Made by a program: the position numbers and the translations under genes. Source: Methanofollis liminatans DSM 4140 (GTDB lineage: Archaea > Halobacteriota > Methanomicrobia > Methanomicrobiales > Methanofollaceae). From it: a DNA stretch of 64,000 bases. Location: the NCBI RefSeq assembly GCF_000275865.1, contig NZ_CM001555.1, forward strand, positions 434,001-498,000, written 5' to 3'. How positions within the stretch are numbered: the first letter of the stretch is position 1; each line of letters opens with the position of its first letter. This document shows, piece by piece, positions 1-64,000 of the stretch. The notes under the pieces are model-generated. The model was not told the DNA's origin. It made no database searches and saw only the letters and a list, made by a program, of their open reading frames with translations.

Positions 1-772
1 CCGCCGGCTTGAGGAGCTTAGGCCCTCCCTCCTGCGGCCCGACTGGACGCTGGCGCAGTCCTGCGGCGTGGTGGAGGACCGGGCCGGCTACATCGCCCTG
101 CTCGGCCGCTCGTGCATCGAGCTGGCGCGGGCGCAGGTGGCGACCGAGCTCTCGGGTCCCGATGTCGAGCTCCTGCAGATGGTCAGGACGCTCGACGAGA
201 CCGATCATGTGGTCAACCTCCTGCTCGAACGCGCCGTCGACTGGCAGGCCGTCCTCGACCCGGGGTTCACGCGAAAGTACCGGCAGGGGGGCAAGGCGCT
301 CGCCGGGCGGATCCGGCGGAGCCCGTCGCCGGCTCTCAGGCAGGTCGGCGCCGAGATCGAGAGCCTCGGGGAGATGCGGACGCGGCTGATGCGCGAGGTC
401 TCCCGCCGGGCCGATCAGGTCATGCCCAATACGAGCGCCCTGGTCGGCGGGCTGGTGGCGGCGCGGCTGATGGCCGAGGCCGGGGGGCTTCTGGCGCTGG
501 CCAGGATGCCGGCCGGGACGATCCAGGTGCTCGGAGCGCGGACGGCTCTGTTCTCGCATATCCGCGGCGGGGCGCCGTCCCCGAAGCACGGTGTGATCTT
601 CCAGCACCGGCGGGTCCATAATGCGGGCAAAGAGGTGCGGGGCCGGGTGGCGCGGGTGCTGGCGGCGAAACTCGCGATTGCCGCACGGATCGACCTGTAC
701 CGCGGGGAGCTCGACCCTGCATTCATCGACCGGGCACAGGCGCGCATCGACGCCGCGGGGGTGGAGGGATGA
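1..772 (+). CDS. nop5: Nop5/Nop56-type C/D-box RNP protein (5' end outside the window)
   Basis: Core protein of archaeal box C/D ribonucleoproteins, which guide 2'-O-methylation of rRNA and tRNA. It bridges the guide RNA/L7Ae and the methyltransferase fibrillarin. The frame is open from base 2, so the gene begins upstream and no true start is visible. The C-terminal Nop domain is recognisable from the stretch MPNTSALVGGLVAARLM, followed by the GAEKALF-equivalent LGARTALFSHIRGGAPSPKHG and a C-terminal helical part. The end overlaps the next gene, fibrillarin, by four bases (ATGA), the usual pairing in archaea. The visible part is shorter than many Nop5 proteins because the N-terminal domain is missing from the window. 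There is no Lys-rich tail. Confidence 0.9.
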   Translation, partial: RRLEELRPSLLRPDWTLAQSCGVVEDRAGYIALLGRSCIELARAQVATELSGPDVELLQMVRTLDETDHVVNLLLERAVDWQAVLDPGFTRKYRQGGKALAGRIRRSPSPALRQVGAEIESLGEMRTRLMREVSRRADQVMPNTSALVGGLVAARLMAEAGGLLALARMPAGTIQVLGARTALFSHIRGGAPSPKHGVIFQHRRVHNAGKEVRGRVARVLAAKLAIAARIDLYRGELDPAFIDRAQARIDAAGVEG

Positions 773-1374
773 TCCGGATCGGCGGCGTCCTCGTCTCCCC
801 GGGCGAGGGAGGCGTCTACGGCGAGCGGATGATCGGGAGCTACCGGGTCTGGGACCCCCGCCGCTCGAAGCTCGCCGCCCTCGCCCTGCTGGGAAGCGAG
901 ATCGATCTCGCCCCTGAAATGCGGGTGCTCTACCTGGGGGCGGCGAACGGCACCACCGTCTCCCATGTGGCCGACTATGTGGAGGTGGTCTATGCGGTCG
1001 AGTTCGCCCCGCGCCCGATGCAGGACCTCCTGGAGGTCTGCCGGAGGCGGCGAAACATCGTCCCGATCATGGCCGACGCCGGGCGGCCCGAGCGCTACGC
1101 CGGGATCGTGGAGGAGGTGGACCTGCTCTACATGGACGTGGCGCAGCCCGACCAGGCCGGGATCGCCCTGCGGAACCTCCGTTTCCTGCGGAAGGGCGGC
1201 ACCCTCGTGCTGATGCTCAAGACGCGCAGCGTCGACGTCACGCAGAGCCCGCAGGACGTCCTCGAAGAGACGGTCCGCACCCTCACGGCCGGGGGGCTTT
1301 CTATCAGGGAAACCCGGTGGCTTGAGCCCTATCACCGGGACCATGCGGCGATCGTCTGCGAAGCCATCAAATAG
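769..1374 (+). CDS. flpA: Fibrillarin-like rRNA/tRNA 2'-O-methyltransferase
   Basis: SAM-dependent methyltransferase of the box C/D RNP, working with the Nop5 protein encoded just upstream. The 201 residues carry the fibrillarin fold: an N-terminal beta part (GGVYGERMIGSYRVWDPRRSK), the SAM-binding segment VLYLGAANGTTVSHVADYV around residues 52-70, and the acidic DLLYMDVAQPDQ motif around residues 120-131. The catalytic Lys is probably in LMLKTRSVD. The start ATG overlaps the nop5 stop codon, which implies translational coupling. Length and motifs fit archaeal FlpA. The start and family are well supported. Confidence 0.95.
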   Translation: MIRIGGVLVSPGEGGVYGERMIGSYRVWDPRRSKLAALALLGSEIDLAPEMRVLYLGAANGTTVSHVADYVEVVYAVEFAPRPMQDLLEVCRRRRNIVPIMADAGRPERYAGIVEEVDLLYMDVAQPDQAGIALRNLRFLRKGGTLVLMLKTRSVDVTQSPQDVLEETVRTLTAGGLSIRETRWLEPYHRDHAAIVCEAIK

Positions 1375-1394
1375 AATCTCTCCCTCTCCTTTTC

Positions 1395-2117
1395 ATGGGC
1401 AGATGCATCTTCAACCCGTTCAGCCTCATCATGATGGCGTTCCTCTTCGCCGTCCTCATATTTCTCATTCCGCTGCTGTTCCTGAGCGTCATCGGGGGGG
1501 CGTTTGCGAAACTCGGCTTTCAGCCGTGGACCGTTCTTTTGATCCTCCTCTTCACGCTCTTCGGCAGCCTCGTCAATATCCCGCTCACCACCGTCCAGAG
1601 CGGGCCGGTGCGGATGGAGAAGACCTATAATCCCTTTTACGGCTGGGTCTACCGCATCCCCGAGGTGGCGCCGGAGACGACGGTGGCGATCAACCTGGGC
1701 GGGGCGCTGATCCCCCTCTTGATCTCGCTCTACCTGATGGCCGAGTCGGTGATCCTCTCGGGCGGCTATACGATCCTGGCGCTGGCGCTCGTCGGCACCC
1801 TGGTCGTGACCCTGGTCACCAACCGGGTGGCGCGGCCGGTGCCTGGCCTCGGGATCGCCACGCCTTTCTTTGTGCCGCCGCTGGCCGCCCTGATCGTGGC
1901 GCTCATCCTCTCCGGGTTCGCCGGCGGATCAACGGTCGCCGTGATCGCCGCCCCGGTCATCGCCTATATCTCGGGCACGCTCGGGACGCTCATCGGCGCC
2001 GACCTCTTGAACCTCCGCCGTCTCGGCGAACTCGGGGCGCCGGTGGTGAGCATCGGGGGCGCCGGGACTTTCGACGGCGTGTTTCTCACCGGCGTGCTCG
2101 CTGCGTTTCTTGCGTGA
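1395..2117 (+). CDS. DUF1614 family integral membrane protein
   Basis: 240-residue membrane protein of unknown function. The protein has an N-terminal hydrophobic pair of helices, a conserved turn of the form NIPL then GWVYRIPE, and about five further hydrophobic stretches separated by short polar loops, including GTLGTLIGADLLNL near residue 195. This pattern matches the DUF1614 family, which is common in methanogens and some bacteria. It starts 20 bases after fibrillarin and may be co-transcribed with it. A T-rich run at about 2135-2142 follows the stop and may end transcription. I cannot assign a substrate or reaction. Confidence 0.8.
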   Translation: MGRCIFNPFSLIMMAFLFAVLIFLIPLLFLSVIGGAFAKLGFQPWTVLLILLFTLFGSLVNIPLTTVQSGPVRMEKTYNPFYGWVYRIPEVAPETTVAINLGGALIPLLISLYLMAESVILSGGYTILALALVGTLVVTLVTNRVARPVPGLGIATPFFVPPLAALIVALILSGFAGGSTVAVIAAPVIAYISGTLGTLIGADLLNLRRLGELGAPVVSIGGAGTFDGVFLTGVLAAFLA

Positions 2118-2167
2118 GGCCGGGAAGGGCCGATTCTTTTTTCGGGCCGGGCGGGAACGCAGGTATC

Positions 2168-3016
2168 TTATAGGGCGCCCGCGCCCGGGGTGTTCCATCG
2201 CCTGAAGATGGTGTCGAAGACGGCCACCTGCCGGTCGTAGACCCGGGGATCGTTTTCTTTGTACTCGAGGCTGACGTGGGTGCCGGGGTGCGCGGCGATG
2301 AAGGGGACGATCACGCCGAAGTCGAGCCCTCCTTCAGGGTGGTCAATGAGGAGGTGTTCGTCGGTGATCGAGCCTCTCCTGCTGTTGGAGAGGTGGAAGA
2401 GCCTGAGGTCGAGGCCGCCGAAGGGGGCGAGGAGATCGGCGAAGGGGCGGGAGAGATAGTTTGCCGTGCAGAAGAGGTGCGGGAAGTCCAGGCAGAAGCC
2501 GCGGATGCGCCCGCCGCCGAGAGCGACGAGGTCCGCTGCCTCGTTGCCGAGGAGGGGGTAGTCGGCGTAGACCGAGGGGAGGTTTTCCAGGATGAAGCGG
2601 GGGTCGAAGTGGTCGTCCAAAAATGCGGCGAAGGTCGCCTCGGCCTCTTCCCGCCGGCCCGGGAGGTAGCGCCCCGTGTGGAGGACGATTTTATCGGCGC
2701 CGGTCCGGTCGGCCGCTTCGGCCGTCTGTGCGAGGGCCAGTTCGATCCAGGTTTCGATCTCTGCAGGGGAGCGATCGTCGTAGGCCGTCGGTGCGCAGGG
2801 GTTGACCCCGTGGGCGTGGTGCGGGGCGTGGATGACGACCTGCACCCCGGCGTCTGCGATCAGGTCGAGATGATCCCGGAACGACCGCTCATCCCCGGGG
2901 ATGATCTGGACCTGGATGTGGTCGATCCTTCCTTCGTGATAGCGAGCGGCAAGGGCTGCAAAAGTCTCTTCGTCGTCGATGCGCACACCTGCGCCGATCC
3001 TGTACGGCCGGTCCAT
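2168..3016 (-). CDS. Xylose-isomerase-like TIM barrel protein (AP endonuclease 2 / sugar epimerase superfamily)
   Basis: 282-residue protein of the metal-dependent sugar isomerase/epimerase and endonuclease IV superfamily. Beta-strand ends carry the usual ligands: VVIHAPHHAHG near residue 80, IVLHTGRY near 110, ILENLPSVY near 142, FCLDFPHLF near 178, LFHLSNS near 207 and VSLEYKEND near 250. These are consistent with a Glu/Asp/His metal centre at the mouth of a TIM barrel. The substrate cannot be inferred from the sequence. The gene is monocistronic, convergent with DUF1614, and its start lies about 50 bases from the tRNA-Gln 3' end. Endonuclease IV itself is less likely because several of its conserved His positions are not evident. 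Confidence 0.75.
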   Translation of the reverse strand: MDRPYRIGAGVRIDDEETFAALAARYHEGRIDHIQVQIIPGDERSFRDHLDLIADAGVQVVIHAPHHAHGVNPCAPTAYDDRSPAEIETWIELALAQTAEAADRTGADKIVLHTGRYLPGRREEAEATFAAFLDDHFDPRFILENLPSVYADYPLLGNEAADLVALGGGRIRGFCLDFPHLFCTANYLSRPFADLLAPFGGLDLRLFHLSNSRRGSITDEHLLIDHPEGGLDFGVIVPFIAAHPGTHVSLEYKENDPRVYDRQVAVFDTIFRRWNTPGAGAL

Positions 3017-3067
3017 GATGATTATGTGGCCGCTGCTCGAGCATCAGTCTGTCGGAAAAGAAAGAGT

Positions 3068-3139
3068 AGCCCGGAGCAGATTCGAACTGCTGTCGGGGGA
3101 TCCAGAGTCCCCCATGATTGACCGCTACACTACCGGGCT
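3068..3139 (-). tRNA. tRNA-Gln (anticodon CUG)
   Basis: Reading the minus strand gives a complete 72-nt cloverleaf. The acceptor stem pairs AGCCCGG with CCGGGCT (7 bp). The anticodon stem GGGGA/TCCCC closes the loop CTCTGGA, so positions 34-36 are CTG, reading CAG glutamine codons. The T arm contains GTTCGAATC. CCA is not encoded. The loop context (GGGGACTCTGGATCCCC) is typical of archaeal tRNA-Gln. Confidence 0.95.
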
Positions 3140-3189
3140 GTGTGCCTTAATCTGTTCGCTCTTCGGGGTTAAAAGGGTGACGGATTGCG

Positions 3190-3915
3190 TCAGACCTGGC
3201 GCGAGCGCGCACACCGTCCGCACGCCCGGCAGACCTCGGGGATCGGAGCGATCTCAGTGCCTTCTTTGCAGAACGGGGGGATGTCGTTTATGTCCCGCCG
3301 GTAATAGACGTGCGGCACCAGGGAGATGTGGGTATAGGCCCCACAGGGGATCTCGAGTTTGTCTGCAATCGCCTTTTGCAGGTGGGCGAGGGCGAACATG
3401 TTTGCGCCGGCGGCGCTGAGCATGTCGTTGCTCCTGAAGACCACCTTCATCTGGAGTTTGCCGTCGCGCACGACGCACTGGACGAGCTGGAGGCAGGGGC
3501 AGTCGTGGAGGGTCTCGTCCACCGGCGGGTTCCAGGTGATCGCAACGGCCCGCCGGCTCTCCGGGGCCTCGCGCAGTTTTTTGACGATGTATGCGATCTG
3601 GTCGGCATGGACCTCTGCACCGCCGCAGGTGAGCCCCTGCCCCCAGTCGAAGAGTCTGCCGTGGTAGTCGTACTCGAAGACCGAGTCCGAGCCGTGGAGG
3701 AGGGCGTCGGCGTAGGAGTCGAGGAACCGGCGCCCGAAGCGCGAGCGTCCGCTCGCCATTGGTTCGGCGAAGGGATCGTCCACCGTGATCGCCGTCTCTT
3801 CGAACTCCGCCGTCGCCTCGCCGTCCTCGGTGTCCAGGACATATCCCTTCTCCAGGATCATCTTCACCACCAGTTCGTGCGCCCGTCCGAGGGAGGGGGC
3901 CCTGATCACTCTCAT
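3190..3915 (-). CDS. thyA: Thymidylate synthase, archaeal ThyA type
   Basis: Makes dTMP from dUMP by reductive methylation. The 241 residues carry the ThyA nucleophile motif DCPCLQ with Cys141, followed by FRSND (residues 160-164), which contacts dUMP phosphate, and YTHISLVPHVYY near residues 194-205. The N-terminal third is short and diverges from bacterial ThyA, as expected for the methanogen form, which is thought to use a pterin other than folate. It ends with a Cys-containing tail (CRACGRCARSR) that resembles a small metal site but is unassigned. It is divergent from the S-layer gene, with about 318 bases between the two starts. Confidence 0.88.
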   Translation of the reverse strand: MRVIRAPSLGRAHELVVKMILEKGYVLDTEDGEATAEFEETAITVDDPFAEPMASGRSRFGRRFLDSYADALLHGSDSVFEYDYHGRLFDWGQGLTCGGAEVHADQIAYIVKKLREAPESRRAVAITWNPPVDETLHDCPCLQLVQCVVRDGKLQMKVVFRSNDMLSAAGANMFALAHLQKAIADKLEIPCGAYTHISLVPHVYYRRDINDIPPFCKEGTEIAPIPEVCRACGRCARSRQV

Positions 3916-4100
3916 GGAGAAGAATTGGCCGGGCCCGATAGATGAGTGTTTGCCCGTTTGTGGCGGTGGGGCGGGAAATGCCCGGAGATGGTCCGGCGCT
4001 GCCGTCCCTCCGTTTTCAAAAAATGGATATTATCCGGTGATATCGGATTTAGGGATGAATGCGGCGTCTGACGCCCCTCCCCCCGGCCGCGCAACCACAA

Positions 4101-4231
4101 AGGATATATTAAGTGTTACACTAATAATGTCGTATATTCCGGCAATCGGAGTATTGGGCATGGTGAATCCGTATTCGACATCTGTCGAAGGGGGCTCGTC
4201 TGCTCACCACGTTTACGTTAAAGGAGGAATT
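4101..4231 (+). promoter_or_regulatory. S-layer gene promoter, leader and strong ribosome binding site
   Basis: The 318-base gap between thyA and the S-layer gene holds no gene. A TATA box (GGATATATTAAG, about 4102-4112) predicts transcription starting near 4136, giving a leader of roughly 100 nt. A near-perfect Shine-Dalgarno sequence AAGGAGGA (4221-4228) sits six bases from the ATG. This is the strongest initiation signal in the window and fits the high output needed for a surface-layer protein. On the thyA side I see no clear TATA box. Confidence 0.7.
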
Positions 4232-4233
4232 GA

Positions 4234-6666
4234 ATGAAGAGTACATCTAAGATGATGGTTATCGCCGCAGTGCTGCTCCTTGCCGCTGCGATGCTGGTTA
4301 TGCCGGCGTCCGCTGCAAGGGTTGTAGCGAACGGCGGAACCGTCTTTGACTATGAGACTGGTCTCGACCTCTCCGGCTTCGTGCCGGCCGCCGACCAGCT
4401 CGCAAAGTACACCGACGATGACCCGACCAAGGGTCAGATCTACTCGATCCCGCTCGGAACACCGAACAACCTCAACTTGATCGACGTTGACATGCAGGGC
4501 AACTATGGCACCTACTATGTCGTATCGAGCATTAACCCGGTGACGAAAACGGGAGACAAGATTTACATCCGCGACCCGAGCGTCGCCTTCAACATTGTTC
4601 TTGCGGCTGACGAATCTTCGTCCATCGCCGGCAAGACGGTGACCAAGACCACACCTGTCTACTTCAAGTTTACCGCTACTGAGGTCGGCACGTACCTCCC
4701 GACCGCCACCGTGAACGTCGAGATCGTCACCCCCGGCGGCGGTACTATCCGCCAGATCGGAGCGCAGAACTTCATGGGTCACATCCTGAGCGCCCCGACG
4801 ACCTTCTGGGGAGCAAAGACCCCTATCGACATCAGCACCCTTGAGGCAGGCACCTACACCGCAAAGGCCGTCTGGGCTACCCCCACGGGCTTTGCCGACT
4901 ACGCCACCGACTCGAGCTCCGTGAGCTTCACCGTCGCCTCGAAGGAGATCTCCATCGTTTCCAACAAGGAGAACGTTGTCAGGAACAACCCCTTCGTCGT
5001 GACCGTCACCGGTGACTCCAAGAAGGATTACTTCCTGTATATCAAGGACGCCAGCCTTGCAGCGGTCAACCAGTACCCGGCCATCAAGGTTGGTCAGCCT
5101 GGTGTGAGGATCATCGATGTTCCCTTTGTTGCTGCTGACACCACCCCTGCAGCTACCGTGGCATCTGTTACCCTCGTTAACAACGAGCGTGCAAAGATCG
5201 GCGGTGTACCCGTCGCCTCCACCGCAGCTGTTGTCAACACCAACGCCGGCGGCACCCGCTCTGTCGAGTTCGCCACCACTGCCACCACCGACGACAAGAC
5301 CTTCACGATCAAGATCGTCGACCCGGCTGACTCCTCCAAGTACGATGAGGTGAAGGTCAAGATCGAAGAGGGCGAAGTCACCATCACCGCCGAGGGCGCA
5401 GGCTCCTACTACCTCGGTGAGGAAGTCAAGCTCTCCGGCACCAACACCGACAGCGACAACGTCTACCTCTTCATGACCGGTCCGAACCTCGGCACCGACC
5501 TGAACGGCGTTCAGCTGGACAACCTCGGCCTCGACGCCTCTGCCGGCAACTATGTTGTCCGCGCGGTCGAGTCCGACGACACCTGGGAATACCGCTGGGA
5601 CACCGCGGCTCTTGCGAACACCGGCTCTATCCTTGACGCCGGCACCTACACGATCTACGCGACCAGCAACAACGTCGACAGCAACGCTCTCTTCGTCTCC
5701 AAGAACCGCCTGTCCGGCGTGAAGTACCAGACCTTCTCGGTCGTCTTCAAGGCGCCCTACCTCTCGCTCAACGACATCGGTGCCGTTGTTGCGAAGGGTG
5801 ACAAGCTGAAGATCACCGGTATTGCGGAAGGCAAGCCCGACCAGGTCCGGATCTGGATCTTCGGCAAGAACTACCGCAACCTTGGCGCTACCGCCACCGT
5901 TGAGGACGATGGCTCCTTCGAGTACACCCTCGAGCGCGCCGACACCAAGGCCCTGGCCACCGGCCAGTACTTCGTCGTGGTCCAGCACCCGATGACCGAC
6001 GGTATCTTCAACGTCATTCCGTTCCCGATTGCGGGCCAGCCCTTCAGGATCCAGAACGCTGACGGCAACTTCATCGACCTCGGCAGCCTCGCTGCCTCTG
6101 AAGCCGCCACCGCCCTTGTTGAGGCGCTCAACTCGCCGAACTGTGACGACACCTACCGCAAGGTTTCCTTCAACCTCGAAGAAGCCTGGATCAGGATCGA
6201 CGCTATCGGCGACAAGGCCGTCGGCGACAAGTTCACGATCACCGGCACCACCAACCTCGCGGTCGGCAACGACCTTACCGTTGACGTGACCTCGGCGTCC
6301 TTCGCCGCCACCACCAAGGACCAGGCGACCTCGTTCTCCGGCGCCTCCGGTACCGTGGTTGTTGCTGAGGGCACCGACTACAACACCTGGTCATTCTCCG
6401 TTGACGCCTCTGGCTTCAAGGCAGACCAGTACTCCGTTGAAGTCGAGTCGATCGATGCCGACGTGACCACGACCACCACCTTCAACGTGCTCGAGGCCGT
6501 CGCCACCACCGTCCCCGCGACCACTGCACCCGTGACCACCGCTCCGGCGACCACCGTCCCGGCGACCACCGCTGCCACCACCCCGGTCTCTCAGCCCGGC
6601 TTTGGCGCGCTGATCTCCCTGGTCGGCCTCGGCGCTGTTGCGTTCCTGGTCATGCGCAGGAACTAA
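4234..6666 (+). CDS. Major S-layer glycoprotein with PGF-CTERM anchor
   Basis: Predicted structural protein of the cell envelope lattice. The 810 residues begin with a signal peptide (MKSTSKMMVIAAVLLLAAAM, cleavage after MPASA near residue 27). Next comes the DUF3821-type N-terminal region with the conserved ANGGTVFDYETGLDLS start, where GGTVF is a hallmark of Methanomicrobiales S-layer proteins. Further beta-rich repeats follow (KGDKLKITGIAEGKPDQV and VGDKFTITGTTNLAVGND are related units). A Thr/Pro/Ala linker (residues about 755-785) is a likely O-glycosylation zone. The end is PGFGALISLVGLGAVAFLV plus Arg-Arg, the PGF-CTERM signal processed by archaeosortase A. Codon use is strongly biased to C-ending codons, as in highly expressed genes. 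A T-rich run at 6668-6680 likely terminates transcription. Confidence 0.92.
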   Translation: MKSTSKMMVIAAVLLLAAAMLVMPASAARVVANGGTVFDYETGLDLSGFVPAADQLAKYTDDDPTKGQIYSIPLGTPNNLNLIDVDMQGNYGTYYVVSSINPVTKTGDKIYIRDPSVAFNIVLAADESSSIAGKTVTKTTPVYFKFTATEVGTYLPTATVNVEIVTPGGGTIRQIGAQNFMGHILSAPTTFWGAKTPIDISTLEAGTYTAKAVWATPTGFADYATDSSSVSFTVASKEISIVSNKENVVRNNPFVVTVTGDSKKDYFLYIKDASLAAVNQYPAIKVGQPGVRIIDVPFVAADTTPAATVASVTLVNNERAKIGGVPVASTAAVVNTNAGGTRSVEFATTATTDDKTFTIKIVDPADSSKYDEVKVKIEEGEVTITAEGAGSYYLGEEVKLSGTNTDSDNVYLFMTGPNLGTDLNGVQLDNLGLDASAGNYVVRAVESDDTWEYRWDTAALANTGSILDAGTYTIYATSNNVDSNALFVSKNRLSGVKYQTFSVVFKAPYLSLNDIGAVVAKGDKLKITGIAEGKPDQVRIWIFGKNYRNLGATATVEDDGSFEYTLERADTKALATGQYFVVVQHPMTDGIFNVIPFPIAGQPFRIQNADGNFIDLGSLAASEAATALVEALNSPNCDDTYRKVSFNLEEAWIRIDAIGDKAVGDKFTITGTTNLAVGNDLTVDVTSASFAATTKDQATSFSGASGTVVVAEGTDYNTWSFSVDASGFKADQYSVEVESIDADVTTTTTFNVLEAVATTVPATTAPVTTAPATTVPATTAATTPVSQPGFGALISLVGLGAVAFLVMRRN

Positions 6667-6818
6667 TCCCCCTTTTTTTCTTGTAATTTTCCCGCGGTGC
6701 TGATTCTGGCCGCGTTTGTGTTGTGATTCTGTTTTTGTGCTCTGTTAGATCGGGCATGAGTCCGGGAAGGAGACTCAAGCATACCCCTGAACAGCGAAGC
6801 CCGCATCTGCCCGTGGGT

Positions 6819-6953
6819 TGCCACCTCCGGACCCCCGCATACGATTGCCGGGATATGGGCGAACGGTCGGGCAAGAGCCTCTGTCGATGAAAAATGATCG
6901 GTAGTCAGGCTGGTGTGGTGTGCCCTTCCCCGCCCCAATCGCAGTTATGAGGG
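6819..6953 (+). repeat. Intergenic repeat, copy A
   Basis: First of three related sequences between the S-layer gene and the MNT remnant. It shares with copy C the blocks ACCTCCGGACCCC, GCATACGATTGCC, CTGTCGATGAAAA and CGCCCCAATCGCAGTT in the same order and at similar spacing. It lacks a convincing reading frame. The order of blocks, about 130-150 bases per copy, suggests a dispersed non-coding element or the remains of one. Confidence 0.7.
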
Positions 6954-7010
6954 TCGGCAGGCCCCCTGGCAGAGGCGTACCCTGAGATCCCATACGGTCA
7001 CACAACGCCC

Positions 7011-7161
7011 GCACCGCGCCGGGTGTTCTTACCCCGGACCCCCGCGCGAGGATTGCTCCTGACATGCGGGGAAGGGGAGGGCAAATTATTTCTCGAAGAA
7101 AAATTATAGAGAGGGGTGGTGGTGTGTTTTACCTCTCCCCCCCATATCCAATGTTCGGGGG
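7011..7161 (+). repeat. Intergenic repeat, copy B (diverged)
   Basis: Second copy. It opens with CACCGCGCCGGG and ACCCCGGACCCCCGC, followed by ATTGCTCCTGACATGCGGGG and a GATGAAAA-equivalent (CGAAGAAAAATTATAG). It ends CTCTCCCCCCCATATCCAATG, a diverged form of the CCCCGCCCCAATCGCAGTT end of copies A and C. The GC-rich opening can fold into a hairpin. Confidence 0.6.
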
Positions 7162-7261
7162 GACCGAGGGGCAGTATGCCCTCCGACACGGGCCTGCTCG
7201 ATCTTCAGGGACCCTCACGTTCTCGGTTCGAAGATGCGATAATTACTCAGGGTGGAGAGGA

Positions 7262-7413
7262 CACCGCGCCGGGGGCTCTTACCTCCGGACCCCTGCATAC
7301 GATTGCCCCGAATATGCGGGGACGGGAGGGGTGGAGCATCTGTCGATGAAAACTGATGGATCGGCGAGTCGGCGTATTTTTCCTGTCCCCGCCCCAATCG
7401 CAGTTTTGCGGGG
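7262..7413 (+). repeat. Intergenic repeat, copy C
   Basis: Third copy, the best match to both others. It has the CACCGCGCCGGG opening of copy B and the GCATACGATTGCC, CTGTCGATGAAAA and CGCCCCAATCGCAGTT blocks of copy A. The region 6667-7864 holds nothing else I can support as a gene. The 7430-7580 part may contain decayed coding sequence but no intact frame. Confidence 0.7.
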
Positions 7414-7864
7414 CACTGATCCCCCATCTGCTCCCGGAAACTGCCAGGCGAATGGCTTCGTCCAGACCATCCCGTAGCCTGGTTCCACGATAAAGGGAAG
7501 ATCTATCATGCCCTCACCAAAGCACCTTCAGGCGATCTCGATTGTTGTTGGAGGGGAGGTTTTCAACAAAGTCGTTTTTGAATAGTGCCGGGGGATGACC
7601 CCGCTATGGGGCCCTGTGCGATACCTGCCCGTCGTCTCTATGTGGACTCACGCTATAGGGGCGAAAAGAGGCGAAGAGAGGGATTTGATCGATGCAAGAA
7701 AGGAATCCTTCGGGATGCAATTCCCCTGCGACGCCTTTGTGCCGATATCGTGCAGGGAGCCTTTTGCAATCTCATCATGGAGGGTCGCGGGTGGACCGTG
7801 GGGGGAAAAATCATATCCCCCTGCCCGTACCACTCCATCGTACCAGGGGAGGGAAGAATCGGGA

Positions 7865-8176
7865 ATGCACCGGATCATCGCAGAGAAAATGTCGGAGATC
7901 ATTGAGATTTGCCGGCGTCACCGGGTAAAAACTCTCGAACTCTTCGGTTCAGCGGCCGGGGAGAATTTCGACCCCGAAAGGAGCGATCTCGATTTTATCG
8001 TCGCCTTTGAGCCCATGCCGCCTGCCGACCATGCTGATGCCTATCTTGACCTCGCACTGGACCTCGAGGCGCTGTTCGCCCGCCCCGTCGATCTGGTGGA
8101 GACGGCGCCCATCAAAAATCCCTATTTTCTGAAGGCGATCGAAGAATCGAGGGTACCTGTGTATGCCGCACCGTGA
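7865..8176 (+). CDS. MNT-type nucleotidyltransferase (antitoxin-like), 103 residues
   Basis: Minimal nucleotidyltransferase of the MNT/HEPN toxin-antitoxin class, in which MNT enzymes modify or neutralise HEPN RNase toxins. The active-site motif GSAAGENFDPERSDLDFIV (residues about 29-47) has the family GSxA then SDxD spacing, and a third acidic position occurs in VDLVE near residue 82. An upstream in-frame extension is possible, but this ATG gives the normal family start, MHRIIAEKMSEIIEICRRH. The reading frame overlaps the start of a HEPN remnant by 14 bases, as in intact pairs. The partner is broken, so this antitoxin may be an orphan. Confidence 0.8.
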   Translation: MHRIIAEKMSEIIEICRRHRVKTLELFGSAAGENFDPERSDLDFIVAFEPMPPADHADAYLDLALDLEALFARPVDLVETAPIKNPYFLKAIEESRVPVYAAP

Positions 8177-8246
8177 GATCGGGAAGTACCTCTATGACGT
8201 CTCCTCGGCCTGCGATCTGATCGCGGTTTTTTGCACCTTCGCGTGA
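8163..8246 (+). pseudogene. Truncated HEPN (DUF86) toxin remnant
   Basis: The frame starting inside the MNT gene reads MPHREIGKYLYDVSSACDLI, which matches the start of HEPN/DUF86 proteins paired with MNT genes. It then reads AVFCTFA and stops after 27 residues. Intact family members are about 110 residues and carry a catalytic RxxxxH motif, absent here. No continuation of the domain is evident in the next 130 bases before the AMP phosphorylase gene. I interpret it as a deletion remnant. Confidence 0.7.
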
Positions 8247-8379
8247 ACGGGCGCACCCAAAAATTCATCCACGGTCATGTTTTGCGGCTAAGGGTTCGCA
8301 TCCTCAAACATTCTTTCCGACACTCTTTTCTGGGCACAATGCCGATACCCTTTAGAGAAGAGAGGAGTATCTCTATTCC

Positions 8380-9927
8380 ATGAAGCTTACAACCAAATCG
8401 ATCGATATCGAGAACCGCGGCGTCCTTCTCCATGCCGGCGACGCCCGGGAGATCAGCGTGCGGGACGGCGACCGCGTGGAGGTGAAGAACCACATCACCG
8501 GCGAGTCGGTCTCCGCCTTTGTCGATACCACGGCCTCCCTGATCCCGCAGGGCGTGATCGGCATCTACCGGCCGACACAGGTGCGCATCGACGTCCTGGA
8601 GGGCGCCGAGGTGGAGGTGCGGGCGGCCGACCGTCCGGCCACCCTCGACTTCATCAGGAAGAAGATGGACGGCCTGCGCCTCGGCAAGGAGGAGACCCTG
8701 GCCATCATCAGGGATGTGGTGGACGACGTCCTCTCGCCGAGCGAACTCACGGCATACATCGTCGCCACCTACACCAACCCCCTTGACATGGACGAGGTCG
8801 AGCACCTGACCCGGGCGATGGTGGAGACCGGCGAGCAGCTCCATTTTCCCTCGTACCCGATCGTGGACAAGCACTCCATCGGCGGGGTGCCCGGGAACAA
8901 GATCAGCCTCCTGATCGTCCCGATCATCGCTGCCGCCGGGCTCAAGATACCGAAGACCAGTTCCCGTGCGATCACCGGTGCCGCCGGAACGGCAGACCTG
9001 ATGGAGGTGCTTGCCCCGGTGGCGTTCTCCGCCCTCGAAGTGCAGCAGATGACCGAGAAGGTCGGCGGCGTGATCGTCTGGGGCGGGGCGACGAACATCG
9101 CCCCCGCGGACGACCGGTTCATCACCGTCGAGTACCCCTTCAAGATCGATGCGCGGGGGCAGATGCTCGCCTCGGTGATGGCGAAGAAGTTCGCGGTGGG
9201 TGCGAACCTGGTCGCCATCGACATCCCGGTCGGGGAGCACACGAAGGTGCCGAACGCCGACGAAGGGCGGAAACTGGCGCGGGAGTTCATCGACCTCGGC
9301 GAGCGCCTGGGGATGCGGGTGGAGTGTGCCCTCACCTATGGCGAGTCCCTGGTCGGGCACACCATCGGGCCGAAGCTCGAGGCGAGAGAGGCCCTCGCCG
9401 TCCTGGAAGGGGCGACCGAACCGACCTCGCTCATCCAGAAAAGCCTCTCTCTTGCCGGCATCCTGCTTGAGATGTCTGGCAAGGCAGCGCCGGGGCAGGG
9501 CTACGCCGTGGCACAGGAGATCCTCTCCTCGGGCCGGGCACTTGAGAAGATGAAGCAGATCATCGAGGTGCAGGGCGGCGACCCATCGGTGACCTCGGCC
9601 GGTATCGTCCCGGGCGAACACCAGTTTGTCGTAAACGCCCCGGCGACCGGCTACGTGGTGGAGTTGAACAACAAGGCCCTCATCAGCCTCGCCCGCGCCG
9701 CCGGGGCCCCGCAGGACCGTGGCGCCGGGGTGTACATCCACGCGAAGAAAGGGACGCAGGTGCGGAGCGGCGAACCGATCTTCACCGTGTATGCCGACCG
9801 GAAATGGCGCCTCCAGAAGGCGCTCGAGGAGGGCCGGCGGCTCATGCCGGTCGTCGTCGAGGGGATGCTCATCGACCGCGTGCCGAGTCGGCACTGGGGC
9901 GTGGGGGGTGATGTGCATGGCGCATAA
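8380..9927 (+). CDS. deoA: AMP phosphorylase
   Basis: Phosphorolyses AMP (and CMP/UMP) to ribose-1,5-bisphosphate plus base, feeding R15P isomerase and type III RuBisCO in the archaeal nucleotide-salvage route. The 515 residues have the archaeal N-terminal extension (about 80 residues) ahead of the thymidine-phosphorylase fold. The phosphate/glycosidic site appears as [13 protein letters not shown] (residues 162-174) and [17 protein letters not shown] (193-209). Length and extension separate it from bacterial thymidine phosphorylase. A purine-rich GAGAGGAGTATC precedes the ATG. Its 3' end overlaps the next gene by 11 bases. Neither R15P isomerase nor RuBisCO is in the window. Confidence 0.92.
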
Positions 9928-11320
9928 GGTCCTGCGCACTCTTCTCCTCGCCATCCTCGCCCTTGCCCTCTTCTGCTCTGCAGTGCAGGCGGTGACCCTC
10001 ACGGTCACGGTGAAGGACTACGAGAGCGGTTCGTATCTCAGCGGGGCATCGGTCTATGTCAGCGGGACCTATGTCGGCAAGACCGGTTCATCCGGGACGT
10101 TTGACTACTCTCACTCCCTCAAATCGGACTTCACCCTCCGGGTGACAAAGTCCGGGTACGAGGACTGGTCTGATGTGATCGATTACGATGACACCTCGGT
10201 GACGGTCAGGCTTGAGCCTGATACCGTGGACCTTGAGGTGACCGTCTACGACGCCGATACCGTCCAGCCGATCAGCGGGATCAGGGTGACGGTCACCGCA
10301 AAGGGGAGCGGGAGCGTCGAATCGGAGCGGACGAACTCTGCCGGAAAGGCGGTCTTTGACGTCGACGCGAGCGAGACCTACACGGTGGCGATCGATGCCG
10401 ACGATTATGAAAGCCTTGAACGGGAGGTCGATATGGACGGAGAGAGTAGGAGCGTCCAGTTCTGGCTCTACCCTGCCGGCCGGTTCGCCTTTAAGGTGCT
10501 GGACGCACAGGACCATAGCCCGATCGCCGGTGCCGAGATCAGCGTCGGCGGTACCGTCAAGGGTGTGACCGGGAGCGAGGGGACGCTTGCCACTGTCCTC
10601 GACCAGGGGAGGTCGTACCAGGTGAAGGTGACGCACACCTCATACCAGGAGTACCTGCAGGAGGTGTACGTCGGTGAGGACGCTGTCGTCACCGATATCT
10701 TCCTGAAGAAGGCCACCTATCCGGTCTTTATCTCGGTCTTCGACGAGGAGACCAGGCCGGTGGAAGGAGCGGCGGTGACGGTCGACGGGGCGAGTGCGGG
10801 CGTGACCGACCGCTATGGCAGGCTCAGCCTCGGCCAGATGGTCGGGGGGAGCCATACGGTGGCGGTGAAGGCGGACGGCTACACCTCCTGGGAGGGTACC
10901 TGCACTCCGGCCGCCACGGGTGCCGACCTTGCGGTCGAACTGGCCTATGTGCCGGTCTCCCTCTCGGTGCTCACCGAGAACGCCGACCATGCGGCGCTCT
11001 CGGGGGTTTCGATCGGGGTGAACGGCGCCTCGCAGGGTGTCACTGCGGCGGACGGCAGGCTCGCGCTCAGCCTGAAGCCCGGCACCTACAATATTTCTGG
11101 CTCTCGTGAAGGATACCTGACCGCATATGCGGACCGCACGCTGGCGGTCGGGTCGTCCGGGGAGTCGGCGATCCTGACGCTCAAGCCCGAGGGGCCGGCG
11201 CCCATCGTTGTGGGGGCGGCCGCCCTCCTCCTGGTCGTCCTCCTGCTTGCCGGCGTGGTCGTCACCCGCAGGATCAGGATGGCCGGGCGCCGCCGGCGGC
11301 CCGGGCAGAAGAGTTTCTAG
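9917..11320 (+). CDS. Surface protein with PEGA/CarboxypepD_reg-like beta domains and C-terminal membrane anchor
   Basis: 467-residue predicted extracellular protein. It has a signal peptide ([20 protein letters not shown]) and five or six repeated beta-sandwich units of the kind found in PEGA or carboxypeptidase-regulatory domains. Each unit carries a G-x-x-V-x-V motif and a G-Y-x-x-[YW] turn, as in [22 protein letters not shown] and [12 protein letters not shown] membrane helix lies near residues 430-450, followed by a basic tail ([11 protein letters not shown]). The GGGGGTG at 9903-9909 fits the ATG at 9917 better than the one at 9911. The overlap with deoA suggests coupling. No catalytic motif is visible, so it is probably an adhesive or envelope protein. 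Confidence 0.8.
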
Positions 11321-11458
11321 ATCTCTCCATCCCTCTCCTCTTTTCAGTGCCTTTTTGTGTTTCGGGTAATAAAATCATTTTTAGTGTCTATTTTTTAGCA
11401 AATGGCTCTTAAAATTTCCTTTTTAATGATAACTCTGATATGTATTTCTTAAAAAATA

Positions 11459-11509
11459 GTTATATTTATATAATATTGTGATATCTTATTTGTTACGCAG
11501 GAATCTGCT
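11459..11509 (+). promoter_or_regulatory. Promoter of VWA paralog 1
   Basis: AT-rich gap with a TATA box (TATATTTATATAATA, 11461-11475), predicting a start near 11493 and a leader of about 17 nt. The last 20 bases before the ATG (GTTACGCAGGAATCTGCT) are nearly the same as those before paralog 2 (GCTACGCAGGGATCTGCC), so promoter and gene were duplicated together. Confidence 0.65.
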
Positions 11510-14500
11510 ATGGATAATCCTATCAAAACTATACTCCTGGTCGGCTTCGTCCTCCTCACCCTTGCTGCGGCCGCATCGGGTCTCCCCACCATCAGCGTCA
11601 CCAACAATACAGAATGGTTGACCGCGGGCGGGGGCGAGACCGCGACGGTGACGGTGGCGGTGGACGGAAGCGTGGAGGGTGCGCACATTATTCTCTCGTC
11701 CAGTGACCCGGAGATGGGCTCGATTGTGCCGGGAACGCTGCCCGGGACAGGTGGAACGGCGACCTTTAAGGCCGGGACAAAGAGCGGGGACGTGACGATC
11801 ACGGCGAACTATGCTGCCCAGAACGGCACGGTGATCGCGGCAGGCAACGTTACGCTGAAGATCGATCATGGGGTGCCGCATAGCATCTCATCTCTGGATT
11901 ATGCCGATGAAGTGACGGCCGGGTCGACGACGTCTCTTATCCTCAGGATGGCGGACCGGTGGAATAACTCGATCGAGAGCAGGCGCACTGTAGAGACCGT
12001 TCACTTTGTGGTCGGCTCCCCCGGTGACGCTGCGCGGCTCATCTACGGCTCGAATGTCTCGACGGATCTTCGGGTCCCGGTCGATGCAAATGGCGACGTC
12101 CGGGTGGATCTCAGGACTGCCCCCCTTTCGGGCGCCAATATTGTGATGGTCGAGTGTCCGGGGACCATAGCAACCGGGTATATCACCGTCACCGGCACCG
12201 CAACGGGGGTGCCGTGGGAGATGTACCAGACTGTCACGCCGGACGACGATCCCCATCCCTACCAGCAGGCCGACGGGAAAAAGGTGTTCTCTATCGTGTA
12301 CTCCCTGTACGACCGGCATGGCAACGTGGCCGGCAACCGCCAGATCCACGTTCAGATCGTCCCGCGGGAAGGATACCTGAAGGCCGTTGAAAAAACTGTC
12401 CGGACGAACGAGGAGGGCAAGGCGATGATCTCCTACGGGCCGTCCGACGTCGCCGGGATCGCCGATATCGAGGCTTATGCGGTTGACAACGAAAGTCTCA
12501 CCTGTTCCAAGCAGCTGGAGTTCGTCAGCACCGATCCGACCACCATGCTCCTCTCGGCCTCACCGCAGACAGTGGCGAGCCGCGACGTCAAGAGCGACAT
12601 CAGTGCCCTGATCCGGGCGAAGGTGGTCGATGTCAAGGGCAACCCGGTGGCGGACGAGAGCGTCAGTTTCACGATCACCGCCGTGCAGAACGGGACTTTC
12701 GTAATGACGCAGAACCCGGCGATCACGAATGGCAGCCGGACCGCGGAACGCGGCGGCACCCCGATCGTCGCCTCCACCGACAACACCGGTTTTGCGACGG
12801 TGGACTTCCTCCCGGGTGCCTTCACGACCGATATCTCGAACTTGCGCTACAGCAACCTCTCGGTGGGGAACGCGACGGTCAGGGCATCGTGGAAGGATCA
12901 GACGAGGGATATCACGGTCTCGTTCAGGAACTACCCCTATCTCAGCGTGAAGACCCGGGTCGAGCCCCCGACGGTGGCGGTGAACGACATGGTGAACGTG
13001 ACCGTGCAGCTGATCGGCGACGGTTATGCGCTCCACTCCCGCCCGATCGATGTGGTGCTTGTGATCGACCGCTCCGGGAGTATGGACAAACTGGATAGTT
13101 CTGGAAAGAAACGCATAGTGAGTGCGAAGGATGCTGCCTACACCTTCATCGGTCAGATGGATCCGTCACGCGATCGGGTTGGTCTTGTGTCCTTTTCTTC
13201 GACCACGACCCGAGATTGTAATCTGACCGATAACTTTGCGTTGGTGAATACCAGTGTGAAATCCCTCGTAGCGACTGGTGCCACTCAACTGCGGCGCGCC
13301 ATCTATGAGGCGGTTAAAATGCAGCAGGAGGGGGGGCGGGCCGATGCCGTCAAGGCGGTGATCGTCATGACCGACGGCGACTGGAACTATCATGGCAGCC
13401 CCCTCGGGCACGGTACAGGATACCCTGCGAGCGCGTCATGGGTCTACACGTTCAGCGGCAGCAATCTGGAGCCCAATAACTACCGGTATTATGATGGGCT
13501 TGGCGGGACGCTCTTGGAGGGGAAAAAAGACGGAAAATCATATTATTACTGCACCGACGGCGAATCAACCAACCAGAACATGTCCCGGTTCGCCCTCTCC
13601 AGTGGCGTAAAACTTTATGCAGTTACCTTCGCCTACAATCCCGACAGCACGGTCAGGGCTACGATGAATACTCTCTCTACCTCGACCGGCGGATTTTACG
13701 AGCACGCCCCCGATGGAAATAAGCTTGCCGAGATCTACACCGACATCGCCCTCAAACTCCAGGAGGCGGCAGGCGTCAACACCACGATGTCCCTCGTCTT
13801 CAAGAATGTTGAGGTGAACAACGTCTCGGGCTATTCGGACGTCTTCGAGTACCAGCCCATCAGCGGTGCGTCCACCTTCGTCACCAAGTACTGGCAGACG
13901 AACCTGACGACCGTCCCGGACAAGGATCACACGTACCCCTATTCATTTGATCAGACAGCCGACTGGGCCGACGACGAGATCTCTTTCGACGTCGGCGACA
14001 TCTACCTCAACCAGGCATGGGAGACGACCTTCTGCCTGAATATCACCGAGGAGGGGAACATCGACATCTTCGGCTCGAACTCGATCATCAGGTTCAACGG
14101 CACTGAGGGCCAGAGCAAACTCCGCCTCCCCAGGACGCTCGTGACCGCCGTGAAGGACCTGAACGTCACCGCACTGGACCAGGGCGTGGTCAACGTCACC
14201 ATCGTCAGTGCAACATGGGACGGCGTCACCTTCCTTGTCCCGACATGGGAACTGGGGTATTCGGGCAACAAATCGATAGTACAGAACGTCTACTACCAGT
14301 ATAGCCCTGACAACCTCTGGTGGGACGGCGTCTGGAACCACTTCGACACGATCCGGTGCGGTCCTGCAGCGGTCAACGGCACCTACACATCGAACCTTCT
14401 GGTGGAGGGCGTCACCGGGTGGTATAAAGTCCGGGTGCACGCCCAGGAAGATGTACAGGGCGGTGCGAGCGGACTGGACACCTGGACTCAGCCGATCCGT

Positions 14501-14539
14501 GTCGGAAATCTCACGCAAAATAAGATAAAACTATTATAA
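11510..14539 (+). CDS. Secreted Ig-like/VWA domain protein, paralog 1
   Basis: 1009-residue predicted surface protein, first of a tandem family of four. The signal peptide MDNPIKTILLVGFVLLTLAA is followed by about four Ig-like (Big_1/invasin-like) domains with markers such as TAGSTTSLILRMADRWNNSI and LIRAKVVDVKGNPVADESVS. A von Willebrand A domain follows at about residues 510-760, with an intact MIDAS: VVLVIDRSGSMD, a Thr in GATQL and VIVMTDGDW. The domain contains a long insertion rich in Tyr, Ser and Gly. The C-terminal part is beta-rich and ends VGNLTQNKIKLL. No membrane anchor or PGF-CTERM is present, so how it stays at the surface is unknown. Many N-x-S/T sites suggest glycosylation. 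Likely role: adhesion or envelope structure. Confidence 0.85.
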   Translation: MDNPIKTILLVGFVLLTLAAAASGLPTISVTNNTEWLTAGGGETATVTVAVDGSVEGAHIILSSSDPEMGSIVPGTLPGTGGTATFKAGTKSGDVTITANYAAQNGTVIAAGNVTLKIDHGVPHSISSLDYADEVTAGSTTSLILRMADRWNNSIESRRTVETVHFVVGSPGDAARLIYGSNVSTDLRVPVDANGDVRVDLRTAPLSGANIVMVECPGTIATGYITVTGTATGVPWEMYQTVTPDDDPHPYQQADGKKVFSIVYSLYDRHGNVAGNRQIHVQIVPREGYLKAVEKTVRTNEEGKAMISYGPSDVAGIADIEAYAVDNESLTCSKQLEFVSTDPTTMLLSASPQTVASRDVKSDISALIRAKVVDVKGNPVADESVSFTITAVQNGTFVMTQNPAITNGSRTAERGGTPIVASTDNTGFATVDFLPGAFTTDISNLRYSNLSVGNATVRASWKDQTRDITVSFRNYPYLSVKTRVEPPTVAVNDMVNVTVQLIGDGYALHSRPIDVVLVIDRSGSMDKLDSSGKKRIVSAKDAAYTFIGQMDPSRDRVGLVSFSSTTTRDCNLTDNFALVNTSVKSLVATGATQLRRAIYEAVKMQQEGGRADAVKAVIVMTDGDWNYHGSPLGHGTGYPASASWVYTFSGSNLEPNNYRYYDGLGGTLLEGKKDGKSYYYCTDGESTNQNMSRFALSSGVKLYAVTFAYNPDSTVRATMNTLSTSTGGFYEHAPDGNKLAEIYTDIALKLQEAAGVNTTMSLVFKNVEVNNVSGYSDVFEYQPISGASTFVTKYWQTNLTTVPDKDHTYPYSFDQTADWADDEISFDVGDIYLNQAWETTFCLNITEEGNIDIFGSNSIIRFNGTEGQSKLRLPRTLVTAVKDLNVTALDQGVVNVTIVSATWDGVTFLVPTWELGYSGNKSIVQNVYYQYSPDNLWWDGVWNHFDTIRCGPAAVNGTYTSNLLVEGVTGWYKVRVHAQEDVQGGASGLDTWTQPIRVGNLTQNKIKLL

Positions 14540-14720
14540 TCTCTTTATGTAGGTATGCTCTATCGGACATCTTCCTGATAGAATACAACTACGTTTTTGA
14601 GGATTTGATCCCGGGGTCATTTCTATGCCATACTTGGTGGTTTTTTTTGGTATAGTCGATAAAAAAATCGGCATTTTCTATATTAATATAATATTTTATT
14701 GTTTTCAAAAAATGGGTATC

Positions 14721-14765
14721 TTTATATAATATGGCTTCTCCTTATTGGCTACGCAGGGATCTGCC
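14721..14765 (+). promoter_or_regulatory. Promoter of VWA paralog 2
   Basis: TATA box TTTATATAAT at 14721-14730, with a predicted start near 14751 and a short leader. It is preceded by AAAAAATGGGTATC, a block repeated upstream of paralog 3 (AAAAATGGGTAT, 18080-18091). The rest of the 14540-14720 gap is AT-rich and shows no gene. Confidence 0.65.
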
Positions 14766-17700
14766 ATGGATAGACCTATCACGAATATGCTCCTGGTCGG
14801 CTTCGCCCTCTTCGCTCTTGTTGCGGCCGCATCAGGTCTCCCCACCATCAGCCTCTCCAACGATACGGCCTGCTTGACCGTGGGCGGGAGCGAGACGGTG
14901 ACGGTGCAGGTGAACGATGAAACCTCACGGGTTGTTAACCTCTCATCCACGCTTGGAACACTCGCCCCCTCTGTCGTGACCACCGACGCGCAGGGGCGGG
15001 CGACGGCGACCTTCACCGCCGGGACCGTGAGCGGGACGGCGACGATCACGGCGGTGTTCACCGACGAGTCTGGCGAAGAGGTGAGTGCCTCTAAGGATCT
15101 TTTGATCGATCACAGCACACCGATTAATATCTCGTCCCTCTCCTGCCCGGACGAGGGCAGTGTCGGGAGCGAAGTCGAGATCGCGCTCGCCCTGTCGGAC
15201 CGGTGGGGCAACCCGGTCGATAACGCCAACATAATCGAGAACGTCACCTTCACGGTCGGGTCACCGGGTGACGGTGCGGCCTTCATAATCGGTGACCGGC
15301 GTGCTGCCTCTGTCTCGCTCCCGGTCGATTCTAAAGGCTGGGTGAACGCGACGCTCCGCCTCAGCACCATTGCGGGGGAAAATATCGTCCAGATCTGCCC
15401 GCCCGGCCTGGTGGGCTCCAGTTACATCACGATTACGGGTGTTGCAGACGGTCCGCCGGTCTCTATCGAGAGCGCGTATGCCTCTGCCTCGTGCCCGGCC
15501 GACGGCGTGGGCACGGTCCTGATCGCCTACACCCTGTACGACCAGTATGGGAATCTCTGCGATGAGGCGCCGGTCCAGATCGCGAGCAGCCTTGGTGAGA
15601 CGACGGCGGTCACGACCAACTCGTACGGCAGCATGCTCGTACGTTATGGGCCGAAGAACGTCCCGGTGGATGTGACCCTCACAGCGACGGCGGCAGAGAA
15701 CGCCTCGGTCTTTACCATCGATACCTTCTCCTTCGCATCGACCGATCCTGTCAATCTTGTTCTCGCCGCCTCTCCCCTGAATATGAAGAGCCTTGATGTC
15801 GATTCCTCGTCGGAGGCAGTCCTTGCGGTATGGGTGACTGATGAGAGTGGCGTCACCGTGACCGATGATCCGGTGGATGTGATCTTTACGATCACAGATG
15901 TCGACGGCCACGGTGCGACTCTGACGGCCGATCCCTGTCTCAACGGTGGTTCTTCAACGGTCGCGCAGGCGACCGGTGATGACGGTGTCGCCAGCGTCAC
16001 TTTTACGCCCGGGGCGTTCGCAGCCTCTGGGGATGCGACCGGCACCTGCACGGTGACGGCGACGGCGACGCTGAACGGGACTGTGGTTTCCCGGAGCGTC
16101 GATCTCTCCTGGCGGAACTATCCCTCGTTCTCAGTCTCGGTCTCAGCCTCGCCGTCCACAGTTATGGTCGGCAATGAGGCGAATGTGACCATCTCCCTCA
16201 CAGGCGACGGCTGGGAATTCACCCCTGCTCCGGCCGACGTGATGGTGTGCATCAGCAGGGCGCCGACGATGTTAACCGGATATCCGGATCCGATGGTGAT
16301 AGCGAAGAACGCCACTAAGTACTTTGCGGGGTTGATGGAGGAAGGGACGGACAGTCTCGGCCTGGTGTCGTATGGTGAAGCCACGCCGGTAGGACAGATG
16401 GCAGATCTTTGTGCGATGAATCAAGGAAAGACTAAGAGTGTGTATAACGAGATTGGTTATGATCCTCAGGCCGGGAAGGATGCCGAATCCTACATAATAG
16501 CGCACTATAGTAACAGCGGGGAAGTTCGCTTTGATGATGAGGTAACGCTGGATTTTCCACTCTCTACCTCATATACCTCTTTCAATGACTCAGTCGAAAG
16601 CCTGATCCCGTATTCTATCTATTCGAAGGGGCAGGGCAAACATAGCGGTGACGAACTGAGGCTTGCGCTCTATCAATCGATTACAGAGATCGTTGAGAAT
16701 GGCGGTACCGGTGATGCTCGAGCCGTGGTTGTTCTCCTGGATGATGACTGGAATAATGGTGGGGGTGGGAAGTATGGCAACCCCCTTGGTCCCAATGGTA
16801 CATACAATAATGCAGATTATTATGAATTCCCCGACAACGGTAAGGGCCATGGAAATATGTGGGGCCCCACAGGCAAATGGCAGGATCTGGCCTGTTATGC
16901 CTCTGATAACGATGTGAAGCTCTATGTCATGCTTGTCGACACGCCAAAAGGCAACGGCAACGGTGGTACGAACGGCCATGCAGCCCTTGAGGCCGATCTG
17001 CAGACGCTTGCGGAGACGACCGGCGGGCTTTACAGCAAGGTTACAGATGAAGACTTCGAGTCTGATCTCGTTCAGTTCTACGAAGACATCACAGCTGACT
17101 TGAAGGAAGCGGCCGTCTTCAGCACCACTATGGACGCCCGTTTCGATCAGGTCTCGGTCAACGACGTTCTCTTGCCGAGTGTTGGCCTGAGTGATGACCC
17201 GAGTGATGACGTCCTCCAGTACCGGTATGTGAACGGGGTCTCGACAAGGATCACGAATATGACCGCAAGCGAGACGCTGTATGACGGAACTCTTGACGAC
17301 ACGGCTGACTGGGCCGACCGGGTGCTGGACTACAGCATCGGGAGGATGGAGTACGGCCAGACCTGGACCGCGACCCTGCGCTTCAACTTCACCCAGGCTG
17401 GCACCATCGGTCTCTTCACCGACGGGGCATCGAAGATCAGTTTCTCGAATGCAGCGGGCATCCCCTACAAACAGGACCTCCCGCCGGTCTACATCACCGT
17501 CGTCGACCAGGAAACGGCCGACGTCTTCGGCACGAGCACCCTCTCGATCCCGGCGCTCGCCGCAGTGGGCGACAACGACACCCTCAGCATCGCCGTCGAC
17601 TGGACGCTCGACTATGCCGGTGAGCACCCTGAATTGGTCAGGCAGCGGGCCCAGTACCAGTACAGCGCGGACGACATCGTCTGGGACAACCTCTGGCATG

Positions 17701-17897
17701 ACTTTGCTGTCCCGGCGGTCGATGAGGATGTCACCGGGGATTATGATGCCGAACTCGACACCGACAAAAAGAACGGCTATTACCGGATCCGCATCCATGC
17801 CTGGGAGGCGATCAGCGGCGGCGCCGAAGCATGGCGGACAACCGAGCAGCCGGTCAGGGTCGATGACGGTAAGAAGATCAGGATGAAGCTGATCTGA
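14766..17897 (+). CDS. Secreted Ig-like/VWA-fold protein, paralog 2, with degenerate MIDAS
   Basis: 1043-residue tandem paralog. The start is chosen at MDRPITNMLLVGFALFALVA because it aligns with the paralog 1 signal peptide, although an in-frame ATG lies 21 bases upstream. The Ig-like domains align with those of the neighbours (VTDDPVDVIFTITDVDGHGA). In the VWA region the metal-site motif DRSGSM is replaced by SRAPTM (ADVMVCISRAPTM), and TDGD by LDDD, so the Asp and both Ser ligands are changed. The domain also carries an insertion with Gly-rich and Asn-rich loops (NNGGGGKYGN). The C-terminal beta part and the tail (KIRMKLI) are kept. It is probably still folded and expressed but unable to bind a ligand through Mg2+ in the usual way. 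Confidence 0.82.
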   Translation: MDRPITNMLLVGFALFALVAAASGLPTISLSNDTACLTVGGSETVTVQVNDETSRVVNLSSTLGTLAPSVVTTDAQGRATATFTAGTVSGTATITAVFTDESGEEVSASKDLLIDHSTPINISSLSCPDEGSVGSEVEIALALSDRWGNPVDNANIIENVTFTVGSPGDGAAFIIGDRRAASVSLPVDSKGWVNATLRLSTIAGENIVQICPPGLVGSSYITITGVADGPPVSIESAYASASCPADGVGTVLIAYTLYDQYGNLCDEAPVQIASSLGETTAVTTNSYGSMLVRYGPKNVPVDVTLTATAAENASVFTIDTFSFASTDPVNLVLAASPLNMKSLDVDSSSEAVLAVWVTDESGVTVTDDPVDVIFTITDVDGHGATLTADPCLNGGSSTVAQATGDDGVASVTFTPGAFAASGDATGTCTVTATATLNGTVVSRSVDLSWRNYPSFSVSVSASPSTVMVGNEANVTISLTGDGWEFTPAPADVMVCISRAPTMLTGYPDPMVIAKNATKYFAGLMEEGTDSLGLVSYGEATPVGQMADLCAMNQGKTKSVYNEIGYDPQAGKDAESYIIAHYSNSGEVRFDDEVTLDFPLSTSYTSFNDSVESLIPYSIYSKGQGKHSGDELRLALYQSITEIVENGGTGDARAVVVLLDDDWNNGGGGKYGNPLGPNGTYNNADYYEFPDNGKGHGNMWGPTGKWQDLACYASDNDVKLYVMLVDTPKGNGNGGTNGHAALEADLQTLAETTGGLYSKVTDEDFESDLVQFYEDITADLKEAAVFSTTMDARFDQVSVNDVLLPSVGLSDDPSDDVLQYRYVNGVSTRITNMTASETLYDGTLDDTADWADRVLDYSIGRMEYGQTWTATLRFNFTQAGTIGLFTDGASKISFSNAAGIPYKQDLPPVYITVVDQETADVFGTSTLSIPALAAVGDNDTLSIAVDWTLDYAGEHPELVRQRAQYQYSADDIVWDNLWHDFAVPAVDEDVTGDYDAELDTDKKNGYYRIRIHAWEAISGGAEAWRTTEQPVRVDDGKKIRMKLI

Positions 17898-18084
17898 TCT
17901 CCTCTTTTTTCCCTTCTCGCTGGTGCCTCTCCCTTGTCTCCCCGGAAGACGCCTGCCCGCTATAATTAATACTACTTTAAATAGATTTTGATTTATCCTT
18001 ACTCTTTTGAATCATATATTCTGATAAAATCAAAAAAATATCTATATTTTACAAAAAATGACCTTTTAAAGAATGTTTGAAAAA

Positions 18085-18138
18085 TGGGTATTTTTAAATA
18101 CCGCTAAAAAATCTATTCTCTCCACGAGAGGTGGAAAA
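18085..18138 (+). promoter_or_regulatory. Promoter and RBS of VWA paralog 3
   Basis: TATA box TTTTTAAATA (18091-18100) within GGGTATTTTTAAATACC. The Shine-Dalgarno GAGGTGG (18128-18134) places the start at the ATG at 18139 rather than at the in-frame ATG at 18073, which lies upstream of the TATA box. The gap 17898-18084 is AT-rich with no gene. Confidence 0.65.
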
Positions 18139-21123
18139 ATGGCAACACTGCGTCCCGGGCTCTTCCTGCTCTGCCTCCTGCTCATCTGCACGGGGGCGGC
18201 GGCAGGGGAGCCCTATGATCTCACGGTTACAACCGGAACAGACTGGCTGATCGCAAACGGCGCCGACGGAACGACGGTCACGGCCACGGTCACGAACGGC
18301 GGCGCCCCGGTCGGCGGGGTCAGCGTCACGTTCTCCTGCGACCCTGCGATGGGCAGTCTCTCCCGGGCCCTGGCGGTCACCGATGGGAGCGGCGTCGCAC
18401 GCTCCACGTTCACGGCGGCGACGACGAGCGGCGCCGCGGAGATCACGGCCTCGGCTACCTATGGGGGTGACGGTGGCCCGGTGACCATCTCTGCCTCTTG
18501 CGTTCAGCAGATCGACCACGATACGCCGTATCGACTGGCGTCCCGCACCTATACGAGCGAGGTCTCGGTCGGGTCTGTGACCACGATCGTCCTCGCCATG
18601 CAGGACCGCTATGGGAACCCGATCGACTCCCGCCGGACGGCCGAGACCGTCCGCTTCACCGTCGGTTCGCCCGGAGGCGCCGCCGGGATCTGGGACGGGG
18701 CCGCCTATGTCGACGACTGCGTCCTGCCGGTGGACGAAGAAGGGAACGTCATCGCCGTCCTGAAGACCTCCCCTCTCGTCGGGGAGAACATCGTCTATGT
18801 CGACCTCCCCGCGCCGGTCGCCGACACCTACTTCACGGTCTACGGCATCGGCGACGGGATCCCGGCCTCGATCTCCTGCACGATCAGCCCGACCGGCACC
18901 CCGAACCCCTGGGTCCCGGCCGACGGCGTCAGCAAGTTCTCCATCCTCTACACCCTCAAAGATGCCGCAGGCAATCCGGCTGGAAACCGTTCGATCCATG
19001 TCGTCACGTCTCTTCTCGAGGAAGAGCCGATGATCCTGACCACGAACTCCGACGGCCAGATCATGGTCACCTATGGTCCGAAAGACACCATCGGCACGGT
19101 GACGATCACCGCCACCTCTGATGACGACCCCGCCGTCACTTGCTCACAGACCGTCCAGTTCACCAACTCCGCCCCGGTTGAGATGCTCCTCTCCGCAAAC
19201 CCACAGACGATGCCGAGCCTGGACGCGAACCCGGAGTGTGTTTCGGAAATCCGGGCAAAGGTCATGGACGAGAGGGGCAATCCGGTCTCAGGGGAGACGG
19301 TGGCCTTCTCGATCGACGCCATCGATATCGAAGGGAACGTCTGCACCGCTCCTGCCCTCCTGGAAAATACCGCCACCACCGACGGCGACGGCTACGCCGT
19401 CGTCAGGTTCGTCCCGGGCGCCTTCCCCCTTCCCGGCAGTGACGACTACAACCAGACCGCCACCGCCACATGCGCCGTCGTGGCCACCTGGGGAGAGGTC
19501 ACCCGCTCCATCCCGCTCGCCTGGAAGAACTACCCCTTCCTCTCGGTCACCACCTCCGTCGATCCCGAGACCGTCGAGGTGAACGAGACCGTCAGCGTGA
19601 ACATCACCCTCAGGGGCGACGGCTGGGCGCTCCAGCCCGACCCGATCGACGTGGTGCTTGTGATCGACCGGTCGGGGAGTATGCTCTACGACGAACCCGA
19701 TCGGATGCACTCGGTGAGGGAGGCGGCGAAAGATTTCGTGGACCAGATGGCGACGCGGGATCAGCTGGGTGTTGTCTCGTTCGGGAGAAATGGCTACATC
19801 TCGCGGCCTGGCGCAAACTCGGGGATATCGACCTCGGAGATTGACAACGTCTATGTCTATCCGGTCTCGTACAGCGACTATGCAACGGTTGATGCCTCTC
19901 TGACCTCGAACGCCGCCTCTGTAAGGTCCACGCTTGATACGATCGTTCCTGATCACGGGACGCCGATGCGCCACGCCCTCTATACATCGATCCAGGAGAT
20001 CATCGATCATGGGCGGGACTCTGCAGTTCAGGCGGTGATCCTCCTCTCCGACGGCGACTATAACTGGTATGGCGACCCGCTGGCGCGGGGTTGGGGGTAT
20101 ACGACGAAAAGTCCTACCGACTTCGGGAATCTCGCGAGCAGTTACTACAAATATACTGATCTCTCTTCCGATGATCAGGATATGGCCGCATATGCGGCCA
20201 GGCACAACATCACCATCTACTCCATCGGTTTTTCCGACAGCATCTCCTCCGGCGGCAGGTCCACGCTCAGGCAGCTGGCAGAAACCACCGGCGGCATCTA
20301 CTATGACGCAAGTGCAGCCAACATCGACTCCATTTACACCGAAATCGCCGGCGAACTCAAGACCGAGGCCGGCGTCGACACCACTGTCGGCCTGCAGTTC
20401 GACAACGTCCTGGTGAACGGCCTTGCGGTCTTCAACGACCCCGCAGACCCGGTCCTCGAGTATGTCCACATCCCCGGCGAATCGACGGTGATCGGGAGCT
20501 GGATCGACAACGAAACCGGCCGCCACGAGATCCTGCCGCTCGACACCTACGACAACACCTCTGAATGGGCGGCCGGTCAGAGCCTTGCCTTCAACGTCGG
20601 CACCGTCCGGCTCAACCAGACCTGGACGACTCGCTTCACTCTCAAGGTGCTCAAGGAGGGGAACATCAACATCTTCGGCCCGGGCTCCCTGATCACCTTC
20701 AACGGCGGGGCCTCGAGCCTCACCCTGCCAGACACCTTCGTCACCGCCGTTCCTGACCTGAACAACACCGGCCTCAATTCGTCGGTTCTCTCCGTCGAAA
20801 ACCTCGCCCGGGAGGGCTCGGGCGAGGTGACCGACTTCCTCCCGCTCGTCTGGAACCTGAACTACACCGGCGAGGAGACCGTGACCCAGCGCCTCTACTA
20901 CTCCACCGACGATAAACACACCTGGACGCGGTTTGCCACCCTGACGGCCGTCGCTCCGGGCAATGTCACCCTGACGGCGAGCCTGGACGTCAGGGTGCTG
21001 CCTGCCGGCTACTACTGGATACGGGTCCGCGCCACCGCCCCTGACGCCCCTGATGCGATGGACGAGCTCGATAGTGCTATCCTGGTGGGATCCGCAGAAA
21101 CCCCGAAGATCAAACTTGAGTAG
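18139..21123 (+). CDS. Secreted Ig-like/VWA domain protein, paralog 3
   Basis: 994-residue paralog with signal peptide MATLRPGLFLLCLLLICTGA (cleavage near AAAGEP). The Ig-like domains contain VTFSCDPAMGSLSRALAVTD and VMDERGNPVSGETVAFSID. The VWA domain at about residues 510-750 has an intact MIDAS: DVVLVIDRSGSML, a Thr in HGTPM and ILLSDGDYNW. The C-terminal beta region contains NINIFGPGSLITFNGG and ends VGSAETPKIKLE. Paralogs 3 and 4 are closer to each other than to 1 and 2, sharing SANPQTMPSLDANP and SLTLPDTFVTAVPDLNNTG exactly. No membrane anchor is visible. Likely a glycosylated surface or secreted adhesin-type protein. Confidence 0.85.
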   Translation: MATLRPGLFLLCLLLICTGAAAGEPYDLTVTTGTDWLIANGADGTTVTATVTNGGAPVGGVSVTFSCDPAMGSLSRALAVTDGSGVARSTFTAATTSGAAEITASATYGGDGGPVTISASCVQQIDHDTPYRLASRTYTSEVSVGSVTTIVLAMQDRYGNPIDSRRTAETVRFTVGSPGGAAGIWDGAAYVDDCVLPVDEEGNVIAVLKTSPLVGENIVYVDLPAPVADTYFTVYGIGDGIPASISCTISPTGTPNPWVPADGVSKFSILYTLKDAAGNPAGNRSIHVVTSLLEEEPMILTTNSDGQIMVTYGPKDTIGTVTITATSDDDPAVTCSQTVQFTNSAPVEMLLSANPQTMPSLDANPECVSEIRAKVMDERGNPVSGETVAFSIDAIDIEGNVCTAPALLENTATTDGDGYAVVRFVPGAFPLPGSDDYNQTATATCAVVATWGEVTRSIPLAWKNYPFLSVTTSVDPETVEVNETVSVNITLRGDGWALQPDPIDVVLVIDRSGSMLYDEPDRMHSVREAAKDFVDQMATRDQLGVVSFGRNGYISRPGANSGISTSEIDNVYVYPVSYSDYATVDASLTSNAASVRSTLDTIVPDHGTPMRHALYTSIQEIIDHGRDSAVQAVILLSDGDYNWYGDPLARGWGYTTKSPTDFGNLASSYYKYTDLSSDDQDMAAYAARHNITIYSIGFSDSISSGGRSTLRQLAETTGGIYYDASAANIDSIYTEIAGELKTEAGVDTTVGLQFDNVLVNGLAVFNDPADPVLEYVHIPGESTVIGSWIDNETGRHEILPLDTYDNTSEWAAGQSLAFNVGTVRLNQTWTTRFTLKVLKEGNINIFGPGSLITFNGGASSLTLPDTFVTAVPDLNNTGLNSSVLSVENLAREGSGEVTDFLPLVWNLNYTGEETVTQRLYYSTDDKHTWTRFATLTAVAPGNVTLTASLDVRVLPAGYYWIRVRATAPDAPDAMDELDSAILVGSAETPKIKLE

Positions 21124-21308
21124 GGTCCTCCCCCTCCCCTTTTTTCTCCGGTGGCCATTTGCCCTCCTTGCGGCCGGCCTGTATTGTGCAAATATGATTG
21201 TTCGACAATCTTTTTCAATGGAATTCTGTAGTTGTCTCTGATTTTATCGTTTTCAATCCTACAAAAAACGAAATTTAATGTATATTCGATCAGATAAATA
21301 TACAAAAT

Positions 21309-21354
21309 ATTTATATATTGTTCGCGTATTCACTGACTCACCTCGGGGGAGGAC
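21309..21354 (+). promoter_or_regulatory. Promoter and RBS of VWA paralog 4
   Basis: TATA box ATTTATATATTG (21309-21320), predicted start near 21343, and Shine-Dalgarno GGGGGAGGA (21345-21353) just ahead of the ATG. The gap 21124-21308 is AT-rich with no gene. Confidence 0.65.
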
Positions 21355-24255
21355 ATGTCAGCGATACGTCACGGTATTATTTTTGCAGCGCTCCTGCTGC
21401 TCTGCACTCAGGCGGCGGCAGGTTCGCCGATGGTCGCCATCACCACGGATACAGAATGGCTCGTTGCCGGCGGCCCGCAGAGTTCGTGGATCGCAGTGCA
21501 GGTCACCGACGATGCCAGCACGCCGGTGAATGGGGCAGAGATCACATTTTCCTGCGACCCGGCGATGGGGGCGCTCACTCCCTGCACCGCAAAAACCGGC
21601 GCCGACGGCACCGCCCGGGCCAGGTTCTCTGCGGGGACGACGGGCGGCACCGCCGCCATAACGGCGGTTGCCCGGTGGCATGAGGGCGACGCCCCGGTCA
21701 CGGCGTCTGCCGTCTGCGAAAAGCGGATCGATCACGCCGCCCCACAGAAGATCGCGGTCCTCCGCTACCCCGGCGAGATCACGGCCGGCACGACCGCCTC
21801 CATCCTCCTGATGCTCACCGACCGATACGGCAACCCCGTCGACTCCCGCCGCACGGCCGAGACCGTCCGCTTCGTCACCGGTTCGCCCGGCACCACGGCC
21901 GGCGTCCTGGACGGTGCCGGCTACTCTGACGACGTCTCCCTTTCCGTCAACGAGAGCGGATGGGTGGCGGCGCTCTTCAGGGCCGACTGCGTCGCCGGGG
22001 AGAACATCATCTACGTCGACCTCCCCGTCCCGGTGGCCGACGCCTACCTCACCATCCGCGGCACCGCCGACGGTGTCCCGGCCGCGATCTCGGCCTCGGT
22101 CTCGCCGGCCTCTCCTATTCCGGCGGACGGAACGGGCATATACCGCATCGTCTATACCGTAAAAGACCGCTACGGCAACCCGGCCGGAAACCGGTCGGTG
22201 AACATCGCCGCCCTTCCGGGCGAGGAGACGACGGTCCGCACGAACTCCCTTGGAACGGCGACGATCTCCTACGGGCCGAAAGACTCCGCCGGTGCGGTTG
22301 AAGTGACGGCGACGGCGGCGGACAACGCCTCGGTGACCGTCACCGTCCCGGTCGCCTTCATCCACCTCGACCCCTCAGATATGCTCCTCACGGCAAACCC
22401 GCAGACGATGCCGAGCCTGGACGCAAACCCGTCGATCACCGCCACCATCAGGGCGAAGGTGATCGACGAGAAGGGCAACCCGGTCGCCGGTGAGAGCGTT
22501 TCCTTTGCGATCCCGGGAGACCGGCAGGGCGCCTCTCTCAATGCCGCCTCGGCCGTCACCGACCGGGACGGCTACGCCAGCATCCTCTTCACTCCTGGCG
22601 CCTTCCCCGCACCGGGCGAGGCCGGGTATGACCCAACCGTCACCGCCTCGTGCACCGTCGAGGCGCGGTGGGGCGGGGTCGTCCGCTCCATCCCGCTCAC
22701 CTGGAAGAACTACCCCTTCCTTTCGGTCACTGCCTCGGTCGAGCCCGAAACGGTCGGGGTGAACGAGACCGTCAGCGTGAACGTCACGCTCCGGGGCGAC
22801 GGCTGGCGGCTCCAGCCCCACCCGATCGACGCCGTCCTCGCCATCGACTGCTCGGGGAGCATGAAGGACCGGATCGCCGGGGCCGATACAAAGATGGCGG
22901 CTGCACGAACTGCTGCACGCACCTTCGTCGCCCGTATGAACCCCTCCTCCGACCGGATCGGGCTCGTCCCTTACTATGAACGCTCCGCGCCCGTTCGGGT
23001 CGGGCTCTCGACAGACTACGTCGCAGTCATCTCGACCATCGACGCCCTCTCGCCGTCCGGCTATACGCCGACCAGGCTTGCATTGAAATGCGCCATAGAC
23101 GAACTCATCGCCCGCCCGAACCTCGACCCGGACGCAGTGCGGGCCGTCGTCCTGATGTCTGACGGGGCGTACAACTACTTCGGCGACCCTCTCGGGCGTG
23201 GGAATGCGTCATCGACGTATTATGTGACCTCCTCAGACCGGGAGGCGGACTACCGGTGGTACGGCTACTGCAACGGCACGAAATACGGCCTTTTCGCTCT
23301 CCCAGAAGACGACCTCTCGGCCTATGCCCGCTCCCGCGGGATCAGGATCTACTGCATCTCCTTTGGCGACGGGATCGTCGAGGGCGACAACACCTACGAC
23401 ACCATGACCGCCCTTGCCGGATCCACCGGCGGTTTCCACGAGCACGCTCCCGATGCGGCCGCGCTCTCCGAGGTCTACAGCCGCATCGCCGGTGACCTGA
23501 GGGACGAGGCCGGGGTTGAAACCGTCATGGACATCTCCATGCAGGACATCTCGGTGAACAGCGAGCGCATCCCTGGCGCCGACGTCTTCGATTACCAGTA
23601 TATCGAGGGCTTTTCGACGGCGGTGGAGAACTGGATCGGCAACGCGGCGGCACGCTACGATTTCGTCGCCCCGCACACCCTGGACCAGCGTCACGACTGG
23701 GAGGACGATCACGCCCTCCACTTCGAGATCGGCACGGTCCGTCTCAACCAGGTGTGGACCGCCAGATACACCCTGACGGTCAAAAAAGCGGGCAACATCA
23801 ATGTCTTCGGACCGGGCTCCCTGATCGCCTTCAACGGCGGAACTTCGAGCCTCACTTTGCCCGACACCTTCGTCACCGCCGTTCCCGACCTGAACAACAC
23901 CGGTTTTAATGGCCCTATCCTCGACGTCGCCGACCTCCATCGGGAGGGTTCGGGCCCGGTCACCGCCTTCCTTGAGGTGGCATGGGTCCTGAACTATACC
24001 GGGAGCGCTCAGGCAACCCAGCGTTTGTCGTACTCGCACGACGAAGAGCACACCTGGGTCCAGTTCCTGACGATGCCGCCGGTTCCGGCCGGAAAAAGGG
24101 TTCAGGAGGCGTGTCTTGACGTGCGTGACCTCCCGACCGGCCTCTACTCCCTGCGGGTCGATGCCGTCGCCCCTGACACGCCGGACGACCGGGCGGATCT
24201 ACCCTCTCCGATCCTTGTTGGAAACGGGCAACCGTCAAAAATAAGACTTGAATAA
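21355..24255 (+). CDS. Secreted Ig-like/VWA domain protein, paralog 4
   Basis: 966-residue paralog, the last of the tandem set. The signal peptide is MSAIRHGIIFAALLLLCTQA. The Ig-like domains match paralog 3 closely (ITFSCDPAMGALTPCTAKTG, VIDEKGNPVAGESVSF). The VWA domain keeps the MIDAS as DAVLAIDCSGSMKD, a Thr in YTPTRL and VVLMSDGAYNY. In the last motif the third acidic position seen in paralogs 1 and 3 (DGD) is Ala, which does not affect the core ligands. It ends LVGNGQPSKIRLE, sharing the tail of its neighbours. It is convergent with tRNA-Arg, whose 3' end lies 19 bases from the stop. Confidence 0.85.
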   Translation: MSAIRHGIIFAALLLLCTQAAAGSPMVAITTDTEWLVAGGPQSSWIAVQVTDDASTPVNGAEITFSCDPAMGALTPCTAKTGADGTARARFSAGTTGGTAAITAVARWHEGDAPVTASAVCEKRIDHAAPQKIAVLRYPGEITAGTTASILLMLTDRYGNPVDSRRTAETVRFVTGSPGTTAGVLDGAGYSDDVSLSVNESGWVAALFRADCVAGENIIYVDLPVPVADAYLTIRGTADGVPAAISASVSPASPIPADGTGIYRIVYTVKDRYGNPAGNRSVNIAALPGEETTVRTNSLGTATISYGPKDSAGAVEVTATAADNASVTVTVPVAFIHLDPSDMLLTANPQTMPSLDANPSITATIRAKVIDEKGNPVAGESVSFAIPGDRQGASLNAASAVTDRDGYASILFTPGAFPAPGEAGYDPTVTASCTVEARWGGVVRSIPLTWKNYPFLSVTASVEPETVGVNETVSVNVTLRGDGWRLQPHPIDAVLAIDCSGSMKDRIAGADTKMAAARTAARTFVARMNPSSDRIGLVPYYERSAPVRVGLSTDYVAVISTIDALSPSGYTPTRLALKCAIDELIARPNLDPDAVRAVVLMSDGAYNYFGDPLGRGNASSTYYVTSSDREADYRWYGYCNGTKYGLFALPEDDLSAYARSRGIRIYCISFGDGIVEGDNTYDTMTALAGSTGGFHEHAPDAAALSEVYSRIAGDLRDEAGVETVMDISMQDISVNSERIPGADVFDYQYIEGFSTAVENWIGNAAARYDFVAPHTLDQRHDWEDDHALHFEIGTVRLNQVWTARYTLTVKKAGNINVFGPGSLIAFNGGTSSLTLPDTFVTAVPDLNNTGFNGPILDVADLHREGSGPVTAFLEVAWVLNYTGSAQATQRLSYSHDEEHTWVQFLTMPPVPAGKRVQEACLDVRDLPTGLYSLRVDAVAPDTPDDRADLPSPILVGNGQPSKIRLE

Positions 24256-24273
24256 CTTTTTTTCAGCCGTAAC

Positions 24274-24344
24274 GGACCCAGCGGGAATCGAACCCGCGTC
24301 CCTGGGTTCGAAGCCCAGAAGGATGTCCTCTACCCCATGGGTCC
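24274..24344 (-). tRNA. tRNA-Arg (anticodon UCG)
   Basis: On the minus strand, a 71-nt cloverleaf. The acceptor GGACCCA pairs with TGGGTCC, and the anticodon stem CTGGG/CCCAG closes the loop CTTCGAA, giving anticodon TCG (reads CGN). The T arm contains GGGTTCGATTCCC. CCA is not encoded. It lies directly after the fourth VWA gene. Confidence 0.95.
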
Positions 24345-24462
24345 ATGGCACCGGAGTATAACCGATCATCGGCCGTTCCGTCAGAAAGGATGAATGAATT
24401 GTACCGTGTTATATATCATATCACAAGTTATTAAGCGTTTTCCGGCACCATCAGATCATAAC

Positions 24463-24900
24463 ATGATCCTTTCCTCCGCTGAGATCCGGTCCCGTCTGGC
24501 GGCGCCCGCAGATGGGGGCCGCCTGGTCATCACCCCCTTCGCCGACACCTCCCTCCAGCCTGCCTCCTATGATCTCCGGGCAGAAGGCGACATCTCTCTC
24601 CAGCCCGGAGGGTGCACCCTCGTATCAAGCCTCGAACGCGTCGAACTCCCCTCAGACCTCGCCGCCACCCTCAGGTGCCGCTCCAGCTATGCGCGCCGCG
24701 GCCTCCTCCTCGGCGGCGGTTTTGTCGATCCGGGCTTTCGGGGGCAGCTCACCCTCTGCCTGGTCAACATGGGCGCTGACGCCATCCCCCTTGCGCAGGG
24801 CGACCGGGTGGTCCAGATGATCCTGCACGAGGTTTCGGGCGGCGGCCATACCTATGAAGGGCGATACCAGGACAGCGAGGGCGTGGTGAGGGCGCGATGA
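24463..24900 (+). CDS. dCTP deaminase/dUTPase (Dcd/Dut) superfamily protein
   Basis: 145-residue trimeric-fold pyrimidine nucleotide enzyme. Family landmarks are PASYDLRAEGD (residues 34-44), LRCRSSYARRGLLL (about 67-80) and GGFVDPGFRGQLTL (about 84-97). The catalytic Glu of dCTP deaminases normally follows this last motif (the TLE position), but here it is Cys (TLCLVN), so deamination as in Dcd is doubtful. The VDPGFRG motif resembles the dUTPase motif with its catalytic Asp, so dUTP hydrolysis is an alternative. A TATA box (GTTATATATCATAT, about 24408-24420) lies upstream of the chosen ATG, which excludes the upstream start at 24394. The end overlaps nrpR by four bases. Confidence 0.75.
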   Translation: MILSSAEIRSRLAAPADGGRLVITPFADTSLQPASYDLRAEGDISLQPGGCTLVSSLERVELPSDLAATLRCRSSYARRGLLLGGGFVDPGFRGQLTLCLVNMGADAIPLAQGDRVVQMILHEVSGGGHTYEGRYQDSEGVVRAR

Positions 24901-25853
24901 GCCAGATCCGGACCGAGCGTAAACTCGTCGAGATCCTGCGGATCCTCAAGGAGCACCCCGGCCCGGTGGGGGCGAAGCGGCTCTCCGAACTGATGGCCGA
25001 GCACGGTTTCGTCCTCACCGACCGTGCCGTTCAGTACTATCTCCGGTCCCTCGACGAGATGGGCTTCACCAGAAAGGTCGGCAACAAGGGGCGCGTCCTC
25101 ACACAGAGCGGCATTGCCGAGATAGAAAACGCCCTTGTCGGCGAGCGGATCGGATTTATCATCTCGAAACTCGAACGCCTCGCCGTCAGGACCACCTTCG
25201 ACCCGGCGACCGGCACCGGCGACGTCGCCTATAACCTCTCCTACGCCCCCTACGACGAGGTCGACCGGGTGCAGAAGGCCTTCGATGAGGTCATTGCCGC
25301 AGAGTGCGGTTTTTTCAACGGGTATCGTATCGTCGACAACGACCCCCGGGTCCCTGACGACCATGCGGGCTTCATCACCCTCTGCTCGGTCACCATGGAC
25401 GGGGTCATGCAGAGGCAGGGCATACCGGTGGAGATGAAGTACGGCGGCCGCCTTGCCGTGGACGCCGCCCTGGAAAAAAGTCGTTTCCTGGACCTCGTCG
25501 CCTACCGGGGTTCGAGCATCGACCCGTTGCAGCTCTTCATCTCGGCCGGCCTCACCTCCATCCACACCTATGTCACCGGCGGCGCCGGCACCGTGCTTGC
25601 AAATGTCAGGCAGGTCCCGCTCCCTGCAAAAGAGAAGGTCTTCGAGATCGCCTCGGCCATGCGGGCGTCCGGGTTTCGGTTCCCGATCACGACCGGAGAG
25701 CAGGTCTTCAACCTTACAAAAGAGCCGTACAGGCTCTCGATCGTATCGCTCTCAGGGATGAACCTGATCGGCCATGCCGTCGAAGTGGGCTGTCAGATAA
25801 AAACAGAGATCGGTGCAGGAAACATCCCGTTCTCACGCGTGCTCTCTAGGTGA
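24897..25853 (+). CDS. nrpR: NrpR family transcriptional repressor
   Basis: Euryarchaeal repressor of nitrogen assimilation genes, relieved by 2-oxoglutarate. The 318 residues consist of a winged-helix N-terminus (about 1-75, including RLSELMAEHGFVLTDRAVQYYLRSLDEMG) and a single NrpR (DUF128) effector domain (about 80-318) with signatures GVMQRQGIPVEMKYGGRLAV and GMNLIGHAVEVGCQIKTEIG. Members with one effector domain usually act as dimers or with a second half-protein. Translation is coupled to the upstream Dcd-like gene (ATGA overlap). The 3' end overlaps the convergent FtsZ-like gene by eight bases. Confidence 0.85.
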   Translation: MSQIRTERKLVEILRILKEHPGPVGAKRLSELMAEHGFVLTDRAVQYYLRSLDEMGFTRKVGNKGRVLTQSGIAEIENALVGERIGFIISKLERLAVRTTFDPATGTGDVAYNLSYAPYDEVDRVQKAFDEVIAAECGFFNGYRIVDNDPRVPDDHAGFITLCSVTMDGVMQRQGIPVEMKYGGRLAVDAALEKSRFLDLVAYRGSSIDPLQLFISAGLTSIHTYVTGGAGTVLANVRQVPLPAKEKVFEIASAMRASGFRFPITTGEQVFNLTKEPYRLSIVSLSGMNLIGHAVEVGCQIKTEIGAGNIPFSRVLSR

Positions 25854-27669
25854 TCCAGTCGATCCCGCCGGCATCCTCTTCGCCCTCTTTTTTGCGGGCC
25901 TTCTCTTCCCGGGTACTCGTCCTTTTTCCCGGCTCCACTTCTTTCGGCTTCTGTTTCGGGGCGATCTTTGCGCTCGCCTTCAGGAGGTCGTCGTCGGGCG
26001 GCGCCACCCCGGCCGCGAGAGAGACCGAGCGTCCCTCGAAGAGGTCGTCTTTCGCTTTTTTTACGGCGGACTTCAGGCGCACGCTCTCGCCCGAGAGCGC
26101 AGCGTCCTTTGCCGCCGGCAGGGTCTCGACCCGCACGCCTGAGTAATCGACCTCTTTTGGCCGTATCGCTGCGGTCCGGGATCCCCCTGAACCCAGGGCC
26201 GAGTCTTTCGGTGCCTGCGGGATCGCCACGTTCGTCATCCTGGTGATATCGCGGGGCGCCTGCTTCTTCCCGGTCGGAAGGACGACGGCGTCGCCCTCCT
26301 CAGCCTTCGTCTTCAGGTTGTCGCTGGAGAGGTGCAGGCGGAGGACCTCGCCCCCTTCCTCCCGGGTTTTTTTCACCGGTTTTTTTTCGTCGGTCGCGAT
26401 CCTGATCATCTCGTCACGTTCGCCGGGCATCTCTTCATCATGCTCCTGTGGTGGTTCAAGAAGGTCGGTGGCGGTATGCATGTCGGTATCCTCACCCCCC
26501 TCTCCCCCCGAGGCGGCCCGATATTTCTCCTCCTCGATCTCCAGCAGATATTGCTCCCGCAGGATCTTCAACTCCTCGATCCGCGGCACGTTCTGCACGC
26601 CCGAGAGCACGATGACGATCCCGACGAAATGGGTGCTCTTCACCGGATAATCCCCCGATCTCACCTCGAGCCCGGCAATGCTCCGGTCGATCCACTTCCG
26701 CACCGTCACAAAGCCCTTCACCGAGAGCTCCTGGCTCGGCCCGGCGATGAGCACCAGCGCTTTCTGGGCGCTGGTCATATCGCATGGGACCGATATCTCC
26801 TCGTAAACGGCCCTTTTTGCAAGCGAAACAATCCGTGCCGCCCGCGTCTGGGAGCCCTCCATATAATTCCTGGCAGAACTCCATCGTTTCAGGAAATCGA
26901 AGGTGCCTGAGGGGAGGCGGTCCACCGCATACCCGACTGCAACCGTCCCCATGCCGGTGAGCGTGTTGAGCACCTCGCCGGCGTCCAGGACCAGTTCGCC
27001 CACCTCAAGGCCGCTCTCGCTGAACTCCCCCGCGCGGAGGAGGAGGCCGATGCGCCGGGCGATCTGTTCGTTCAAAAGCGAGTTCACCTGCCGCGGGTTC
27101 CGGGAGTAGGTCATCTCCTTCTCCCGCCGTCGGTGCCTCTCGTTCAGCGGCCCGGCCTCCTCCCCGGCCCGGATCTTCTGGTACCAGGTTTCGTTGTCGA
27201 AGACGATCGTGGCATCGACGAGGGCGTCGACGTTCTCGATATCGTCTGCTGCCTTTGCAGACCGCTTTTTCCCCTCGCCTCGGCAGGGGAGGGTGACAAC
27301 GGCAAAGATCGGTTCGATGAACGTCTCGCGCAGCTGGGGGACGATCATGTCCATCGTCTCGATGAGGGTGCCGCCCAGGCCGGCGCAGACCAGGATCGCA
27401 TCGATCTGCACGGTGTCGACCTTCTGGATCCTGGTCATCACCTCCTCGATATCGATGGTGGTCTTCACGTCATAGGGATGCGATGGGTCGATCGGCGGGA
27501 AAAAGAGTTTGGATTCTTCGGGGAGATGTTCGAGCTGTATGAGGGTGTTTGCGTCGAGGTCGATCGCAAGGGCGTTCATACAGAGGATCGTGCTCCGCCG
27601 GTCGTGGTCATAGAGACGGTCCACTATCCTGCTGCCAGCACCACCCAGTCCGATTGCCAGAACCCGCAT
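25846..27669 (-). CDS. Non-canonical FtsZ/tubulin-superfamily protein with a long charged tail
   Basis: 607-residue protein. The first ~370 residues look like a tubulin/FtsZ GTPase fold. The Rossmann start is LAIGLGGAGSRIVDRL (residues 4-19), the loop at the tubulin signature position reads CAGLGGTLIETM (95-106), and then come FAVVTLPCRGEGKKRSAKAA (122-141) and a T7-like LDAGEVLNTLTGMG (228-241). The signature glycine loop differs from the GGGTGTG of true FtsZ, so nucleotide handling may differ. The C-terminal ~220 residues are charged, low-complexity and probably disordered, with Lys/Glu-rich stretches. It is not the division FtsZ by these features. A role in membrane or cell-shape functions is a guess. 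Promoter signals on this strand are unclear. Confidence 0.72.
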   Translation of the reverse strand: MRVLAIGLGGAGSRIVDRLYDHDRRSTILCMNALAIDLDANTLIQLEHLPEESKLFFPPIDPSHPYDVKTTIDIEEVMTRIQKVDTVQIDAILVCAGLGGTLIETMDMIVPQLRETFIEPIFAVVTLPCRGEGKKRSAKAADDIENVDALVDATIVFDNETWYQKIRAGEEAGPLNERHRRREKEMTYSRNPRQVNSLLNEQIARRIGLLLRAGEFSESGLEVGELVLDAGEVLNTLTGMGTVAVGYAVDRLPSGTFDFLKRWSSARNYMEGSQTRAARIVSLAKRAVYEEISVPCDMTSAQKALVLIAGPSQELSVKGFVTVRKWIDRSIAGLEVRSGDYPVKSTHFVGIVIVLSGVQNVPRIEELKILREQYLLEIEEEKYRAASGGEGGEDTDMHTATDLLEPPQEHDEEMPGERDEMIRIATDEKKPVKKTREEGGEVLRLHLSSDNLKTKAEEGDAVVLPTGKKQAPRDITRMTNVAIPQAPKDSALGSGGSRTAAIRPKEVDYSGVRVETLPAAKDAALSGESVRLKSAVKKAKDDLFEGRSVSLAAGVAPPDDDLLKASAKIAPKQKPKEVEPGKRTSTREEKARKKEGEEDAGGIDWIT

Positions 27670-27880
27670 GAATACATCGCCCCGCCCTGCGGCCGCTCAG
27701 TTCCCGGCCGTACGGGCGCTCATTCTTCTTGGGTATTTGTGCCGGTGATCATAAATACTTCTCGCCGGACGCGTTCCCGATGCGCCGGGTTTTTTTTGCG
27801 TCTCCCTGGCGCTTCGGGTATCGCTGCTATCTGCTATCGGATATTCGGGTTAATATGTTGGTTTTCAAAGGCAAATGAGA

Positions 27881-27927
27881 ATACTTTTATCTTCGTGCGA
27901 TAACTACTCTCTCTGAGGTGAAATGCC
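27881..27927 (+). promoter_or_regulatory. mer promoter and RBS
   Basis: TATA-like ATACTTTTATC (27881-27891), about 25 bases before the predicted start near 27912. The Shine-Dalgarno GAGGTG (27915-27920) sits seven bases before the TTG start codon. The rest of the 27670-27880 gap contains no gene. A run of eight T at about 27789-27796 lies after a GC-rich stretch. Confidence 0.55.
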
Positions 27928-28917
27928 TTGAGTTATGGAATTGAATTTGTGCCAGGCAACATTAATGTAAAGCAGGTTGTAAAATACGTCAAACTCGCGG
28001 AGTCCAAGGACATCGACTACGCGTGGATCACCAACCACTACAACAACCGACACTGCTACCCGACCCTCGCCATGATCGCAGCGAACACCGACTCGATCAA
28101 GATGGGCCCGGGCATCATGAACACGTTCACCGACACCCCGGCGGCCATCGCTTCCTTCATGTGCACGCTGAACGAGATCTCCGACGGACGCGCCGTGCTC
28201 GGCATCGGTCCCGGCGACCTTTCGACTCTGCCGAAGCTCGCGATCCAGGGCGCGAAGCCCGTCGCCCGCCTGAAGGAAGGCGTCATCCAGTTCCGCCGCC
28301 TCTGCGCAGGCGAAGAGATCAAGAAGACCGGCGAGATGGAGTTCTTCGACTACGACGGTGCGAAGCTCACCGGCGTCACCCTGCCCGGTAAGAAGGGCAT
28401 CCCCGTCTATATCGGCGCCCAGGGCCCCAAGATGCTCGAGCTCGCCGGTGAGATCGGCGATGGCTCCCTGATCAACGCCTCGAACCCGAAGGACTTCGAG
28501 ATCGCCATTCCCATGATCAAGAAGGCTGAGGAAGCTGCAGGCAAGAAGGGACACGATGTCGGTGCCTACACCGCCATGTCCATCGACCAGAGCGAGAAGA
28601 AGGCCCGCAACGCTGCAAAGATCGTCGCCGCCTTCATCGCCGCCGGTTCCCCGCCCGCGCTGCTCCAGCGCCACGGCCTTGACGAGGGCAACGTCGCCAA
28701 GATCAAGGACGCCCTTGCCCGCTTCGACTTCAAGGCTGTCGGCGGCCTCGTCGGCGACGCCGAGATCGACGCCTTCACCATCGCCGGTACCCCGGACATG
28801 GTCAGGCAGAAGTGCGAGGACCTCAAGGCAGCCGGTGTCACCCAGATCATCTTCGGCTCCCCGCTGGGCCCGGACATGACCAACTCGATCCGCCTGCTCG
28901 GCAAATACGTCGTCTGA
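27928..28917 (+). CDS. mer: F420-dependent 5,10-methylene-tetrahydromethanopterin reductase
   Basis: Reduces methylene-H4MPT to methyl-H4MPT with F420H2 in methanogenesis from CO2. The 329-residue protein is a luciferase-like TIM barrel. It starts SYGIEFVPGNINVKQVVKYV, includes YAWITNHYNNRHCYPTLAMI and GPGIMNTFTDTPAAIASFMC, and has PVYIGAQGPKMLELAGEIGD around residue 155, all typical of Mer. The start codon is TTG: the preceding in-frame bases offer no ATG, the nearby ATG is in another frame and hits a stop at once, and a good Shine-Dalgarno precedes the TTG. Codon use is strongly C-biased, consistent with high expression. Confidence 0.96.
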   Translation: MSYGIEFVPGNINVKQVVKYVKLAESKDIDYAWITNHYNNRHCYPTLAMIAANTDSIKMGPGIMNTFTDTPAAIASFMCTLNEISDGRAVLGIGPGDLSTLPKLAIQGAKPVARLKEGVIQFRRLCAGEEIKKTGEMEFFDYDGAKLTGVTLPGKKGIPVYIGAQGPKMLELAGEIGDGSLINASNPKDFEIAIPMIKKAEEAAGKKGHDVGAYTAMSIDQSEKKARNAAKIVAAFIAAGSPPALLQRHGLDEGNVAKIKDALARFDFKAVGGLVGDAEIDAFTIAGTPDMVRQKCEDLKAAGVTQIIFGSPLGPDMTNSIRLLGKYVV

Positions 28918-29022
28918 AGGGACTGAATCTTCCCTTCACCCGTTTTTTCAGGAGGATCCATTTCCATCCTCCTTCCGGGTGCATTTATCTGTCCCGGCGT
29001 CCCAGACCTTCTTTGAGAGGGT

Positions 29023-29955
29023 ATGTTTTCCGTCGACCATTACGCTGACGGCCGGATCGAGGTCAGACGGGAGGCGCTGACCGGTATTGCCGCACGGATC
29101 AGTCCTGAAAGGATACAGCGCGGGATCAGCCCCCCCTATGTGGCGGCGCCCGACGAATCCTGCCCCTTCTGCCCGGGCCGCCTGGAGGCAGAAACGCCCG
29201 CATTCGCGGACGGGACCCGCATCCGCCGCGGCGAGAGCGTCACGTTCCCGAACCTCTTTCCTTTTGCCGCCTGGCACACCGTGACCGTGATCACGCGCGC
29301 GCATAGCGTCGAGCGTTTCACGGTGGACCAGCTTGCAGACGCCCTCTCCGGCCTTGCCTCGTCTCTTGAGGGACAGGCGGACTACACCTCGATGAACTGG
29401 AACTTTCTTCCCTCGGCCGGGGCGAGCATCGTCCACCCCCACATGCAGGGGATCGCCGACCCGGCGCCGACGGCTCTGCAGGGCCGCTACATCCGGGCGT
29501 CGGCGGCCTACCGGCAGGAGTGCGGCCGGCGCTACTGGGACGACCTGGTGGACCGGGATTCCGCCTCAGATCGTTTCCTCTTTGAAGACGTCATCCCGTG
29601 GTTTGCAAGCCCGGTGCCGGTCGGTGAGCGCGAGGTCCGCGGTGTCCTGCCCGTTACGACGGTGGGGGAGGTCGGCCCCTGCACGAGGCCCCTTGCCCGC
29701 GGCATCCTCAGGGTGATCGAGTGCTATCGTTCCCTGGGCACCCGGGCCTTCAATATGGCCGTCTATTTCGGGAAAAAATCCGATGAAGAATCTTTTTCCG
29801 CGTTCTGCTCGATCATCGCCAGGATCAACCCGAACCCGGCCTCGATGACCGACTCCGCCTTCATGGAGCGCCTCCACTGCGAGCCGGTGGTGATGACCCT
29901 GCCCGAGGAGTTCGGGCGGTATTTCAGGGGCGAGGCTGAGTCGGGCCGGTTCTGA
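29023..29955 (+). CDS. GalT-like nucleotidyltransferase (galactose-1-phosphate uridylyltransferase, HIT superfamily)
   Basis: 310-residue member of the histidine-triad superfamily that transfers nucleotidyl groups onto sugar-1-phosphates. The active-site motif HPHMQ is at residues 138-142. An SCPFCPG motif at 46-52 offers the two N-terminal Cys ligands of the structural zinc in GalT. Residues such as FPNLFPFAAWH (76-86) match the family core. Length fits archaeal GalT-like proteins. The gene stands alone between mer and the convergent mtd, and the sugar substrate cannot be told. The 29956-30191 gap shows no gene. Confidence 0.85.
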   Translation: MFSVDHYADGRIEVRREALTGIAARISPERIQRGISPPYVAAPDESCPFCPGRLEAETPAFADGTRIRRGESVTFPNLFPFAAWHTVTVITRAHSVERFTVDQLADALSGLASSLEGQADYTSMNWNFLPSAGASIVHPHMQGIADPAPTALQGRYIRASAAYRQECGRRYWDDLVDRDSASDRFLFEDVIPWFASPVPVGEREVRGVLPVTTVGEVGPCTRPLARGILRVIECYRSLGTRAFNMAVYFGKKSDEESFSAFCSIIARINPNPASMTDSAFMERLHCEPVVMTLPEEFGRYFRGEAESGRF

Positions 29956-30191
29956 CCGGTACCTGTGGTTCAAAAAACTGGCTCTTCTCCATTTCGGGGT
30001 GGATCATCCCGGCCTGATCCTCTTACCTGCCCCTCCGGGTTTCACTCCTGCCTGTGGGCGTGCCCCCCCGCTGCCCGCCGCACTATCTATTGCCTGAGAG
30101 ATCCTCGGCCTTGATGTGCCTGCGCAAAGTCGGGCGAAGGTATCGGGTTGTCTTCAAGAGTGGAAATTCGGAAAAAAAGGTGAATTTGGGT

Positions 30192-31034
30192 TTACTCGGG
30201 CTTGGAGATGAGTGCCGTCTTGGAGACGATGACGCCATCCTTCTTGTGGGGCTTGCGGATGACGGCGTCGCCGGCCTTCTCGATCTCGCGGGCTTCGTCG
30301 CAGAGCACTGAGGCCTGGCGCATCATTTCGTGGGCAGAGCAGACGATCGGGATGTACTTCTCCCACTCCTTCGTCATGAAGCAGCCCTTCACGTTGACGC
30401 CGGCGACCGCCGAGGCGATCTCGTAGGCGGCGCGTGCCTTTGCAAGGGCGTACGGGTTCGAGAACTCGCCCTCGACCGCCTTGTCGGAGGTCATGACGAC
30501 CTTCGGGAGGACGAGGTCCGCACCCTTCTTGCCTGCCTTGACCTGGTCGATGACCTTGTCAAGTTCGAACTGGAGCTTGCGGAATGCGCCGGTCAGGGCA
30601 AGGACCTTGACCAGGTTGCCGTTGTAGTCGGCCATCTCGATGGGGTCGAGGAACTCGCGGCGGGCGCCGATCATCGAGTCGGCCTTCATGATGATGTAGC
30701 CGAAGGTGCTCGCCTTGAGGGCGTCGAACTGCTCCTTCTTCGTGGTGATGTCGTCGGTGATCACGACGACCGGGATGCCGGCCTTGGCCAGTTCCTCACG
30801 CGCGCCGGTCGGTCCGGGCAGAACGCCGTTCGGAGAGACGACAACGCAGAAGTCTGGGCCCCATGCCTTCATGTTGGTGACGACGCGGTCGATGTCCTCG
30901 GGCTGCAGTTTCGTGCCGGACGTGGCCATAAAGGTCTGCATGTCTTCGCGGTCCGCACGCTCGTCGAGGAGCAGCTCAGCCATGACGCCGCTCGCAATGT
31001 TGCCGAGTTTGGCAATTCCTACTTTAACTACCAT
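30192..31034 (-). CDS. mtd: F420-dependent methylene-tetrahydromethanopterin dehydrogenase
   Basis: Oxidoreductase that interconverts methenyl- and methylene-H4MPT with F420, one step before Mer in CO2-based methanogenesis. The 280 residues match Mtd throughout: start [39 protein letters not shown] around residues 62-80, and [19 protein letters not shown] around 112-130. A Shine-Dalgarno GAGGTG lies before the ATG, with the TATA box CTTTATATC on the minus strand (31083-31091). A perfect 14-bp palindrome covers the predicted start site. It is divergent from tfx. Confidence 0.96.
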
Positions 31035-31097
31035 CTATACACCTCTCAAATTTGAGAACAGACATACTATAAGCGAAATCTGATATAAAGATTGTGA
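31035..31097 (-). promoter_or_regulatory. mtd promoter with 14-bp palindrome
   Basis: The perfect palindrome TCTCAAATTTGAGA lies at 31044-31057, about 10 bases upstream of the mtd ATG, and its last bases form part of the Shine-Dalgarno. The minus-strand TATA box (CTTTATATC, 31083-31091) predicts a transcription start within or next to the palindrome. This is a typical place for a repressor operator. Confidence 0.55.
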
Positions 31098-31170
31098 ATC
31101 CACGCCAGATCCGGTTTCCTCATGGGTTAAATAAAAGTGTTTAAGTGACATGAGGTTCATTGATATTCAT

Positions 31171-31575
31171 ATGAAGCAGGGGCTTCTCACCGACAGACAG
31201 AAGGAGGTGCTCAGGTACCGGAAGACCGGGCTGACGCAGCAGCAGGTGGCAGATATCATCGGCACCTCCAAGGCAAATGTCTGCACCATCGAGAAGGCAG
31301 CGTACGAGAATATCGAGAGGGCGAAAGAAACGCTCGAATTCCTTTACACTCTGGACTCGGATCACCTCTGCACGATCAAGGCCGGGACCGATCTCTTCGA
31401 CGCCTCGTCAACGATCTTCGAGGAAGCGGAAAAACTCGGGATCAAGGTAAAGTACAACACCATCGAACTGATCAACCGCATCCACGACTCGAACCCCGGC
31501 CGTTTCAGGGCGCGCTATGTCCGTGAAGACGTCGAGGTCTATATCAATAAAGAGGGCGACCTCTTTTTTGGCTGA
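31171..31575 (+). CDS. tfx: Tfx family DNA-binding transcriptional regulator
   Basis: 134-residue helix-turn-helix regulator related to Tfx, which binds the fmdECB promoter in Methanothermobacter. The N-terminal HTH reads LTDRQKEVLRYRKTGLTQQQ and VADIIGTSKANVCTIEKAAY, and the rest forms the ligand or dimer domain typical of Tfx. A TATA-like TTAAATAAAAG at about 31126-31136 predicts a transcription start near 31157, which favours the ATG at 31171 (MKQGLLTDRQ) over the ATG at 31150. Its position divergent from mtd suggests control of a methanogenesis gene, which is an inference. Confidence 0.85.
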   Translation: MKQGLLTDRQKEVLRYRKTGLTQQQVADIIGTSKANVCTIEKAAYENIERAKETLEFLYTLDSDHLCTIKAGTDLFDASSTIFEEAEKLGIKVKYNTIELINRIHDSNPGRFRARYVREDVEVYINKEGDLFFG

Positions 31576-31616
31576 TGGTTCTCTTTTCTCCCGGCCTTTC
31601 CGGTGCATACGGGAAG

Positions 31617-32187
31617 GTTTATATTCGTTTCTGAAGAATAATTAAAGAACCGGAGACGATGGTATCCTGTACAACCGGACACAGAACAATGGCCGTATGG
31701 TGGTATGACGGCCATTCTGTAACCGTTTGACGGATAAACCGGTCTGTTCCCCAGGCGGGGGGCAGGCTGTGATGCCCCGGCTGCCCCTTATGGGGGCACA
31801 ACCGAGAAGGACTCTAATCCAGTCCCAAGGAGCTGACAGACGCTGGATCTGATCCGTGTAATGGGCCTCCGCCCGTGCAGGCGAGCCCGGCCGGCCCCGT
31901 GCCGGCATGCACAACGATCAGGATCTCTTCGCGAGACGAGGTATTCCGGTGCACACCGGAATGATCTCCATGACATGGAGACCGCGACCCACGGCACATC
32001 ACTCCCGACACCACCGCAGCAGGACTCCAGATGATCTGCTGCGCGGAAGAAGCGTGCCCGTTCGATCTGTCCGGACCCCGGTAACGGGGCGAGGAGTGGG
32101 CCGGTCCCCGTTCGCAAGTGTTTGCGCAATCCTGAGCAGGAAACCTGGGATTCTCGGAGAGAACCAAAGCAGAGGATTGATAGGAAC
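31617..32187 (+). ncRNA. Structured leader of about 540 nt ahead of the ribosomal operon (candidate new RNA element)
   Basis: The TATA box TTTATATT (31618-31625) predicts a transcript from about 31648 to the L3 ATG at 32188. I find no plausible protein in it. It is packed with perfect or near-perfect hairpins: ATGGCCGT/ACGGCCAT at 31689-31715, ATTCCGGT/ACCGGAAT at 31943-31962, TCTCCA/TGGAGA at 31965-31981, CGCAGCAG/CTGCTGCG at 32015-32043, CCCCG-GTAA-CGGGG at 32076-32089 and CGCAA/TTGCG at 32113-32126. At 31759-31798, copies of GGGGCA and TGCCCC could form mutually exclusive pairs. I searched by eye for SRP RNA and RNase P RNA signatures and did not find them. Confidence 0.5.
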
Positions 32188-33201
32188 ATGGCGAATATAC
32201 ACAGGCCACGCAGGGGTTCCCTCGCATACAGCCCGAGAAAACGGGCGAAGAGCCAGGTACCGAAGTACCAGTCCTGGCCGGAGCATAAGGGCGAGCCCGT
32301 GCTCCAGGGTATTGCAGGCTATAAGGTAGGGATGACGCACGTCATCATGGTGGACGACCACAAGAGCAGCCCGACCGAGGGGCGCGAGATCATGGTGCCG
32401 GTCACCGTCGTCGAGGTCCCGAAGATGCGGGTCGCCGCTGTGCGCGCCTACGTCACCGACTCCTACGGGCGTCACCCGCTGACCGAGGTCTGGGCCGAAG
32501 AACTCGACCCGCTGCTTGCAAAGAGGGTCACCCTGCCGAAAGAGCACGACCGCGAGGCCGTCCTCGGAGAGATCAGGGAGCGCCTCGCCGCAGGCCAGGT
32601 CAGCGACATCGTTGCGCTGGTCTACACCCAGCCGGCCGCCACGACCGGTGTCCCCAAGAAGGTGCCCGAGCTGATGGAGACCAGGATCGACGGCACTTCA
32701 ATCGAAGGCTGTTTTGACCTTGCCACCTCGCTCCTCGGCAAAGAGATCGACCCGCTCTCCCTCGTGTCAGAGGGCCAGTACGTCGATGTCACGGCCATCA
32801 CCAAGGGCAAGGGCACCCAGGGCGCAGTCAAGCGCTGGGGTATCCAGGTCAGGAAGAGAAAGCACTCCCGCGGCGGCAAAAAGCGTCACATCGGCAACCT
32901 CGGCCCCTGGAACCCGCACCACGTCAGGTGGCAGGTCCCGCAGATGGGTCAGCTGGGCTACCAGCAGAGGACCGAGTTCAACAAGCGGATCCTCAAGGTC
33001 GGCACCGACGGCCCTGCCATCGTGCCCGAAGGCGGTTTCCTCCACTACGGCATCGTGCGGAACTCCTATATCATGATCAAGGGTTCCATTCCCGGACCGG
33101 CAAAGCGGCTCATCCGTATCCGCCCGGCGATCAGACAGGGCGAGCACGCCATCAGGGCGCCCGCCGTGAACTATGTCAGCCTGGAAAGCAAGCAGGGGTG
33201 A
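32188..33201 (+). CDS. rpl3: Ribosomal protein L3 (uL3)
   Basis: 337-residue archaeal/eukaryal-type uL3 of the large subunit, first gene of the ribosomal operon. It starts [20 protein letters not shown], with [16 protein letters not shown] near residue 45, and includes [14 protein letters not shown] and [15 protein letters not shown] in the core that contacts 23S rRNA. An in-frame ATG-less upstream extension to 32122 is rejected because family members begin at this methionine. Expression presumably depends on the long structured leader just upstream. Confidence 0.96.
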
Positions 33202-33207
33202 TCAGGA

Positions 33208-33948
33208 ATGAAAGCAAATGTCAGATCAATCGACGGATCGGTCGTACGCGAGATGGAGCTTCCGTCAGTCTTTGAAGAACTCTATCGCCCTGACCTGATC
33301 AAGAAGGCCGTCCTCTCCATTCAGAGCACCCGGCTCCAGCCCCACGGCGCGCACCCGTTTGCAGGCATCAGAAGCTCGGCAGTCGGCTGGGGGTCAGGCC
33401 GCGGTGCATCGCACGTCCCCCGTCTGAAGAACGGGTCGAGAGCTGCAAAGGTTCCGCAGGCCAAAGGCGGTCGTGAAGCGCACCCGCCAGTCACGGCAAA
33501 GATCCTCGTCAAGAAGATCAACAAGCAGGAAAAATGGGCTGCTCTGCGTTCGGCCATCGCCGCAACCGCAGTATCCGAACTCGTCGCCGCCCGCGGTCAC
33601 CGCTTCGAGGGTGAAGTGCCCCTCGTCGTCGACGAATCGTTCGAAACCCTCGGAAAGACGACCGACGTGATCAACGCTCTCACCGCCCTTGGCGTCTATG
33701 CAGATGTCGAGCGTGCAAAAGAGAGCAAGAAGGTCAGGGCAGGCCGTGGCAAGATGCGTGGCCGCCGGTACAAGCAGCGCAAGAGCCTTCTGATCGTCAC
33801 CGGCGACGAGCCGCTCCGTGCAGCCCGCAACCTCGCCGGCATCGACGCGGTCAGCATCTTTGACCTCGACACCGAGATGCTTGCGCCGGGCACGCACGCC
33901 GGCAGGCTGACGCTCTGGACAGAAAGCGCCCTCAAGAGGATGGAGTGA
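33208..33948 (+). CDS. rpl4: Ribosomal protein L4 (uL4)
   Basis: 246-residue archaeal uL4 that lines the exit tunnel. The tunnel loop is recognisable in RSSAVGWGSGRGASHVPRLK near residues 55-74. The later KMRGRRYKQRKSLLIV and DLDTEMLAPGTHAGRLTLWT are typical of archaeal L4. It lies six bases after L3. In bacteria L4 autoregulates the S10 operon; whether this archaeal protein recognises the leader upstream of L3 is not known. Confidence 0.96.
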   Translation: MKANVRSIDGSVVREMELPSVFEELYRPDLIKKAVLSIQSTRLQPHGAHPFAGIRSSAVGWGSGRGASHVPRLKNGSRAAKVPQAKGGREAHPPVTAKILVKKINKQEKWAALRSAIAATAVSELVAARGHRFEGEVPLVVDESFETLGKTTDVINALTALGVYADVERAKESKKVRAGRGKMRGRRYKQRKSLLIVTGDEPLRAARNLAGIDAVSIFDLDTEMLAPGTHAGRLTLWTESALKRME

Positions 33949-33953
33949 TATCG

Positions 33954-34202
33954 ATGGTGCTCAGGCATCCGTATGTGACGGAAAAAGCGATGATGATGCT
34001 CGAGAACGAGAACAAGGTTCAGGTTCTCGTGCAGAAGTCTGCCTCCAAGGACGAGATCAGGCGCGAGATCGAGAAGACCTTCGACCAGAAGGTGGCATCG
34101 GTGCGGACCATGATGACGATGAAGGGCCAGAAAAAGGCAGTCGTCAGCTTTGAAAATGAGAAGGCCGCCGAGGAGATCCTCAGTCGGCTCGGTGTCATGT
34201 AA
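33954..34202 (+). CDS. rpl23: Ribosomal protein L23 (uL23)
   Basis: 82-residue uL23 located at the tunnel exit, docking site for SRP. The sequence MVLRHPYVTEKAMMMLENEN and KVASVRTMMTMKGQKKAVV are canonical. Start at 33954 is preferred to the in-frame ATG at 33945, which overlaps the L4 end, because the GGAG of the L4 3' end then lies at a normal distance. Confidence 0.94.
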   Translation: MVLRHPYVTEKAMMMLENENKVQVLVQKSASKDEIRREIEKTFDQKVASVRTMMTMKGQKKAVVSFENEKAAEEILSRLGVM

Positions 34203-34214
34203 GGTGGTGAAGAG

Positions 34215-34931
34215 ATGGGACATAGAATTATCAGCCAGAATCGTGGGCGGGGCGGCCCGACCTATCGGTCACCATCCCACAAATATAAAGCCGAGCTGAA
34301 GCACGTCTGCAAGAATAACGAGGACCTCGTCGGCCGTATCATCGATATCGAGCACGACCCGGCGCGCCACGCGCCGATCGCGCGCGTCGAGTTCGACGGC
34401 GGCAGGAAAGAGTACGTCCTGGTGACCGAAGGCATGGGCATCGGCGACGAGGTCGCCTGGGGTGCCGCGGCTTCTGTCCGGAACGGCAACACCCTGCTCC
34501 TGCGCGACGTCCCGATCGGGGCATACGTCTGCAACATCGAATCACGGCCCAACGACGGCGGCAAGTTCGTCCGCGCCAGCGGCGTTCAGGCGATGATCGT
34601 CGGCAAAAACGCCGGCAAGGTAGCAATCCAGATGCCCAGCGGCAAGCAGAAGTGGTTCAACGAGATGTGCCTGGCCACGATCGGCATTGTCGCCGGTGGC
34701 GGACGCGGCGAGAAGCCGTTTGTCAAGGCCGGCAACAAATACCATAAGATGAAGTCGCAGGCCCAGAAGTGGCCCAGATCGTCCGGTCTGAAGATGAACG
34801 TCATCGACCACCCGTTCGGTGGCGGTGGCCACCAGCACTGTGGAAGGCCCAAGACGGTCGCTCGCGGCACGTCGCCAGGTCGTAAGGTCGGGTCTATCGC
34901 TGCCCGCAGGACTGGCAGAACAAAGAAGTGA
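34215..34931 (+). CDS. rpl2: Ribosomal protein L2 (uL2)
   Basis: 238-residue uL2, essential for the peptidyl-transferase centre. It begins MGHRIISQNRGRGGPTYRSP and carries the conserved C-terminal NVIDHPFGGGGHQHCGRP, whose His region lies at the catalytic centre. Shine-Dalgarno AGGTGGTGA precedes the ATG. The Gly/His-rich finger is intact, so the gene looks functional. Confidence 0.97.
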   Translation: MGHRIISQNRGRGGPTYRSPSHKYKAELKHVCKNNEDLVGRIIDIEHDPARHAPIARVEFDGGRKEYVLVTEGMGIGDEVAWGAAASVRNGNTLLLRDVPIGAYVCNIESRPNDGGKFVRASGVQAMIVGKNAGKVAIQMPSGKQKWFNEMCLATIGIVAGGGRGEKPFVKAGNKYHKMKSQAQKWPRSSGLKMNVIDHPFGGGGHQHCGRPKTVARGTSPGRKVGSIAARRTGRTKK

Positions 34932-34943
34932 GGAGGGGATTGA

Positions 34944-35357
34944 ATGGCAAAGAAAACGCAGAAGCGGTTACCGCGGCGACGTGAGGAGTTCACCTACCGC
35001 GGCTACAGGATTGAGGACCTCCAGCAGATGGGAGCGAGCGAGCTCGTCTCCCTGATGCCGGCCCGGGCGCGCCGCAAGGTCACCCGCGGGCTGTCGAGAG
35101 ATCATGAGAACTTCCTTGCAAAGGTGCGCACCGGCGACGAAGCCGTCCGGACCCACCTGCGCGACATGATCATCATGCCCGAGATGGTCGGCAAGACGGT
35201 TGAGATCCACAACGGCAAGGAATTTGTCGCCGTAGAACTTCAGCCCGAGTCGGTCTTCCACTACCTGGGCGAGTTCGCCCTGACCAGAAGGAGAGTCTCC
35301 CACGGAACGGCCGGTATCGGTGCGACCAGATCCTCCAAGTACGTACCCCTGAAGTGA
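34944..35357 (+). CDS. rps19: Ribosomal protein S19 (uS19)
   Basis: 137-residue archaeal uS19 of the small-subunit head. The C-terminal block [20 protein letters not shown], then [20 protein letters not shown] and RSSKYVPLK, is diagnostic. The N-terminal part has the archaeal/eukaryal extension ([20 protein letters not shown]). Shine-Dalgarno GAGGGG lies upstream. The stop overlaps the L22 start in a TGATG arrangement. Confidence 0.96.
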
Positions 35358-35824
35358 TGGCAATGGCAAGGACTGGATATTCACTGCAGATCGAGGGGGA
35401 GAACCTCGCTCGCGCCAAGGCGAACGAGCTCTCCGTTTCCCCGAAGCACTCCATTGAGATTGCCCACTTTATCAGGGGCATGAAAGCCGACGCCGCCCTC
35501 GCATATCTCGAGGACGTCGTCGCGAAGAAGAAGGCGATCCCGTTCAAGCGGTTCAACAGGGACGTAGCCCACAAGAGAGGGCTCGTCGGCTGGGACGCCG
35601 GCAGATACCCGGTAAAGGCATCAGGCGAGTTTATCACCCTGATCAACCAGGCGAAGAAGAACGCCGAGTACAGCGGCCTTGACGCCGAGAACCTCGTCAT
35701 CGTCCACGCCGCCGCCAACCGCGGCCGTGCCGGGCGCGGCGTCTTCCCGCGTGCGATGGGACGCGCCACCCCGAAACGGCGCGAGACCGTGAACATCGAG
35801 CTGATCCTCCGGGAGGTGGAGTAA
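35357..35824 (+). CDS. rpl22: Ribosomal protein L22 (uL22)
   Basis: 155-residue archaeal uL22, whose long beta hairpin lines the exit tunnel. Recognisable parts are [20 protein letters not shown] near the start and [20 protein letters not shown] near residue 115, followed by [18 protein letters not shown]. The ATG at 35357 overlaps the S19 stop. A second ATG two codons later (35363) is an equally possible start. Confidence 0.95.
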
Positions 35825-35825
35825 G

Positions 35826-36536
35826 ATGGCAATTGAGCGTAAATTCGTCAGTGAAGGCGTCACCAGGGTCAGGGTCGAGGAATACCTCTCCCGGGAACTC
35901 AAGCGCGCCGGCTACGGCGGCATGGACATCGTCCGCACGCCGATGGGCACCCAGGTGACGATCTTCGCCGAGAAGCCCGGTATCGTCATCGGGAAAGGCG
36001 GCAAGCTCGTCAGGCAGCTCACCCAGGACCTCTCGACCAACTTCAACCTCGAATCCCCGCAGGTTGAGGTTCAGCAGGTCGCGAACCCGAGCGTGAACGC
36101 CCAGATCATGGCCGAACGCCTTGCCACCGCCCTTGAGCGCGGCTGGTACTTCAGAAAGGCCGGGCAGAGCACGATGCGGCGCGTCATGGAATCGGGCGCA
36201 CTCGGCTGCGAGATTGTGCTCTCAGGCAAACTGACCGGGGCAAGGTCCCGCGTCCAGAAGTTCCTTGAGGGATATGTCAAGCACTGCGGCGAACCGAGCA
36301 TCACGATCGTCGAGAAGGGCTATGCCATTGCCATCAAGAAACTCGGCATCATCGGCGTCCAGGTGAAGATCATACCGGGCGACGCAAAACTCCCCGACCG
36401 CTTCGAAGTTCTTCCGCCCAAGCCGTATTCGGCGGAAACGGTTGAAGAGTCCACCAATATCGGCGACGACGTCGATGCCGAACTCGCAGAGTTTGAGGAC
36501 AAGGTCCCTGAGACCCTGATCGAGGGGGAGCAGTAA
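35826..36536 (+). CDS. rps3: Ribosomal protein S3 (uS3)
   Basis: 236-residue uS3 with a type II KH domain (GIVIGKGGKLVRQLTQDL near residues 53-70) at the mRNA entry side, and the archaeal C-terminal domain (GVQVKIIPGDAKLPDRFEVL). It ends in an acidic tail (DVDAELAEFEDKVPETLIEG), common in archaeal S3. The stop codon is immediately followed by the L29 start. Confidence 0.96.
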   Translation: MAIERKFVSEGVTRVRVEEYLSRELKRAGYGGMDIVRTPMGTQVTIFAEKPGIVIGKGGKLVRQLTQDLSTNFNLESPQVEVQQVANPSVNAQIMAERLATALERGWYFRKAGQSTMRRVMESGALGCEIVLSGKLTGARSRVQKFLEGYVKHCGEPSITIVEKGYAIAIKKLGIIGVQVKIIPGDAKLPDRFEVLPPKPYSAETVEESTNIGDDVDAELAEFEDKVPETLIEGEQ

Positions 36537-36746
36537 ATGGCAATCTTCAGAGCGCACGAAGTCCGCCAGCTCAGCGACGTTGAGCTTGGGGAACAGCTCC
36601 AGAAACTGAAGCTCGACCTGATGCAGTCGCGCGGCAAGGTCAGCGCCGGCGGTGCCCCGGAGAACCCCGGGCATATCCGCGTGGTGCGCAGGACAATCGC
36701 CCGGATCATCACCGAGCAGAACGCGCGGAGGACCAAACAGGCATGA
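36537..36746 (+). CDS. rpl29: Ribosomal protein L29 (uL29)
   Basis: 69-residue helical uL29 near the tunnel exit. It contains LSDVELGEQLQKLKLDLMQS and VVRRTIARIITEQNARR, both standard. The ATG directly follows the S3 stop with no gap, and its end overlaps rnp1 by four bases. The sui1-like gene found at this place in some archaea is absent here. Confidence 0.94.
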   Translation: MAIFRAHEVRQLSDVELGEQLQKLKLDLMQSRGKVSAGGAPENPGHIRVVRRTIARIITEQNARRTKQA

Positions 36747-37018
36747 TCGCCCCGCAGACCCTCCTCAGGCACGAACTCATCGGGCTTGCAGTCTCTTTGG
36801 TGAAGGCCAGGAACCCGACGCATGTCGGCATTTCGGGCCGGATTGTAGATGAGACTCGCAATATGCTGGTGATCCTCTCCCGGAACGGGGAAGTGCGGGT
36901 GGAAAAGAAAGGCAGCGTCTTTCTCTTCACCCTCCCTGACGGGACACGCGCCGAAGTGGATGGGTCTGCCCTTGTGGCACAGCCTGAAAAACGGATCAGC
37001 ATGCGCAAAACGAAATAG
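36743..37018 (+). CDS. rnp1: RNase P protein component 1 (Rpp29/Pop4)
   Basis: 91-residue subunit of archaeal RNase P, which cleaves tRNA 5' leaders. The protein has the Sm-like barrel expected for Rpp29: HELIGLAVSLVKARNPTHVG, SGRIVDETRNMLVILSRNGE and KGSVFLFTLPDGTRAEVDGS. Its location between L29 and S17 is the normal archaeal order. Length fits other methanogen members. Confidence 0.92.
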   Translation: MIAPQTLLRHELIGLAVSLVKARNPTHVGISGRIVDETRNMLVILSRNGEVRVEKKGSVFLFTLPDGTRAEVDGSALVAQPEKRISMRKTK

Positions 37019-37028
37019 AGGATAGATA

Positions 37029-37349
37029 ATGGCGAGAAACATTGGGTTAAACGTCCCGCTTCCCGAGAAGGAATGCAGTGACGTGAATTGTCCGTTTCAC
37101 GGCACCCTGCCGGTGCACGGCCAGGTGATCACCGGCAAGGTCGTGAGCAACCGTATGAACGGGACGGTCGTTGTCGGACGGGATTACCTTCACTTCGTGC
37201 AGAAGTATAACCGTTACGAGAAACGCTCCTCGAAATATCATGCTCACCTGCCTGGATGCATCGACGTTCAGATCGGCGACACCGTAAAGATCGCCGAGTG
37301 CCGCCCCCTCTCCAAGACAACGAACTTCGTTGTGGTTGAGGTGATCTGA
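37029..37349 (+). CDS. rps17: Ribosomal protein S17 (uS17)
   Basis: 106-residue archaeal uS17. Typical segments are [40 protein letters not shown] and [20 protein letters not shown]. The CPFHG motif is common in archaeal members. It ends one base before the L14 start. Confidence 0.96.
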
Positions 37350-37350
37350 A

Positions 37351-37749
37351 ATGAAGGCAAAAATCTCCCGGATTCCACGAGCAGTCCAGACCGGGACGAA
37401 GCTGATCTGCGCCGACAACACCGGTGCCAGGGTCGTCGAGGTTGTCTCGGTCGACGGCTACCACGGTGTCAGGAGAAGACAGCCGAAACTCGGTATCGGT
37501 GACGTGGCAACCGTCTCCGTCAAGAAGGGCACGCCCGACATGCGGCGCAAGCTCATCAAGGCGGTCGTCATCAGACAGAGGAAAGAAATGCGCCGGCCAA
37601 GCGGTCTGCGTGTCGGCTTCGACGACAACGCCGTCGTGATCATCGACGAGCGCGGCGAGCCCAAGGGCACCGAGATCAAGGGTCCGGTCGCCCGTGAGGT
37701 CGCAGAGCGGTTCCCGAAGATCGGATCGACCGCCACGATCATCGTGTGA
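37351..37749 (+). CDS. rpl14: Ribosomal protein L14 (uL14)
   Basis: 132-residue uL14 at the subunit interface. The conserved [20 protein letters not shown] near residues 16-35 and later [20 protein letters not shown] and [20 protein letters not shown] identify it. No anomalies. Confidence 0.97.
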
Positions 37750-37758
37750 GGTGTGTGT

Positions 37759-38124
37759 ATGGTACGAATTGCAAGCAAGCAGCCAAGAAAACAGCGCAAG
37801 GCGCGCTACAATGCACCCATGCACCAGCGGAGCCGGTTCCTGTCCGCGCCCCTTGCCGTGGCGCTGAGAGGAGAGTACAAGAAGCGTAGCGTCCGTGTCG
37901 TCACCGGCGACACGGTAACGGTGCTCCGCGGCGACCATGCCGGAACCGAGGGCGTCGTCGACGGTGTCAACACGAAGACCGGCACCCTGCTGGTCCACGG
38001 CGTCACCGTCACCAAGACCGACGGCACCGAAGTGCCCAGGCCGGTGAACGCCTCCAATGTGATAGTCACCAAACTGAATGTCAAAGACCCCCGCCGGGTG
38101 GCGAAGCTGGAGGAGAGGAAGTAA
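37759..38124 (+). CDS. rpl24: Ribosomal protein L24 (uL24)
   Basis: 121-residue uL24 with a KOW motif (VVTGDTVTVLRGDHAGTEGV around residues 45-64). The start at ATG 37759 follows a GAGGTG Shine-Dalgarno (37747-37752). The GTG at 37753 is a less likely alternative that would put the start next to it. The N-terminal SKQPRKQRKARYNAPMHQRS is the standard archaeal sequence. Confidence 0.94.
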   Translation: MVRIASKQPRKQRKARYNAPMHQRSRFLSAPLAVALRGEYKKRSVRVVTGDTVTVLRGDHAGTEGVVDGVNTKTGTLLVHGVTVTKTDGTEVPRPVNASNVIVTKLNVKDPRRVAKLEERK

Positions 38125-38847
38125 ATGTCATATCATCTGAAGAGGCTGACGGCTCCCGTCTCCTGGCATATCGCCAAGAAAGAGGAGAAATTCGTCACGA
38201 AGACCAGCCCGGGTCCGCACAGCGGCGCTGCAATGCCGGTCGCCGTATGGCTCCGCGACAAGATGGGCCTTGCCGGGAACATGAAGGAGGTCAAGCGCAT
38301 CCTTAACCAGCGGCAGGTCATCCTGAACGGTAAACCGGTCACAGACCCGAAGCTCGGTCTCGGGATCTTTGATATCATCTCGATCCCGAAGATCGGCAAG
38401 CACTACCGTGTCCTGACCGACAAGAAGGGGCGCATGGTCACGATCGAGATCGACGCCGAGGCCGCAAAGACCCGTCTCTGCAAGATCCGGAACAAGAGTA
38501 TCGTCCGCGGCGGCAAGGTTCAGCTGAACCTCCTGTACGGTGCGAACCTCCTTGCGGACAACACCTACCACCCGAAGGACTCCATTGTGGTCACCCTTGA
38601 GGGCGAGAACCGCTTTGCGATCGTGGACCACTTCCCCTTCGCCATCGGAAACATGGCGATGGTCATCGGCGGGAAGCATTCCGGCAAGGTCGGCAGGATC
38701 AGCGAGATCCGTGTCGCCGCCGGCAGCATCCCGAACCGCGTGATCCTCCAGGACAAGGACGGGGAAACCTTCGAGACAGTCGAGCAGTATGTCTTCATGA
38801 TCGGAAGAGAGACGCCGGCAATCGCTGAATGGGGGATTGAGGGCTGA
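38125..38847 (+). CDS. rps4e: Ribosomal protein S4e (eS4)
   Basis: 240-residue eS4, specific to archaea and eukaryotes. Domain order is an S4-type RNA-binding segment (KEVKRILNQRQVILNGKPVT), the central S4e region (LNLLYGANLLADNTYHPKDS) and a C-terminal KOW (MVIGGKHSGKVGRISEIRVA). The start directly follows L24. It overlaps L5 by one base. Confidence 0.97.
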   Translation: MSYHLKRLTAPVSWHIAKKEEKFVTKTSPGPHSGAAMPVAVWLRDKMGLAGNMKEVKRILNQRQVILNGKPVTDPKLGLGIFDIISIPKIGKHYRVLTDKKGRMVTIEIDAEAAKTRLCKIRNKSIVRGGKVQLNLLYGANLLADNTYHPKDSIVVTLEGENRFAIVDHFPFAIGNMAMVIGGKHSGKVGRISEIRVAAGSIPNRVILQDKDGETFETVEQYVFMIGRETPAIAEWGIEG

Positions 38848-39356
38848 TGACAAATCCGATGCAGGCAGTCCACATCGACAAGGTCGTCGTCCACATGGGC
38901 GTCGGCGAGAGCGGTGACCGGCTTGTCAAAGGCGAAGATATCATCAGAGCGATCACCGGTGGAAACCCGGTCCGCTCGATTGCAAAGAAGACCCAGCCCG
39001 CGTTCGGGATCAGGAAGGGCGCACCCATCGGTGCGCGTGTGACCCTGCGGGGCGCAAAGGCCGAGACATTCGTCCAGACCGCCTTCAATATCATCGAGCG
39101 CAGGATCGGTGCGTCGGCAATCGACCGCGAGGGGAACTTCTCCTTCGGCATCGAGGAGCACACCGACTTCCCGGGCCAGAGCTACGACCCGCAGATCGGC
39201 ATCTACGGGATGGACGTCAACGTCATCCTCGAGAAGAAGGGTGTGCGCATCGCCCGCAGGAGAGTCGGACCGCGCAAACTCCCGGCAAAGCAGCGCGTCT
39301 CTCCCGAAGAAGCGATTGCCTTTCTGACCGAACAATATGGGATGGAGGTGCAGTGA
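38847..39356 (+). CDS. rpl5: Ribosomal protein L5 (uL5)
   Basis: 169-residue archaeal uL5, a 5S rRNA binder. Diagnostic sequence includes [40 protein letters not shown] and [20 protein letters not shown]. Its stop overlaps the S14 start. Confidence 0.97.
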
Positions 39357-39514
39357 TGGCAGATGAGGTACAGGATAAGAAATTCGGACGCGGCGCAAAT
39401 GAGTGCCGGATCTGTGGCCGGAAGCAGGGCCTTGTCCGCAGGTACAACATCATGTTCTGCCGGCAGTGTTTCCGTGAGTGGGCTCCCAAGATGGGCTTTA
39501 AGAAGATGAACTGA
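39356..39514 (+). CDS. rps14: Ribosomal protein S14, zinc-binding type (uS14)
   Basis: 52-residue uS14 of the small-subunit head. It carries two CxxC pairs, C17-R-I-C20 and C35-R-Q-C38, forming the zinc site, and ends [14 protein letters not shown]. The start ATG overlaps the L5 stop (TGATG). Its small size is normal for the archaeal zinc form. Confidence 0.96.
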
Positions 39515-39523
39515 GGTGAAGAA

Positions 39524-39916
39524 ATGGCACGACTGAATACAATTGCAGATGCGATGAGCGCCATCAAGAACGCCAGCGACGGCGGGAAGCCCTCAGTTAT
39601 CATCGAGCCCGCGAGCAAACTTATCGGCTCCATGCTCGGGATCATGCAGGAGAGCGGCTATATCGGTGAGTTCGAGTACGTCGAGGACGGCCGCGGCGGT
39701 CAGTTCAACGTCGGGCTCGTCGGCAGGATCAACCGGTGCGGTGCGATCACGCCCCGTTTCTCCGCGACGGCCGATGAGATGGAAGGATGGGAAAACAGGT
39801 ACCTCCCGGCAAAGGGGTTCGGTCTCCTGATCATCTCGACCTCTCAGGGCGTCATGTCGCACGAACAGGCACGCCGTGCTGGAATTGGCGGCGAACTTCT
39901 GGGGTTCGTCTACTGA
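39524..39916 (+). CDS. rps8: Ribosomal protein S8 (uS8)
   Basis: 130-residue uS8, central-domain 16S rRNA binder. The start [20 protein letters not shown] and the end [20 protein letters not shown] with [11 protein letters not shown] are canonical. Shine-Dalgarno GAGGTGA lies upstream. Confidence 0.97.
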
Positions 39917-39928
39917 GGTGAGAGAGCA

Positions 39929-40453
39929 ATGGTAGTTGAGAGAAGAGTTACCATCCCTGCCGGGATCACGGCAGCCTTCACGAACTTCACCATGGCGGTG
40001 AAAGGTCCGAAGGGCGAGCTCACGCGGGACATGCGTTACCCCGGCGTCAATGTCGCCATCACCGATGGCGAGGTTGTCATCACCACCGAGTCAGGCAGAA
40101 AACGGGTCATCGCCATGGTCGGCACCTACGCGGCGCATGCGAAGAACATGTTCGACGGTGTTGCACAGGGCTATGAGTACAGGATGAAAGTGGTCTACTC
40201 CCACTTCCCGATCCAGCTCAAGCTCAAGGGCGATATCCTTGAGATCAACAACTTCCTTGGTGAGAAACAGGCGAGATACGCCAGGATCTCCCCGGGCGTC
40301 AAGGTCGCGATCGGCAACGATGAGGTGACCATCACCGGCATCAACAAGGATCTCGTCGGAGCGACCTCTGCGAAGATTGAGCGGGCGACCAAGGTCCGTA
40401 AGCGCGACACGCGGGTCTTCCAGGATGGAATATACATCGTAGAAAAGGCGTGA
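39929..40453 (+). CDS. rpl6: Ribosomal protein L6 (uL6)
   Basis: 174-residue uL6 with two related alpha/beta domains near the factor-binding site. Recognised by VERRVTIPAGITAAFTNFTM, VKGPKGELTRDMRYPGVNVA, and DEVTITGINKDLVGATSAKI. The stop codon overlaps the start of L32e. Confidence 0.96.
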   Translation: MVVERRVTIPAGITAAFTNFTMAVKGPKGELTRDMRYPGVNVAITDGEVVITTESGRKRVIAMVGTYAAHAKNMFDGVAQGYEYRMKVVYSHFPIQLKLKGDILEINNFLGEKQARYARISPGVKVAIGNDEVTITGINKDLVGATSAKIERATKVRKRDTRVFQDGIYIVEKA

Positions 40454-40458
40454 TGCAG

Positions 40459-40878
40459 ATGGCAGACAACAAGATTCGTTTAATCCGTGTCCGGTCGGCG
40501 AAGACCGGGTGCAAATTCCAGCGCCAGTGCCTCCACGCAAAGAAGAAGCTGGAAGACACCTGGAGAAGACCCCGCGGTCTTACCAGCAAGCAGAGGAGGC
40601 AGTACAGGGCGAAGGGTGCCCACCCGCAGGCTGGCTACAATGCCCCGATTGCGGTGCGCGGCATGCACCCGTCCGGCTACTTCGAGGTGCTCGCATACAA
40701 TCCCTCTGACCTTGAAGGACTCGATGCAGCCACCCAGGCGGTCAGGATCGCCGGTGGCGTGGGCAGGAAGAAGCGCGGCGAGATCCAGCAGAAGGCGATC
40801 GCGGCCGGCCTCAAGGTGCTGAACGCAAAGAACCTCGCGCCGGCAGTGGTTGAAGAGGAGGCTGAGGCTGATGAGTGA
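40459..40878 (+). CDS. rpl32e: Ribosomal protein L32e (eL32)
   Basis: 139-residue eL32, present in archaea and eukaryotes only. The core TWRRPRGLTSKQRRQYRAKG and HPQAGYNAPIAVRGMHPSGY is diagnostic. The start is taken at MADNKIRLIRV; an ATG two codons upstream (40453), overlapping the L6 stop, is possible. The acidic tail ends EEEAEADE. Confidence 0.94.
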   Translation: MADNKIRLIRVRSAKTGCKFQRQCLHAKKKLEDTWRRPRGLTSKQRRQYRAKGAHPQAGYNAPIAVRGMHPSGYFEVLAYNPSDLEGLDAATQAVRIAGGVGRKKRGEIQQKAIAAGLKVLNAKNLAPAVVEEEAEADE

Positions 40879-41323
40879 TCTTTCGACGCAGAAGCGTATC
40901 GCGGCGGCAGTCCTGAAGTGCGGTGTAAACCGCGTCTGGCTCAACCCCGAGCGTCTCTCTGACATTGAAGCGGCAATCTCCAGGAGCGAGATCCGCGAGC
41001 TGGTCGCCGAGGGCGTCATCAAGGCAGGCGTTGTGAAGGGGAACAGCCGCGGCCGCGCCCGTATCAGGGAAGCGAAGCGGTCGTACGGTCATAAGAAGGG
41101 TTATGGCCGCAGGAAAGGCAGTGCGGGTGCCCGCACCCCCTCGAAGAGGCAGTGGATCATGAAGATCCGGGCGATCCGGTCGTCGCTGCGCGAGATGCGC
41201 GAGGACGGCACGGTTGACCGCCGCACCTACCGGACCCTCTATCGGAGAGCCGCAGGTGGACAGTTCAGGAGCAGGGCGCACATGAAAAGCCATGTGGACA
41301 TGATGAAAGGGAGGACAGAGTAA
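40871..41323 (+). CDS. rpl19e: Ribosomal protein L19e (eL19)
   Basis: 150-residue eL19 with the long basic helix that crosses to the small subunit. It begins MSDLSTQKRIAAAVLKCGVN and includes KRSYGHKKGYGRRKGSAGAR. The ATG lies within the 3' end of L32e (8-base overlap). The in-frame upstream ATG at 40850 would overlap further and is not the family start. Confidence 0.95.
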   Translation: MSDLSTQKRIAAAVLKCGVNRVWLNPERLSDIEAAISRSEIRELVAEGVIKAGVVKGNSRGRARIREAKRSYGHKKGYGRRKGSAGARTPSKRQWIMKIRAIRSSLREMREDGTVDRRTYRTLYRRAAGGQFRSRAHMKSHVDMMKGRTE

Positions 41324-41324
41324 T

Positions 41325-41852
41325 ATGGCAACTGGAGCACGGTATTTTGTTCCCTTCCGCAGAAGGAAGGAGGGCAGGACCGACTACCACGTGCGTACGA
41401 AACTCCTGCTCTCAGGGATCCCGAGAATGGTTGTTCGCAGGACCAACCGCCAGATCATCTGCCAGCTTGTGGTGCCGGGCGACCAGGGCGACCAGACCCT
41501 TATTTCTGCATACTCTGCAGAACTGAAGGCGTTCGGGTACGAGGGTTCGTTCTCGGGCACCCCGGCGGCATATCTGACCGGGATGCTCTTTGCGACCAAG
41601 GCGCTTGCAGCCGGTTATGAGGAAGCGATCCTCGATATCGGTCTTGCACGGGCACAGAAGGGCGCCCGCGTCTTTGCGGCGCTGAAGGGCGCGGTCGAGG
41701 CCGGGCTTGAGATCCCGCACGGCGAGTCGGTTCTCCCTGACGATGAGAGGACCAGTGGGGCGGTCATTGCAGAGTTCGCTCCTGAAAGGGCCGGAAACCT
41801 GGTAGAGAACGTTGAAGAAGTGGCAAAGGCCATCATGAAGGAGCAGGAGTGA
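41325..41852 (+). CDS. rpl18: Ribosomal protein L18 (uL18)
   Basis: 175-residue archaeal uL18, 5S rRNA binder. The sequence [20 protein letters not shown], then [20 protein letters not shown] and [20 protein letters not shown], is typical. No anomalies. Confidence 0.96.
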
Positions 41853-41853
41853 C

Positions 41854-42471
41854 ATGGCATACGAACAGCAGCCCTGGATCCCGCTGACCGGCCTCGGCCA
41901 GGCGGTCGCATCCGGCGAGATCAAGAGCATCGATGAGGTGCTCGAGAGCGGCAAGCCCATCAGGGAGCCCCAGATCGTCGATGCGTTCCTTCCCGACCTC
42001 GAAGACGAGGTCATCGACATTTCCATGGTCCAGAGGATGACCGACTCAGGTCGGCGCGTCAAGTTCAGGGCCGTGGTCATCGTCGGAAACCACAATGGTT
42101 ACATCGGTTTCGGGCAGGGCAAGGACGCACAGGTAGGAAACGCAATCCGAAAGGCAATTGATGATGCAAAGACCAATGTCATCAAGGTACGCCGCGGCTG
42201 CGGGAGCTGGGAATGCGGGTGCAATACCAGGCACTCGATCCCGATGCAGGTGAAGGGCAAGGCCGGCTCGGTCCGTGTCACCCTGATGCCGGCACCGCAG
42301 GGTATCGGCCTCGTCACCGGTGAAGTGGGCAAGAAGGTGCTCGACCTTGCCGGCGTCAAGGATGTCTGGGCGTTCTCGAGCGGGAACACCAGGACGACGA
42401 TCAACTATGCCAAGGCGACCTTCTATGCGCTGAAGGCGACGAACATGATCCGGTCCGGGGGAGCAGAGTAA
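41854..42471 (+). CDS. rps5: Ribosomal protein S5 (uS5)
   Basis: 205-residue archaeal uS5 at the mRNA entry/decoding side. The double-stranded RNA-binding-like N domain includes [20 protein letters not shown] and the C domain includes [20 protein letters not shown]. Archaeal [11 protein letters not shown] near residue 113 is present. Confidence 0.97.
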
Positions 42472-42933
42472 ATGTTTGCAGTAGTGCAGGTGCGCGGTGT
42501 CGTCAATACCCGCGCCGACATCAAGGACACGCTGAAGATGCTCCGCCTCCACCATATCAACCACTGTGTGATGGTCCCGGACACCCCGGCATACATGGGT
42601 ATGATCCGGAAGGTCAAGGACTATGTCGCCTATGGCGAGGTGGACGAGAAGGCCGTGGCGACGGTCCTTTCGACCCGCGGCCGTCTGACCGGAAACCTGA
42701 AGCTCACCGACGAGTACGTCCGCGCTCACTCCTCGTTCTCAGGGATCGAGGAGTTTGCGGCGGCGCTCTGCCGGGGCGAGGCAACGATGCAGGACATCCC
42801 TGATCTGAAGCCGGTCCTCCGTCTTCACCCGCCGAGAAAGGGATTCAGGACGATCAAGCGCACTTTCCAGCAGGGTGGAGCGCTTGGAAACTATGGTGAG
42901 GAGATCAACGATCTTCTCTACAGGATGAGGTGA
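42472..42933 (+). CDS. rpl30: Ribosomal protein L30 (uL30)
   Basis: 153-residue long (archaeal/eukaryal-type) uL30. The start FAVVQVRGVVNTRADIKDTL and MLRLHHINHCVMVPDTPAYM identify it, and HPPRKGFRTIKRTFQQGGAL marks the C-terminal extension. The ATG directly follows the S5 stop. Confidence 0.96.
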   Translation: MFAVVQVRGVVNTRADIKDTLKMLRLHHINHCVMVPDTPAYMGMIRKVKDYVAYGEVDEKAVATVLSTRGRLTGNLKLTDEYVRAHSSFSGIEEFAAALCRGEATMQDIPDLKPVLRLHPPRKGFRTIKRTFQQGGALGNYGEEINDLLYRMR

Positions 42934-42938
42934 AAGAG

Positions 42939-43364
42939 ATGCCCACGAATACACGCTCAAAATACCGCGGAACGCGGACCTGCGGCGGCGGCACCCATAA
43001 GAACCGCCGTGGGGCGGGCAACCGGGGCGGGAGAGGCAGGGCAGGACACCGGGACCACCGGTGGAGCCGCTTCCTCCTTGCAGGACAGGTCCACAACGGG
43101 AAGAACGGTTTCGTCAACCCCGGCCAGACGAAGGTGTCTGTGCTGGACGTCGGCGAGATCGATCAGGTCGCTGAGTTCCTTGTCCAGGCCGGCTTTGCCG
43201 AAGAGGAGAGTGGCGTCATCGCCATCGATCTCGCCGACCTCGGCATCGAGAAGGTGCTCGGCAGCGGGCAGGTCACCCACGCCCTGAAGCTGACCGCAGG
43301 ATCGTATTCAGCGCAGGCAAAAGACAAAATTGAGGCGGCAGGCGGTCAGGCACTGACCGTCTGA
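42939..43364 (+). CDS. rpl15: Ribosomal protein L15 (uL15)
   Basis: 141-residue archaeal uL15. The Gly/Arg-rich N-terminus (KYRGTRTCGGGTHKNRRGAG, then GGRGRAGHRDHRWSRFLL) is typical. Start at ATG 42939 is supported by GAGGTGA (42928-42934) upstream. Confidence 0.95.
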   Translation: MPTNTRSKYRGTRTCGGGTHKNRRGAGNRGGRGRAGHRDHRWSRFLLAGQVHNGKNGFVNPGQTKVSVLDVGEIDQVAEFLVQAGFAEEESGVIAIDLADLGIEKVLGSGQVTHALKLTAGSYSAQAKDKIEAAGGQALTV

Positions 43365-43389
43365 TCGTCTCATTTTTTTAGGAGGAACC

Positions 43390-44823
43390 ATGGGGAATCT
43401 GCTGGATAGAATGGAGCCTTTGCTTGCGGCGATGCCGGCGGTGAAGTCTCCGGAGGGGCATGTCCACTTCAAGAACAAACTGATGTGGACCGCTGCGATC
43501 TTGTTGCTGTATTTTTTCCTGACAAACATACCCGTCTTCGGCCTGGACGCCAGTTCGCAGGACGTGTTCCAGTATTACCGTGCTCTTCTTGCCGGTGCGA
43601 GCGGGTCTATTGTTCACCTTGGTATCGGGCCGATCGTCACGGCGTCCATCGTTCTGCAGCTCCTGAAAGGCGCTGACCTGATCCAGATCGACACCAGCGA
43701 CGCTCGTGGCCAGGTTCTGTACATGGGGCTCCAGAAGCTTCTCATCTTCGTCATGATCGTCCTCGAGGCGGCTCCTAACCTCTTCGGCGGATTCCTGGTC
43801 CCTGATGCTGCAATAGCCTCCGCGTTCTTCGGAGGGAACACCTTTGCACTTTCGCTCCTGATCTTCCTGCAGATCTGTCTCGGCGGCGTTCTGATCTTCC
43901 TCATGGATGAGGTGGTCACCAAGTGGGGTGTTGGCTCAGGCGTCGGCCTCTTCATTATCGCGGGGATATCCCAGAGTCTGGTCAACGGCTTCTTTAACTG
44001 GTCGGCAGTCTCTGACCCGTATCCGGTGGGCTTTTTCCCGAGGCTGTTTTCCATCGGCATATCGGGCGGGAACTATCTCCAGTATTTCGGGACCGATCTG
44101 CTGGCCTTTGTGACGACGATCGCCATATTCCTGATCGTTGTGTATGTGGAGTCGACGCGCATCGAGATTCCGCTCGCTCATGCCCGCGTCCGCGGTGCAC
44201 GGGCGCGGTTTCCCGTGAAGCTCATCTATGCAAGTGTGCTGCCGATGATCCTGGTCCGTGTGCTCCAGGCAAACGTCCAGATGATCGGCATGTTCCTCTC
44301 GAATGTCGGGATCACCATCTTCGGCCGGTTCGACGGGCAGGCGCCTGTGGACGGGCTGATGTGGTTCCTTGCCCCGGTGAACGGGCCGACCGACTGGATG
44401 TGGTGGATCTCCGATCTCGGTCATGCACCCTGGGAGATCATCCTCCGTCTCGGCATCGATATGGTGTTCATGGTCGTCGGCGGTGCGATCTTCGCGCTGT
44501 TCTGGATCAAGACCGCCGGTCTCGACTCGAAGGACGTTGCCCGGCAGATCCAGCTCTCGGGCATGCAGATCCCGGGCTACCGCCGCAACACCCAGGTGCT
44601 GATCAAGTACCTCGACCGCTATATCCCGCGCGTCACGGTGATCGGCGGTGTGTTTATCGGACTCCTGAGTGTATTTGCAAACCTCTTTGGTGTGATAGGT
44701 GCAGTGAGTGGTACAGGATTGCTGCTTACTGTCAGTATCACGTACCGCCTCTATGAAGAGGTGGCGAGTGAACAGATCATGGAAATGTATCCGTTCATGC
44801 GGCAGTTCTTCGGGAGAGAATGA
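43390..44823 (+). CDS. secY: Preprotein translocase subunit SecY
   Basis: Central channel subunit (Sec61 alpha homologue) of the membrane translocon. The 477 residues contain about ten hydrophobic helices. Landmarks are FLTNIPVFGLDASSQDVFQY in the first loop, GIGPIVTASIVLQLLKGADL (helix 2), and cytoplasmic loop residues such as SKDVARQIQLSGMQIPGYRR and EVASEQIMEMYPFMRQFFGR at the end. SD AGGAGG (43380-43385) is strong. Co-transcription with the ribosomal genes is standard in archaea. Exported S-layer and VWA proteins in this window would pass through it. Confidence 0.97.
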   Translation: MGNLLDRMEPLLAAMPAVKSPEGHVHFKNKLMWTAAILLLYFFLTNIPVFGLDASSQDVFQYYRALLAGASGSIVHLGIGPIVTASIVLQLLKGADLIQIDTSDARGQVLYMGLQKLLIFVMIVLEAAPNLFGGFLVPDAAIASAFFGGNTFALSLLIFLQICLGGVLIFLMDEVVTKWGVGSGVGLFIIAGISQSLVNGFFNWSAVSDPYPVGFFPRLFSIGISGGNYLQYFGTDLLAFVTTIAIFLIVVYVESTRIEIPLAHARVRGARARFPVKLIYASVLPMILVRVLQANVQMIGMFLSNVGITIFGRFDGQAPVDGLMWFLAPVNGPTDWMWWISDLGHAPWEIILRLGIDMVFMVVGGAIFALFWIKTAGLDSKDVARQIQLSGMQIPGYRRNTQVLIKYLDRYIPRVTVIGGVFIGLLSVFANLFGVIGAVSGTGLLLTVSITYRLYEEVASEQIMEMYPFMRQFFGRE

Positions 44824-45396
44824 ATGGCTGGAAAGAGAGTGATCATTACCGGAGTTCCCGGCGTCGGGAAGACCACGGTCATTGAAGAGTCCATGAAGCG
44901 CCTTGCAGAGGAGAATGTCCCCTACAGGGCGATCAATTTTGGCAGCTGCATGTTTGAGACCGCGAAGTCCGAGGGTTTTGCTGAAGACCGGGACCAGATG
45001 CGCAACCTCGACCGCGATGTCCAGAAGGACCTGCAGAAACTTGCTGCCCGGCGGATCGGTGCGATGGAGGGGAATATTATCATCGACACCCATGCGTCGG
45101 TGAAGACGCCGGCAGGCTATCTGCCCGGTCTTCCCGCCTGGGTGCTCACCGAAATCCACCCTGATACCGTCGTGCTCGTCGAGACCGACGAGGACCAGAT
45201 CTTAATGCGGCGGATGGGCGACGAGAGTCGCCGGCGCGATGCCGAAGGGTGCCGCAGCATTGCCGAGCATCAGGCGTTCAACCGCGCCTTTGCGGCGTCG
45301 TATGCGATGATGACCGGGTGCACCGTTCATATCGTCCGGAATGAGAATTTCCTGCTCGATCACGCGATCGACGCACTGGTGGCCGTGCTGAGGTGA
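44824..45396 (+). CDS. adkA: Adenylate kinase, archaeal AdkA type
   Basis: 190-residue archaeal adenylate kinase interconverting 2 ADP with ATP and AMP. The P-loop is ITGVPGVGKTTVIEES (residues 8-23). The archaeal trimeric family differs from bacterial Adk and shows IIIDTHASVKTPAGYLPGLP around residues 86-105. The gene begins directly after the secY stop. An Arg-rich segment (RRMGDESRRRDAEGCR) corresponds to the lid. Confidence 0.94.
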   Translation: MAGKRVIITGVPGVGKTTVIEESMKRLAEENVPYRAINFGSCMFETAKSEGFAEDRDQMRNLDRDVQKDLQKLAARRIGAMEGNIIIDTHASVKTPAGYLPGLPAWVLTEIHPDTVVLVETDEDQILMRRMGDESRRRDAEGCRSIAEHQAFNRAFAASYAMMTGCTVHIVRNENFLLDHAIDALVAVLR

Positions 45397-45398
45397 GG

Positions 45399-45998
45399 AT
45401 GGCGCTCAAGGATCATGGCGGCACGATCGCAATTGTCTTCACCATGCTGATAATGATCTCGTACGGCATCCCTTCAATCAGGGACGGTGTCGGCGGGGCG
45501 ATGAATCTTATCTTCGGCCCGATGATCGATGATTGGAAGATCCCGTTTTTTGTGCTGATTCTGATCCTGTCTGCGATCACCGGCCTGTACTCCTCGTTGA
45601 TCCAGAAGTACACCATCGATTACGAGAGGATGCAGCGCGTCCAGGCGAAGATGAAGGAGTTCCAGAAGGAGTTCCGTGAGGCGCAGCTTGGTGGCGACGA
45701 GAAGAAGATCAAGAAACTTGAGGCGAAGCGCGACCGTATGATGCAGGACCAGATGGAACTCTCCAAGCAGCAGTTCCAGCCGATGGCATATATCCTGCTG
45801 GTTTCTGTTCCGATCTTTTTCTGGCTTCTCTACCGCCTGCCCTCGGTGACCCAGACGATGACCCTGCCGTTTGCCGGGATGGTCAACTTTCAGGAGATGA
45901 TCCTGGGGTTCTTCCCGATCTGGATCCTCTGGTATATGCTCTGCTCTCTTGCTATCAGTCAGGTGATCAGGAAGTCGCTCAATATCGGGGGTCTGTAG
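45399..45998 (+). CDS. DUF106 membrane protein (Oxa1/YidC/EMC3-related insertase homologue)
   Basis: 199-residue membrane protein with three or four helices flanking a charged coiled-coil (QRVQAKMKEFQKEFREAQLG, then DEKKIKKLEAKRDRMMQ). This pattern fits the archaeal DUF106 family, which is related to YidC/EMC3 and helps insert membrane proteins. The FFPIWILWYMLCSLAISQVI end is conserved. Its place between adkA and cmk after secY is usual in euryarchaea. The start ATG follows GAGGTGA; a GTG two codons upstream is an alternative. Confidence 0.85.
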   Translation: MALKDHGGTIAIVFTMLIMISYGIPSIRDGVGGAMNLIFGPMIDDWKIPFFVLILILSAITGLYSSLIQKYTIDYERMQRVQAKMKEFQKEFREAQLGGDEKKIKKLEAKRDRMMQDQMELSKQQFQPMAYILLVSVPIFFWLLYRLPSVTQTMTLPFAGMVNFQEMILGFFPIWILWYMLCSLAISQVIRKSLNIGGL

Positions 45999-45999
45999 A

Positions 46000-46527
46000 G
46001 TGCGGATCACCATCAGCGGGCCGCCCGGGAGTGGCACGACGTCACTTGCCCGGTATCTTGCCGGGAAGCACGGCTACCGGGTGATATCGGCGGGAGAGAT
46101 GTTTCGGGCGCTGGCGCAGGAGCGCGGCATGTCGCTCGCTGCGTTCGGTGCCCTTGCCGAGTCCGATCCCTCGGTGGACAAACTGATCGATGCGCGCCAG
46201 AAGGAGACGGCCGAGGCGGCTGACGATATTGTTGTCGAGGGGAGGCTGTCTGGCTGGATGGTCTCGAACGCCGACATCAGGATCTGGCTGACGGCGTCTC
46301 CTGAGTGTCGTATCGGGCGCATCTCCTCGCGGGACGGCGAGGAGGAGGAGGCTGCACGCCTCCATACGGAGGAGAGGCAGGCCTGCGAGCGGACCAGGTA
46401 TCTGACGTATTACGGGATCGATATCGAGGATCTCTCGGTGTACGATCTGGTGCTCAGTTCGGAGCGCTGGAACGTCGAGGGCCTCGGGGCGATTGCGGAC
46501 GCGGCGATCGCCGCGTCCATCCGCTGA
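46000..46527 (+). CDS. cmk: Cytidylate kinase, archaeal type
   Basis: 175-residue CMP kinase. The P-loop reads ISGPPGSGTTSLARYLA (residues 5-21), the NMP part ISAGEMFRALAQERGMSLAA follows, and the segment VVEGRLSGWM lies near residue 78. The start codon is GTG at 46000, one base after the DUF106 stop. It ends the ribosomal/secY operon: a run of six T follows at 46532-46537. A pseudouridine synthase gene often found next is absent. Confidence 0.92.
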   Translation: MRITISGPPGSGTTSLARYLAGKHGYRVISAGEMFRALAQERGMSLAAFGALAESDPSVDKLIDARQKETAEAADDIVVEGRLSGWMVSNADIRIWLTASPECRIGRISSRDGEEEEAARLHTEERQACERTRYLTYYGIDIEDLSVYDLVLSSERWNVEGLGAIADAAIAASIR

Positions 46528-46912
46528 TCTCTTTTTTGGCTCTTTTCGATTGCGTTTTGCAGTTCGGCTTCAGGAGCGCCTGTTTTGGGATTCTCTGCAT
46601 CTCGTTCGATGGGGAGAAATTGCCCCTGTGCGGCTCTTCCTTCCTGTCAGGGCGTCGCGTGAAACGGAGGGTTGATCTGGATGCCGGTCTCTTTGTGTGA
46701 TTTTCCATAAGGAGCGCACGCGAAGGCGCGAAGGTGCGCGGAGTAGAACCTGGAATGAGGGTGCGGTGGACAGGTGCCCTGAGGGTATGAGTCCGGGGTT
46801 TGGGCTGGTGTCGCCCGCCCCCCGGATCGTGAAAAGTGGGTGGGGTGTCTGGATTGTGTGGATGGAATTGAGACGCTGGTGTGGTGATTGTGCGTGGTCT
46901 TTGTGCCTGTGC
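46528..46912. other. Gap with no recognised gene
   Basis: After a T-rich likely terminator (46532-46537) this 385-base stretch has no frame with a ribosome binding site and recognisable protein. It is lower in GC than the operon at first, then becomes mixed. The only structured-looking element is a run of poorly conserved repeats of TGG/GGTG. I see no RNA gene. Confidence 0.5.
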
Positions 46913-47146
46913 TCACCTCGCCACAGGGATGCCCGGGGTGTACCTGATCTGCTCGCGCAGGAGGGGATGCAGGGAGGGCGCCCGGGCGAGATCGTGCAGT
47001 GCGGCCACCGCCTCTTCGTTGCCTCCCCGCGCCATCCCGAAAAGGATGTCCACGGCGTCGCGCTGGATTTCGTTTATCATCGGTTCGTTGCAGTCCTTTA
47101 CAGAGAGGTAGAGGTGGAGTACGGTTTCGTCCTTGAAGTAATGCAA
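46913..47146 (-). CDS. Conserved-looking small protein of 77 residues, TTG start
   Basis: The frame starts TTG and reads LHYFKDETVLHLYLSVKDCN, then EPMINEIQRDAVDILFGMAR and GGNEEAVAALHDLARAPSLH. It is preceded by a Shine-Dalgarno AGGTGAG seven bases upstream, and an AT-rich TATA-like stretch (TTAATTTTTAAAAATAG on the minus strand, about 47169-47185) lies further up. The helical composition with alternating Leu/Ala suggests a HEAT-like or small helical protein. I do not recognise a family. Confidence 0.6.
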   Translation of the reverse strand: MHYFKDETVLHLYLSVKDCNEPMINEIQRDAVDILFGMARGGNEEAVAALHDLARAPSLHPLLREQIRYTPGIPVAR

Positions 47147-47289
47147 TCTCTCACCTGATCATATGAACTATTTTTAAAAATTAAATTGTTTTTGTTAACT
47201 TAACCTGCGGCGGTGAGGTGCTGCAGACTATGATTGCGGCAAATATGGGCCAGAGAGGATGGCGTCCGGCGCCCGTCGCTCCGCCGGTC

Positions 47290-47538
47290 TCAGCGATCCT
47301 TCTTGCCGGTCTGATCGACGGCATCGCCCTGATCCTCACCTGACCCGGCGATGATCGCGCAGACTCTGCCCACCTGCCCGTCGGTGAGTCTCACCTTGAT
47401 CCCGTGCGGGTGGTGGGGGGAATTCGTAAGGATGGCGGCGACAACACCGCGCGTCTTCTTTCCTGTTCTCTGATCGGCTTTCAGGACGATGTCCACGGTC
47501 AGACCGGGCCTGATATCGCGTCTCCACTCTCCGCTCAT
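47290..47538 (-). CDS. YwbE family protein
   Basis: 82-residue small protein of the YwbE family, function unknown. The conserved core DIRPGLTVDIVLKADQRTGK (residues 7-26), then RGVVAAILTNSPHHPHGIKV and RLTDGQVGRVCAI, is nearly the consensus. Start chosen at MSGEWRRDIRPG; in-frame ATG and TTG codons upstream (47547, 47565) would add up to nine residues. No Shine-Dalgarno is obvious, so it may be leaderless. Confidence 0.82.
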   Translation of the reverse strand: MSGEWRRDIRPGLTVDIVLKADQRTGKKTRGVVAAILTNSPHHPHGIKVRLTDGQVGRVCAIIAGSGEDQGDAVDQTGKKDR

Positions 47539-47785
47539 CCGTATCATGTTGGTATGGGAGGGCAAGAACGTGATGATGGTGGCGGGGGCTCATTTTTCCC
47601 GGGCCGGTCTTTGTGAACCTTTCCGGCCTGCCGCTTCCCTTTCTGAAAATATGTGGTTCCCGGCGATTTTCTGGCCAGGCGCCCCTCCTCCGCCGGTGTA
47701 AATCCCTGCTCTTCCTCTCGGATAAAGACGAATGAAAAACCCTTTTAATGTTGCTGGAAGTATAGGTACTGAGAGTGGATTATCA

Positions 47786-48202
47786 ATGGGTGCAACGAAA
47801 GAAGGTTTTTACAATACGGTTGAGCGCGACCTGAAGAAGGCCTACAGGAATGAAGAAGGCTGGACTCTTGAGCGCCGCCCCCGTATCGATGGCGCGGACC
47901 CGGACTATCTCCTGATCAGGAAAAAGCCCGGCATGGTGGAGCGCATCCTGGTCAATGTGAAGATTGCCGCCGAGGTACCGGCCACCGACTTCGAAGCCCT
48001 CAATGCATCGGTCATGGACCTGAAGACCCGGAAGATTCCGGTCGCAAAGGCCCTTCTTGTCGTCCCCAGGGACGTGAAAGTGCCGGCAGACACAAAGGGT
48101 GTGGATCTCTTCTACCTCAACTCCTATGCCGTCAAGGGCGGCGAGGTGATCTGGGGGCGCAGCAGCCTGCGCGCAGAGGACGGAACCCCCGTCCTTGCGT
48201 AA
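47786..48202 (+). CDS. Hypothetical protein of 138 residues
   Basis: A well-formed frame with a TATA-like CCCTTTTAATG (about 47740-47750) and the ATG at 47786. The sequence starts MGATKEGFYNTVERDLKKAY and has a charged middle (RRPRIDGADPDYLLIRKKPG) followed by VERILVNVKIAAEVPATDFE. The mix of beta-strand and helix suggests a small globular domain, perhaps related to restriction-endonuclease-like folds (D-then-KV pattern), but no family can be named with confidence. An upstream in-frame ATG (47732) lies before the TATA box. Confidence 0.65.
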   Translation: MGATKEGFYNTVERDLKKAYRNEEGWTLERRPRIDGADPDYLLIRKKPGMVERILVNVKIAAEVPATDFEALNASVMDLKTRKIPVAKALLVVPRDVKVPADTKGVDLFYLNSYAVKGGEVIWGRSSLRAEDGTPVLA

Positions 48203-48374
48203 GGCGGAAAAAAATCTTATTTTTCAAGAGAATTCTTAAAAAAAGGAAGGTTTTGGGTGCCAGAAATTGGCCTGAAGGCGATGCGCCGCAGCACGCCACA
48301 TGCCTCCGGCTATGTAACCCCTTGATGCCGGGCATATTAAATCTGTCTATTTAACTCATGCCAGATGTTAACCT

Positions 48375-49724
48375 TTACCTGCGGTCAACGAGCCGTTTCG
48401 GCCTCCCCCTGATAGCGGCGAGTTCGAGGCCGCCGGGAGGGGTGAAGTTGAAGATCACCGAGAGCTGCCCCTCTTCATGGATCTCCGAGATTTCGGGTCT
48501 TTCATGGAAGAGGGCGTTGAAAAATGACCGTTTAATCGCCGCCTGATCCGCAGTCGCCGGATCGATGCATTCCATGCTCACCCGCAGCGTCGTCTCATCC
48601 CCGTCGCCGTAGAGGAATGCCTCGTATTCGCCGGTGATGCTCTTCATGTTCTCGGGCTGGAAGACGGCGCGCTCGATGTCGACCCGGTTGATGGCGCATC
48701 CGTGGACGACGATCGTCTCGGCATCGCGCCAGGGCGGTTCGATCTTCATATGCGTCCGGCCGCATGCGCACCGATCCCTGGTCAGGACGCGGCTGTTGTC
48801 CTCGGTGTCGTAGTTGATCAGGAGGGTGCCGGCCTTTTCGCCGACCGGGAGGAGGGTGGTGAGGACGAGCCTTCCCTTCTCCCCGTCCCTGACGAAGCGC
48901 TCCATCGCCGGGTCGTAGAGGTCGACGTGGACGAGGTCTTCAGGGCAGTGCAGCCCGGCCTTCACCCTGCACTCGCCGCACATCGTCCCTTCTGTCGAGC
49001 CGTAGGTGTTGTAGACCGGGCAGTTCCAGACCTCCTCGAGATAGGTGCGCGCCTCCTCGGCAAAGCTCTCCCCGCCGACGATTAAACGGCTCACCCCCGA
49101 CTCCTCAGGGGCGATTCCCTCGTCTGAGAGCCTGCGCGCCAGCCTGAGGAGTTTGAAGACGCTGCCGACGATCGCCGTCGGGCGGTAGGTCCTGATCACG
49201 CGCACCGGGAAGGTGCATTTCCCGGTGGGAATGACGGTCACCCCCATCGCGTGCGCCGCAAGCGTCATGGTGTTCGCCCCGACGTTCATGCCGTATGAGG
49301 CGCAGACGACCACGCGGTCGCCCTGGCTGATCCCTTCCATCGCAAAGGCCCGGGAATACTTCTCGGCGTAGCGGAGCCAGTCCTCCCAGGTCAGAAAGAA
49401 GGACTTCGGGACGCCGCTCGTCCCGCTCGTCTCGTGGATGGTGAAGACGTCCTTCCAGTCCACGGAGAGAAACTCGAAATCCGGGGTGGCCGGAGGCTGG
49501 TGCTCGCGGATCGTCCCGCCGCCGATGACCGGGAGTTCGAGGAGGTCTTCGTGGCAGGTGACCGAGGCGGGGTCGATCCGGTGGGCGGCGAACCATTTTC
49601 GGTAAAATGGGGAGTGTTCGTCGGCGTACCTGACCGTGTAGCGCACCCGCTCGTCGACCAGGGCGTCGAGGTCCCCGCGGTCCATCGTCTCGACCTCTCT
49701 GTTCCAGTAGGCGTCCTCGTCCAT
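48375..49724 (-). CDS. Phenylacetate-CoA ligase family protein, coenzyme F390 synthetase-like
   Basis: 449-residue adenylate-forming enzyme. The ATP-binding P-loop-like motif is HETSGTSGVPKSFFLTWEDW (about residues 95-114), and the second core motif reads VYNTYGSTEGTMCGECR near residue 245, with TLLINYDTEDNSRVL near 315. In methanogens this family includes F390 synthetase, which adenylylates or guanylylates coenzyme F420, so that activity is possible. A Cys cluster (RDRCACGRTHMKIEPPW) near 330 resembles a zinc site found in PaaK-like archaeal members. True phenylacetate activation is unlikely in a methanogen. The start is MDEDAYWNREVE; the frame stays open upstream but lacks family similarity there. 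Confidence 0.8.
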   Translation of the reverse strand: MDEDAYWNREVETMDRGDLDALVDERVRYTVRYADEHSPFYRKWFAAHRIDPASVTCHEDLLELPVIGGGTIREHQPPATPDFEFLSVDWKDVFTIHETSGTSGVPKSFFLTWEDWLRYAEKYSRAFAMEGISQGDRVVVCASYGMNVGANTMTLAAHAMGVTVIPTGKCTFPVRVIRTYRPTAIVGSVFKLLRLARRLSDEGIAPEESGVSRLIVGGESFAEEARTYLEEVWNCPVYNTYGSTEGTMCGECRVKAGLHCPEDLVHVDLYDPAMERFVRDGEKGRLVLTTLLPVGEKAGTLLINYDTEDNSRVLTRDRCACGRTHMKIEPPWRDAETIVVHGCAINRVDIERAVFQPENMKSITGEYEAFLYGDGDETTLRVSMECIDPATADQAAIKRSFFNALFHERPEISEIHEEGQLSVIFNFTPPGGLELAAIRGRPKRLVDRR

Positions 49725-49806
49725 GATCGATGGAGTGGACCGTTGACCTCGTGAAGGTTGCGGACGGGCGAAGCCTCCATCTCTGCCGGGCGCAGAATGT
49801 AGAGGT

Positions 49807-50409
49807 ATGTGGCAGGATGGGCGATCTGTCCGGGTGAAGATCTGCGGGCTGACCCGGCCCGAAGACGCTGCGGCGGCTGAGAGGGCCGGAGCGGACGCCG
49901 TGGGTGTGGTAATGTGCTCTGACTCGCCGCGCTCGATCGGGGCCGGTGCGGCGCGTGCAGTCTTCTCGGCCGTCGGGCCGTTCACGGCGACGGTGGTCGT
50001 GACCCATACGGCCGATCCCGGGGAGATCGACCGGATTCTTGCCCTGCGCCCGACGGCCGTCCAGATCTCGTACCCCCATGAGGTGCCGGCCGATGCAGGG
50101 GTCAGGGTGATCAGGGTGACGGGGCAGGGCAGGCCGCTGCCCCCCGGGAGGGCTGATGCGTATATCGTGGACGAGAGCTGCGGGAAAGGCCGCCCCTTCG
50201 ACCCGGCCTTTGCCAGAGCGTTTGCGGAGCGGAGCAGCCTGCCGGTGATCCTTGCCGGCGGGCTCACGCCTGAGAACGTGGGGGCGGCGATCGCCGCGGT
50301 GCGCCCCTATGCGGTGGACGTCTGTTCTGGGGTGGAGACGGCGCCGGGGGTCAAGGACCACGGCCTGATCGAGCGCTTTATCGCCGCAGCGAAGGGGACG
50401 CCTCAGTAG
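49807..50409 (+). CDS. trpF: Phosphoribosylanthranilate isomerase
   Basis: Third step of tryptophan synthesis (PRA to CdRP). The 200 residues form a TIM barrel with the N-terminal signature VRVKICGLTRPEDAAAAERA (residues 8-27; catalytic Cys13), the Asp loop YIVDESCGKGRPFD near residues 118-131 and GGLTPENVGAAI near 151. It is separated from other trp genes. Start could be the ATG at 49807 or the GTG of VRVKICG. Its end overlaps the convergent flavodoxin gene by seven bases. Confidence 0.9.
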   Translation: MWQDGRSVRVKICGLTRPEDAAAAERAGADAVGVVMCSDSPRSIGAGAARAVFSAVGPFTATVVVTHTADPGEIDRILALRPTAVQISYPHEVPADAGVRVIRVTGQGRPLPPGRADAYIVDESCGKGRPFDPAFARAFAERSSLPVILAGGLTPENVGAAIAAVRPYAVDVCSGVETAPGVKDHGLIERFIAAAKGTPQ

Positions 50410-51341
50410 CGGAGGGTCTGCTTCATCGCATGGCCCTGCCGCTTGAATGCGGCGTTGAGGAACTCGGCCTTCTCAGGCGTGATCCTGATGACGTTGAGAT
50501 CGACGTTCGCGGCCCTGAGTCGGTCGGGGTCGATGTTGCGGAGGGCGAGCGCCTCCGCGTGCCCGGCGGCGCCCGGCCTGAGGATCTCGGCCCTGCCCTC
50601 GACCTGGAGCCCCGCGATATCCTCCATCGTGGTATATTCCGTATAGACGGCGAGGGCGACCGCCGGGCTTCTGAGGAGGTGCGCGAACTTCTCGCCTCCC
50701 TCGCTGTAGATGTAAATCTTCCCGTTCTCGAAGAGGTAATCGACCGTCGTCGCCCTGACCCGGTCGTCGTGGCCGGTGGCGAGGACGCAGATGTGGTTGG
50801 CCTTGAGGTAGTCCTCGACCGCCGTTTTGATCGCCGCTTCGGCCATCTGCCCGCCGCACGCCATCCGCTCCCGCAGGGCGAGGGCGAAGGCGGTCACCGC
50901 CCCCATGTCGGTGAGGTCCCGGTCTTCGAGGACAAAATCGGTCTTTTTCGCGTAGAGGGTGAGGGCGGTCAGGTCGTCCCGGTCAAGGCGCCCCACCTCC
51001 ATGCGCCCGCCGAACGCCACCGCCGGGGCGTCGCCCCCCACCATCTCACGCAGTTCTTTGAGGTATTCGTGCCCCTTGTGCAGGTTTATGCAGGTGCAGA
51101 AGAATGCCACCGGCTTTTTTCGCAGCCATGAGGCGTTGGTCTCGACGAAACGCCTGATCGCCGGCGCCACGTTGCCGTTGTAGATGGGCGTGCCGATCAC
51201 AAAGAGGTCGAAGGACCGCATGTCGCTGGAAAACTCCTCTGGCCTGCAGGTCCGCGCCGGCCCGAGGACGAGGGCGATCGCCCCGGCGATCCCGGCCGTC
51301 GAGCCGTATTTGCTCTCATAGATGACGCATGTCCGCTGCAT
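50403..51341 (-). CDS. Flavodoxin domain fused to a pyridoxamine-phosphate-oxidase-like FMN domain
   Basis: 312-residue fusion. Residues 1-160 form a flavodoxin domain of the protoporphyrinogen-oxidase (HemG-like) type: CVIYESKYGSTAGIAGAIAL is the phosphate loop and FVIGTPIYNGNVAPAIRRFV follows. Residues 175-312 are a split-barrel FMN-binding domain like pyridoxamine 5'-phosphate oxidase (HICVLATGHDDRVRATTVDY, LLRSPAVALAVYTEYTTMED). Both should bind FMN. The role is probably flavin-mediated electron transfer; the partners are unknown. The start ATG at 51341 follows GAGGGG; an in-frame ATG 27 bases upstream is less likely. Confidence 0.82.
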   Translation of the reverse strand: MQRTCVIYESKYGSTAGIAGAIALVLGPARTCRPEEFSSDMRSFDLFVIGTPIYNGNVAPAIRRFVETNASWLRKKPVAFFCTCINLHKGHEYLKELREMVGGDAPAVAFGGRMEVGRLDRDDLTALTLYAKKTDFVLEDRDLTDMGAVTAFALALRERMACGGQMAEAAIKTAVEDYLKANHICVLATGHDDRVRATTVDYLFENGKIYIYSEGGEKFAHLLRSPAVALAVYTEYTTMEDIAGLQVEGRAEILRPGAAGHAEALALRNIDPDRLRAANVDLNVIRITPEKAEFLNAAFKRQGHAMKQTLRY

Positions 51342-51453
51342 GTGCCCCTCTTCTGCCCCGGCGCTCATAATACTTTGGAGGGTGGGGTGTCTCTCCGGGT
51401 TTGAAAAAGAGAGTGAATGTGTTCTGGAGGATGTGATGGAGGCCCGGGGGCTC

Positions 51454-53277
51454 TTATCGCCCGCCGACGCCTCCGCCGCCGAAACCTCCACCGCCGCCGA
51501 AGCCGCCTCCTCCAAAGCCGCCTCCGCCGCCGCCAGCCGAGGGCGGGGCGAAGGCGACGATCGGGACGAAGCCGAGGTGCATCGTGGAATAGAGGGGCAT
51601 GCCGGCCTCTCTGATGTTGATATTCAGGTCTTTCATCGCCGCTTCGACCCGGTCGCCGACGCCGAGGGCGGTGCCGTAGACCAGCCACTCGCCCCACATC
51701 GAGATGTCGGCCGGGGCGTACTTCCTGATCTGCGCCAGGTCTGAGAGGAAGTGGGCGAAGGCGTCCCACTCCAGTTTCTCCCGGTAGCGGTCGTCCTTCC
51801 AGTGGCCGAAGAGGGTGGAGGGGAAGGCGAGGGCGACGGCTACCTCGGCGATCGCCGCTCCTGAGAGGAATATCGCCGGCAAGGCGAGGTAGCCGGTCGC
51901 CGGCGCCATGACGATGACCAGGACGGCAAGGGCGAGGACGATGACGCCCAGGAAGAGGAGGGGGGCGACAAGGGTCCGGCCGTCGGTGGCGTATCGCCGG
52001 GAGAGCGAGGCGTCCACGCTGCTCTGGAGGGCCTTGAGTCCGCCCTGGAAGCGCATGATCGCCGTCTCCGCCGCCTTGTCGTGCGCCGCCCTGGCCGCGA
52101 GCGCTTCGAGGGTGGCGGTGTCGAAGGTCCGGCCTTCGGTGAGGTTGGCGAGGTAGGTGAGCACCCGCTGCTCGTAGGCATCGTCCGAGGTCTGGGTGTT
52201 GACGGTGATCAGCACGCCCGTCCCTTCGGTCTTCTCCTTCACGGTCACGGCGCCCTTCCGGTGGAGGTCGAGCACCGTTGCATAGAAGCCGTTCTCGTCG
52301 AACTCGAGGACGTCGCCCGTGAAGAGGAGGTTCACCTGCCAGGGTTTCAGGGCGGTGTTCGGGGTGACGCTGAGGTAATCGGGGACCGTGAACGCTTTTT
52401 CCCGTCCCCAGCGCAGGTAGACCAGGAGGAGGGCGAAGGGGATGAGGAGGGCGAGCAAGGCTGCAATGACGAGGAGGGCGAAGGCTGCTGAGTAGGGGAG
52501 GTTATACCAGAAGGCGCCCGACTCGGTCTTTCCCCTGATATCGTCCACCTGTGACGGGACGCCGTTCAAGCGGTCCTTCGCCCCCGCGTCCAGGAGGAGT
52601 TCGACTGCCACGATATCGTTTTCAGGGGCGCTCCCGGTGATCGTCACGGTGTTCCCGTCCCTGGCGACGTCCAGACCGGGCGGGTAGGCATAGACCGTCT
52701 CGATCCCGGTCCAGTCAGGGAGAACGATCGAGAGGTGGCGGTACGGGATGTGTTCGCGCACCAGTTTGAGGTTGAGGTGCGTGTTCACGTCGTCGTACTC
52801 GATCGGCGGGACGACGGCGTAGCGGTACTCGACGGTGTAGGTCCCGGCGTCGAAGTATTCGGGGGTATAGATCCCGAGCTCGTTTGCGTAGGCGTTCTGC
52901 CTGATGAACGCCTTCTCCGTCTCGGTTGCGTCCGGGACGACGACGACATCGCCGGAATAGTCCTTTGCGTAGCCGATGACGCCTTCGGGCACTTCCATGC
53001 CGAGATACCTGATGTGCGCGCTCTCCCTATCCGCAAAGGTCAGGGTATCGTCGAAGTAGCGGAAGAGCATCCGGTACTCGCCCGAGACCCGGACGTCATA
53101 GGTGTAGCGTTCGAGGAGGGTGCCGTTCTCGTAAAAGACGGCCTGATAATCGTCGACGACCAGGTCGCCCTCGAAGAGGGGGGGCAGCACCACCGCGGCG
53201 CCGACTGCAAGGGCGCCGACGAAAAAGGTGATGAGGACGAGGGTGGCAATCTGCCGGTTTTCGCTCAGCAGAACCAC
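51454..53277 (-). CDS. DUF2207 membrane protein with Gly-rich C-terminus
   Basis: 607-residue protein of the DUF2207 family (function unknown), in an operon with lemA. It has an N-terminal membrane helix (TLVLITFFVGALAVGAAVVL), a large extracellular beta domain (about residues 45-260), membrane helices near 275-300 and 440-500, and a glycine-rich tail (GGGGGGFGGGGFGGGGGFGG) typical of the family. The start codon is GTG two bases before the lemA stop-codon end region, since no ATG is available. DUF2207 and LemA proteins often occur together in prokaryotes. Confidence 0.85.
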   Translation of the reverse strand: MVLLSENRQIATLVLITFFVGALAVGAAVVLPPLFEGDLVVDDYQAVFYENGTLLERYTYDVRVSGEYRMLFRYFDDTLTFADRESAHIRYLGMEVPEGVIGYAKDYSGDVVVVPDATETEKAFIRQNAYANELGIYTPEYFDAGTYTVEYRYAVVPPIEYDDVNTHLNLKLVREHIPYRHLSIVLPDWTGIETVYAYPPGLDVARDGNTVTITGSAPENDIVAVELLLDAGAKDRLNGVPSQVDDIRGKTESGAFWYNLPYSAAFALLVIAALLALLIPFALLLVYLRWGREKAFTVPDYLSVTPNTALKPWQVNLLFTGDVLEFDENGFYATVLDLHRKGAVTVKEKTEGTGVLITVNTQTSDDAYEQRVLTYLANLTEGRTFDTATLEALAARAAHDKAAETAIMRFQGGLKALQSSVDASLSRRYATDGRTLVAPLLFLGVIVLALAVLVIVMAPATGYLALPAIFLSGAAIAEVAVALAFPSTLFGHWKDDRYREKLEWDAFAHFLSDLAQIRKYAPADISMWGEWLVYGTALGVGDRVEAAMKDLNINIREAGMPLYSTMHLGFVPIVAFAPPSAGGGGGGFGGGGFGGGGGFGGGGVGGR

Positions 53278-53278
53278 C

Positions 53279-53842
53279 TCAGAATGCGATCTTCGGCGCC
53301 CGCTCGATCTCTTCCTCGAACTCAAGGTAGTCCAGCTTGTTCATGTGGATGAGGGAGGCGACGATGTTCGAGGGGATGGTCTCGGTCATCGTGTTGAGCT
53401 GCTGGGCGATGTTGTTGTAGGTGTAGCGCTGGCGGGCGATCTCGTCCTCGATGCTCCTGATGGAGGCGGTCAGTTCGGAGACGGTCGCCTGCGTCTTCAG
53501 GTCAGGATACGCCTCGGCGACGGCGAAAAGTCTGCCGATCAGCGAGCGCGACTGTTTTTCGACCTCGTTGAGGTCGCCGGGGTCGGCTTTTCCGAGGCCG
53601 GCGCGCATTGCCGTCACCTGGGTGAGCGTCTCCTTCTCGAAGGAGGCATAACTCTTGACGGCGCCGAGGAGCTGCTCGATCTGGTCGAGACGTTTCTTCA
53701 TGGCGACCCTGATCTGCCCGAGCGTTGCCTCGCCCGAGTTCTTCAGGTTCATGAAGCGGTTGTAGATGCTCACGAACCACCCGATGAGGGCAAGGACGAC
53801 GATAACGACGACGGCGATCAGAATAATTGTGATCAGGTCCAT
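53279..53842 (-). CDS. lemA: LemA family protein
   Basis: 187-residue protein with an N-terminal membrane helix (IILIAVVVIVVLALIGWFVS) and a helical cytoplasmic domain. The family motif ESGEATLG-like NSGEATLGQIRVAMKKRLDQ (residues 34-53) and the IPSNIVASLIHMNKLDYLEF end are diagnostic. The ATG follows GGTGAAGAA. Function is unknown; the neighbour DUF2207 protein suggests a shared envelope role. Confidence 0.9.
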   Translation of the reverse strand: MDLITIILIAVVVIVVLALIGWFVSIYNRFMNLKNSGEATLGQIRVAMKKRLDQIEQLLGAVKSYASFEKETLTQVTAMRAGLGKADPGDLNEVEKQSRSLIGRLFAVAEAYPDLKTQATVSELTASIRSIEDEIARQRYTYNNIAQQLNTMTETIPSNIVASLIHMNKLDYLEFEEEIERAPKIAF

Positions 53843-53932
53843 TTCTTCACCTATGAGAGATTCCGCTCCTGCGAATAAGAAGATATGGATGTGCCGGATG
53901 GAACCGGATACGCAGCGTGCATGAGGGCTTCG

Positions 53933-55066
53933 ATGTTCGATCCTGTATCTCTTGCCCGCTGCCGCTCGTACGACCCTGACGAAGTGGGATCTGCTCTCTC
54001 TGCGGTGCTGGCGCCCCTCGGCGGCATGGCGGCGTTCGTAGAACCGGGTATGCGTGTCCTGGTGAAGCCCAACCTCCTCTCGGCCCGGCCCCCTGAGAGG
54101 GCGGTGACGACCCACCCGGCGGTGGTGCGGGCGGTGGTCGAGGCGGTGCAGGCGTGCGGGGGCGTCCCGGTGATCGGCGATTCGCCCGGTGGGCAGAACA
54201 CCCCATCCTCGTACGACGCCCTCCTCCGGACGACCGGGATGATGGGGGTGATCGAGGAGACGGGCTGCGAGTACGTGTACTTTGACGACGAGAGCGTCGC
54301 CGTCCCGTCTCCTGACGGCCTTGTCTTCCGCGGGTTCACGATCGCACGGGCGGTAGCAGACGCCGACGCCGTGATCTGCCTGCCCAAACTGAAGACCCAC
54401 CAGCTCACCGCATACTCCGGTGCGGTGAAAATTCTGTACGGCTGTATTCCCGGCATCACGAAGGCGGCCTACCACCTCCACGCCGGGCAGGATCGGGAGG
54501 TCTTCGCCGACCTCCTCCTCGACCTCCACGCCGCCATCCCGCCGTCGCTCTCTGTCATGGATGCCGTCGTCGGCATGGAGGGGAAGGGGCCGCAGAGCGG
54601 CAATCCCCGTCAGATCGGGCTGATTGCCGCCTCAGCGAGCTGCACCGCCCTGGACTACGCGGCGGCCCTTGCCGTCGGCCTCGACCCCCTCTCGGTCCCG
54701 ACGATCGCCCGCGCCGCCGCGCGGGGAGAGGGGCCGGCGGCTCCTGGCGATCTCCGGGTTCACGGCCCGCCCATTGCGGAGGTGCGGGTGGCGGACTTTG
54801 TCCCGGCCCCGGCGTCGCCGCCCTCTCTGCCGTCGTTTGTCACGCAGTTTGGCGGACGGCTCGTCGCCGCGCGCCCGCTCGTCGACGCCGGACGGTGCAC
54901 GGCCTGCGGCACCTGCGCCGCCGTCTGCCCGCCGCATGCGATCACGTTCGTGCCGGGCGAGATCCCGCAGATCGATGAAGAGGCGTGCATCAGGTGTTTC
55001 TGCTGCCAGGAACTCTGCCCGCAGGGGGCCGTTGAGATTGTCCGGCCCTCTGTCAGGGAGTATTAA
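53933..55066 (+). CDS. DUF362 protein with two [4Fe-4S] ferredoxin motifs
   Basis: 377-residue cytoplasmic iron-sulfur protein. The DUF362 domain (residues about 20-290) shows VLVKPNLLSARPPERAVTTH, VICLPKLKTHQLTAYSGAVK and the nearby GAVKILYGCIPG. The C-terminal ferredoxin domain has CTACGTCAAVCPP and CIRCFCCQELCPQ clusters for two [4Fe-4S] centres. Three in-frame ATGs precede the core; the one at 53933 is favoured by GAGGG six bases upstream. Function is unknown. Such proteins are common in methanogens and may take part in electron transfer or cofactor chemistry. The 3' end overlaps the convergent propeller gene by four bases. Confidence 0.85.
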   Translation: MFDPVSLARCRSYDPDEVGSALSAVLAPLGGMAAFVEPGMRVLVKPNLLSARPPERAVTTHPAVVRAVVEAVQACGGVPVIGDSPGGQNTPSSYDALLRTTGMMGVIEETGCEYVYFDDESVAVPSPDGLVFRGFTIARAVADADAVICLPKLKTHQLTAYSGAVKILYGCIPGITKAAYHLHAGQDREVFADLLLDLHAAIPPSLSVMDAVVGMEGKGPQSGNPRQIGLIAASASCTALDYAAALAVGLDPLSVPTIARAAARGEGPAAPGDLRVHGPPIAEVRVADFVPAPASPPSLPSFVTQFGGRLVAARPLVDAGRCTACGTCAAVCPPHAITFVPGEIPQIDEEACIRCFCCQELCPQGAVEIVRPSVREY

Positions 55067-56106
55067 CCCCGCCGTCTCGCGCAGAGGAGCGCCGTCACGG
55101 CTGCAAGGAGGGGGGCCGCTGCCTCTGTCGGGGTCGGCGTTTCGTCTTCCTGTCTCTGCGGGGTGGTGGTAGAGGCTTCGGCCACCCTCTCATCTTCGGC
55201 TGGTGTCCGGGGTAAGGGACGGTACAGGGCGACCGTTCTCCCTGAACCGGCCATTACGGGGCCTTCGCTGCCGACTGCAAGGGATGTGACCGCGCCTGCC
55301 GGTATGGAGCCGATCTCAGTGCCGTTCGTTGAGAAGAGTTTGATTTCTTCCCCGCCGAGAGCGACGAAGGAACCGTCTGCCGCGATCACGACGGCAGGCC
55401 TCCGCTCTCCGCCGACCTGCCTCCAGAGGGCCCTGCCGTTCCCGTTGAGGAGTTCTGCAACGCCGTGGTCGGCACCGACGGCGATATATCCGCCGTCGTC
55501 GGTCATCGAGCAGGAAAGCGTGGCGCTTCCGGTGGCATAACTCCAGAGGGGTCTCCCCTCGCCGGTGTAATACCTGATCGTGCCGTCTTTTTCGCCGGTG
55601 GCAATACGCCCGCCGTCGAGGGAGAGGGAAAGGGCGATGACGTCCTCAGTCGTATTGACGACTGCCGACTGTTCATACCCCCCGGTGCCGTTTTTCCTGA
55701 AGATCATCAACCGGGTGTTGTCAAACCCCCCGGCGATGCAGGAACCGTCAGGGGATATGGCGGTGCCGAAGGCGAAAAAGCCGGTATCATGCCTGAACGC
55801 CAGGGCGCCGCTCCGGTCATAGAGGCGCAGGTCCTCTCCGCCGGTCACGATGAGCGAACCGTCGCCGGAGATCCCGACCGTCTGCGCGTGGCGGCCCGGC
55901 ACCTCCCAGAGAGGCGTGCCGTCGGCATCCAGGCAGGAGAGGGCGGCGGCGGTGAGCACGACGACCGTCTCGCCGTCATCCGATACGGCGATATCGAGCA
56001 CGTTTTCCGGCGTCGTGGTCTCCCATGCACGGTCGAAGGAGAGTCCGGCCGCCGTCCCCGCAATGCTCAGGGCGAGGATGAGTGCGACGGCGACGCCTGC
56101 TCTCAT
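55063..56106 (-). CDS. Secreted beta-propeller (WD40/PQQ-like) protein, last gene of the DUF4430 operon
   Basis: 347-residue exported protein. A signal peptide (MRAGVAVALILALSIAGTAA) precedes about seven repeats with the pattern D-G-x-x-[IV]-[AV]-x-G then L-[WFY], as in SGDGSLIVTGGEDLRLYDRS, SPDGSCIAGGFDNTRLMIFR and TDDGGYIAVGADHGVAELLN. The seven-ish blades imply a propeller. A Thr/Pro/Glu linker and a short hydrophobic C-terminus (APLLAAVTALLCARRRG) may anchor it. Its ATG overlaps the stop of the toroid-BtuF gene by four bases, so it is translationally coupled to the cobalamin-type operon. The ligand is not known; it may cooperate with the BtuF-type protein. Confidence 0.78.
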   Translation of the reverse strand: MRAGVAVALILALSIAGTAAGLSFDRAWETTTPENVLDIAVSDDGETVVVLTAAALSCLDADGTPLWEVPGRHAQTVGISGDGSLIVTGGEDLRLYDRSGALAFRHDTGFFAFGTAISPDGSCIAGGFDNTRLMIFRKNGTGGYEQSAVVNTTEDVIALSLSLDGGRIATGEKDGTIRYYTGEGRPLWSYATGSATLSCSMTDDGGYIAVGADHGVAELLNGNGRALWRQVGGERRPAVVIAADGSFVALGGEEIKLFSTNGTEIGSIPAGAVTSLAVGSEGPVMAGSGRTVALYRPLPRTPAEDERVAEASTTTPQRQEDETPTPTEAAAPLLAAVTALLCARRRG

Positions 56107-58079
56107 CCCACCCTCCGCAGGAGGATCAGCCCGGCGGCGGCGAGTGCGATCGATGCGGCGAACGCCCCGAAACCGGGCGACTGTGGTGCAGTGGTGGCCG
56201 GTGCCGGTCCGCCCTCGAAGAGGTCGGGGTGGATGGCGGCTGCGACCTCTTCCAGGGCGTCGACCAGGCGCGGCCCGCCCCGGTCGATCAGGTCTGAGTC
56301 GACGATGTAGACGCGGTTGTTTTTGATCGCGTTCAGGCTTTTAAACCTGGATTCGTCCATGAAATAGCGGTAGATGAGGTCGGTGCCGCCCTCGCCCATC
56401 CCGGTCCCCGAGTTGACAATGATCACCTCGGGGTCGGTGGTGATGAACCGCTCCATCGTGATGATCTGCCAGCCCTCCACATCGGAAAAGGCGTTTGTGC
56501 CCCCGGCGAGGGCGATCATCTCGTTCTGGAAGGTGTCCCTCCCGCTGACCCAGATGGGATCGTACCAGACAGCGTGGACGACCGTCGGGGTTTCGGCCGC
56601 GATCTGTGTCTTCTCCTTCACGGCGTCGATGCGCGCCTCCATCGATGCCACCAGCCGCTCCGCCTCAGCTCCGGTGCCGGTGGCCGTTCCGACGAGCCTG
56701 ATATCGCGGAGCGTTCCCCCGGCCGAGTCCGGGTTCAGGGCGATCACGGTCAGGCCGAGACTCCTGAGGTGGTCCACGACCTCCTCGGTGTTTCCGAAGG
56801 CGGCCACCACCAGGTCAGGCTTCGCCGTCACCACGCGCTCGATGTTCACGGTGGAATACCCGCCGACCTTCGGTTTCGCCGTCGCCTCCTCAGGGTAGTT
56901 GCAGTAGTCGGTCACGCCGATCACCCGGTCGCCGAGGCCGAGGCCGAAGAGGATCTCGGTGTTCGCAGGGGCGAGAGAGACGATGCGCATCGGCATCGCC
57001 TCGATCCTGACCGCAACGCCGTAGTCGTCGGTGACGGTGACGGGCTGCCATTCGGCGGTTGCGGCGGTGGGTGCTGCGGTCTGCGGCACCGTCGTCGTCC
57101 CGGGCGCCGCTGCCGCGGGTGTCTCCGGTGCCGAGAGGTGGGGCGCCTTCTGGCCCGGCAGGACCGGGTAGGGTTTCCCGAGCAGGGCCGGGACCGCCCG
57201 CGCCGTCATGCCGCAGGGGTTGTCTGTCGTGTATGCCGTCCACCTGAACGAACCGTCGGGCTGCTGGAGGTCTGCAAGGGTCGAGACCACATCCCTGCCG
57301 TTCTTCGACCACGCCGAGGGGTCCTCCCCGGCGGCGGCGATCGCCTGGATCACCCATGCCGCCGAGGCGGCGTTCGAGGAGGATGAGCCGCCGTAGTTGA
57401 AGCCGCCGTCGTCCATCTGGTGCGCCCTGAGGTAGTCGAGCGCCCGTGAGACGGCGGGTGCGTCTATCCGTTCGCCGGCGGCGATAAGGGCCATGATCAC
57501 GGCGGCGGTGTCGTCGGAATCGCTCTCGGCGCCCGGCATCCAGCCGTAGCCGCCGTCGTCGTTCTGCTGGATCTTCAGCCATGCGGCAGGTTTCGAGGCG
57601 TCTTCACCGGCAGAGACGAGGCCGAAGACCCCCCAGTAGGTGGTGTAGACGAAGTCGCCGAACTGGCCGTCGGATTTCATGCGCCCTTTGAGTTCGACGA
57701 GGTAATCGCGGCCGCCAAAGGTGCGCGGGTCCTCCCCGGCCGCCGCGATCAGGGTGACCATCTTGCCGAGTTCGGCTGTCCCCTCCGGGTTTACGGCGTC
57801 TTCGGCCGATTTCCAGTAGTCGATCGCCGAGGTGCCGTTCACCTTCCAGTCGTGCGGGTCTTCGCCGGCGGCGACGATCGCCATCACCGCGAACCACGAG
57901 GTGCCGGGGTTGGTGCTCCGCCCGGCTTCGGCGAACCCGCCGTCGTCGTGCTGGCAGGACCTGATGTAGTCGAGGCCGTTCTGCACGGCCGCATCGTCAG
58001 CACCGCAGGGATAGGCCGCCGCCGTCGCGATGCAGGCGGCGATGCAGAGAAGAAAAAGAAGTGGGGCAATCGGTTTCAG
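56103..58079 (-). CDS. Alpha/alpha-toroid fused to BtuF-like corrinoid-binding protein, with PGF-CTERM
   Basis: 658-residue predicted surface receptor. Residues 1-31 encode a signal peptide (LKPIAPLLFLLCIAACIA, then TAAAYP). Residues about 32-305 contain prenyltransferase/squalene-oxidase-type repeats with Q-x-D-D-G-G-[FY] motifs (QHDDGGF, QNDDGGY, HQMDDGGF), which form the alpha-toroid used by transcobalamin and intrinsic factor. After a Thr/Ala/Pro linker, residues about 360-620 are a periplasmic-binding-protein domain of BtuF type (PMRIVSLAPANTEILFGLGL, VIGVTDYCNYPEEATAKPKV). The end is SPGFGAFAASIALAAAGLIL plus Arg-Arg, a PGF-CTERM signal. The start is probably CTG at 58079 (AGGAGG nine bases upstream); a GTG at 57986 would lose the signal peptide. 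Confidence 0.78.
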   Translation of the reverse strand: MKPIAPLLFLLCIAACIATAAAYPCGADDAAVQNGLDYIRSCQHDDGGFAEAGRSTNPGTSWFAVMAIVAAGEDPHDWKVNGTSAIDYWKSAEDAVNPEGTAELGKMVTLIAAAGEDPRTFGGRDYLVELKGRMKSDGQFGDFVYTTYWGVFGLVSAGEDASKPAAWLKIQQNDDGGYGWMPGAESDSDDTAAVIMALIAAGERIDAPAVSRALDYLRAHQMDDGGFNYGGSSSSNAASAAWVIQAIAAAGEDPSAWSKNGRDVVSTLADLQQPDGSFRWTAYTTDNPCGMTARAVPALLGKPYPVLPGQKAPHLSAPETPAAAAPGTTTVPQTAAPTAATAEWQPVTVTDDYGVAVRIEAMPMRIVSLAPANTEILFGLGLGDRVIGVTDYCNYPEEATAKPKVGGYSTVNIERVVTAKPDLVVAAFGNTEEVVDHLRSLGLTVIALNPDSAGGTLRDIRLVGTATGTGAEAERLVASMEARIDAVKEKTQIAAETPTVVHAVWYDPIWVSGRDTFQNEMIALAGGTNAFSDVEGWQIITMERFITTDPEVIIVNSGTGMGEGGTDLIYRYFMDESRFKSLNAIKNNRVYIVDSDLIDRGGPRLVDALEEVAAAIHPDLFEGGPAPATTAPQSPGFGAFAASIALAAAGLILLRRVG

Positions 58080-58082
58080 GAT

Positions 58083-59660
58083 TTATCCCTCCTTTCTTCT
58101 GTTCAGGCAGATCCCGCCGCCGATCAGGGCGCCGGCGATCGCCGCCGCCCACCCGAGGGGCGCCTGGGCAGGGGCCGTCGTTGACGGCGATATCCCTGTC
58201 GCGGCGGTCGTCGGCATGGGCGTCGTGCTCGCACTCCGGGCAGCATCGCCAAGGCTGACCATGGCGAATATCGAGAGCCCGTTCGGCGATAGGGCCTCGA
58301 AGATCAGGTTGCCCTTCTCGTCGATCCCGACCATGCCGGTCTCCAGGATCTCGACCGTTCCGTCGTCGGCGATGTGCACGATGCGTACCGCACCGGCGCC
58401 GCCGTGCGCTTCCACCCATGCCGGGCTGATCGTCATCCTGACGGTGGCGCTTGCGATGTCCTCCTCGTTTACAAGCCCGTTCATGCCGACATTCATCACG
58501 CAGGCGGTGCAGGTGACGGTGGCCCTCTCAGGGGCGCAGAGTGCAAAGATGGCCGATCGTTCTTCTGTTGAAAGGTCGGGGGCGTAGGTGACGGTGATGT
58601 CGCCGAGAGCCGGGATGCCGTTGAGCGAAAGGTCAAGCGTACCGCCGACCTCGCCGATCCCGCTGATCGCTCCTGGTATCGGCGTCAGTCTGGCCGTGAC
58701 GCTCCTGATAAATCCGGTGGCGATGCCGTCCCTCTCGGTGATGTCCCCGGTCATGACGGTCAGGAGCAGTCCCGGCCGTTCGATGATGATGCGGTCCCCC
58801 TTCACGGTGACCCGCTCCCCATCGTGTGCGGCGTTCAGGTTGACCGATATCCTGGTCTTTCCGCCCACCACCGCGGTGGTGACGCCTTCGGGCAGTCCAA
58901 CCGGGATCGTTGCCGCCGTGGCCGGGCCGAAGGCGTTCGCATAGTCCGCTGTCGTGTCCGCATCGCCGCTGTCGCTGCCGCTCCCATAGACCACCTTCAG
59001 CCAGATCGCATTGTCCGAGGTCGCCGGGGTGGAGGACATGCTCTCGCTCCAGTAGAAGACGACCCGGTCGCCGTTCTGCACGGTCTTTACATTCGCCCCG
59101 ACAGAGGGGGAGACGCCGTTGACCTGATACATCCAGCCTGATGCGCCTTCATTCGTCCGGCCGTTGATGGCGGTGATGTAGAGGGTGCCGTACTGGTCGT
59201 ACCAGCCGTCGTCGACGGTGTAACTCACTCCCGAGGCGTCGAGGGCGCCGAGGGCGGTGCGGCGATTCACCGTATAGGTCGTGCCGCTGTTCGCGGCGGT
59301 GACGGTGACGTTGCCCGCCGGGAGGACGACGTCCTGGTAGGTCTCGTCTTCGCCGCCGTCACCACCGTTGCCGCCGCTGCCGCCCGCTGAGATGGCGACG
59401 GATTCGGCCACCGTTGCACCCCCTGCGGTCGCTGCAATCGAGAGCGCACCGGTCGTGTGCGGGACGTACCTGACGGTCGTGCCCTGTGCGAAGACCGGGG
59501 TGCCGCTGTTCTCCTGGAAGACGAAGAACGCTTCCTGGTCGCAGGTGACGATCACCGGGGAGCCGGCGGTGTTTCCCGAGACGTCCATGCTCAGGGCCGC
59601 GGCCGGCATGGTGCAGGCGGCCGCGCAGAGCAGGCAGAGCAGTGTCAGGAAACGATGCAT
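58083..59660 (-). CDS. Secreted DUF4430 (transcobalamin beta-like) domain protein
   Basis: 525-residue exported protein. The signal peptide is MHRFLTLLCLLCAAACTMPA. After a beta domain and a Gly-rich linker, residues about 109-207 form a DUF4430 domain: TVNRRTALGALDASGVSYTV then GWMYQVNGVSPSVGANVKTV and NGDRVVFYWSES. This is the domain related to the C-terminal part of transcobalamin. Residues about 230-490 are further beta structure with a CTACVMNVG segment. A C-terminal helix (LGWAAAIAGALIGGGICLNR) is a membrane anchor or a CTERM-type signal without the PGF triplet. The gene overlaps its upstream neighbour and is four bases ahead of the toroid-BtuF gene. Confidence 0.8.
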   Translation of the reverse strand: MHRFLTLLCLLCAAACTMPAAALSMDVSGNTAGSPVIVTCDQEAFFVFQENSGTPVFAQGTTVRYVPHTTGALSIAATAGGATVAESVAISAGGSGGNGGDGGEDETYQDVVLPAGNVTVTAANSGTTYTVNRRTALGALDASGVSYTVDDGWYDQYGTLYITAINGRTNEGASGWMYQVNGVSPSVGANVKTVQNGDRVVFYWSESMSSTPATSDNAIWLKVVYGSGSDSGDADTTADYANAFGPATAATIPVGLPEGVTTAVVGGKTRISVNLNAAHDGERVTVKGDRIIIERPGLLLTVMTGDITERDGIATGFIRSVTARLTPIPGAISGIGEVGGTLDLSLNGIPALGDITVTYAPDLSTEERSAIFALCAPERATVTCTACVMNVGMNGLVNEEDIASATVRMTISPAWVEAHGGAGAVRIVHIADDGTVEILETGMVGIDEKGNLIFEALSPNGLSIFAMVSLGDAARSASTTPMPTTAATGISPSTTAPAQAPLGWAAAIAGALIGGGICLNRRKEG

Positions 59661-61969
59661 TCCGAGCCTCCGCTGTGGGAGATCAGGCCGGCCGGGTAGT
59701 CGTCGAGGGGGTAGATCCCGGCATACAGCGTGTAGGTACCCGCGCCCACCTGGGCGGGGACGGCGACCAGCACCGGCACGGTAACGGTCTCGCCGCCGCT
59801 CAGGCGGACCGTGCCGGTCCCGGCGATCCCCTCGCCGGCGGCGTTTGTGCCGCTCACGACGACGACGTACCAGCCGTCATTCTCTGCGGCGGCGTCCACC
59901 TCTGCGAGGACGAAGCCGCCGCGCTGCCCGCCGTCGAGCGATGGTGCCTCAACCGCCGCTTCGGCGACGTCGACGTCGATCGATACCACGTAGGCTGCCT
60001 GGTCGATGAGGGGCGCCCAGGTTACCGGGTCGGTGGGGCAGTAGTAGAAGGTGAGTTCGTCGCCGTCTGCGAGGTCGTTTGCGCCGAGTCCTGCCGGTGC
60101 CGCCGCCCCGTTGATGAAGATCGACCATGCGCGTGCGTTCTCCTGCGTCCAGTCCTCGTTTGCGATGCCGTCGATATCCTCCAGGTAGAACGAGCCGTAG
60201 GCGGCATACCAGGAGTCCGAGGCGTTGAAGGCGAACCCTCCGGCCGTTGCGGCGGCGTCAAGGGCGCCGAGGTCGGTGGTGCGGTTTATCTGGTACGAGG
60301 CGGATGCGTTGTTCGATGGGGTGAAGGCGAACGTGGTGTCGGTGAGGGCGACGGTGCCGTCCCAGATCATGGTCGCCGTGGCGACGTCGACGTCGATCGT
60401 GACGATATAGTCGGCCTCCTCGATGAGGGGCGCCCAGGTTACCGGGTCGGTGGGGCAGTAGTAGAAGGTGAGTTCGTAACTGTCCTGGAGGTCGTTTGCC
60501 CCGAGCCCTGCCGGTGCTGCCGCCCCGTTGATGAAGATCGACCATGCGCGTGCGTTCTCCTGCGTCCAGTCCTCGTTTGCGATGCCGTCGATATCCTCCA
60601 GGTAGAACGAGCCGTAGGCGGCATACCAGGAGTCAGAGGCGTTGAAGGCGAACCCTCCGGCCGTTGCGGCGGCGTCAAGGGCGCCGAGGTCGGTGGTGCG
60701 GTTTATCTGGTACGAGGCGGATGCGTTGTTCGAGGGCACGAAGGTGAAGGTGGTGTCGGCGAGGGCGACGGTGCCGTCCCAGATCACGGTGGCGCCCGGC
60801 GTTTCTGTACCGAAGGCATAGAGCTGGTTGTTCTCGGCGCCGATGTAGAGCACGCCGTCAGATACGGCCGGAGAAGAGGCATAGAAGGCGGCAAAAGTGC
60901 CGTCGCCCGGGTCGGGGAGGGCGTACGACCATACCGCGGCCCCGGTGGATGTGTCCACCGCATACACCGTGCCGGTCTTCTCGTTCGTTCCGAAATACGC
61001 GACGTCACCGGCAATCACCGGCGAGACGTCCACCCGCGCACTCGGGAACGTCCAGAGCGGGGCGCCGGTGGAGGCATTGTAGGCGTGGAGGCCGTTGGCC
61101 GATCCTGCGATGAGGGTGCCGCCCGAAACGGCCGGGGTCGAGGCTGTCCCGGTCTGGGAGGTGTTCCAGGCCTCTGCACCGGTGGCCGCATCGAGGGCGT
61201 AGATGTGGTCTGCTGTCGTCACGTAGACCTTCCCGTCGCCGACGACCGGCGTCGATTTCACGGCGGCCGCGAAGGTGGCGTTCCATGCCGCGGCGTGGGT
61301 CGAGGCATTGATGCAGAAGAGGCTGCTCCCGTTCCCGGCGACAAAGATCATTCCTTCTGCGGCTGCCGGCGAGGTGAAGTAGCCGACGGCTCCACCGGTG
61401 GGGAAGGACCATGAATCGTTGCCTTCGGGCGTGAACGCATGCAGCACGCCATCTCCGGCGGAGAGGGCGTACACCATTCCGTCATAGACGAGGGGTGAGG
61501 AAGAGAGCCCGAAGTAGGCTGTCGTGTCGATCTGGTCGCTCGACCAGAGGGTGGCGCCGCTGAAGGCGTCGACGGCGTAGAGCCGTCCGTCGGTCCCGCC
61601 GAGATAGACCTTCCCGTCGGCGACGGCGACGCCCGAGACCGATCCTGTGGCGGCGCCGCCGAGTTCGTTCGTCCAGAGGATTTCCCCGGTCGAGGCGTTG
61701 CAGCAGACAAGTCCGGCGGGATCGTTGTCGGTGAAGTTCATATCTGGCCATGTCGGGATGTAGACCAGTCCGTTATGGACGGCGGATGCGCCGTCAGGGA
61801 ACTCGTCGATCTCTGTCGACCAGAGGAGCGTGTCGTTCAGGGGTCCGGGTGACGATGCCGCCCCGGTGCGCGCCGCATCGGCGTGGAACATCGGGTAGTC
61901 GGCCGCCACAGGTGCGGCGATGCAGATCAGAAGGATGCAGAGTAGCCCTGCCCTGGTAAAGTGGTGCAT
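59645..61969 (-). CDS. PQQ-like beta-propeller with two DUF4430 domains, first gene of the corrinoid operon
   Basis: 774-residue secreted protein. Signal peptide MHHFTRAGLLCILLICIAAP is followed by a PQQ-type beta-propeller (about residues 30-390), with repeats such as VADGKVYLGGTDGRLYAVDA, VGDGKVYVTTADHIYALDAA and VSDGVLYIGAENNQLYAFGT. Two nearly identical DUF4430 domains follow (about 393-531 and 532-670), each with YQINRTTDLGALDAAATAGG and AWSIFINGAAAPAGLGANDL. A final beta domain ends in ECIVS, with no membrane anchor. Start ATG with AAGGAG upstream; it is divergent from btuC. The 3' end overlaps the next gene by 16 bases. Role in ligand capture is inferred. Confidence 0.82.
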   Translation of the reverse strand: MHHFTRAGLLCILLICIAAPVAADYPMFHADAARTGAASSPGPLNDTLLWSTEIDEFPDGASAVHNGLVYIPTWPDMNFTDNDPAGLVCCNASTGEILWTNELGGAATGSVSGVAVADGKVYLGGTDGRLYAVDAFSGATLWSSDQIDTTAYFGLSSSPLVYDGMVYALSAGDGVLHAFTPEGNDSWSFPTGGAVGYFTSPAAAEGMIFVAGNGSSLFCINASTHAAAWNATFAAAVKSTPVVGDGKVYVTTADHIYALDAATGAEAWNTSQTGTASTPAVSGGTLIAGSANGLHAYNASTGAPLWTFPSARVDVSPVIAGDVAYFGTNEKTGTVYAVDTSTGAAVWSYALPDPGDGTFAAFYASSPAVSDGVLYIGAENNQLYAFGTETPGATVIWDGTVALADTTFTFVPSNNASASYQINRTTDLGALDAAATAGGFAFNASDSWYAAYGSFYLEDIDGIANEDWTQENARAWSIFINGAAAPAGLGANDLQDSYELTFYYCPTDPVTWAPLIEEADYIVTIDVDVATATMIWDGTVALTDTTFAFTPSNNASASYQINRTTDLGALDAAATAGGFAFNASDSWYAAYGSFYLEDIDGIANEDWTQENARAWSIFINGAAAPAGLGANDLADGDELTFYYCPTDPVTWAPLIDQAAYVVSIDVDVAEAAVEAPSLDGGQRGGFVLAEVDAAAENDGWYVVVVSGTNAAGEGIAGTGTVRLSGGETVTVPVLVAVPAQVGAGTYTLYAGIYPLDDYPAGLISHSGGSECIVS
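60005..60421 (-). repeat. DUF4430 tandem repeat, copy 2 of the protein (DNA copy 1)
   Basis: 417-bp unit inside the propeller-DUF4430 gene. It is nearly identical at DNA level to the next unit over most of its length, with differences clustered at its edges and a few inside (for example TCGCCGTCTGCGAGG here versus TAACTGTCCTGGAGG in the other copy). The 139-codon period preserves the frame. Confidence 0.85.
60422..60808 (-). repeat. DUF4430 tandem repeat, copy 1 of the protein (DNA copy 2)
   Basis: Second unit, matching the preceding one base for base over long stretches. Such low divergence suggests a recent duplication or gene conversion. Confidence 0.85.
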
Positions 61970-62004
61970 ATAACATCAATCTCCTTTCGTTATAGTGTTG
62001 AAAT

Positions 62005-62045
62005 TTGATCAAGTGATCTGATCATAAGATCAAATAAATTGATCA
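62005..62045. promoter_or_regulatory. Cluster of TGATCA palindromes in the divergent corrinoid-locus control region
   Basis: Three TGATCA-centred palindromes lie within 41 bases: TTGATCAA (62005-62012), TGATCA (62019-62024) and TTGATCAC (62039-62046). An inverted repeat TGATCT/AGATCA (62014-62019 and 62027-62032) overlaps the middle one. A TATA-like TTTATTTG on the minus strand lies at about 62032-62039. The palindromes overlap the promoter of the minus-strand operon, as an operator would. The spacing of centres, 13 and 21 bases, is close to one and two helical turns. Confidence 0.55.
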
Positions 62046-62171
62046 CCTCCGCGAGCGGCCTATATGGCGATCAGGAGATTCAGGATCCCCTTTATTCTCG
62101 CCTCTCCCTTCTTACCCCTACAATTCTTCTGTTCCTCTGCCTCTTTCGCCCGTTCTGTCACCATTTTAAGA

Positions 62172-62209
62172 AAGTTTATTTGTGTTAAGATAAAAAATAT
62201 TGATTGCTT
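62172..62209 (+). promoter_or_regulatory. btuC promoter (near-leaderless)
   Basis: A TATA box GTTTATTTG (62174-62182) predicts transcription start near 62204, only a few bases before the ATG at 62210. The transcript is therefore probably leaderless, which excludes a long riboswitch in front of btuC. No cobalamin-riboswitch-like sequence is seen in 61970-62209. Confidence 0.5.
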
Positions 62210-63157
62210 ATGCACGTACGCCGATGGATTACGCCGGTTTTTCTTGGCATTTTTCTCCTTCTGAGCATCGTGCTCTCGACGGCCATCGGAGCAAGCGGTC
62301 TTTCCCTTCTTGACCTCGACCCGGACACGGTTCGCATGCTCCTCTTCGACGTCCGCCTGCCGCGGGTGCTCGCCGCCCTTCTGGTTGGTGCCGGCCTCGC
62401 CGTCGCCGGTGCGGCGATGCAGGGGCTCTTCAAGAACGCGATGGCCGACCCCTACATCATCGGCACCTCCTCGGGCGGGGCGCTCGGGGCCTCCCTCTCG
62501 ATCGTCTTCCTCATGGGGTTCGGCCTACCTGTCTTCGCCTTCGTCGGCGCCACTGCATCCACCATGCTCGTCTACCTCATCTCACGGCGCAAGGGGCGGG
62601 TGACGGTCGAGACCCTGCTCCTCTCGGGTATCGCCGTCTCGATGTTCCTCTCGGCCGTCCTCTCCTTCATCATGTACATCTCCGGCAACAGCCTCCACCA
62701 GATCATGTTCTGGCTGATGGGGGGGTTCTGGAACGTCTCGTGGAGCGACGTCTGGACCGGCCTCCTCCTCCTGCCCGCCTGCCTGGTCCTCTTTCTCTGT
62801 GCGCGCGACCTCAACGTGATCTCCATCGGCGAGGAGGATGCCCTGCACCTCGGCGTGGACGTGGAGAAACTCAAACTCGGTCTCCTTCTCATTTCTTCCT
62901 TCATCACCGGCATCGCCGTCTCGGTGGCCGGTTCGATCGGGTTTATCGGGCTGATCGTCCCCCACCTGATGCGCATCCTCGTGGGGCCCGACCACCGCAT
63001 CCTCATCCCCTCGGCGATGATGGCAGGCGCCGCCCTCCTGGTGTGGGCCGACACCCTGGTCCGCATCCTCCCGACCGAGATCCCGGTGGGCATCGTCACG
63101 TCGTTCTTTGGCGCACCGTTTTTCATCTACCTTCTCAGGAGCAGGACGTGCACATGA
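62210..63157 (+). CDS. btuC: FecCD/BtuC family ABC transporter permease
   Basis: 315-residue permease with about ten hydrophobic helices. It carries the signature RLPRVLAALLVGAGLAVAGA near residues 49-68, and the coupling/loop segment GSIGFIGLIVPHLMRILVGP around 242-261, both diagnostic of BtuC/FhuB/FecCD. The start at ATG 62210 is preferred to a TTG at 62204. The stop overlaps the ATPase start by four bases (ATGA). The divergent operon encodes a BtuF-like protein, so the likely cargo is a corrinoid, though family members also carry iron chelates. Confidence 0.9.
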   Translation: MHVRRWITPVFLGIFLLLSIVLSTAIGASGLSLLDLDPDTVRMLLFDVRLPRVLAALLVGAGLAVAGAAMQGLFKNAMADPYIIGTSSGGALGASLSIVFLMGFGLPVFAFVGATASTMLVYLISRRKGRVTVETLLLSGIAVSMFLSAVLSFIMYISGNSLHQIMFWLMGGFWNVSWSDVWTGLLLLPACLVLFLCARDLNVISIGEEDALHLGVDVEKLKLGLLLISSFITGIAVSVAGSIGFIGLIVPHLMRILVGPDHRILIPSAMMAGAALLVWADTLVRILPTEIPVGIVTSFFGAPFFIYLLRSRTCT

Positions 63158-64000
63158 CAGGGATTATGGTCAGGACAGAGGGTCTGGACGTCTCCTATGG
63201 CGACACCCGCGTGCTCGAGGCGGTCTCGCTCGCAGTACAGGAAGGCTCATTCATCGGCATCCTCGGGCCGAACGGCTGCGGAAAGACCACGCTCCTGCGT
63301 GCGCTCTCACGGATCATCGAGCCTGCAGCCGGGACGGTGATGGTCGACGGCAGGGAGATCGGCGAGTATTCGATCAGGGGCCTTGCCACTATCATGGGCG
63401 CCGTTCCGCAGGAGACCGCCGTCACCTTCGACTTCACCGTCGAGGAGATCGTGCAGATGGGCCGCCACCCCCACCTCGGCCGCCTCTCCTCGATGGGCGA
63501 GGAGGACTACGCCATCTGCCGGCATGCGATGGAGATCACCAACACCGCGTACCTTGCCGACCGCCTGATCACCGAGATCAGCGGCGGCGAGCGGCAGCGG
63601 GTGCTGATCGCCCGCGCCCTTGCCCAGAGGCCGCGGGTGCTCCTCCTCGACGAACCGACCTCGCACCTGGATATCAGCCACCAGATCGAGATCCTCTCGA
63701 TCATCAGGGGGCTCGTCCCGCAGGTGACGGTGATCGGCGTCTTCCACGACATCAACCTTGCCGCCTACTTCTGCGATACCATCATCCTGATGGAGCAGGC
63801 GCGTATCGCCGCCGTCGGGACGCCTGCGGCGGTGATCACCGACCGGAACATCAGGGAGGTCTTTGGTGTGGAGATGATCGTCCGCACCCATCCCATCACC
63901 GGGCGCCCCTATGTGGTGCCGCGCTATGAGCCGGGCCCGGTCGTAGAGCGTCCCCTCCGGGTGCACGTGGTCTGCGGCGGGGGCACCGGGGCTGAGACCC
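63154..64000 (+). CDS. btuD: ABC transporter ATP-binding protein, BtuD/FecE-like (3' end outside the window)
   Basis: At least 282 residues are visible. Walker A is GILGPNGCGKTTLLRALSRI (residues 35-54), the ABC signature is TEISGGERQRVLIARALAQR (near 145), and Walker B is RVLLLDEPTSHLD. The H-loop His lies in VFHDINLAAYFCD. After the ATPase the frame continues (GPVVERPLRVHVVCGGGTGA), the start of a C-terminal extension seen on some methanogen cobalamin ATPases, running off the window. The start overlaps btuC (ATGA). Confidence 0.92.
   Translation, partial: MTGIMVRTEGLDVSYGDTRVLEAVSLAVQEGSFIGILGPNGCGKTTLLRALSRIIEPAAGTVMVDGREIGEYSIRGLATIMGAVPQETAVTFDFTVEEIVQMGRHPHLGRLSSMGEEDYAICRHAMEITNTAYLADRLITEISGGERQRVLIARALAQRPRVLLLDEPTSHLDISHQIEILSIIRGLVPQVTVIGVFHDINLAAYFCDTIILMEQARIAAVGTPAAVITDRNIREVFGVEMIVRTHPITGRPYVVPRYEPGPVVERPLRVHVVCGGGTGAET

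Follow-up and report, generated by a model that had tools for sequence, protein, structure and literature searches.

The 612-nt gap between tfx and rpl3 in Methanofollis liminatans DSM 4140 holds a structured, noncoding RNA leader that is conserved at this place in Methanomicrobiales. We think it probable that this RNA (31648-32187 of the window, the whole analysed stretch of 64,000 nucleotides) is the 5′ leader of the ribosomal operon that begins with rpl3-rpl4, and that its core acts in cis and is a homologue of the leader family RF03135. In Halobacteriota outside this order, the core lies within the reading frame for a putative SPOUT RNA methyltransferase (PF02598) co-oriented with rpl3, and within the order the protein was most likely lost several times while the RNA stayed.

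The extent that a sequence-only reading of the window had proposed for this RNA was sound, with a TATA-like box just 5′ of it and the rpl3 start at 32188 (Table 1). That reading also placed a promoter far upstream of L3. The presumed promoter, TTTATATT, is invariant in 12 genomes of the genus and is followed ~20-25 nt further on by AAGAACCGG; across the order, 81/92 loci have TTTAWAW 350-1000 nt 5′ of rpl3, and only 4/92 have it 200 nt away or closer. The predicted structure was confirmed by folding the leader strand, which reached −227 kcal/mol compared with −205.5 ± 6.5 for shuffled sequences (z −3.33, 0/100 shuffles). In 12/12 genus genomes, conservation begins at the TATA-like box and runs through the whole leader as far as rpl3 (mean column identity 79%), and the RNAalifold consensus of these genomes contained 140 pairs, 16 of them changed on both sides in some genome. 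Covariation evidence for the 5′ domain (31648-31800) is weak because its pairs are mostly invariant. We agree that the gap holds no plausible protein, as none of the four ORFs tested there matched Pfam, and that it carries no SRP or RNase P signature: the archaeal models RF01857 and RF00373 had no match in the window, and the genome's own copies of these RNAs lie at C1:290972 (SRP RNA) and C1:1177250 (RNase P RNA). At the gathering threshold, Rfam reported two tRNAs only in the whole window, and at E≤10 it gave two chance-level matches in the tfx-rpl3 gap. Two finer claims held in part. The GUAA-capped hairpin exists (CCCCG-GUAA-CGGGG, 32076-32089), but its cap is unconserved, being GCAA in two other genus genomes and wholly different in the rest. 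The two UGCCCC arms described as a switch (31773-31778 and 31782-31787) are invariant in 12/12 genomes and may pair alternatively with the G-run that they share at 31792-31798, just 5′ of the core, but we found no sign of switch use.

Table 1. Features of the leader and its neighbours, in window positions
Feature	Position	Strand	Evidence or remark
tfx, upstream neighbour	31150-31575	+	TFX_C, E 4.7e-31
TATA-like box TTTATATT	31618-31625	+	presumed promoter of the leader transcript; invariant in 12 genus genomes
rpl3 operon leader, structured and noncoding	31648-32187	+	z −3.33; 12/12 genus genomes
Genus-level 5′ domain: a long hairpin followed by C-rich/G-rich hairpins with competing UGCCCC arms	31648-31800	+	alignment and consensus fold
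Order-wide RNA core, 162 nt (models R1, R2)	31801-31962	+	R1 in 92/92 order loci; R2 94.7 bits
P1 hairpin	31809-31825 (arms 31809-31813 and 31821-31825)	+	6/6 pairs with a both-side change somewhere in alignment A2
Three-way junction corresponding to RF03135	31845-31926	+	placed in the window by shared motifs
P2	31845-31854 with 31916-31926	+	part of the three-way junction
P3 hairpin	31863-31888	+	part of the three-way junction
P4 hairpin	31890-31906	+	part of the three-way junction
Possible kissing contact, P3 loop GUGC (31875-31878) with P5 loop GCAC (31951-31954)	31875-31954	+	pairing and covariation above shuffles, but neighbouring slides also pair well
P5 hairpin	31943-31962 (arms 31943-31949 and 31956-31962)	+	7/7 pairs with a both-side change somewhere in A2
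Genus-level 3′ domain, ending at rpl3: hairpins and, ahead of the start codon, invariant AGGATTGAT	31963-32187	+	genus alignment and fold
rpl3 (Ribosomal_L3, PF00297), first gene downstream	32188-33201	+	E 7.5e-86
rpl4 (Ribosomal_L4, PF00573)	33208-33948	+	E 1.3e-32; product is the RF03135 ligand predicted by others
L2 gene	34215-34931		encoded in the window after rpl3 and rpl4

A sequence profile of the genus leader already matched its middle third in many relatives. Our order sample consisted of the region 5′ of rpl3 from 92 genomes, with tfx upstream in 88 of them (tfx-rpl3 gap 479-1605 nt). From 44 aligned cores we wrote a structure by hand, comprising P1, P2, P2b, P3, P4, P5 and a loop-loop contact. 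The covariation that the sequence-only reading had suggested looking for in Methanomicrobiales was clearly present in both alignments. In the MAFFT alignment of the 44 cores, 24/41 pairs showed a both-side change, and the covariation score was 0.248 compared with 0.122 for shuffles and at most 0.105 for slid controls. A covariance model built from these cores, with the window's genus included (R1), matched 92/92 order loci, including the 44 used to build it, each at E 3.1e-6 or better. In the R1-aligned 92 loci (A2), 29/37 pairs had both-side changes (500 such cells vs 161 shuffled) and the score was 0.398 compared with 0.137 shuffled and at most 0.085 for slid controls, although A2 and a further alignment, A3, are biased in favour of the model's structure, having been fitted to it. 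Because R1 contains the window's genus, we built a second model, R2, from 38 order sequences with that genus left out; its score was 94.7 bits (E 7.8e-27) for the core in the window and 95-107 bits for the remaining 11 loci of the genus. The antisense reading was rejected, since many U-G pairs of the + strand (e.g., 36/89 at one P2 pair) become C-A on the opposite strand. The proposed contact between the P3 and P5 loops paired in 85.0% of cells compared with 72.2% in shuffles, with covariation of 0.272 vs 0.103 (0/500), and its count of both-side-change pairs was not above shuffles (179/500 reach it). We keep it as possible only, because neighboring slides pair well too (79.0% at −2 and 65.7% at +2).

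The core is homologous to RF03135 (L4-Archaeoglobi), a predicted ribosomal-protein leader, as judged from model matches in its relatives. At its gathering threshold (34.5 bits), RF03135 matched 17/18 outside-order loci at the same place as the core, 16/20 order loci (four retaining the methyltransferase gene and twelve without it) and 202/392 genomes of a phylum sample (222 at E≤0.001). RF03135 and R1 strike the same nucleotides in these relatives; in locus L109, for example, the RF03135 match (1190-1277) falls within the R1 match (1142-1318). However, RF03135 had no match in the window at E≤10 and matched 0/8 genomes of the window's genus in the phylum sample. Since the family model hits the relatives' core yet misses the window and its genus, we read the window core as a divergent homologue that is a non-member by the Rfam threshold. 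The three-way junction of accepted members (P2, P3, P4) is shared, as indicated by the R2 score and by RF03135 matches inside the R1 core of relatives. The gene context agrees as well: RF03135 precedes rplC, rplD, rplW and rplB, and the next genes in the window are rpl3 and rpl4, with L2 encoded further on. Covariation supports the RNA structure over shuffles and slid controls. The order's core is longer than RF03135, adding P1, P5 and the possible kissing contact. The RNA thus no longer stands as unexplained, since a known-family match now exists for relatives, though it is below the Rfam threshold in the window itself. The portion of Eckert and Weinberg (2020, PMC7247131) available to us assigned L4 to the motif by precedent only, naming the bacterial L4 r-leader, rated the motif borderline ("?"), gave its lineage as Archaeoglobi and regarded the four leaders reported for archaea as a significant increase; the element described here spans Halobacteriota and is nested in coding sequence. 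The word "methyltransferase" is absent from the main text of PMC7247131 as available. The family is named in the Rfam papers PMC11701678 and PMC7779021, as far as their accessible parts go. Our literature search, which most subscription papers lay beyond, returned no account of the nested element or of its retention after gene loss, and no published test of L4 binding or operon repression through RF03135.

R1 matched 215/392 genomes of the phylum sample, many of them outside the order. The 92 order loci show no linkage to rpl3 by themselves because they were picked from upstream of rpl3, and we fetched 20 outside-order loci from genome-wide R1 matches; rpl3 lay downstream on the same strand in 20/20. 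This bears on the two functions offered by the sequence-only reading, an autoregulatory leader or an independent ncRNA. The first is better supported, by the RF03135 homology and these 20 loci. The second, in which a trans-acting RNA lies before rpl3 by chance and is separated from the operon by termination or processing, seems unlikely to us: the promoter-like box of its own, the conservation of the entire leader in the genus and a structure more elaborate than a minimal operator speak for it, but a chance position fits poorly with matches that were found genome-wide and still precede rpl3 every time. Genome-wide R1 scans in the order, run with stricter filters that overlook some loci found by the locus scan (e.g., that of G050), also gave 198/232 genomes with a match, nearly all with one only. 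Moreover, T5+ runs occur in only 10/92 order loci in the last 230 nt before rpl3 (T6+ in 3/92), which also lends no support to a terminator or attenuator. Given these few T5+ runs and a promoter-like box that lies 350-1000 nt upstream in 81/92 loci and near rpl3 in only four, a single transcript from the promoter near 31618-31625 through rpl3 would be expected. We likewise doubt a riboswitch-like element that senses a small molecule or ion instead of a ribosomal protein. In favour of it, the junction and loop nucleotides are near-invariant across the phylum, and the RF03135 ligand assignment is only a prediction; nevertheless, the same 20 fetched loci have the rpl3 operon downstream and no metabolic gene associated with them.

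In the outside-order loci, the cis-acting core coincides with a protein gene. The R1 match lay inside an open frame of 276-481 codons (stop to stop) in the rpl3 direction in 20/20 fetched loci, and all four host proteins scanned, half of them from the order and half from outside it, were PF02598 Methyltrn_RNA_3 (E 1.5e-65 to 1.3e-51). The RNA sits in this gene in four genomes of the order and in those that we examined outside it; the window's leader does not encode the protein. In the intact gene, the core typically covers the codons GUC GGA UCU GAY ... GUC AGR AUC UNU UCG CGA, with CCU or ACU replacing UCU in some lineages.

Synonymous codon choice follows the RNA. Among 34 coding representatives (<80% identity), drawn from 77 loci chosen partly by R1 match and leaving out 24 loci with no or weak R1 match (L233, L263 and L266 among them match weakly), synonymous identity exceeded expectation mainly at codons ~105-154. 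Serine 114 was UCU in all serine-sharing pairs (1.00 vs 0.19 expected), isoleucine 148 was AUC (1.00 vs 0.41) and serine 150 mostly UCG (0.94 vs 0.19); most codons elsewhere stayed close to expectation, serine 177 (0.67 vs 0.18) being one of the isolated exceptions. We repeated the scan on 77 loci found by protein alone (37 representatives). Element codons there gave 0.50 observed vs 0.27 expected and other codons 0.36 vs 0.32. In the loci with an R1 match, these values were 0.72 vs 0.30 and 0.41 vs 0.32, and in those without one 0.30 vs 0.26 and 0.35 vs 0.32. Synonymous-site freezing at the element codons therefore holds in loci found by protein alone and vanishes where R1 has no match. Pairing behaves likewise: P2 formed 294/306 pairs in the 34 coding representatives compared with 211.9 ± 7.0 after synonymous recoding (0/2000), and the P3 arms paired better within than across genomes (4.35 vs 3.55, 0/500). 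Between L187 (GUC/GAC) and L188 (GCC/GGC), two amino-acid changes keep the P3 pairs, and haloarchaeal representatives have UUGC/GCAA at P3. In one haloarchaeal gene (L189), the sole AGG, sole CCT and sole TCT codons all lie within the conserved codon blocks of the element.

The enzyme and the RNA seem separable in both directions, as there are loci with the gene but no convincing R1 match and loci with the RNA but no gene. For the first kind, we took the best 80 of 577 relatives found by protein, of which 58 had an R1 match at E≤1.2e-5, one at E 0.018 and 21 none, one of these 21 showing a chance-level minus-strand hit. R1-negative loci among these 80 included 4/4 from Thermococcus and 6/6 from Bathyarchaeota, with protein identity of 41-46%. 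An R1 match is not made by protein similarity alone, because Methanothrix-type loci at 42-48% identity do match among the same 80. Other loci in this set that keep the methyltransferase without a convincing R1 match were seven from ANME-2/Methanosarcinales (L267, L271, L273, L274, L278, L282, L248), two of Alkanophaga type (L238, L243) and one from Methanonatronarchaeales (L286). Among the control genomes, Haloferax volcanii was positive for both PF02598 and RF03135, and Methanosarcina acetivorans, which may be another lineage that lost both gene and RNA, was positive for neither.

Loci with the RNA and no gene are the rule in Methanomicrobiales. PF02598 was found in 4/231 order genomes, and in 2/135 of those nearly complete (≥90% complete and ≤5% contaminated), so its absence rests partly on incomplete genomes. 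In each of the four (G018, G027, G058 and G114; loci L091, L125, L126 and L109), the gene lies between tfx and rpl3, and P5 is also within the coding sequence, over FWCTPE or FRCTPE residues. The window's genome had no PF02598 match and its leader no tblastn hit. A tree of 41 order genomes with 6 outgroups, built from six concatenated ribosomal proteins, implies 7 methyltransferase losses if loss is irreversible, a count that leans on several deep nodes with support of 54-79; the better-supported nodes alone would give ~5. We rejected regain by transfer because the four remaining order proteins form one clade (support 1.0) and have diverged about as much as ribosomal proteins (one pair is 64.6% identical vs 69.8% for r-proteins), which makes vertical descent likely and loss the simpler reading. 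An unrecognised gene in the region, which the sequence-only reading had named as evidence against itself, thus turned up in a historical sense only: the core descends from inside a SPOUT gene that is now gone here.

This descent raises three further explanations of the gene-less loci. We consider it very unlikely that a short or recoded SPOUT fragment is still translated from the leader. The window's GGA-TCT-GAT frame is open for 48 codons over part of the core, but in the 68 of 88 ORF-less order loci where a pattern search found both P2 arms, their spacing falls 31, 21 and 16 across the three frames, and only 21 loci are in frame without a stop. Arm distances of 70, 71, 72 and 74 occur within one genus, and none of the 88 loci had a tblastn hit to the SPOUT protein better than E 0.035. 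Given the P2 spacing over frames, core length is no longer held to codons. A decaying methyltransferase pseudogene without present function is more improbable still. The core does descend from inside SPOUT coding sequence and 227/231 order genomes show no PF02598, yet compensatory changes run across mostly ORF-less lineages, and the core is present in 88/88 ORF-less loci (40 of them helped build R1) with no other protein part recognisable there. The notion that the element serves the methyltransferase itself as target or decoy draws on the finding that, in the genomes examined outside the order, the element lies in the mRNA of that very enzyme. This notion is just as implausible, since the element is kept in genomes where the enzyme family was not found.

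The operon leader remains our preferred reading. The most likely role of the core would be to let a protein encoded in the L3-L4 operon repress its own mRNA. The transcribed core would fold into the three-way junction, an operon-encoded protein would bind it once in excess of its rRNA sites, and binding would lower operon expression. In the bacterial S10 operon, the r-protein L4 represses its own operon via the leader. The mode of action predicted here is alike; the likeness is one of function alone, and we claim no structural kinship. The predicted candidate ligand is L4, following Eckert and Weinberg, and nothing in our data sets it apart from L3, L23 or L2. At the level that R1 can see, the core is unlike 23S rRNA. 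With filters off, the best R1 hit inside the 23S gene reached 2.0 bits (E 4.0), and a 5.4-bit hit (E 0.44) fell outside the gene. A likeness to 23S, SRP or RNase P RNA was accordingly rejected, as no hit above 2.0 bits lay inside those genes; the top hits on these loci, 8.9 bits (E 0.044), occurred twice on the SRP locus, outside the gene. Masking of the Shine-Dalgarno sequence was also rejected as a general mechanism (longest helix 6.95 vs 7.01 shuffled, p≤0.05 in 1/92 loci). CAATCC can pair with AGGATTG in the genus.

As for the host gene, we lean towards the view that the protein segments VGSD, WVDVGxxSP / RVNCGxQHP and VRIxSR owe their presence in Halobacteriota to nucleotides that the RNA requires, and that the RNA, not the enzyme, was selected through several independent losses, so that the operator outlived its host gene. 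If so, a regulatory RNA working inside a translated gene would have dictated part of that gene's protein, and ribosomes translating the methyltransferase would share the RNA with the repressor. The L20 operator of the E. coli infC-rpmI-rplT operon also uses nucleotides within an upstream coding sequence, but its host gene is retained, whereas here the host gene was apparently lost several times. The function class, a predicted r-protein leader, was known already, and the window's genus is a divergent case missed by the curated model. What is unusual is that, across a phylum, an RNA sits inside a coding gene and freezes its codons, and that it was kept after several lineages lost the gene. Few cis-regulatory RNAs are known in archaea, and the present data strengthen the borderline-rated RF03135 and extend it across Halobacteriota. 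Lineages that lost the gene are natural replicates in which to study the constraint that an RNA structure places on a protein and the effects of lifting it. The RF03135 match in Haloferax volcanii makes an r-protein ligand directly testable in a tractable haloarchaeon.

Several smaller features accompany these loci. AGGATTGAT (32173-32181), an unusual Shine-Dalgarno-like motif, occurs as a 9-mer just 5′ of the rpl3 start in 53/92 order loci (median 16 nt). Four members of the genus (L027, L028, L029 and L030, from G001, G002, G004 and G005) carry an additional insertion of ~40-44 nt a short way 5′ of the rpl3 start. The assembly G128 contains two core copies that are 89% identical, on contigs C65 and C67, both after tfx and one at a contig end; judged by these sequences, the second copy most likely belongs to a second strain in the same assembly.

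Follow-up and report, generated by a model that had tools for sequence, protein, structure and literature searches.

The window analysed here, a stretch of 64,000 nucleotides from Methanofollis liminatans DSM 4140, carries at its right end four minus-strand genes that diverge from a btuC-btuD pair (Table 1). The four genes (55063-61969) are closely packed, with overlaps of 16 bp and 4 bp at the outer junctions and a gap of 3 bp at the middle one. Pfam and NCBIfam searches recovered the domains named in the original prediction, namely propellers, three DUF4430 copies and an alpha/alpha toroid joined to a BtuF-type binding domain, and the divergent orientation of btuC and btuD is likewise as it was described. 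A Pfam search of the whole genome (a single contig of 2.475 Mb) detected three DUF4430 copies, all of them in the window. Comparison of related loci identifies the gene of the 347-aa propeller as the conserved last gene of the operon; its product has a signal-like segment at the N-terminus and a hydrophobic tail.

Table 1. Genes and features of the toroid-BtuF locus and its right-hand flank (window coordinates).
Feature	Position	Strand	Remarks
WD40/PQQ-like beta-propeller	55063..56106	-	347 aa; Pfam PQQ_2 3e-10, WD40 3e-9
Toroid-BtuF protein: signal peptide, toroid, BtuF-type domain, PGF-CTERM-like tail	56103..58079	-	Pfam, NCBIfam, PDB phmmer; start likely
BtuF-type binding domain of toroid-BtuF protein	about 56220-57047	-	
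Alpha/alpha toroid of toroid-BtuF protein	57159-58010	-	
DUF4430/PGF-pre-PGF protein, exported, hydrophobic C-terminal tail	58083..59660	-	525 aa; Pfam DUF4430 7e-16
DUF4430 of 525-aa protein	about 59004-59342	-	
PQQ-type propeller with two DUF4430, exported	59645..61969	-	774 aa; Pfam PQQ_2 6e-51, DUF4430 1.4e-14
DUF4430 cores of 774-aa propeller protein	60041-60202 and 60458-60619	-	Pfam genome search
Divergent promoter region, A+T-rich	61970..62203		three TGATCA palindromes (62006, 62019, 62040)
btuC, FecCD-family permease	62204..63157	+	FecCD 6e-92
btuD, ATPase	63154..64000, on to 64419 beyond the window	+	C-terminal extension of ~150 aa
CbiR-like gene	64416-65144 (window-equivalent, outside the window)		overlaps btuD; NCBIfam CbiR NF041277
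mtrH and two mtrA genes, convergent	beyond CbiR-like gene, outside the window		

The palindromes between the two transcription units were considered as a conserved operator and rejected, since the repeat is not kept in same-genus loci; any function of it is thus putative. The genes following btuD include two copies of mtrA; the methanogenic methyltransferase has MtrA as its corrinoid subunit.

The toroid-BtuF gene was listed at first from its first GTG (56103-57986, minus strand). A signal peptide is encoded upstream of this codon and translation is likely to start at CTG 58079, judging from comparison with relatives; the corresponding codon is CTG in the closest relative and TTG in another. 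Pfam assigns the toroid to SQHop_cyclase_C (2e-12) and Prenyltrans (7e-11) and the other half of the protein to Peripla_BP_2 (5e-40). The tail keeps a PGF motif, a hydrophobic stretch and a basic end, and its match to the PGF-CTERM model TIGR04126 reaches 18.3 bits, below the cutoff of 24.5. In the AlphaFold model (mean pLDDT 83.5) both domains are confident, and the toroid consists of paired helices with pLDDT mostly above 85-90. When the whole model was submitted to Foldseek, toroid proteins were absent among the best 50 matches; periplasmic binding proteins matched the BtuF half best, BtuF among them but also siderophore binders and heme binders, with RhuT near the top.

To which ligand class the importer belongs can be estimated from ranking of curated models. 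Among NCBIfam models of defined substrate, the BtuF half scores 116 bits with vitamin B12 BtuF, 58 with heme IsdE and 41 with Fe-dicitrate; the top model, a PGF-CTERM-anchored binding protein (164 bits), is substrate-neutral. Phmmer search of PDB places BtuF chains (E from 1e-26 to 1e-23) above named heme and siderophore binders, and the best single match is 4m7o, an entry labelled as possibly iron-binding. For btuC, BtuC models come first (332 and 247 bits, cutoffs of 461 and 334 missed), followed by F420-0 (238 bits) and FecC (200 bits). For btuD, the corrinoid ABC ATPase model NF007082 is first with 362 bits, under its cutoff of 537. All of 25 homologues share five residues of the BtuF half: Trp487, Trp514, Glu520, Arg577 and Arg581. 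In the alignment to E. coli BtuF, the tryptophans coincide with aromatic positions and the glutamate with a BtuC-docking residue; near E. coli W66 the family has F, Y, L, V or H. Other FecCD systems of the genome (L115-L117) have weaker BtuF-like proteins.

Regulatory sequences of homologues point in the same direction at the level of the family, not of the window itself. A cobalamin riboswitch precedes the homologous BtuF gene in 7 of 15 bacterial BtuF loci scanned (L018, L022, L027, L028, L030, L035 and L037), with btuC next in each. No cobalamin riboswitch reached the Rfam gathering threshold in the window, nor was any found in the Chloroflexi toroid-DUF4430 loci L026, L029, L033 and L042. 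Linkage to iron-uptake genes, which would have spoken against a corrinoid, was looked for as well: none was seen among the recognised neighbours in the window or as a gene recurring across 17 loci. Together with the linked CbiR-like gene described below, model ranking and riboswitches make corrinoid the best-supported ligand class of this importer, in line with the original prediction.

The gene that overlaps the end of btuD encodes an AP_endonuc_2 barrel (PF01261, E=9e-23) whose best curated NCBIfam match is CbiR (NF041277, E=2.7e-18, 66.4 bits against a cutoff of 105). Proteins of relatives score 45-71 bits with this model, and a paralogue that has no linkage to BtuF scores 44 bits. Residues H57, H98, E136, D165, H168, H188, D191 and E225 are invariant. 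Of 65 genomes, 53 have a member of the linked clade (E<1e-57) at about 10 kb or less from a BtuF gene; in the remaining 12, the two genes mostly lie on separate contigs. The cobamide-remodelling phosphodiesterase CbiR (Mok et al. 2020, PMC7733943) likewise is an AP_endonuc_2 TIM barrel linked to corrinoid transport, whereas the present protein stays under the equivalog cutoff and belongs to an archaeal clade with a linked and an unlinked paralogue. CbiC is encoded in the genome and M. liminatans thus probably makes its own cobamides.

We next describe how widely this organization is distributed. In 150 sampled genomes of the same order, DUF4430 was detected in 57 and the toroid-BtuF fusion, full or partial, in about 46. 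The fusion and strong DUF4430 occur together in 41 genomes, with 3 and 5 discordant cases (Fisher p about 1e-27, ignoring shared ancestry). Conservation is thus far above chance. The neighbourhood survey suggested with the original prediction gives the same picture: among 20 regions picked in this order by DUF4430 alone, the toroid-BtuF fusion is present in 19, and btuC and btuD accompany it in 18. The CbiR-like gene is found in 12 of the 20, where it follows btuD or lies at the operon's far end. DUF4430 varies from one to five copies per locus and the toroid is single; one locus (L112) encodes a stand-alone protein with six DUF4430 domains and no importer. Across 17 divergent loci no gene beyond the core set recurs, lineage-specific synteny being all that was observed.

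Transcobalamin, intrinsic factor and haptocorrin combine an alpha/alpha toroid with a DUF4430 (transcobalamin-like beta-grasp) domain. Single-sequence search of PDB with the 525-aa DUF4430 protein retrieved nothing meaningful. A profile built from 26 DUF4430 domains of these loci, compared with all PDB chains, ranks transcobalamin-2 first with a modest E-value of 0.024. With a toroid profile the matches are terpene cyclases and prenyltransferases, the nearest relatives by sequence being squalene-hopene cyclases and not transcobalamin. Gene fusions in relatives bring the two modules together. In Geoglobus (L010, L011), DUF4430/PGF-pre-PGF and toroid form one gene with BtuF separate; the Geoglobus orthologue of the 525-aa protein passes the cutoff of the PGF-pre-PGF model TIGR04213, under which the window protein falls. 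In Chloroflexi (L029, L033), toroid and DUF4430 form a single protein in the same order as in transcobalamin. These genes adjoin a double CbiO-like ATPase, and L033 also has CbiQ and an ECF S component.

Foldseek aligns a model of the L033 fusion with transcobalamin and haptocorrin over 396-432 columns, a longer match than that of the toroid by itself; the E-value is about 1e-6 to 1e-5, and terpene cyclases stand beside them at similar E-value. Its toroid is modelled excellently. The DUF4430 part has pLDDT of about 30-45, probably owing to a mixed alignment; since this confidence is low and the rmsd is large, inter-domain geometry is not predicted. Fusions, profile and Foldseek matches therefore support homology of the parts, and it is the assembled clamp that we infer from them. 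The proposal that DUF4430 and toroid are transcobalamin-type modules is accordingly supported by sequence and model comparison. The window differs from the animal proteins in that toroid and DUF4430 are on separate proteins instead of one chain with N-terminal toroid, the toroid is fused to BtuF, and there are extra DUF4430 copies and propellers.

A parallel between the propellers and BtuG of Bacteroides, which had also been proposed, found no support. In PDB, the matches of both propeller proteins are confined to generic PQQ/BamB/WD40 propellers and designed ones, with no BtuG chain at E<0.001, and a relationship to BtuG was rejected on this sequence search. What the BtuG/BtuH systems share with the locus is the general idea of additional surface proteins catching B12 ahead of import; unlike Bacteroides, an archaeon is expected to have neither outer membrane nor BtuB.

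A conserved surface corrinoid-capture cassette of Methanomicrobiales is the best explanation for these observations and one we consider quite probable. How it might operate is a narrower proposal, to which we give about an even chance of being correct: a transcobalamin clamp, split and assembled at the surface, with hand-over to BtuF on the same chain, coupled to import and remodelling of CbiR type. We infer corrinoid binding, clamp, hand-over, surface anchoring and remodelling from the composition of the locus, as follows. The four exported proteins would reside on or near the cell surface, where the DUF4430 domain carried by the 525-aa protein would form one half of the clamp and the toroid fused to BtuF the other, together catching corrinoid. 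The ligand would then pass to the BtuF domain on the toroid's own chain, and docking of that domain on BtuCD would lead to import. Once the corrinoid is inside, the CbiR-like enzyme may open its nucleotide loop; it could then be remade into the cobamide proper to the cell and used, for example, by the Mtr methyltransferase encoded next door.

Part of this architecture could have another role. Importer and BtuF may carry the corrinoid while toroid, DUF4430 and propellers form no corrinoid clamp but serve as scaffold or in adhesion and keep the binding protein at the surface. The generic matches of the propellers, the affinity of the toroid sequence to terpene cyclases and not transcobalamin, the variable DUF4430 number beside a single toroid, and the six-domain protein that stands alone without an importer all agree with such a role. 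Mere scaffolding does not easily account for the physical fusion of toroid and DUF4430 in both Geoglobus and Chloroflexi, for the longer transcobalamin match of the Chloroflexi fusion compared with the toroid, or for the almost perfect co-occurrence of toroid-BtuF and DUF4430, and we regard it as unlikely, though worth keeping in mind. An enzymatic role of the toroid, as an extracytoplasmic terpene-cyclase-like protein acting on lipid with incidental BtuF fusion, is suggested by its kinship to squalene-hopene cyclases and by its largely kept DXDDT motif (D164 and D166 in 30 of 30 aligned members, D167 in 28 of 30). Because the DXD part is invariant in all 30, the toroid may have an ancestral or residual enzymatic role. 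However, the last Asp of the DXDD motif is replaced by N in L104 and L042 and by S in L026, and the toroid is exported, fused to BtuF or DUF4430, and found beside ABC or ECF importers; a lipid-acting cyclase is thus very improbable.

The other alternatives accept capture and import and concern the ligand. Heme, an iron chelate or another metal-tetrapyrrole would be compatible with the FecCD/Peripla_BP_2 family, which takes in heme and siderophore importers, and with the position of RhuT and other heme binders in Foldseek. B12 models nevertheless outrank heme and iron models for all three importer parts, cobalamin riboswitches lie upstream of bacterial homologues, a CbiR-like gene is linked, no gene additional to the core set recurs across the divergent loci, and no iron-uptake gene was recognised near the window locus, which leaves this group of ligands a slim chance. 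Slightly better, but still small, is the chance of a different metabolite, as proposed for archaeal SLBB proteins by Burroughs et al. (2007). The presence of CbiC in M. liminatans fits this proposal, as does the reasoning of that paper (PMC1796856) that these archaea make B12. Against it stand the B12-type BtuCD and the linked CbiR-like gene, a gene that a producer, too, could use to remodel the cobamides it takes up. We therefore retain a surface-captured corrinoid as the preferred reading.

Several components have precedents. Compared with the BtuCDF vitamin B12 importer, with which the locus shares BtuF-type domain, BtuC and BtuD, the window binding protein has an N-terminal toroid and a surface-anchor-like tail, and BtuD is extended at the C-terminus. 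Delivery in the animal transcobalamin family proceeds by endocytosis, whereas the window system would use an ABC importer. The study of Burroughs et al. (PMC1796856) defines the SLBB superfamily with archaeal members included, and reports fusions to toroid and to propeller domains, extracellular SLBB proteins in pairs and CbiO/CbiQ operons. Similarity to our locus thus extends to exported toroid and SLBB proteins, transporter operons, propeller fusions and second SLBB paralogues, some of them archaeal. The window differs by its BtuCD-type instead of ECF importer, toroid-BtuF fusion, CbiR-like gene and PGF-CTERM-like tails, a combination that the sections consulted do not describe. The same source proposes B12 scavenging for bacterial SLBB proteins and possibly another metabolite for archaeal ones, because these archaea often make B12. 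From B12-type BtuCD and the CbiR-like gene we argue that corrinoid is the archaeal ligand too, since producers can profit from salvage and remodelling.

In the literature searched, with subscription journals mostly outside its scope, we found no description of an archaeal system of toroid-BtuF, DUF4430 and BtuCD. Within this literature, the view that such a system is undescribed holds for this set of parts and has to be narrowed for the archaeal SLBB proteins, propeller fusions and paired-SLBB operons, which already appear in PMC1796856. What is new in the preferred reading is that surface capture of transcobalamin type would be joined to import through BtuCD, by a clamp that is split in two and whose toroid is fused to BtuF.

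These archaea depend on the corrinoid protein MtrA for methanogenesis, yet competition of methanogens for external cobamides is little described. Roughly one third of the genomes sampled from the order have the cassette, often with a candidate remodelling enzyme, and its conservation suggests that scavenging and remodelling of corrinoids extend to organisms that produce cobamides themselves. The cassette also offers a functional proposal, open to testing, for archaeal DUF4430, whose role had not been settled in 2007, and a system with which the human B12 carriers can be compared in evolutionary terms.

The toroid-BtuF gene probably starts at a CTG codon (window position 58079), as judged from its sequence and comparison with relatives, in which the corresponding codon is CTG in the closest relative and TTG in another. 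Upstream of this operon, the TGATCA palindromes of the divergent promoter region are without conservation in the loci of the same genus.

BtuD carries a C-terminal extension of about 150 amino acids, common to archaeal and many clostridial BtuD proteins. The second paralogue of the CbiR-like gene that follows btuD is without BtuF linkage here, and similar copies are present in most genomes of the order Methanomicrobiales. In a different family of Methanomicrobiales, a stand-alone protein with six DUF4430 domains has neither importer nor toroid nearby.

Beyond btuD, the C-terminus is MtrG-like in one of the adjoining mtrA paralogues and weakly MtrF-like in the other. Genes resembling the DUF39-type homocysteine biosynthesis family, assigned by eye, are found near the locus in Chloroflexi and several Methanomicrobiales.

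Features of the locus and of compared DNA regions (L numbers; L004 extends past the window end, L033 is a Chloroflexi locus)
Feature	Position	Remark
Three TGATCA palindromes	window 62006-62045	inside 40 bp, divergent promoter region
btuD	window 63154-64000, on to 64419	C-terminal extension
Two mtrA paralogues	L004:12510-13250 and 13463-14194	adjoin locus; window-equivalent about 66510-68194, outside window
Second CbiR-like paralogue	L114:4847-5509	about 40% identical
Six-DUF4430 protein	L112:7612-10983	another family of Methanomicrobiales
DUF39-type-like genes	L033:8310-9515; also L008, L009, L106, L109, L111	by eye
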